Part shown: positions 1-11,492 of the stretch, in pieces
Numbering within the stretch: the stretch's first letter is position 1
How the letters are laid out: each line of letters begins with the position of its first letter
Source: Competibacteraceae bacterium UBA2788
Lineage (GTDB): Bacteria > Pseudomonadota > Gammaproteobacteria > Competibacterales > Competibacteraceae
Reading direction: 5' to 3'
Assembly: GCA_002352185.1 (NCBI GenBank)
Contig: DEHY01000071.1
Span: forward strand, 472-11,963
Length of the DNA stretch: 11,492 nucleotides
The notes under the pieces: generated by a model
Databases searched by the model: none
What the model saw: only the letters and a program-made list of their open reading frames with translations
What the model was told of the DNA's origin: nothing
Made by a program: the position numbers and the translations under genes

Positions 1-2174
1 TGGTCGAACGGCAGTTGCTGCACCACGCTGGTATGCGATTGCAGAAATTCGATCATGAAGCCGTCGTTGACATAACCCTCGTCATACAGCCGATTGAGCA
101 GCGTGTAATGCCAGAAACAATTGTGGTTGATGAAACAGGAAGCCTTGTAGGTGTGGGAATTTTCCACGCTGAAATCAACGACTGGCCCGTCATCGCGCTC
201 GATGGATTCGATGACCGTCAGATCGTCCTTGTCGAGGAACCACTTGACCGACGCCAGCGCATCCTTCAGGGCCTGCCGCTTGTACGACAGGCGAAAGCCG
301 ATCTTCCTTGCGAAGCGCTGGACATCCGCACCGGTGATGACGAGCCGGAAGGTCCCGTCCTGCTGCGGTCGCACGGAACTGACGATGCCCAGGTTCAGAA
401 TGAGCAGTTGCTCGACCCGCAATAATTCAAGGCTCTTGCTGACCAGGATGACTTGACGATCCTTGCGCGAGATGCAGCCATCGGTGTCGAAGTGCCCGCG
501 AAGGAAGGCGCGGACCACGGCCTCCGGCGAGCGCAGGATGATGTCGGGTACGGTCTTTCGTCCTGCGGCGCCCCAGCCGGTGGCGATCCCGAACGTTTGC
601 TTGAACAGCCGCGCCAGCACGGCGCTGTGGACCGTCGAGTTGAAGCGGTTGCGGTTCGGTCGGCGCGACGCCGTGACCCCAAAGCTCGCGTACATCGTCC
701 GCTCGAAAAAGTCCAATAGCTCCACATCCTGTGACGTCAGATTCACGCGGCTTGTGTCGACGAACCCATCCCCGATCACCTGGCCCAGCACTTCGGCCAG
801 GTCCGGTCCCAGGGTTTCAGGCCGGCGGGCCAAATCAGCGGGCGTTAGCAAGGCCCAAGGGTGATCGGGGTCGGCCTTGATCGCCTCCCACTCGTCAGCG
901 CACGCTTTTAACCGGACAACAGTCTGCGCGCCGACCGACAGGTCTGGCGCGGCGCGGCGCCATTTGTAGTAGGTACTCGTCGACACGTCATGCTTTTGGC
1001 AGACATCCGCAATACGAGGGCAAACTTTCAGCGTGTAATCAATCGGCGCTTCGGCGCTGGCGAAGACGCACTGACCGCGCCGGATCTCCACGGCATCACC
1101 GACTTTCAGGTTCTGTAGCTCGATCCATTCCCCACCGACGAGAATCTTGTGGTCGGCGCCGCCGTGCAGCTCGTATCCGTGCCGGGTACGGATGTGGATG
1201 CGTCGCTTCGCTGGATGGGTGAACCAGTTCACTACCCGATTGCCGTCCTCGACGCATCCGGAGAATTGCGAATCGACCAGTTCCTGTGCCCGCAAGAGAC
1301 CCTGATCCGTCACAATCAGGGTGTCGCCGGTCACGCAGGCCCAGCCTTCGTTCATCACCTGCGTCTGGCGCTGCGGATAAAAATACTGAGCGATCTTGCG
1401 GACGATCCGCACCAGTTCGCGTTGCCACGGTTCCAATAAAGGCGCATTTTTCTCGATGAAATACAGCAGGTTTTCCTGCGGCTCGGCTGGGAAGCGCCGG
1501 GAATCGGCGGCGACCGCCTCGGAAGGCTTGACCGGAATAGTCCGCCATAGATCATTAAGCTGCGATTGCAGATACTCTTCCCGGTCGTGCTGGCGCTGTT
1601 TCTCTTCATGCAGTGACAATGGCGCCGGATGCTTATAGCGATCCACCCCGTAATTCATCAGCGCGTGGCAGGAATCGAGAAACAATTCTACGGTTTCTTC
1701 GCCATGGCGCTCTTCGCACTCAGCGACATAATTGCGGGCGAATAGCAGGTAATCAATGATCGCGTCGGCGCTGGTCCAGGCCCGGAACAGATAATTGCCC
1801 TTGAAGAAAGAATTGTGTCCATAGGCAGCGTGGGCAATCACCAGCGCCTGCATGGTTGAGGTGTTCTCTTCCATCAGATAGGCAATGCAGGGATCGGAAT
1901 TAATCACGATCTCATAGGCCAGCCCCATTTGCCCGCGCCGGTAATTTTTCTCGGTCAGCACGAACTGCTTACCATAAGACCAGTGCTTATAGCCCAGCGG
2001 CATCCCCACTGAGGAATAGGCGTCCATCATCTGCTCTGCGGTAATGATTTCGATTTGGTTGGGGTAAGTGTCCAGGCCGAAATCTCCGGCAATCTGGCCG
2101 ATGACCTCGTTATAGCGTTCCAGCATCGGGAACGTCCATTCGGACGACTCGGAAATCAGTCGAGATGCACTCAT
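1..2174 (-). CDS. spoVR: SpoVR family protein interrupted by an intein (3' end outside window)
   Basis: The frame opens at ATG 2172-2174 and stays open to base 1, 724 full codons, so the gene runs off the left edge. Residues 1-279 are the N-terminal half of SpoVR (YcgB in E. coli): visible family blocks include [46 protein letters not shown] and [15 protein letters not shown]. The sequence reaches MNEGWA at residue 279, is interrupted by a 406-residue intein (residues 280-685), and resumes at residue 686 with [15 protein letters not shown]. Joined, this gives the uninterrupted SpoVR motif [15 protein letters not shown]. coli YcgB has Thr where this protein has Cys. SpoVR is needed for spore cortex formation in Bacillus; in non-sporing bacteria its biochemical role is unknown, but it travels with prkA and yeaH. 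The start overlaps the yeaH stop (ATGA), which implies translational coupling and last place in a three-gene operon. No stop or frameshift is seen in the visible part. Confidence 0.96.
120..1337 (-). other. Intein with LAGLIDADG homing endonuclease, in SpoVR
   Basis: This is an in-frame 406-residue protein-splicing element. Its first residue is Cys (codon 1335-1337) in the block A sequence [20 protein letters not shown]. Block B is around residues 54-67, ending GGADHKILV with the conserved His63; the Thr usual three residues before this His is Gly60. Block [10 protein letters not shown] (184-192), and block [11 protein letters not shown] (278-287), are the two LAGLIDADG motifs, with acidic residues D190 and D286. 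Block F is [15 protein letters not shown] (386-400), and block G ends FINHN with penultimate His405 and terminal Asn406, followed by Cys+1 of the host. All residues for class 1 splicing (Cys1, block B His, His-Asn, Cys+1) are present, so it should excise itself and join the SpoVR halves. Five sampled 60-base lines average about 65% GC against about 53% in five lines of the N-terminal host half, suggesting later arrival. Splicing itself is inferred. Confidence 0.95.
243..1040 (-). other. Homing endonuclease domain of the intein, with putative HTH
   Basis: Approximate span of the endonuclease, intein residues about 100-365, between splicing blocks B and F. It carries two LAGLIDADG motifs about 95 residues apart, as in single-chain two-motif enzymes that cut an intein-free allele at the insertion site. 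Both motif aspartates (D190, D286) remain, so the enzyme may be active. Before the first motif, residues 109-128 (bases 954-1013) read [20 protein letters not shown], which looks like a helix-turn-helix of the transposase/regulator kind and may add DNA contacts. The HTH is judged by pattern only; domain edges are rough. Confidence 0.8.
2171..2174 (-). promoter_or_regulatory. ATGA stop/start overlap coupling yeaH to spoVR
   Basis: The spoVR start ATG (2172-2174) shares bases with the yeaH stop TGA (2171-2173). No strong Shine-Dalgarno is seen in front of the spoVR start (GGCGCGCAGC precedes it). Ribosomes that finish yeaH probably restart on spoVR, keeping the two products in step. Confidence 0.8.
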
Positions 2175-3439
2175 GCTGCGCGCCTCTTGAACAAGTCCCG
2201 GAATACGGGATAGATGTCAGCCGGCCCATCAATCTGTCGCATCGCAAAATTGGGATGCGTTTCTCTCACCGCTTCATACGCTTCCCACAGGCTCTGGTGG
2301 CGATCCGGGGTAATTTCGATATAGGCGTAATAGCGCACGAACGGCATGATCCGCTGCAACAGCAAATCGCGGCAGGACGGTGAATCGTGATGCCAGTTAT
2401 CGCCATCCGAAGCCTGTGCAGTGTAAATGTTCCAACTGGAAATGGGATAGCGTTCAGTGATGATCTCGCTCATCAATTGCAGTGCGCTGGACACCACGGT
2501 GCCGCCGGTTTCCCGCGAGTAGAAAAACTCCTGTTCGTCTACTTCCTTGGCGACCGTATGATGGCGGATAAACACCACTTCAATCTTTTCGTAATTGCGC
2601 TTGAGAAACAGATAGAGCAGCGAGAAAAAACGCTTGGCTAAATCCTTGCGCGCCCGATCCATCGAGCCGGACACATCCATGATGCAGAACATCACCGCTT
2701 GAGTCGTCGGTTGTGGCTGCTTGATCCGATTGGTGTAGCGCAGGTCGAAGGTGTCAATAAAAGGCACGGCCCGAACCCGCGCCCGTAGATAGTTGATTTC
2801 CTCCACCAGTTCCTTGGCGCGAATTTCGTCTACTGGCGGCGCAGCCAGAAGTTGTTGCAATTCCTCTTCCGCCTCGCGCAGCCGACGGGTGTGGGGCGCA
2901 GCTAAAGCCATTCGCCGCGCCATCGCCCCTTTCAGTGAGCGCACAATGTCAATGTTGCCGGGGTTGCCGTCATTGCTGAACCCGGCGCGCACCGATTTGA
3001 ACTCGGTGGCTTTGGCTAACTGGGTTCGCAGCAGATTAGGCAATTCCAGATCCTCGAAAAACAGATCCAGAAATTCCTCACGCGACAATTCAAAGACAAA
3101 GTCATCCTCACCTTCGCCGCTATTACTGGCTTGACCACCTCCTGAACCCCCTCCCGCTCCACCTTTTGGCCGGGCGATCTGATCGCCGGTGACAAATTCC
3201 CGGTTGCCCGGATGGATCGCTTCGCGCCGGCCACCCGGCCCATGGCCAAAGACCGGTTCGGACAGGTCACGAGCGGGGATGTTGATCTTCTCGCCGCTAT
3301 CAATATCAGTAATGCTGCGGCCATTCATAGCCTCGGTCACGGCCTTCTTAATCTGGCTCTTGAAGCGCCGGATAAAACGCTGGCGATTGACGGCGCTTTT
3401 GTTTCTGCCGTCCAGCCGACGGTCGATAAGCGTGGCCAT
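2171..3439 (-). CDS. yeaH: YeaH/YhbH family protein (DUF444, vWA-like)
   Basis: The 422-residue product matches the E. coli YeaH length and order: N-terminal block FIDRRLxGxNKS-type (here [19 protein letters not shown]), [22 protein letters not shown], a glycine-rich linker (about 93-103), [15 protein letters not shown], then a von Willebrand A-like domain with the metal-site motif DVSGSMD at 255-261 and [11 protein letters not shown] further on. It ends [16 protein letters not shown]444 proteins are partners of the PrkA kinase in a conserved operon; the molecular job is unproven. The start is ATG 3437-3439 with Shine-Dalgarno GAGAGGAA (3447-3454) seven bases upstream. It lies 18 bases after prkA and overlaps spoVR by 4 bases. 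Reading frame is intact. Function beyond family membership is not visible from sequence. Confidence 0.96.
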
Positions 3440-3446
3440 GAGTGCG

Positions 3447-3454
3447 TTCCTCTC
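3447..3454 (-). promoter_or_regulatory. Ribosome binding site of yeaH
   Basis: GAGAGGAA on the minus strand, seven bases before ATG 3439, inside the 18-base gap after the prkA stop. It supports independent initiation of yeaH and fixes its start. Confidence 0.75.
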
Positions 3455-3457
3455 TGC

Positions 3458-5380
3458 TCAGGATGCCTTACGGACTCGCAAATACCAGTCGGACAGCAGT
3501 CGAACCTGCCTGGCGGTGTAGCCTTTTGCGACCATTCGATCCACAAATTCGGCGTGCTTCTTCTGCTCGTCCACGCTGGATTTGGCATTGAAACTGATCA
3601 CCGGCAGCAGATCCTCAGTACTTGAGAACATCTTCTTCTCGATCACCGCCCGCAGTTTCTCGTAACTGGTCCAGGCTGGATTGCGACCGGCGTTGTTGGC
3701 GCGCGCCCGCAATACGAAATTGACGATCTCGTTGCGAAAATCCTTGGGATTGCTGATGCCGGCAGGCTTCTCGATCTTCTCCAGTTCGGTGTTGAGCGCC
3801 GCCCGGTCGAATGATTCGCCGGTGTCGGGATCGCGGTATTCCTGATCCTGAATCCAGAAATCCGCATAGGTCACATAGCGATCAAAGATGTTCTGGCCGT
3901 ATTCGGAATAGGATTCCAGATAAGCCTGTTGCAATTCCTTGCCGATGAACTCGGCATAGCGCGGCGCCAGATAGCCCTTGAGATAGGACAAATATTTCTC
4001 TTCGACCTCCGACGTAAACTGCTCACGCTCAATCTGCCGCTCCAGCACATAAAGCAGATGCACCGGATTGGCGGCAACCTCGCTGTGATCGAAGTTGAAC
4101 ACCTGACTGAGAATTTTGAAGGCAAAACGGGTAGAGATGCCGGTCATGCCTTCATCTACCCCGGCGTAGTCGCGGTATTCCTGCATCGACTTGGCTTTGG
4201 GATCGGTGTCCTTGAGGTTTTCGCCGTCATAGACCCGAATCTTGGAGAAGATGCTGGAGTTCTCCGGATCTTTCACTCGCGTCAATACCGAGAATTGCGC
4301 CAGCATCTCCAGCGTGCCCGGCGCGCAAGGCGACTCGGCCAGTGAACTGTGAGCCAGCAGTTTCCGATAAATCTTCACCTCATCCGACACTCGCAGGCAA
4401 TAAGGCACCTTGACGATGTAAACCCGGTCGAGGAAGGCTTCATTATTCTTGTTGCCCTTGAACGACTGCCATTCCGATTCGTTGGAATGGGCCAGGATAA
4501 TCCCCTCGAACGGGATGGCCGACAGCCCTTCGGTACTGTTGTAGTTGCCTTCCTGAGTCGCCGTCAACAGCGGATGCAGTACCTTGATCGGCGCCTTGAA
4601 CATTTCGACGAATTCCATCAGGCCCCGGTTGGCGCGGCACAACGCGCCGGAGAAGCTGTAGGCGTCCGGGTCATTCTGGGCGAAATGTTCCAACTGGCGG
4701 ATATCCACCTTGCCCACCAGCGAGGAGATATCCTGATTGTTCTCATCCCCCGGCTCGGTCTTGGCGATGGCGATTTGGTGCAGCACCGATGGCCGCAGCT
4801 TGACCACTCGAAATTTGGTGATATCGCCGTTGAACTCACGCAGCCGCTTGGCCGCCCACGGCGACATGATATGGCGCAAATAACGGCGCGGAACGCCGTA
4901 GTCGTCTTCGAGAATCTGGCCGTCCTCGTCGGGATTGAACAGCCCCAGCGGCGATTCAAATACCGGGGATCCTTCAATCGCGTAGAACGGAATTCGCTCC
5001 ATCAGTTGCTTGAGCCGTTCAGCCAGCGACGATTTTCCGCCGCCCACCGGACCCAGCAGATAAAGAATCTGCTTCTTTTCCTCCAGCCCCTGGGCGGCAT
5101 GTTTGAGGTAGGACACGATCTGCTCGATGGCGTCCTCCATCCCATGGAATTCCTGGAAGGCGGGATAGATTTTGAGTACCTTGTTCTGAAAGATGCGCGA
5201 CAGCCGTGTGTCGTTGCGGGTGTCCACCATCTCCGGCTCGCCGATAGCCAGCAACAGCCGTTCGGCGGCGCTGGCGTAGGCCCCAGGTCCTTTTTTGCAC
5301 AAATCCAGATATTCCTGGAGTGAGAAGGTTTCCTCGCGGCTCTCTTCGTAGCGCGACAGGTAGCGGTTGAAAATTGTCAT
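3458..5380 (-). CDS. prkA: PrkA family serine protein kinase
   Basis: The 640-residue protein is nearly collinear with E. coli YeaG (644 residues). The N-terminal AAA-type domain has a Walker A motif GPVGGGKS at about 110-117, following MEDAIEQIVSYLKHAAQGLEE. Other family blocks are ENNQDISSLVGKVDIRQLEH, GIILAHSNESEW, NNEAFLDRVYIVKVPYCLRV, DYAGVDEGMTGISTRFAFK and the C-terminal PrkA domain with YGQNIFDRYVTYADFWIQDQ. PrkA proteins are described as serine kinases (eukaryote-like in E. coli YeaG) acting in stationary-phase and nitrogen-starvation responses; ATPase-linked protease activity has been proposed for the Bacillus homolog. Three in-frame starts compete: GTG 5389, ATG 5386 and ATG 5380. 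Only ATG 5380 (MTIFNRYLSRYEES) has proper spacing (8 bases) from AGAGAGG, so it is preferred and agrees with the E. coli N-terminus. First gene of the operon; a sigma-54 promoter candidate lies upstream. Confidence 0.97.
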   Translation of the reverse strand: MTIFNRYLSRYEESREETFSLQEYLDLCKKGPGAYASAAERLLLAIGEPEMVDTRNDTRLSRIFQNKVLKIYPAFQEFHGMEDAIEQIVSYLKHAAQGLEEKKQILYLLGPVGGGKSSLAERLKQLMERIPFYAIEGSPVFESPLGLFNPDEDGQILEDDYGVPRRYLRHIMSPWAAKRLREFNGDITKFRVVKLRPSVLHQIAIAKTEPGDENNQDISSLVGKVDIRQLEHFAQNDPDAYSFSGALCRANRGLMEFVEMFKAPIKVLHPLLTATQEGNYNSTEGLSAIPFEGIILAHSNESEWQSFKGNKNNEAFLDRVYIVKVPYCLRVSDEVKIYRKLLAHSSLAESPCAPGTLEMLAQFSVLTRVKDPENSSIFSKIRVYDGENLKDTDPKAKSMQEYRDYAGVDEGMTGISTRFAFKILSQVFNFDHSEVAANPVHLLYVLERQIEREQFTSEVEEKYLSYLKGYLAPRYAEFIGKELQQAYLESYSEYGQNIFDRYVTYADFWIQDQEYRDPDTGESFDRAALNTELEKIEKPAGISNPKDFRNEIVNFVLRARANNAGRNPAWTSYEKLRAVIEKKMFSSTEDLLPVISFNAKSSVDEQKKHAEFVDRMVAKGYTARQVRLLSDWYLRVRKAS

Positions 5381-5388
5381 CGTCATCA

Positions 5389-5395
5389 CCTCTCT
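5389..5395 (-). promoter_or_regulatory. Ribosome binding site of prkA
   Basis: AGAGAGG on the minus strand. It lies 8 bases from ATG 5380 but overlaps or abuts the alternative starts GTG 5389 and ATG 5386, so it decides for the shorter N-terminus. Confidence 0.8.
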
Positions 5396-5518
5396 AGGGT
5401 CACGGAAGCGGGGGCGACTTCCGGTTCAAGTCTTTCAGGGCAAATCCTGTGAATGTTCAGCAGCCGGTCTCTCGCCCCGGCCGATCCGCAACGTCGCGGA
5501 TGTCTCTGGAGTGAATGC

Positions 5519-5535
5519 AGCAATTAATGGACCAA
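5519..5535 (-). promoter_or_regulatory. Sigma-54 (-24/-12) promoter candidate for prkA operon
   Basis: The minus strand reads TTGGTCCATTAATTGCT. Against the sigma-54 consensus TTGGCACRNNNNTTGCT it keeps the invariant GG and GC with exactly ten bases between, the TTGG start, and TTGCT at the -12 element; only two positions (CA, here TC) differ. Transcription would start near 5508 and give a leader of about 128 bases before prkA. In E. coli the yeaGH genes belong to the nitrogen-starvation (NtrC/sigma-54) response, which fits. Not experimentally shown here. Confidence 0.65.
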
Positions 5536-5734
5536 TCCGGGTTTGGGCGGTCGCGGCTCAGTTCCGGGTGTTGCGTGACGGCAGAGCGCGCCCCGAAAGC
5601 GGGCATTTCGAGGTAAAGAACATGAAATCAAGCAGTTACTTATATTTCAGTTGCCTGAACAAGGTCTGAATAACGATTAGACTGACTATCGAGCGCTGGT
5701 GGTGAGAGTCAGGTCATGGCTAAAACTATCATGT

Positions 5735-5753
5735 TCGCACTATCTTAGTGCGA
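5735..5753. promoter_or_regulatory. Perfect palindrome, NtrC-type enhancer candidate
   Basis: The sequence TCGCACTATCTTAGTGCGA has 8-base arms around a 3-base centre with no mismatch. Its core GCAC-N7-GTGC has the same half-sites and spacing as the NtrC sites of glnA (GCACTAAAATGGTGC). It lies about 220 bases upstream of the sigma-54 promoter candidate of prkA, a normal place for an enhancer, and about 150 bases upstream of the permease start. No T-run follows it, so a terminator is unlikely. Only one site was found, whereas NtrC enhancers are often paired. It could instead be an operator for the permease. Confidence 0.5.
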
Positions 5754-5905
5754 TGCGCTAAGTTTGCGGGAACAAGTTCCGAGTCCAAGTAGACCACGGG
5801 CAGCGGCAACGGTTCGAGCGCGGACGGGGCTGTGGTTGGAAGGACAACTTTGTTGTTAACATGATGCGGCGCGGTCTACGGATCAACCACGCGCTAAGGT
5901 TAATT

Positions 5906-6970
5906 ATGAAAATTATCAGTGACTGGTTCCAGCGGCTCTTTAACGATCCCCAAGCGGTTATTCTGACCATCGTGCTGGCGCTGGGCGCCAGCGTGATCCT
6001 GGTCATGGGTCGCGATCTGGCGCCCGTATTGGCGAGCATGGTCATTGCCTACCTGCTGGAAGGCATCGTCCAATTGCTACAGCACCGGGCGCGGTTGCCG
6101 CGCCTGCTCGCGGTGATTGTGGTGTTCATGCTGTTTATCACCTTTGTGCTGTTCCTGCTGCTGGGGTTGCTGCCCATGGCTTCGCGGCAGCTAACGCAAT
6201 TGGTGCAGGAATTTCCCAGCATGCTGGTCAAGGGCCAAAATCTGTTGCTCAGCCTGCCCGCCATGTACCCGGAATTCATTACCGAGGCGCAGATTCTCGA
6301 AGTGATCAACGCTGCGAAGGCCGAGATCGCTACGTGGGGTCAGAAGGCGCTGTCCTGGTCGCTGGCGGCGGGCATGGGTTTCATCACCATCGTCGTGTAC
6401 CTGGTACTGGTGCCGTTGCTGGTGTTCTTCTTTTTGAAGGACAAGACGCTGATTCTGGGCTGGCTACGCGGGTTTCTGCCCCACGACCATAGTCTGGCGC
6501 AGCAGGTCTGGGGCGAGGTGGATCGGCAGATGGGGAACTATGTTCGCGGTAAATTTCTGGAAATTCTGGTGGTTTGGGTGGCGACCTTCGTGGTGTTTGC
6601 AGCCATGGGCCTTCAATTCTCCATGCTGCTGGCTCTGATGGTCGGATTGTCAGTCATCGTGCCATATATTGGTGCAGTGGTGGTGACAGTGCCAGTAGCG
6701 CTGGTGGCTTTTTTCCAGTGGGGATCGGGGTCGGAGTTCGGGTGGCTGATGGGCTTGTATCTCTTTGTCCAGATGCTAGACGGCAATATTCTGGTGCCGC
6801 TGCTGTTTTCCGAGGTGGTGGATTTGCACCCGATTGCCATTATCGCAGCGGTGCTGGTGTTCGGCGGGCTGTGGGGATTCTGGGGTATCTTTTTCGCTAT
6901 CCCGCTGGCAACCGTGGTGCAATCCATTTTGAAGGCGTGGCCACGTCCGGCGCTGGCGGTGGCTGAATAG
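5906..6970 (+). CDS. AI-2E family transporter (PerM-like permease)
   Basis: The 354-residue integral membrane protein has the family layout: two hydrophobic segments near the N-terminus (about 17-52), another at about 68-90, a polar stretch of about 60 residues, then a cluster of segments from about 150 on. Family signatures are GLSVIVPYIGAVV, DGNILVPLLFSEVVDLHPIAII and LWGFWGIFFAIPLATVV. The family includes E. coli TqsA (autoinducer-2 export) and PerM, and also Na+/H+ antiporters, so the substrate here is unknown. The start ATG 5906 (MKIISDWFQRLF) has AAGG six bases upstream; an in-frame ATG at 5861 has only a distant purine stretch and would add 15 charged residues, so it was not chosen. 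The gene is divergent from the prkA operon and ends just before the first 154-base repeat. Confidence 0.92.
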   Translation: MKIISDWFQRLFNDPQAVILTIVLALGASVILVMGRDLAPVLASMVIAYLLEGIVQLLQHRARLPRLLAVIVVFMLFITFVLFLLLGLLPMASRQLTQLVQEFPSMLVKGQNLLLSLPAMYPEFITEAQILEVINAAKAEIATWGQKALSWSLAAGMGFITIVVYLVLVPLLVFFFLKDKTLILGWLRGFLPHDHSLAQQVWGEVDRQMGNYVRGKFLEILVVWVATFVVFAAMGLQFSMLLALMVGLSVIVPYIGAVVVTVPVALVAFFQWGSGSEFGWLMGLYLFVQMLDGNILVPLLFSEVVDLHPIAIIAAVLVFGGLWGFWGIFFAIPLATVVQSILKAWPRPALAVAE

Positions 6971-6980
6971 CGGAGCGGGC

Positions 6981-7134
6981 ATCGGCGACCGAACGCTATA
7001 GCAATCCTGAATCCCCCCAACTCGCCTTTGCCAAAATCCCCCCGCTCGCGTCACTCGCGCCCCCCTTTGCCAAAGGGGGGTTGAGGGGATTTGGCTTTAT
7101 GCTCCGCCTACCATTTGCCCGCTACCGGTAAATC
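6981..7134. repeat. 154-base direct repeat, copy 1, with nested hairpin
   Basis: Matches 11189-11342 at 151 of 154 positions in the same orientation (offset 4208). The mismatches are in the hairpin loop and at two sites near the right end. Inside is a perfect 9-base stem (C6T3 at 7060-7068 with A3G6 at 7072-7080, loop GCC), flanked by outer arms GCCAAAATCCCC (near 7030) and GGGGATTTGGC (7085-7095) that pair with one extra A. The right end carries the last codons of an FG-GAP gene. It sits between convergent genes. The type is unknown: MITE-like element, bidirectional hairpin terminator or segmental duplication are all possible. Confidence 0.95.
7108..7134 (-). pseudogene. Orphan C-terminal tail of an FG-GAP-like gene
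   Basis: The minus strand encodes DLPVAGKW and a TAG stop, identical in protein to the last eight residues and stop of the partial gene at 11316-11492. Upstream of Asp the similarity stops (no FG-GAP residues are seen), so only a 9-codon relic remains. It was probably carried here with the repeat or left when a paralog was lost. Confidence 0.6.
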
Positions 7135-7162
7135 CCATCGCTCTTTAGCGCCATGGCATGCC

Positions 7163-7198
7163 AAAAACCGGCAACAATAGAAAAACCGGCAACAATAG
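7163..7198. repeat. Two tandem 18-base units
   Basis: The unit AAAAACCGGCAACAATAG occurs twice without a gap or mismatch (7163-7180, 7181-7198), directly before a palindrome. It lies in the non-coding gap between the repeat and the end of the beta-helix gene. No function is evident; it may be a replication-slippage duplication. Confidence 0.9.
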
Positions 7199-7213
7199 CG
7201 ATGGCGCCATCGC
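7198..7213. repeat. Perfect 16-base palindrome
   Basis: GCGATGGCGCCATCGC is its own reverse complement. It overlaps the last base of the tandem units and lies 43 bases after the stop of the beta-helix gene. It could form a hairpin in RNA but has no T-run on either side; it may be a protein-binding or insertion-end site. Confidence 0.7.
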
Positions 7214-7255
7214 CCAGTTGGCGGCAAATGTTGTACCCTCCCTGACGACCGAGAA

Positions 7256-9454
7256 TTACGGAGCGCACCCCTGACCGATGATCTGGCTAACGCGAGTCTG
7301 GAACTCCGAGGCGTTAACGAATGCTTGCCGCACCTGGTCGCGGGTAGAGCTGCTGAGTTGATTGACCCAGTAGTTGAAGCCGATCAGGTCGCCGTCCCGC
7401 CGCAGAAAGACGTAGTACAGATCGGCCACGAAGTCGCGGTCGCTGCGCTGACGGCTGGTGTATTCGGCGCTGGCGAGGAACTGGCTGGAGATGGATTCAA
7501 CTTCGACACCCACGGCAGCAGCGCTGGTGCATTGCGCGACGCGGAACCGGCCCAGCCAGAAGGCGAAGCCAGCATCATCGGGCAAACGGTTGAGGAAGCC
7601 CCGGTAGAAATCGCCCACGGTGGCGGTTTCGCTGCGGGCGGTGGTGGTGCCGAACAAGTTTTGCATAGCAACGCCGAATTCGGTCGAGAACAGGAAGCTG
7701 AACAGCACTACACTGCGCGGCAGGCCGGCGGTCAGCGGCTGGGTCCAGAAAGCCAATCCACTACTGTCGGGTTCGCGCTTGAAGAAGGTGCGGTAGAGGT
7801 CGGTGATGTACTGAGCATCGCTGGTGTTGCGGTTGAGGTATTCGGCGCTGGTGAAGAACAGACCGGCCATGACCCGGAACACATCCTTGATGTCCAGGCC
7901 CAGACCGCTTGCCCGGGCAGCTTCGTTCCTCCAGGAGGCTAAGCCGTTGATATCTGCGGTTCGGCCTAAAATCGCCTGGTAATAGTGTTCGATCAGGACT
8001 TGATCAGGCGGAAGCGCGCCTGCCTCCACCGCGCCGATGTCCACGGCGCTGCCCATGATGCGCGATACATAGCCGCGCTGGTCGGTGGTGACGCCGACCG
8101 GGACCAGAGTGCTATCGCCGGCGTCAATCATCAGGCTGCCAGGTAAATAGGTCAGTGTGGGACCACCGTTGTTAACCAGCGGGCCGATGGCAGTGCTGAT
8201 GAGTCCGGGCAGAATAATGTCGCTGGCGACCGGGCTGGCGTTCACCAGTCCCGAAACGCCGTTGACGCCAAACAGGTTGTGTCCGTCGGAAACGAACGTG
8301 CCATAGTTTCCGATTTCCCTGGCCGTTGGCGCGGTGTTGCCAGCCACCACGCTGTTACCAATGGACAGGAGGGTGTTGTCGTCGATGTAAATGCCGCCGC
8401 TTCCCGCACTGGCTATATTCCCGGACAGGGTGTTGTTGACCATTTTGAAGACGAAATTACCATCTACGCAAAGGCCGCCACCCCACTTCGCCACATTCTC
8501 GGACAGGGTGTTATTGTGGAAGGCAACAGTCGCGGCTCCTGTGATGTAAATCCCCCCGCCGCAACTGCTTCTGGCTGCATTGCGAAAAAAGGTGTTATGG
8601 GTGATAGTCGCTGTCAAGCCGCTGGAATAAATCCCCCCGCCGGAATAATCGGCGGTGACTGAGTTGTCGGACAGTGTGCTATTGCTGATGGTTAACGTCC
8701 CGTCGCTACAGATCCCTCCGCCCCCGTATTCCCTCTTATTCGCCGACAGAGTGCTGTGGTTAACGGTCACCGTCCCTCCAGAGCGACCGCAGTTATAAAT
8801 CCCACTCTCCTGGTTACCGGATAGGGTACTGTGGTTGACAGTCACTGTCCCGCCGTATCGGTTGTAAATCCCGCTGGCCGCATTATCGGACAGGGTGCTG
8901 TTGTTCACCGCCAAAACGGCGTTTGCGCCATGGTTATAAATCCCACTAGCCACATTGGCAGACAGGATGCTGTTGTTCACGGTCAGCGTCCCGGCATTAT
9001 CAATCCCGTTGCGGCCATTGGTGAGCGTTAGCCCGGAGATAGTTACGGTTGCGTTGCCGCCGACCGTAAAAAGGGTGACACCGTTGCCGAACAGGGTCAG
9101 CGTGCCGGCCCCCGGTCCAATCAGGTCAAGCTTGCCGTTGATGCTGAAATTGCCTACGGTTAACAGCTTGCCGCTGAGGCCGGATTGAAACAGGATGGTG
9201 TTGGCGCCCGCGCCGGGGGCGTTATTGGCATTGAGGAGGGCCTGGCGCAGCGAACCGATGCCGCTGTCATTGAGATTGGTGACGGTGAAGATGGCCGCGC
9301 TGGTGGACTGGCTAAAAATAAACAATAAAATCAATAATATATATGCAATGGGGGGGGTAATGCATGACGAGACATCGGGATTACTCCTGCTCAAGGGGTG
9401 TGGATGAACGTTGCTCGAATGGGACAAACCCAGCGTAAATTGTAGGCGATCCAA
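7256..9454 (-). CDS. Secreted beta-helix protein with choice-of-anchor Q and DUF4214 repeats
   Basis: The open frame of 732 residues starts at TTG 9454, which has no ribosome binding site. A hydrophobic signal segment IAYILLILLFIFSQSTSAA (about 36-54) is followed by IFTVTNLNDSGIGSLRQAL, the CSLREA-type start of many surface proteins. Residues about 130-380 form a right-handed beta-helix of repeats such as LTVNNSTLSDNAASGIYN. Residues about 427-478 (NNGGPTLTYLPGS, MIDAGDS, TDQRG, VDIGAVE) form a choice-of-anchor Q domain. From 487 to the end, four DUF4214-type motifs occur (YYQAILGRTADINGLASW, LYRTFFKREPDSSGLAFW, FYRGFLNRLPDDAGFAFW, LYYVFLRRDGDLIGFNYW). It is probably exported and cell-surface or extracellular; ligand unknown. 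The well-supported start ATG 9373-9375 is one base out of frame because of an 8-base G/C tract (9350-9357); with nine bases the protein would begin MSRHALPPPIAYILL. Phase variation or a sequencing indel is likely. Confidence 0.85.
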   Translation of the reverse strand: MDRLQFTLGLSHSSNVHPHPLSRSNPDVSSCITPPIAYILLILLFIFSQSTSAAIFTVTNLNDSGIGSLRQALLNANNAPGAGANTILFQSGLSGKLLTVGNFSINGKLDLIGPGAGTLTLFGNGVTLFTVGGNATVTISGLTLTNGRNGIDNAGTLTVNNSILSANVASGIYNHGANAVLAVNNSTLSDNAASGIYNRYGGTVTVNHSTLSGNQESGIYNCGRSGGTVTVNHSTLSANKREYGGGGICSDGTLTISNSTLSDNSVTADYSGGGIYSSGLTATITHNTFFRNAARSSCGGGIYITGAATVAFHNNTLSENVAKWGGGLCVDGNFVFKMVNNTLSGNIASAGSGGIYIDDNTLLSIGNSVVAGNTAPTAREIGNYGTFVSDGHNLFGVNGVSGLVNASPVASDIILPGLISTAIGPLVNNGGPTLTYLPGSLMIDAGDSTLVPVGVTTDQRGYVSRIMGSAVDIGAVEAGALPPDQVLIEHYYQAILGRTADINGLASWRNEAARASGLGLDIKDVFRVMAGLFFTSAEYLNRNTSDAQYITDLYRTFFKREPDSSGLAFWTQPLTAGLPRSVVLFSFLFSTEFGVAMQNLFGTTTARSETATVGDFYRGFLNRLPDDAGFAFWLGRFRVAQCTSAAAVGVEVESISSQFLASAEYTSRQRSDRDFVADLYYVFLRRDGDLIGFNYWVNQLSSSTRDQVRQAFVNASEFQTRVSQIIGQGCAP
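8380..9010 (-). repeat. Degenerate intragenic repeats coding the beta-helix
   Basis: Units of roughly 55-80 bases encode turns of the beta-helix. They share the plus-strand phrase GACAGGGTGCTGTTGTTCAC in variable form and ATAAATCCC(A/G)CT. Unit length and sequence vary, and all remain in frame, so this is repeat-protein coding sequence and not a mobile or CRISPR array. The edges are approximate. Confidence 0.75.
9350..9357 (-). repeat. 8-base homopolymer (C on coding strand) at the signal peptide
   Basis: Eight G on the plus strand (eight C in the coding direction) lie between the best start codon (9375) and the hydrophobic core of the signal peptide. Nine C would put ATG 9375 in frame; seven C would put ATG 9365 in frame. 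With eight, ATG 9375 reads 14 codons and stops. Tracts of this kind are classic slipped-strand switches; they are also common places for assembly errors. Confidence 0.75.
9373..9388 (-). promoter_or_regulatory. Strong RBS and ATG, out of frame with the beta-helix gene
   Basis: AGGAG (9384-9388) stands eight bases before ATG (9373-9375), the only well-formed initiation signal for the gene. The ATG frame differs from the main frame by one base at the G8 tract. This makes it the likely true start in the ON state. Confidence 0.7.
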
Positions 9455-9594
9455 AAGCGTTTTTCAGTACACTCCATCACTGTGGCGCTATTCTCGCAAA
9501 ATTTTCAGCCCCGCTCCCAAGCGAACCCGGCCAGATGGCATTGCTCACAGATCCAGTCCATCCATGATCAAACACCCGTCCCGGAATCCTGCCC

Positions 9595-11148
9595 ATGCCC
9601 AACACCCGCCGCAAATTGCCCATTGGCATCCAGACCTTCGCCAAAATCCGCGAGGATGATTACTACTATGTGGACAAGACGCGAATGGCCTGGCGACTGG
9701 CCCAGGAATCCGGCTATTTCTTCCTCTCCCGCCCGCGCCGGTTCGGCAAGAGCCTGCTACTCGATACGCTGAAGGAACTGTTTGAGGGCAACGAACCGCT
9801 GTTTCGCGGCCTGTATATTCATGACCGCTGGGACTGGAAGACCATCTATCCAGTTATTCGCCTGAGCTTTGGCGGCGGGGTGTTGAAATCCCCGCAGAAT
9901 TTGAACGAGGCGCTGCATCGGCAGTTGGATGAACAGGAACACCGTCATGCGCTGCCAGCCCGCTATCCCGATCTGCGCAGCCGCTTCCATGATTTGATCA
10001 CCCGGCGCTGTGAACAAACCGGGCAGCGGGTGGTGGTGCTGGTGGACGAATACGACAAGCCGATTCTCGACAACATCACTGACCGCGAGACCGCCCTGGC
10101 GATGCGGGAAGCTCTCAAGGATTTATACAGCGTGATCAAGGAAGCCGATGCCTCGACCCGTTTCGCTCTCCTGGCCGGAGTGTCGAAATTTAACAAGGTC
10201 AGCCTGTTTTCCGGGCTTAACAATTTGAACGATATCACTGTGGATGCGAACTACTCGGCGATTTGCGGTTATACCGAAACCGATGTGGATACCGTATTCG
10301 CGCCGGAACTGGAGGGATTGGATCGGGAGGAGATTCGCCGCTGGTACAACGGCTACAACTGGCTGGGCGAAGCGGTCTACAACCCCTTTGATTTGCTATT
10401 GCTGTTCGACAAGCGCCAGTTTCACCCATGGTGGTTTGAAACGGGAACCCCGGGTTTTCTGGTCAAATTACTGGCTGAGCGCGGCTTCTTTACGCCGAAT
10501 CTGGCCCGACTGCGCACCGGGATGGAACTGCTGTCCTCATTTGACGTGGAGCAAATCGCTATCGAAGCGCTGCTGTTCCAGACCGGCTATCTGACCCTTC
10601 ACCAAGCCGAAGAACCTCTGCTGGGTCACTGGATTTACACCTTGGGCTACCCCAACCACGAAGTGGAATCCAGCCTCAACGCCAGCCTGCTGACCGTCTA
10701 CACCGATGACCCCAGCCAGAGTTTCGCCCACCGGTTGCGCTTGCTGGATTTGCTGTTGGCCCACGATTTAGCCGGATTAAAAGACCTGTTCCAAGCCTTC
10801 TTCGCCAGCATCCCGCATCAGTGGTATGACAATAACCCAATAGCCCGGTACGAAGGCTATTACGCTAGCGTCTTTTACAGCTACTTTGCTGCCCTGGGGT
10901 TGGACATCCTCCTGGAAGACGCTACGCATCAGGGGCGCATTGACATGACGGTGAAGTTCCGAGGGCGGATTTACCTGTTTGAATTCAAGGTGGTGGAGTT
11001 ATTCCCGGACGGTCGCGCCCTGCAACAAATCAAGGACAGGGGCTATGCCGAGAAATACCGGGCGCTCGGTCAGCCGATTCACCTGATCGGCATCGAATTT
11101 AGCCGGGCCGAGCGCAATATAGTAGGGTTTGAAGTGGAGACGGCTTAG
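9595..11148 (+). CDS. AAA-ATPase-like / PD-(D/E)XK nuclease family protein
   Basis: The 517-residue product has the usual two-part layout of the AAA-ATPase_like (PF09820) plus PDDEXK_9 (PF08011) family. The N-terminus LPIGIQTFAKIREDDYYYVDKT is typical up to one residue choice; the P-loop variant is RPRRFGKS (46-53) and Walker B is VVVLVDEYDKP (146-156). The C-terminal nuclease-like fold shows GRID (447-450), YLFEFKV with E463 and K465, and ALQQIKDRGYAEKY (475-488), so the PD-(D/E)XK active-site residues appear present. Members are often found in many copies per genome in accessory regions; no function is established, though DNA cleavage or mobile-element roles are suggested by the folds. The start ATG 9595 has only a weak GGA about nine bases upstream but matches the family start. 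It is divergent from the beta-helix gene and followed by the second repeat. Confidence 0.9.
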   Translation: MPNTRRKLPIGIQTFAKIREDDYYYVDKTRMAWRLAQESGYFFLSRPRRFGKSLLLDTLKELFEGNEPLFRGLYIHDRWDWKTIYPVIRLSFGGGVLKSPQNLNEALHRQLDEQEHRHALPARYPDLRSRFHDLITRRCEQTGQRVVVLVDEYDKPILDNITDRETALAMREALKDLYSVIKEADASTRFALLAGVSKFNKVSLFSGLNNLNDITVDANYSAICGYTETDVDTVFAPELEGLDREEIRRWYNGYNWLGEAVYNPFDLLLLFDKRQFHPWWFETGTPGFLVKLLAERGFFTPNLARLRTGMELLSSFDVEQIAIEALLFQTGYLTLHQAEEPLLGHWIYTLGYPNHEVESSLNASLLTVYTDDPSQSFAHRLRLLDLLLAHDLAGLKDLFQAFFASIPHQWYDNNPIARYEGYYASVFYSYFAALGLDILLEDATHQGRIDMTVKFRGRIYLFEFKVVELFPDGRALQQIKDRGYAEKYRALGQPIHLIGIEFSRAERNIVGFEVETA

Positions 11149-11188
11149 CCAGCGCCATCGCTGGATAAAAAACCCCTGATGGCTATTG

Positions 11189-11342
11189 ATCGGCGACCGA
11201 ACGCTATAGCAATCCTGAATCCCCCCAACTCGCCTTTGCCAAAATCCCCCCGCTCGCGTCACTCGCGCCCCCCTTTGACAAAGGGGGGTTGAGGGGATTT
11301 GGCTTTATGCTCCGCCTACCACTTGCCCGCTACCGGCAAATC
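11189..11342. repeat. 154-base direct repeat, copy 2, with nested hairpin
   Basis: Second copy of 6981-7134, same orientation, 3 mismatches. The 9-base stem lies at 11268-11276 and 11280-11288 with loop GAC in place of GCC, so the stem is conserved while the loop varied. Bases 11316-11342 are coding: they hold the end of the FG-GAP-like gene. It lies between convergent genes, as copy 1 does. Together the copies form direct repeats 4208 bases apart, able to recombine and delete the segment between. Confidence 0.95.
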
Positions 11343-11492
11343 GCCTTGCTGGCCGAAACTGCCGAACAGGCATTTATCCTGCCCGCCGTCCTGCTGGCAG
11401 CCATCCCATTGCCCATTACCGTTGTAGTCGAGATACCAGGTTCCGTTGCGGAACACCCCGACCTTGGCTTTGCCGTCGCCGTTCCAGTCGCC
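11316..11492 (-). CDS. FG-GAP/VCBS-like repeat protein, C-terminal end (partial)
   Basis: The last 58 codons and TAG stop of a gene that enters from the right edge. It reads GDWNGDGKAKVGVFRNGTWY, then LDYNGNGQWDGCQQDGG and ends FGSFGQQGDLPVAGKW. The DWNGDGKAKVGVFR motif is the calcium-binding-like DxNGDG loop of FG-GAP/VCBS beta-propeller or solenoid repeats found in exported proteins. The closing DLPVAGKW looks like the start of a further repeat (family repeats continue as GDWNGDG), cut short by the stop. The N-terminus and total length lie outside the window. Its last nine codons belong to the 154-base repeat. Confidence 0.8.
   Translation of the reverse strand, partial: GDWNGDGKAKVGVFRNGTWYLDYNGNGQWDGCQQDGGQDKCLFGSFGQQGDLPVAGKW

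Follow-up and report, generated by a model that had tools for sequence, protein, structure and literature searches.

The window analysed here, a stretch of 11,492 nucleotides from contig DEHY01000071.1 of Competibacteraceae bacterium UBA2788, opens with an interrupted spoVR gene whose frame occupies positions 3-2174 of the minus strand, and two further genes lie upstream of it:

1338..2174, minus strand: SpoVR N-extein, 279 residues (PF04293, 1.2e-132)
3..119, minus strand: SpoVR C-extein, continuing beyond the window, with an assembly gap farther on (L004:469-470)
2171..3439, minus strand: DUF444 protein, upstream of spoVR (PF04285, 3.7e-186)
3458..5389, minus strand: PrkA, upstream of spoVR (PF08298, 9.8e-181; PF06798, 1.4e-67)

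PF04293 matched the interrupted protein in two stretches with 442.9 bits against a cut-off of 27, which places it among the SpoVR proteins, and a search of the whole genome found this single spoVR locus. The DUF444 protein is presumably YeaH-like. The assembly gap, written 'nn', lies directly beyond the window, and the SpoVR C-terminus past it is in a different frame. A frameshift or a pseudogene was considered and rejected, since the frame break is the gap itself and is bridged by the database protein P0003 (908 aa), which spans the gap position and differs by one residue over the shared 724. As P0003 is continuous there, spoVR was taken as intact and the break was read as an assembly gap. 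No match to a solved structure was found with a profile of 39 intein-free SpoVRs at E values up to 10. SpoVR may, as a lead, be a zinc peptidase (invariant H115, H120, N275 and E276); a literature search on this reading gave no SpoVR paper among the matches listed. Elsewhere in the window we noted a direct repeat of 162 nt, 96% identical, at positions 6981-7142 and 11189-11350 (4208 apart), a DUF4214 protein with beta-helix repeats (7256-9454, minus strand), and an AAA-ATPase-like protein with a PD-(D/E)XK nuclease part (9595-11148, plus strand).

Inside the spoVR frame, the initial annotation had read a complete intein at NEGWA^C, and family models, motifs and fold bear this out. Its parts, all on the minus strand, are as follows:

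120..1337, minus strand: intein, 406 residues, between A279 of SpoVR and the +1 residue (coordinates, translation, family models, fold)
1053..1337, minus strand: N-terminal Hint part, residues 1-95, boundary approximate (motifs; TIGR01445 at protein residues 280-346)
1335-1337, minus strand: codon of Cys1 (translation)
1149-1151, minus strand: codon of the block B residue H63 (translation)
888..1016, minus strand: HTH-like module, residues 108-150 (HTH_Tnp_1, 9.7e-6, 26.2 bits, cut-off 24.1)
231..821, minus strand: LAGLIDADG endonuclease part, residues 173-369 (LAGLIDADG_3; model aligned with I-Tsp061I over 173-369)
765..791, minus strand: LAGLIDADG motif 1, VLGQVIGDG, residues 183-191 (motif reading)
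477..503, minus strand: LAGLIDADG motif 2, LRGHFDTDG, residues 279-287 (motif reading)
120..221, minus strand: C-terminal Hint part, residues 373-406, boundary approximate, ending in His405-Asn406 (motifs, model)
120-122, minus strand: codon of Asn406 (translation)
117..119, minus strand: +1 residue of the C-extein, Cys (Thr at all 23 intein-free loci read in the family)

The spoVR frame crosses the insert without a stop, while each of the other five frames holds 6 to 17, and none of 2000 base-shuffled versions of the insert kept the frame open. The open frame of 406 residues, Cys1, His63, the two LAGLIDADG motifs, the terminal His-Asn and Cys+1 all lie where they had been claimed to lie. The insert has the make-up of a standard (class 1) intein, being in frame with Cys1 and Cys+1 and holding the block B His (H63) and the terminal H405 and N406, and each of its two LAGLIDADG motifs retains an acidic residue. 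Three positions ahead of the block B His, inteins usually have Thr; our copy has Gly there, and nearly all kin have Ser or Gly. Removal of the insert had been said to restore the SpoVR sequence exactly, which is true by the letters, but the restored protein has Cys where 23 intein-free SpoVRs of the family have Thr.

Pfam reported LAGLIDADG_3 (PF14528) in two stretches of the protein (4.9e-22). The proposed search of the insert with Hint-type profiles gave a divided answer: NCBIfam intein_Nterm (TIGR01445) scored 26.7 bits, above its cut-off of 24.5, whereas Pfam Intein_splicing (PF14890) remained, at 32.4 bits, slightly under its cut-off of 35.8. In the predicted structure the intein adopts both a Hint (splicing-domain) fold and a LAGLIDADG fold, and helices occur at residues 109-115, 120-127 and 137-154, at the HTH-like module, which is probably an accessory DNA-binding part of the endonuclease. 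The precursor model, computed for P0003, had a pLDDT of 81.4, with values below 50 at both junctions, and a pTM of 0.52, and no conclusion is based on it. The further claim that the insertion site is highly conserved was upheld, but less sharply than it had been put: a 10-residue segment at the site ranked 67 of 493 when 24 intein-free SpoVRs were collected with no filtering by motif. Its rank was 3 of 493 both in a motif-enriched set (55 sequences, partly found by motif pattern) and in a set consisting of intein carriers.

The distribution of the intein is patchy. The full element was found in 5 of 39 Competibacteraceae genomes, spread over four genera, and in 1 of 8 genomes of its own genus, six genomes of which have a readable spoVR without it. 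A readable SpoVR site was present in 28 of the 37 family genomes searched, our own included, with an intein in 5 and without one in 23; the rest gave no spoVR match or only a partial one, several of the genomes being incomplete. Among 369 sampled genomes of the class and 398 of the phylum, the only full-length copy was our own, and weak partial matches in 40 other class genomes (best 8.6e-16), mostly within long frames, were taken for other inteins.

The +1 residue was Thr in all 23 intein-free family loci and Cys in all five family carriers, so the spliced product would be unlike the intein-free SpoVR of the family. Within the family, Cys accompanies the intein, as would be predicted if the neighbouring codon is copied along during homing, and is a possible mark of co-conversion. 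At 60 intein-free sites of the class, collected by a motif pattern from 229 genomes, the +1 residue was Thr in 28, Ser in 18 and Cys in 14. According to the available text of PMC2814812, these three residues are able to act as the +1 nucleophile; all 60 pattern-matched empty sites thus offer a splicing nucleophile anyway, with no intein present. The intein-free SpoVRs with Cys at +1 are those of L038 and 13 more class genomes (14 of 229 by pattern), and they may be scars that inteins left when they were lost, or sites prepared to receive one. In five of the 23 intein-free family loci (L016, L017, L028, L029 and L030) NEGHA replaces NEGWA before the +1 residue, a variant that could reflect chance or resistance to homing.

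Three protein searches yielded at least 181 SpoVR proteins with an intein sequence at the NEGWA^ site, our own included and some of them fragments; in the third, 120 of 1071 matches were listed, and PF04293 was found in all 120. As all of these kin were retrieved through the intein, the counts are uninformative on the number of SpoVRs that lack one. By record name, they come from Candidatus Competibacter, Rubrivivax, Polyangiaceae, Myxococcota, Planctomycetota, Gemmatimonadota, Acidobacteria and Bradymonadia, and further carriers are Allochromatium palmeri and three Competibacteraceae MAGs. Cys1 was present in all 178 readable kin and the block B His in all 180, and the terminal His-Asn in 178 of 179, the exception being P0112 with Leu-Asn. 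The acidic residue was kept at motif 1 in 176 of 181 (Asp substituted in P0009, P0038, P0047, P0182 and P0199) and at motif 2 in 175 of 180 (substituted in P0043, P0047, P0093, P0105 and P0175). P0047, in which Gly replaces the Asp of motif 1 and the HTH region is shortened, illustrates decay among the kin. In the 178 kin readable at both places, the position three ahead of the block B His and the +1 position were paired as Gly-Cys (52), Ser-Ser (125) or Ala-Ser (1). A functional coupling of the two positions was considered and rejected, because the pairing tracks one deep split in the first tree (a split that the second tree did not settle) and so gives no evidence for a functional link.

We then compared the divergence of intein and extein at silent sites, a comparison that is suggestive only, since these sites are near saturation and GC3 is unequal between lineages. 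Against the four other family carriers, our intein was less diverged than its extein by 0.15-0.22, with intervals below zero, in pairs that cover only the first 38 codons of the C-extein. Among those four carriers the difference was 0.04-0.10 and the interval lay below zero in two of six pairs, those involving genome G031 being weak, as their C-exteins look partly misread (extein pN 0.09-0.14). Against A. palmeri our intein showed no silent-site deficit (-0.008), and the inteins of the four other carriers were more diverged than the exteins, with the interval above zero in three of four. The GC3 of our intein was 0.77 and that of our N-extein 0.68; the other family carriers, against which the intein pN/pS was 0.14-0.17, had 0.76-0.81 in their inteins. 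The rank correlation between intein and extein trees was 0.90 when all pairs were used, 0.79 within the proteobacterial core and 0.36 within the Myxococcota-type clade. The pattern of divergence and GC3 supports a probable lateral gain within the family and is less informative on deeper history; the agreement of the trees and the absent deficit against A. palmeri would fit long joint descent at larger distance.

Taken together, these data point, with a probability of about 85%, to a complete and probably active mobile intein in the only spoVR found, an element that would splice, then home, and that appears to have been gained laterally. After translation, Cys1 would start protein splicing, assisted by His63 and His405-Asn406, with Cys+1 accepting the N-extein, and the release of the 406-residue intein would leave a spliced SpoVR (NEGWA-CFWH). 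The freed intein would act as a homing endonuclease of the LAGLIDADG type, equipped with an HTH-like accessory module, and would probably cut intein-free spoVR in the region of the NEGWA codons; repair of the break would then copy the intein, and the +1 codon next to it, into that gene. We infer splicing and DNA cutting from the intact residues and the predicted fold, and the patchy distribution and the +1 pattern are compatible with the cutting of an intein-free allele. The intein would have reached this genome from outside, probably from another Competibacteraceae lineage, a direction of transfer that we likewise infer. The score of PF14890 below its cut-off and the Gly three before the block B His count against this reading.

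Inheritance from an ancestor of the family, followed by many losses, would be in keeping with the broad agreement of intein and extein trees and with carriers in four genera; as 23 of the 28 readable loci are empty, however, it needs many precise losses, each with the +1 Cys turned back to Thr, and the silent divergence and GC3 of our intein point to a later arrival, so that we consider such descent quite unlikely. A state in which the intein splices and its endonuclease no longer cuts, as a relic of earlier homing, is unlikely. Endonuclease activity is unreadable from sequence and relatives with damaged LAGLIDADG motifs do exist, but both motif acids are kept in our copy and in the other four of the family, and the intein pN/pS is low.

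The idea that the intein has been retained as a regulatory switch, by which redox- or stress-dependent splicing of SpoVR controls the stress operon after translation, draws on the Cys at positions 1 and +1, on prkA and the DUF444 gene upstream of spoVR, on the same pN/pS values, and on redox-sensitive splicing reported for other inteins (available text of PMC5874633). Against a switch, spoVR is readable and intein-free in six genomes of the same genus, most readable loci of the family are likewise empty, and the retention of the endonuclease residues is explained by homing alone. The features observed are those that a homing element would leave, and they would look identical without any regulatory role; we regard a switch as very unlikely.

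SpoVR and its inserts also occur in phages. SpoVR relatives are common in IMG/VR, where two peptide patterns found 176 stretches, the best 80 of which were kept, and SpoVR matches were obtained in nine phage records, of which five are Thermus phages and three are genomes of 634-642 kb that are unannotated; SpoVR was reported in a jumbo Ralstonia phage in the available text of PMC8504454. In-frame spoVR inserts were present in 7 of 82 viral loci, a proportion that is no frequency, because one of the two patterns favours the NEGWA intein and only the best 80 of 176 stretches were kept. These are eight inserts at four sites, six found by script and two, both in L099, by eye. L097 carries the family of our intein at the exact NEGWA^ site (35% to our intein, 76% to P0087). 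In L095, L096 and L099, relatives lie two codons upstream, at NEG^, with NEG-CA in the spliced product; the SpoVR of L095 (2158-4065; LR756504.1, an uncultured 636-kb phage) holds a mini-intein of 129 residues (NEG^C...HN^CATF), 42% identical to our intein over about 85-88 residues. Another intein lineage, weakly related, sits after the Gln of PQxQ in L120 and L133. The insert of L121 (5926-8337) is at NEGWA^, has no BLAST match to our family and shows 28% to the second insert of L099, which is at GHS^. These two end in Gly-Asn, no intein model was reported over them, and they are thus intein-like by motif only. The presence at NEGWA^ of an insert unrelated to our family by BLAST suggests that inserts may have entered this site on more than one occasion. 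A fifth insertion site, DAY^, was seen in the metagenome SpoVR P0051.

The neighbours of viral spoVR include virion structural protein genes in L097 and L133, tail fibre and DNA polymerase in L121, and PhoH, MazG, thymidylate synthase and HNH endonucleases in L096. The four neighbouring proteins tested in L120 matched nothing beyond a thymidylate kinase and an unknown family, and prkA and DUF444 also adjoin spoVR there; the three tested in L095 included two DNA methyltransferases. Searched with our own intein, viral contigs gave 11 pattern stretches, none of them a relative, plasmids gave one record at 29%, and phage records gave six matches, five at 21-25% identity and LR756504.1 at 42%.

In a tree whose root was assumed on the Myxococcota-type clade, and in which two long viral rows meet, 17 bacterial inteins of our kind form one clade inside the inteins of eight SpoVRs (supports 96/90, 95/91 and 97/89). 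The exteins of all eight scored higher to viral SpoVRs than to the sampled bacterial ones, P0050 by 4 bits only, the bacterial sample representing one class. Given this one-class sample, the unseen contigs of the eight, the assumed root and the long viral rows, a phage origin is only a possibility. We tentatively propose, at somewhat less than even odds, that bacteria and phages share SpoVR as an intein hotspot, with five or more sites (NEGWA^, NEG^, after the Gln of PQxQ, GHS^ and DAY^), at least three lineages mutually without a BLAST match, and one lineage at two sites two codons apart, and that the gamma- and betaproteobacterial SpoVR inteins, ours included, may descend from phage-borne spoVR inteins that phages spread.

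The inteins usually discussed are those inserted in proteins of replication, repair and recombination (available text of PMC5874633). SpoVR, a stress-related protein, has insertions at five positions across bacteria and phages. This suggests that sequence conservation, and the occurrence of a gene in phages as well as in their hosts, can be as important as a DNA-related role. SpoVR also offers a natural series, from intact and motif-damaged inteins to a mini-intein and empty sites, for testing the homing cycle. The remark that SpoVR is not a commonly listed intein host agrees with our searches: in the open literature covered, to which the two main intein surveys do not belong, we found no paper on SpoVR as an intein host or on its several sites. 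Among the matches listed, none joined intein with SpoVR, YcgB or 'stage V sporulation', and one paper contained intein and 'spore cortex' in separate contexts; where intein and Competibacter met, the available text concerned other hosts, not SpoVR.

In comparison with known systems, the homing-endonuclease inteins PI-PfuI (1dq3), PI-PkoII (2cw7) and PI-SceI (1vde) aligned with our intein at a low 14-23% identity, and their hosts are presumably proteins other than SpoVR. The Mtu RecA splicing domain (2in8) and I-DmoI (4unb) each match one part of our intein only. Its best match hosted outside SpoVR is the MutS intein of an Anaerolineae MAG (P0055; 31% identity over 100%, E 1.1e-31), above which 52 SpoVR-hosted rows rank, with identities from 100% down to 33%. 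Among the closest known systems is the Thermococcus litoralis VMA intein (7qsu, 7qss; PMC8966425), which, by the available text, differs in having a V-type ATPase subunit as host, with insertion at the P-loop, and in an expected other accessory domain. Mycobacteriophage inteins resemble the SpoVR inteins in having phage carriers and several insertion sites in one host protein, the terminase, and in the available text of PMC5050341 SpoVR is absent among their hosts, as is the word 'SpoV'. The kind of element described here is already known, and it is SpoVR as a repeated target of inteins that is the interesting part.
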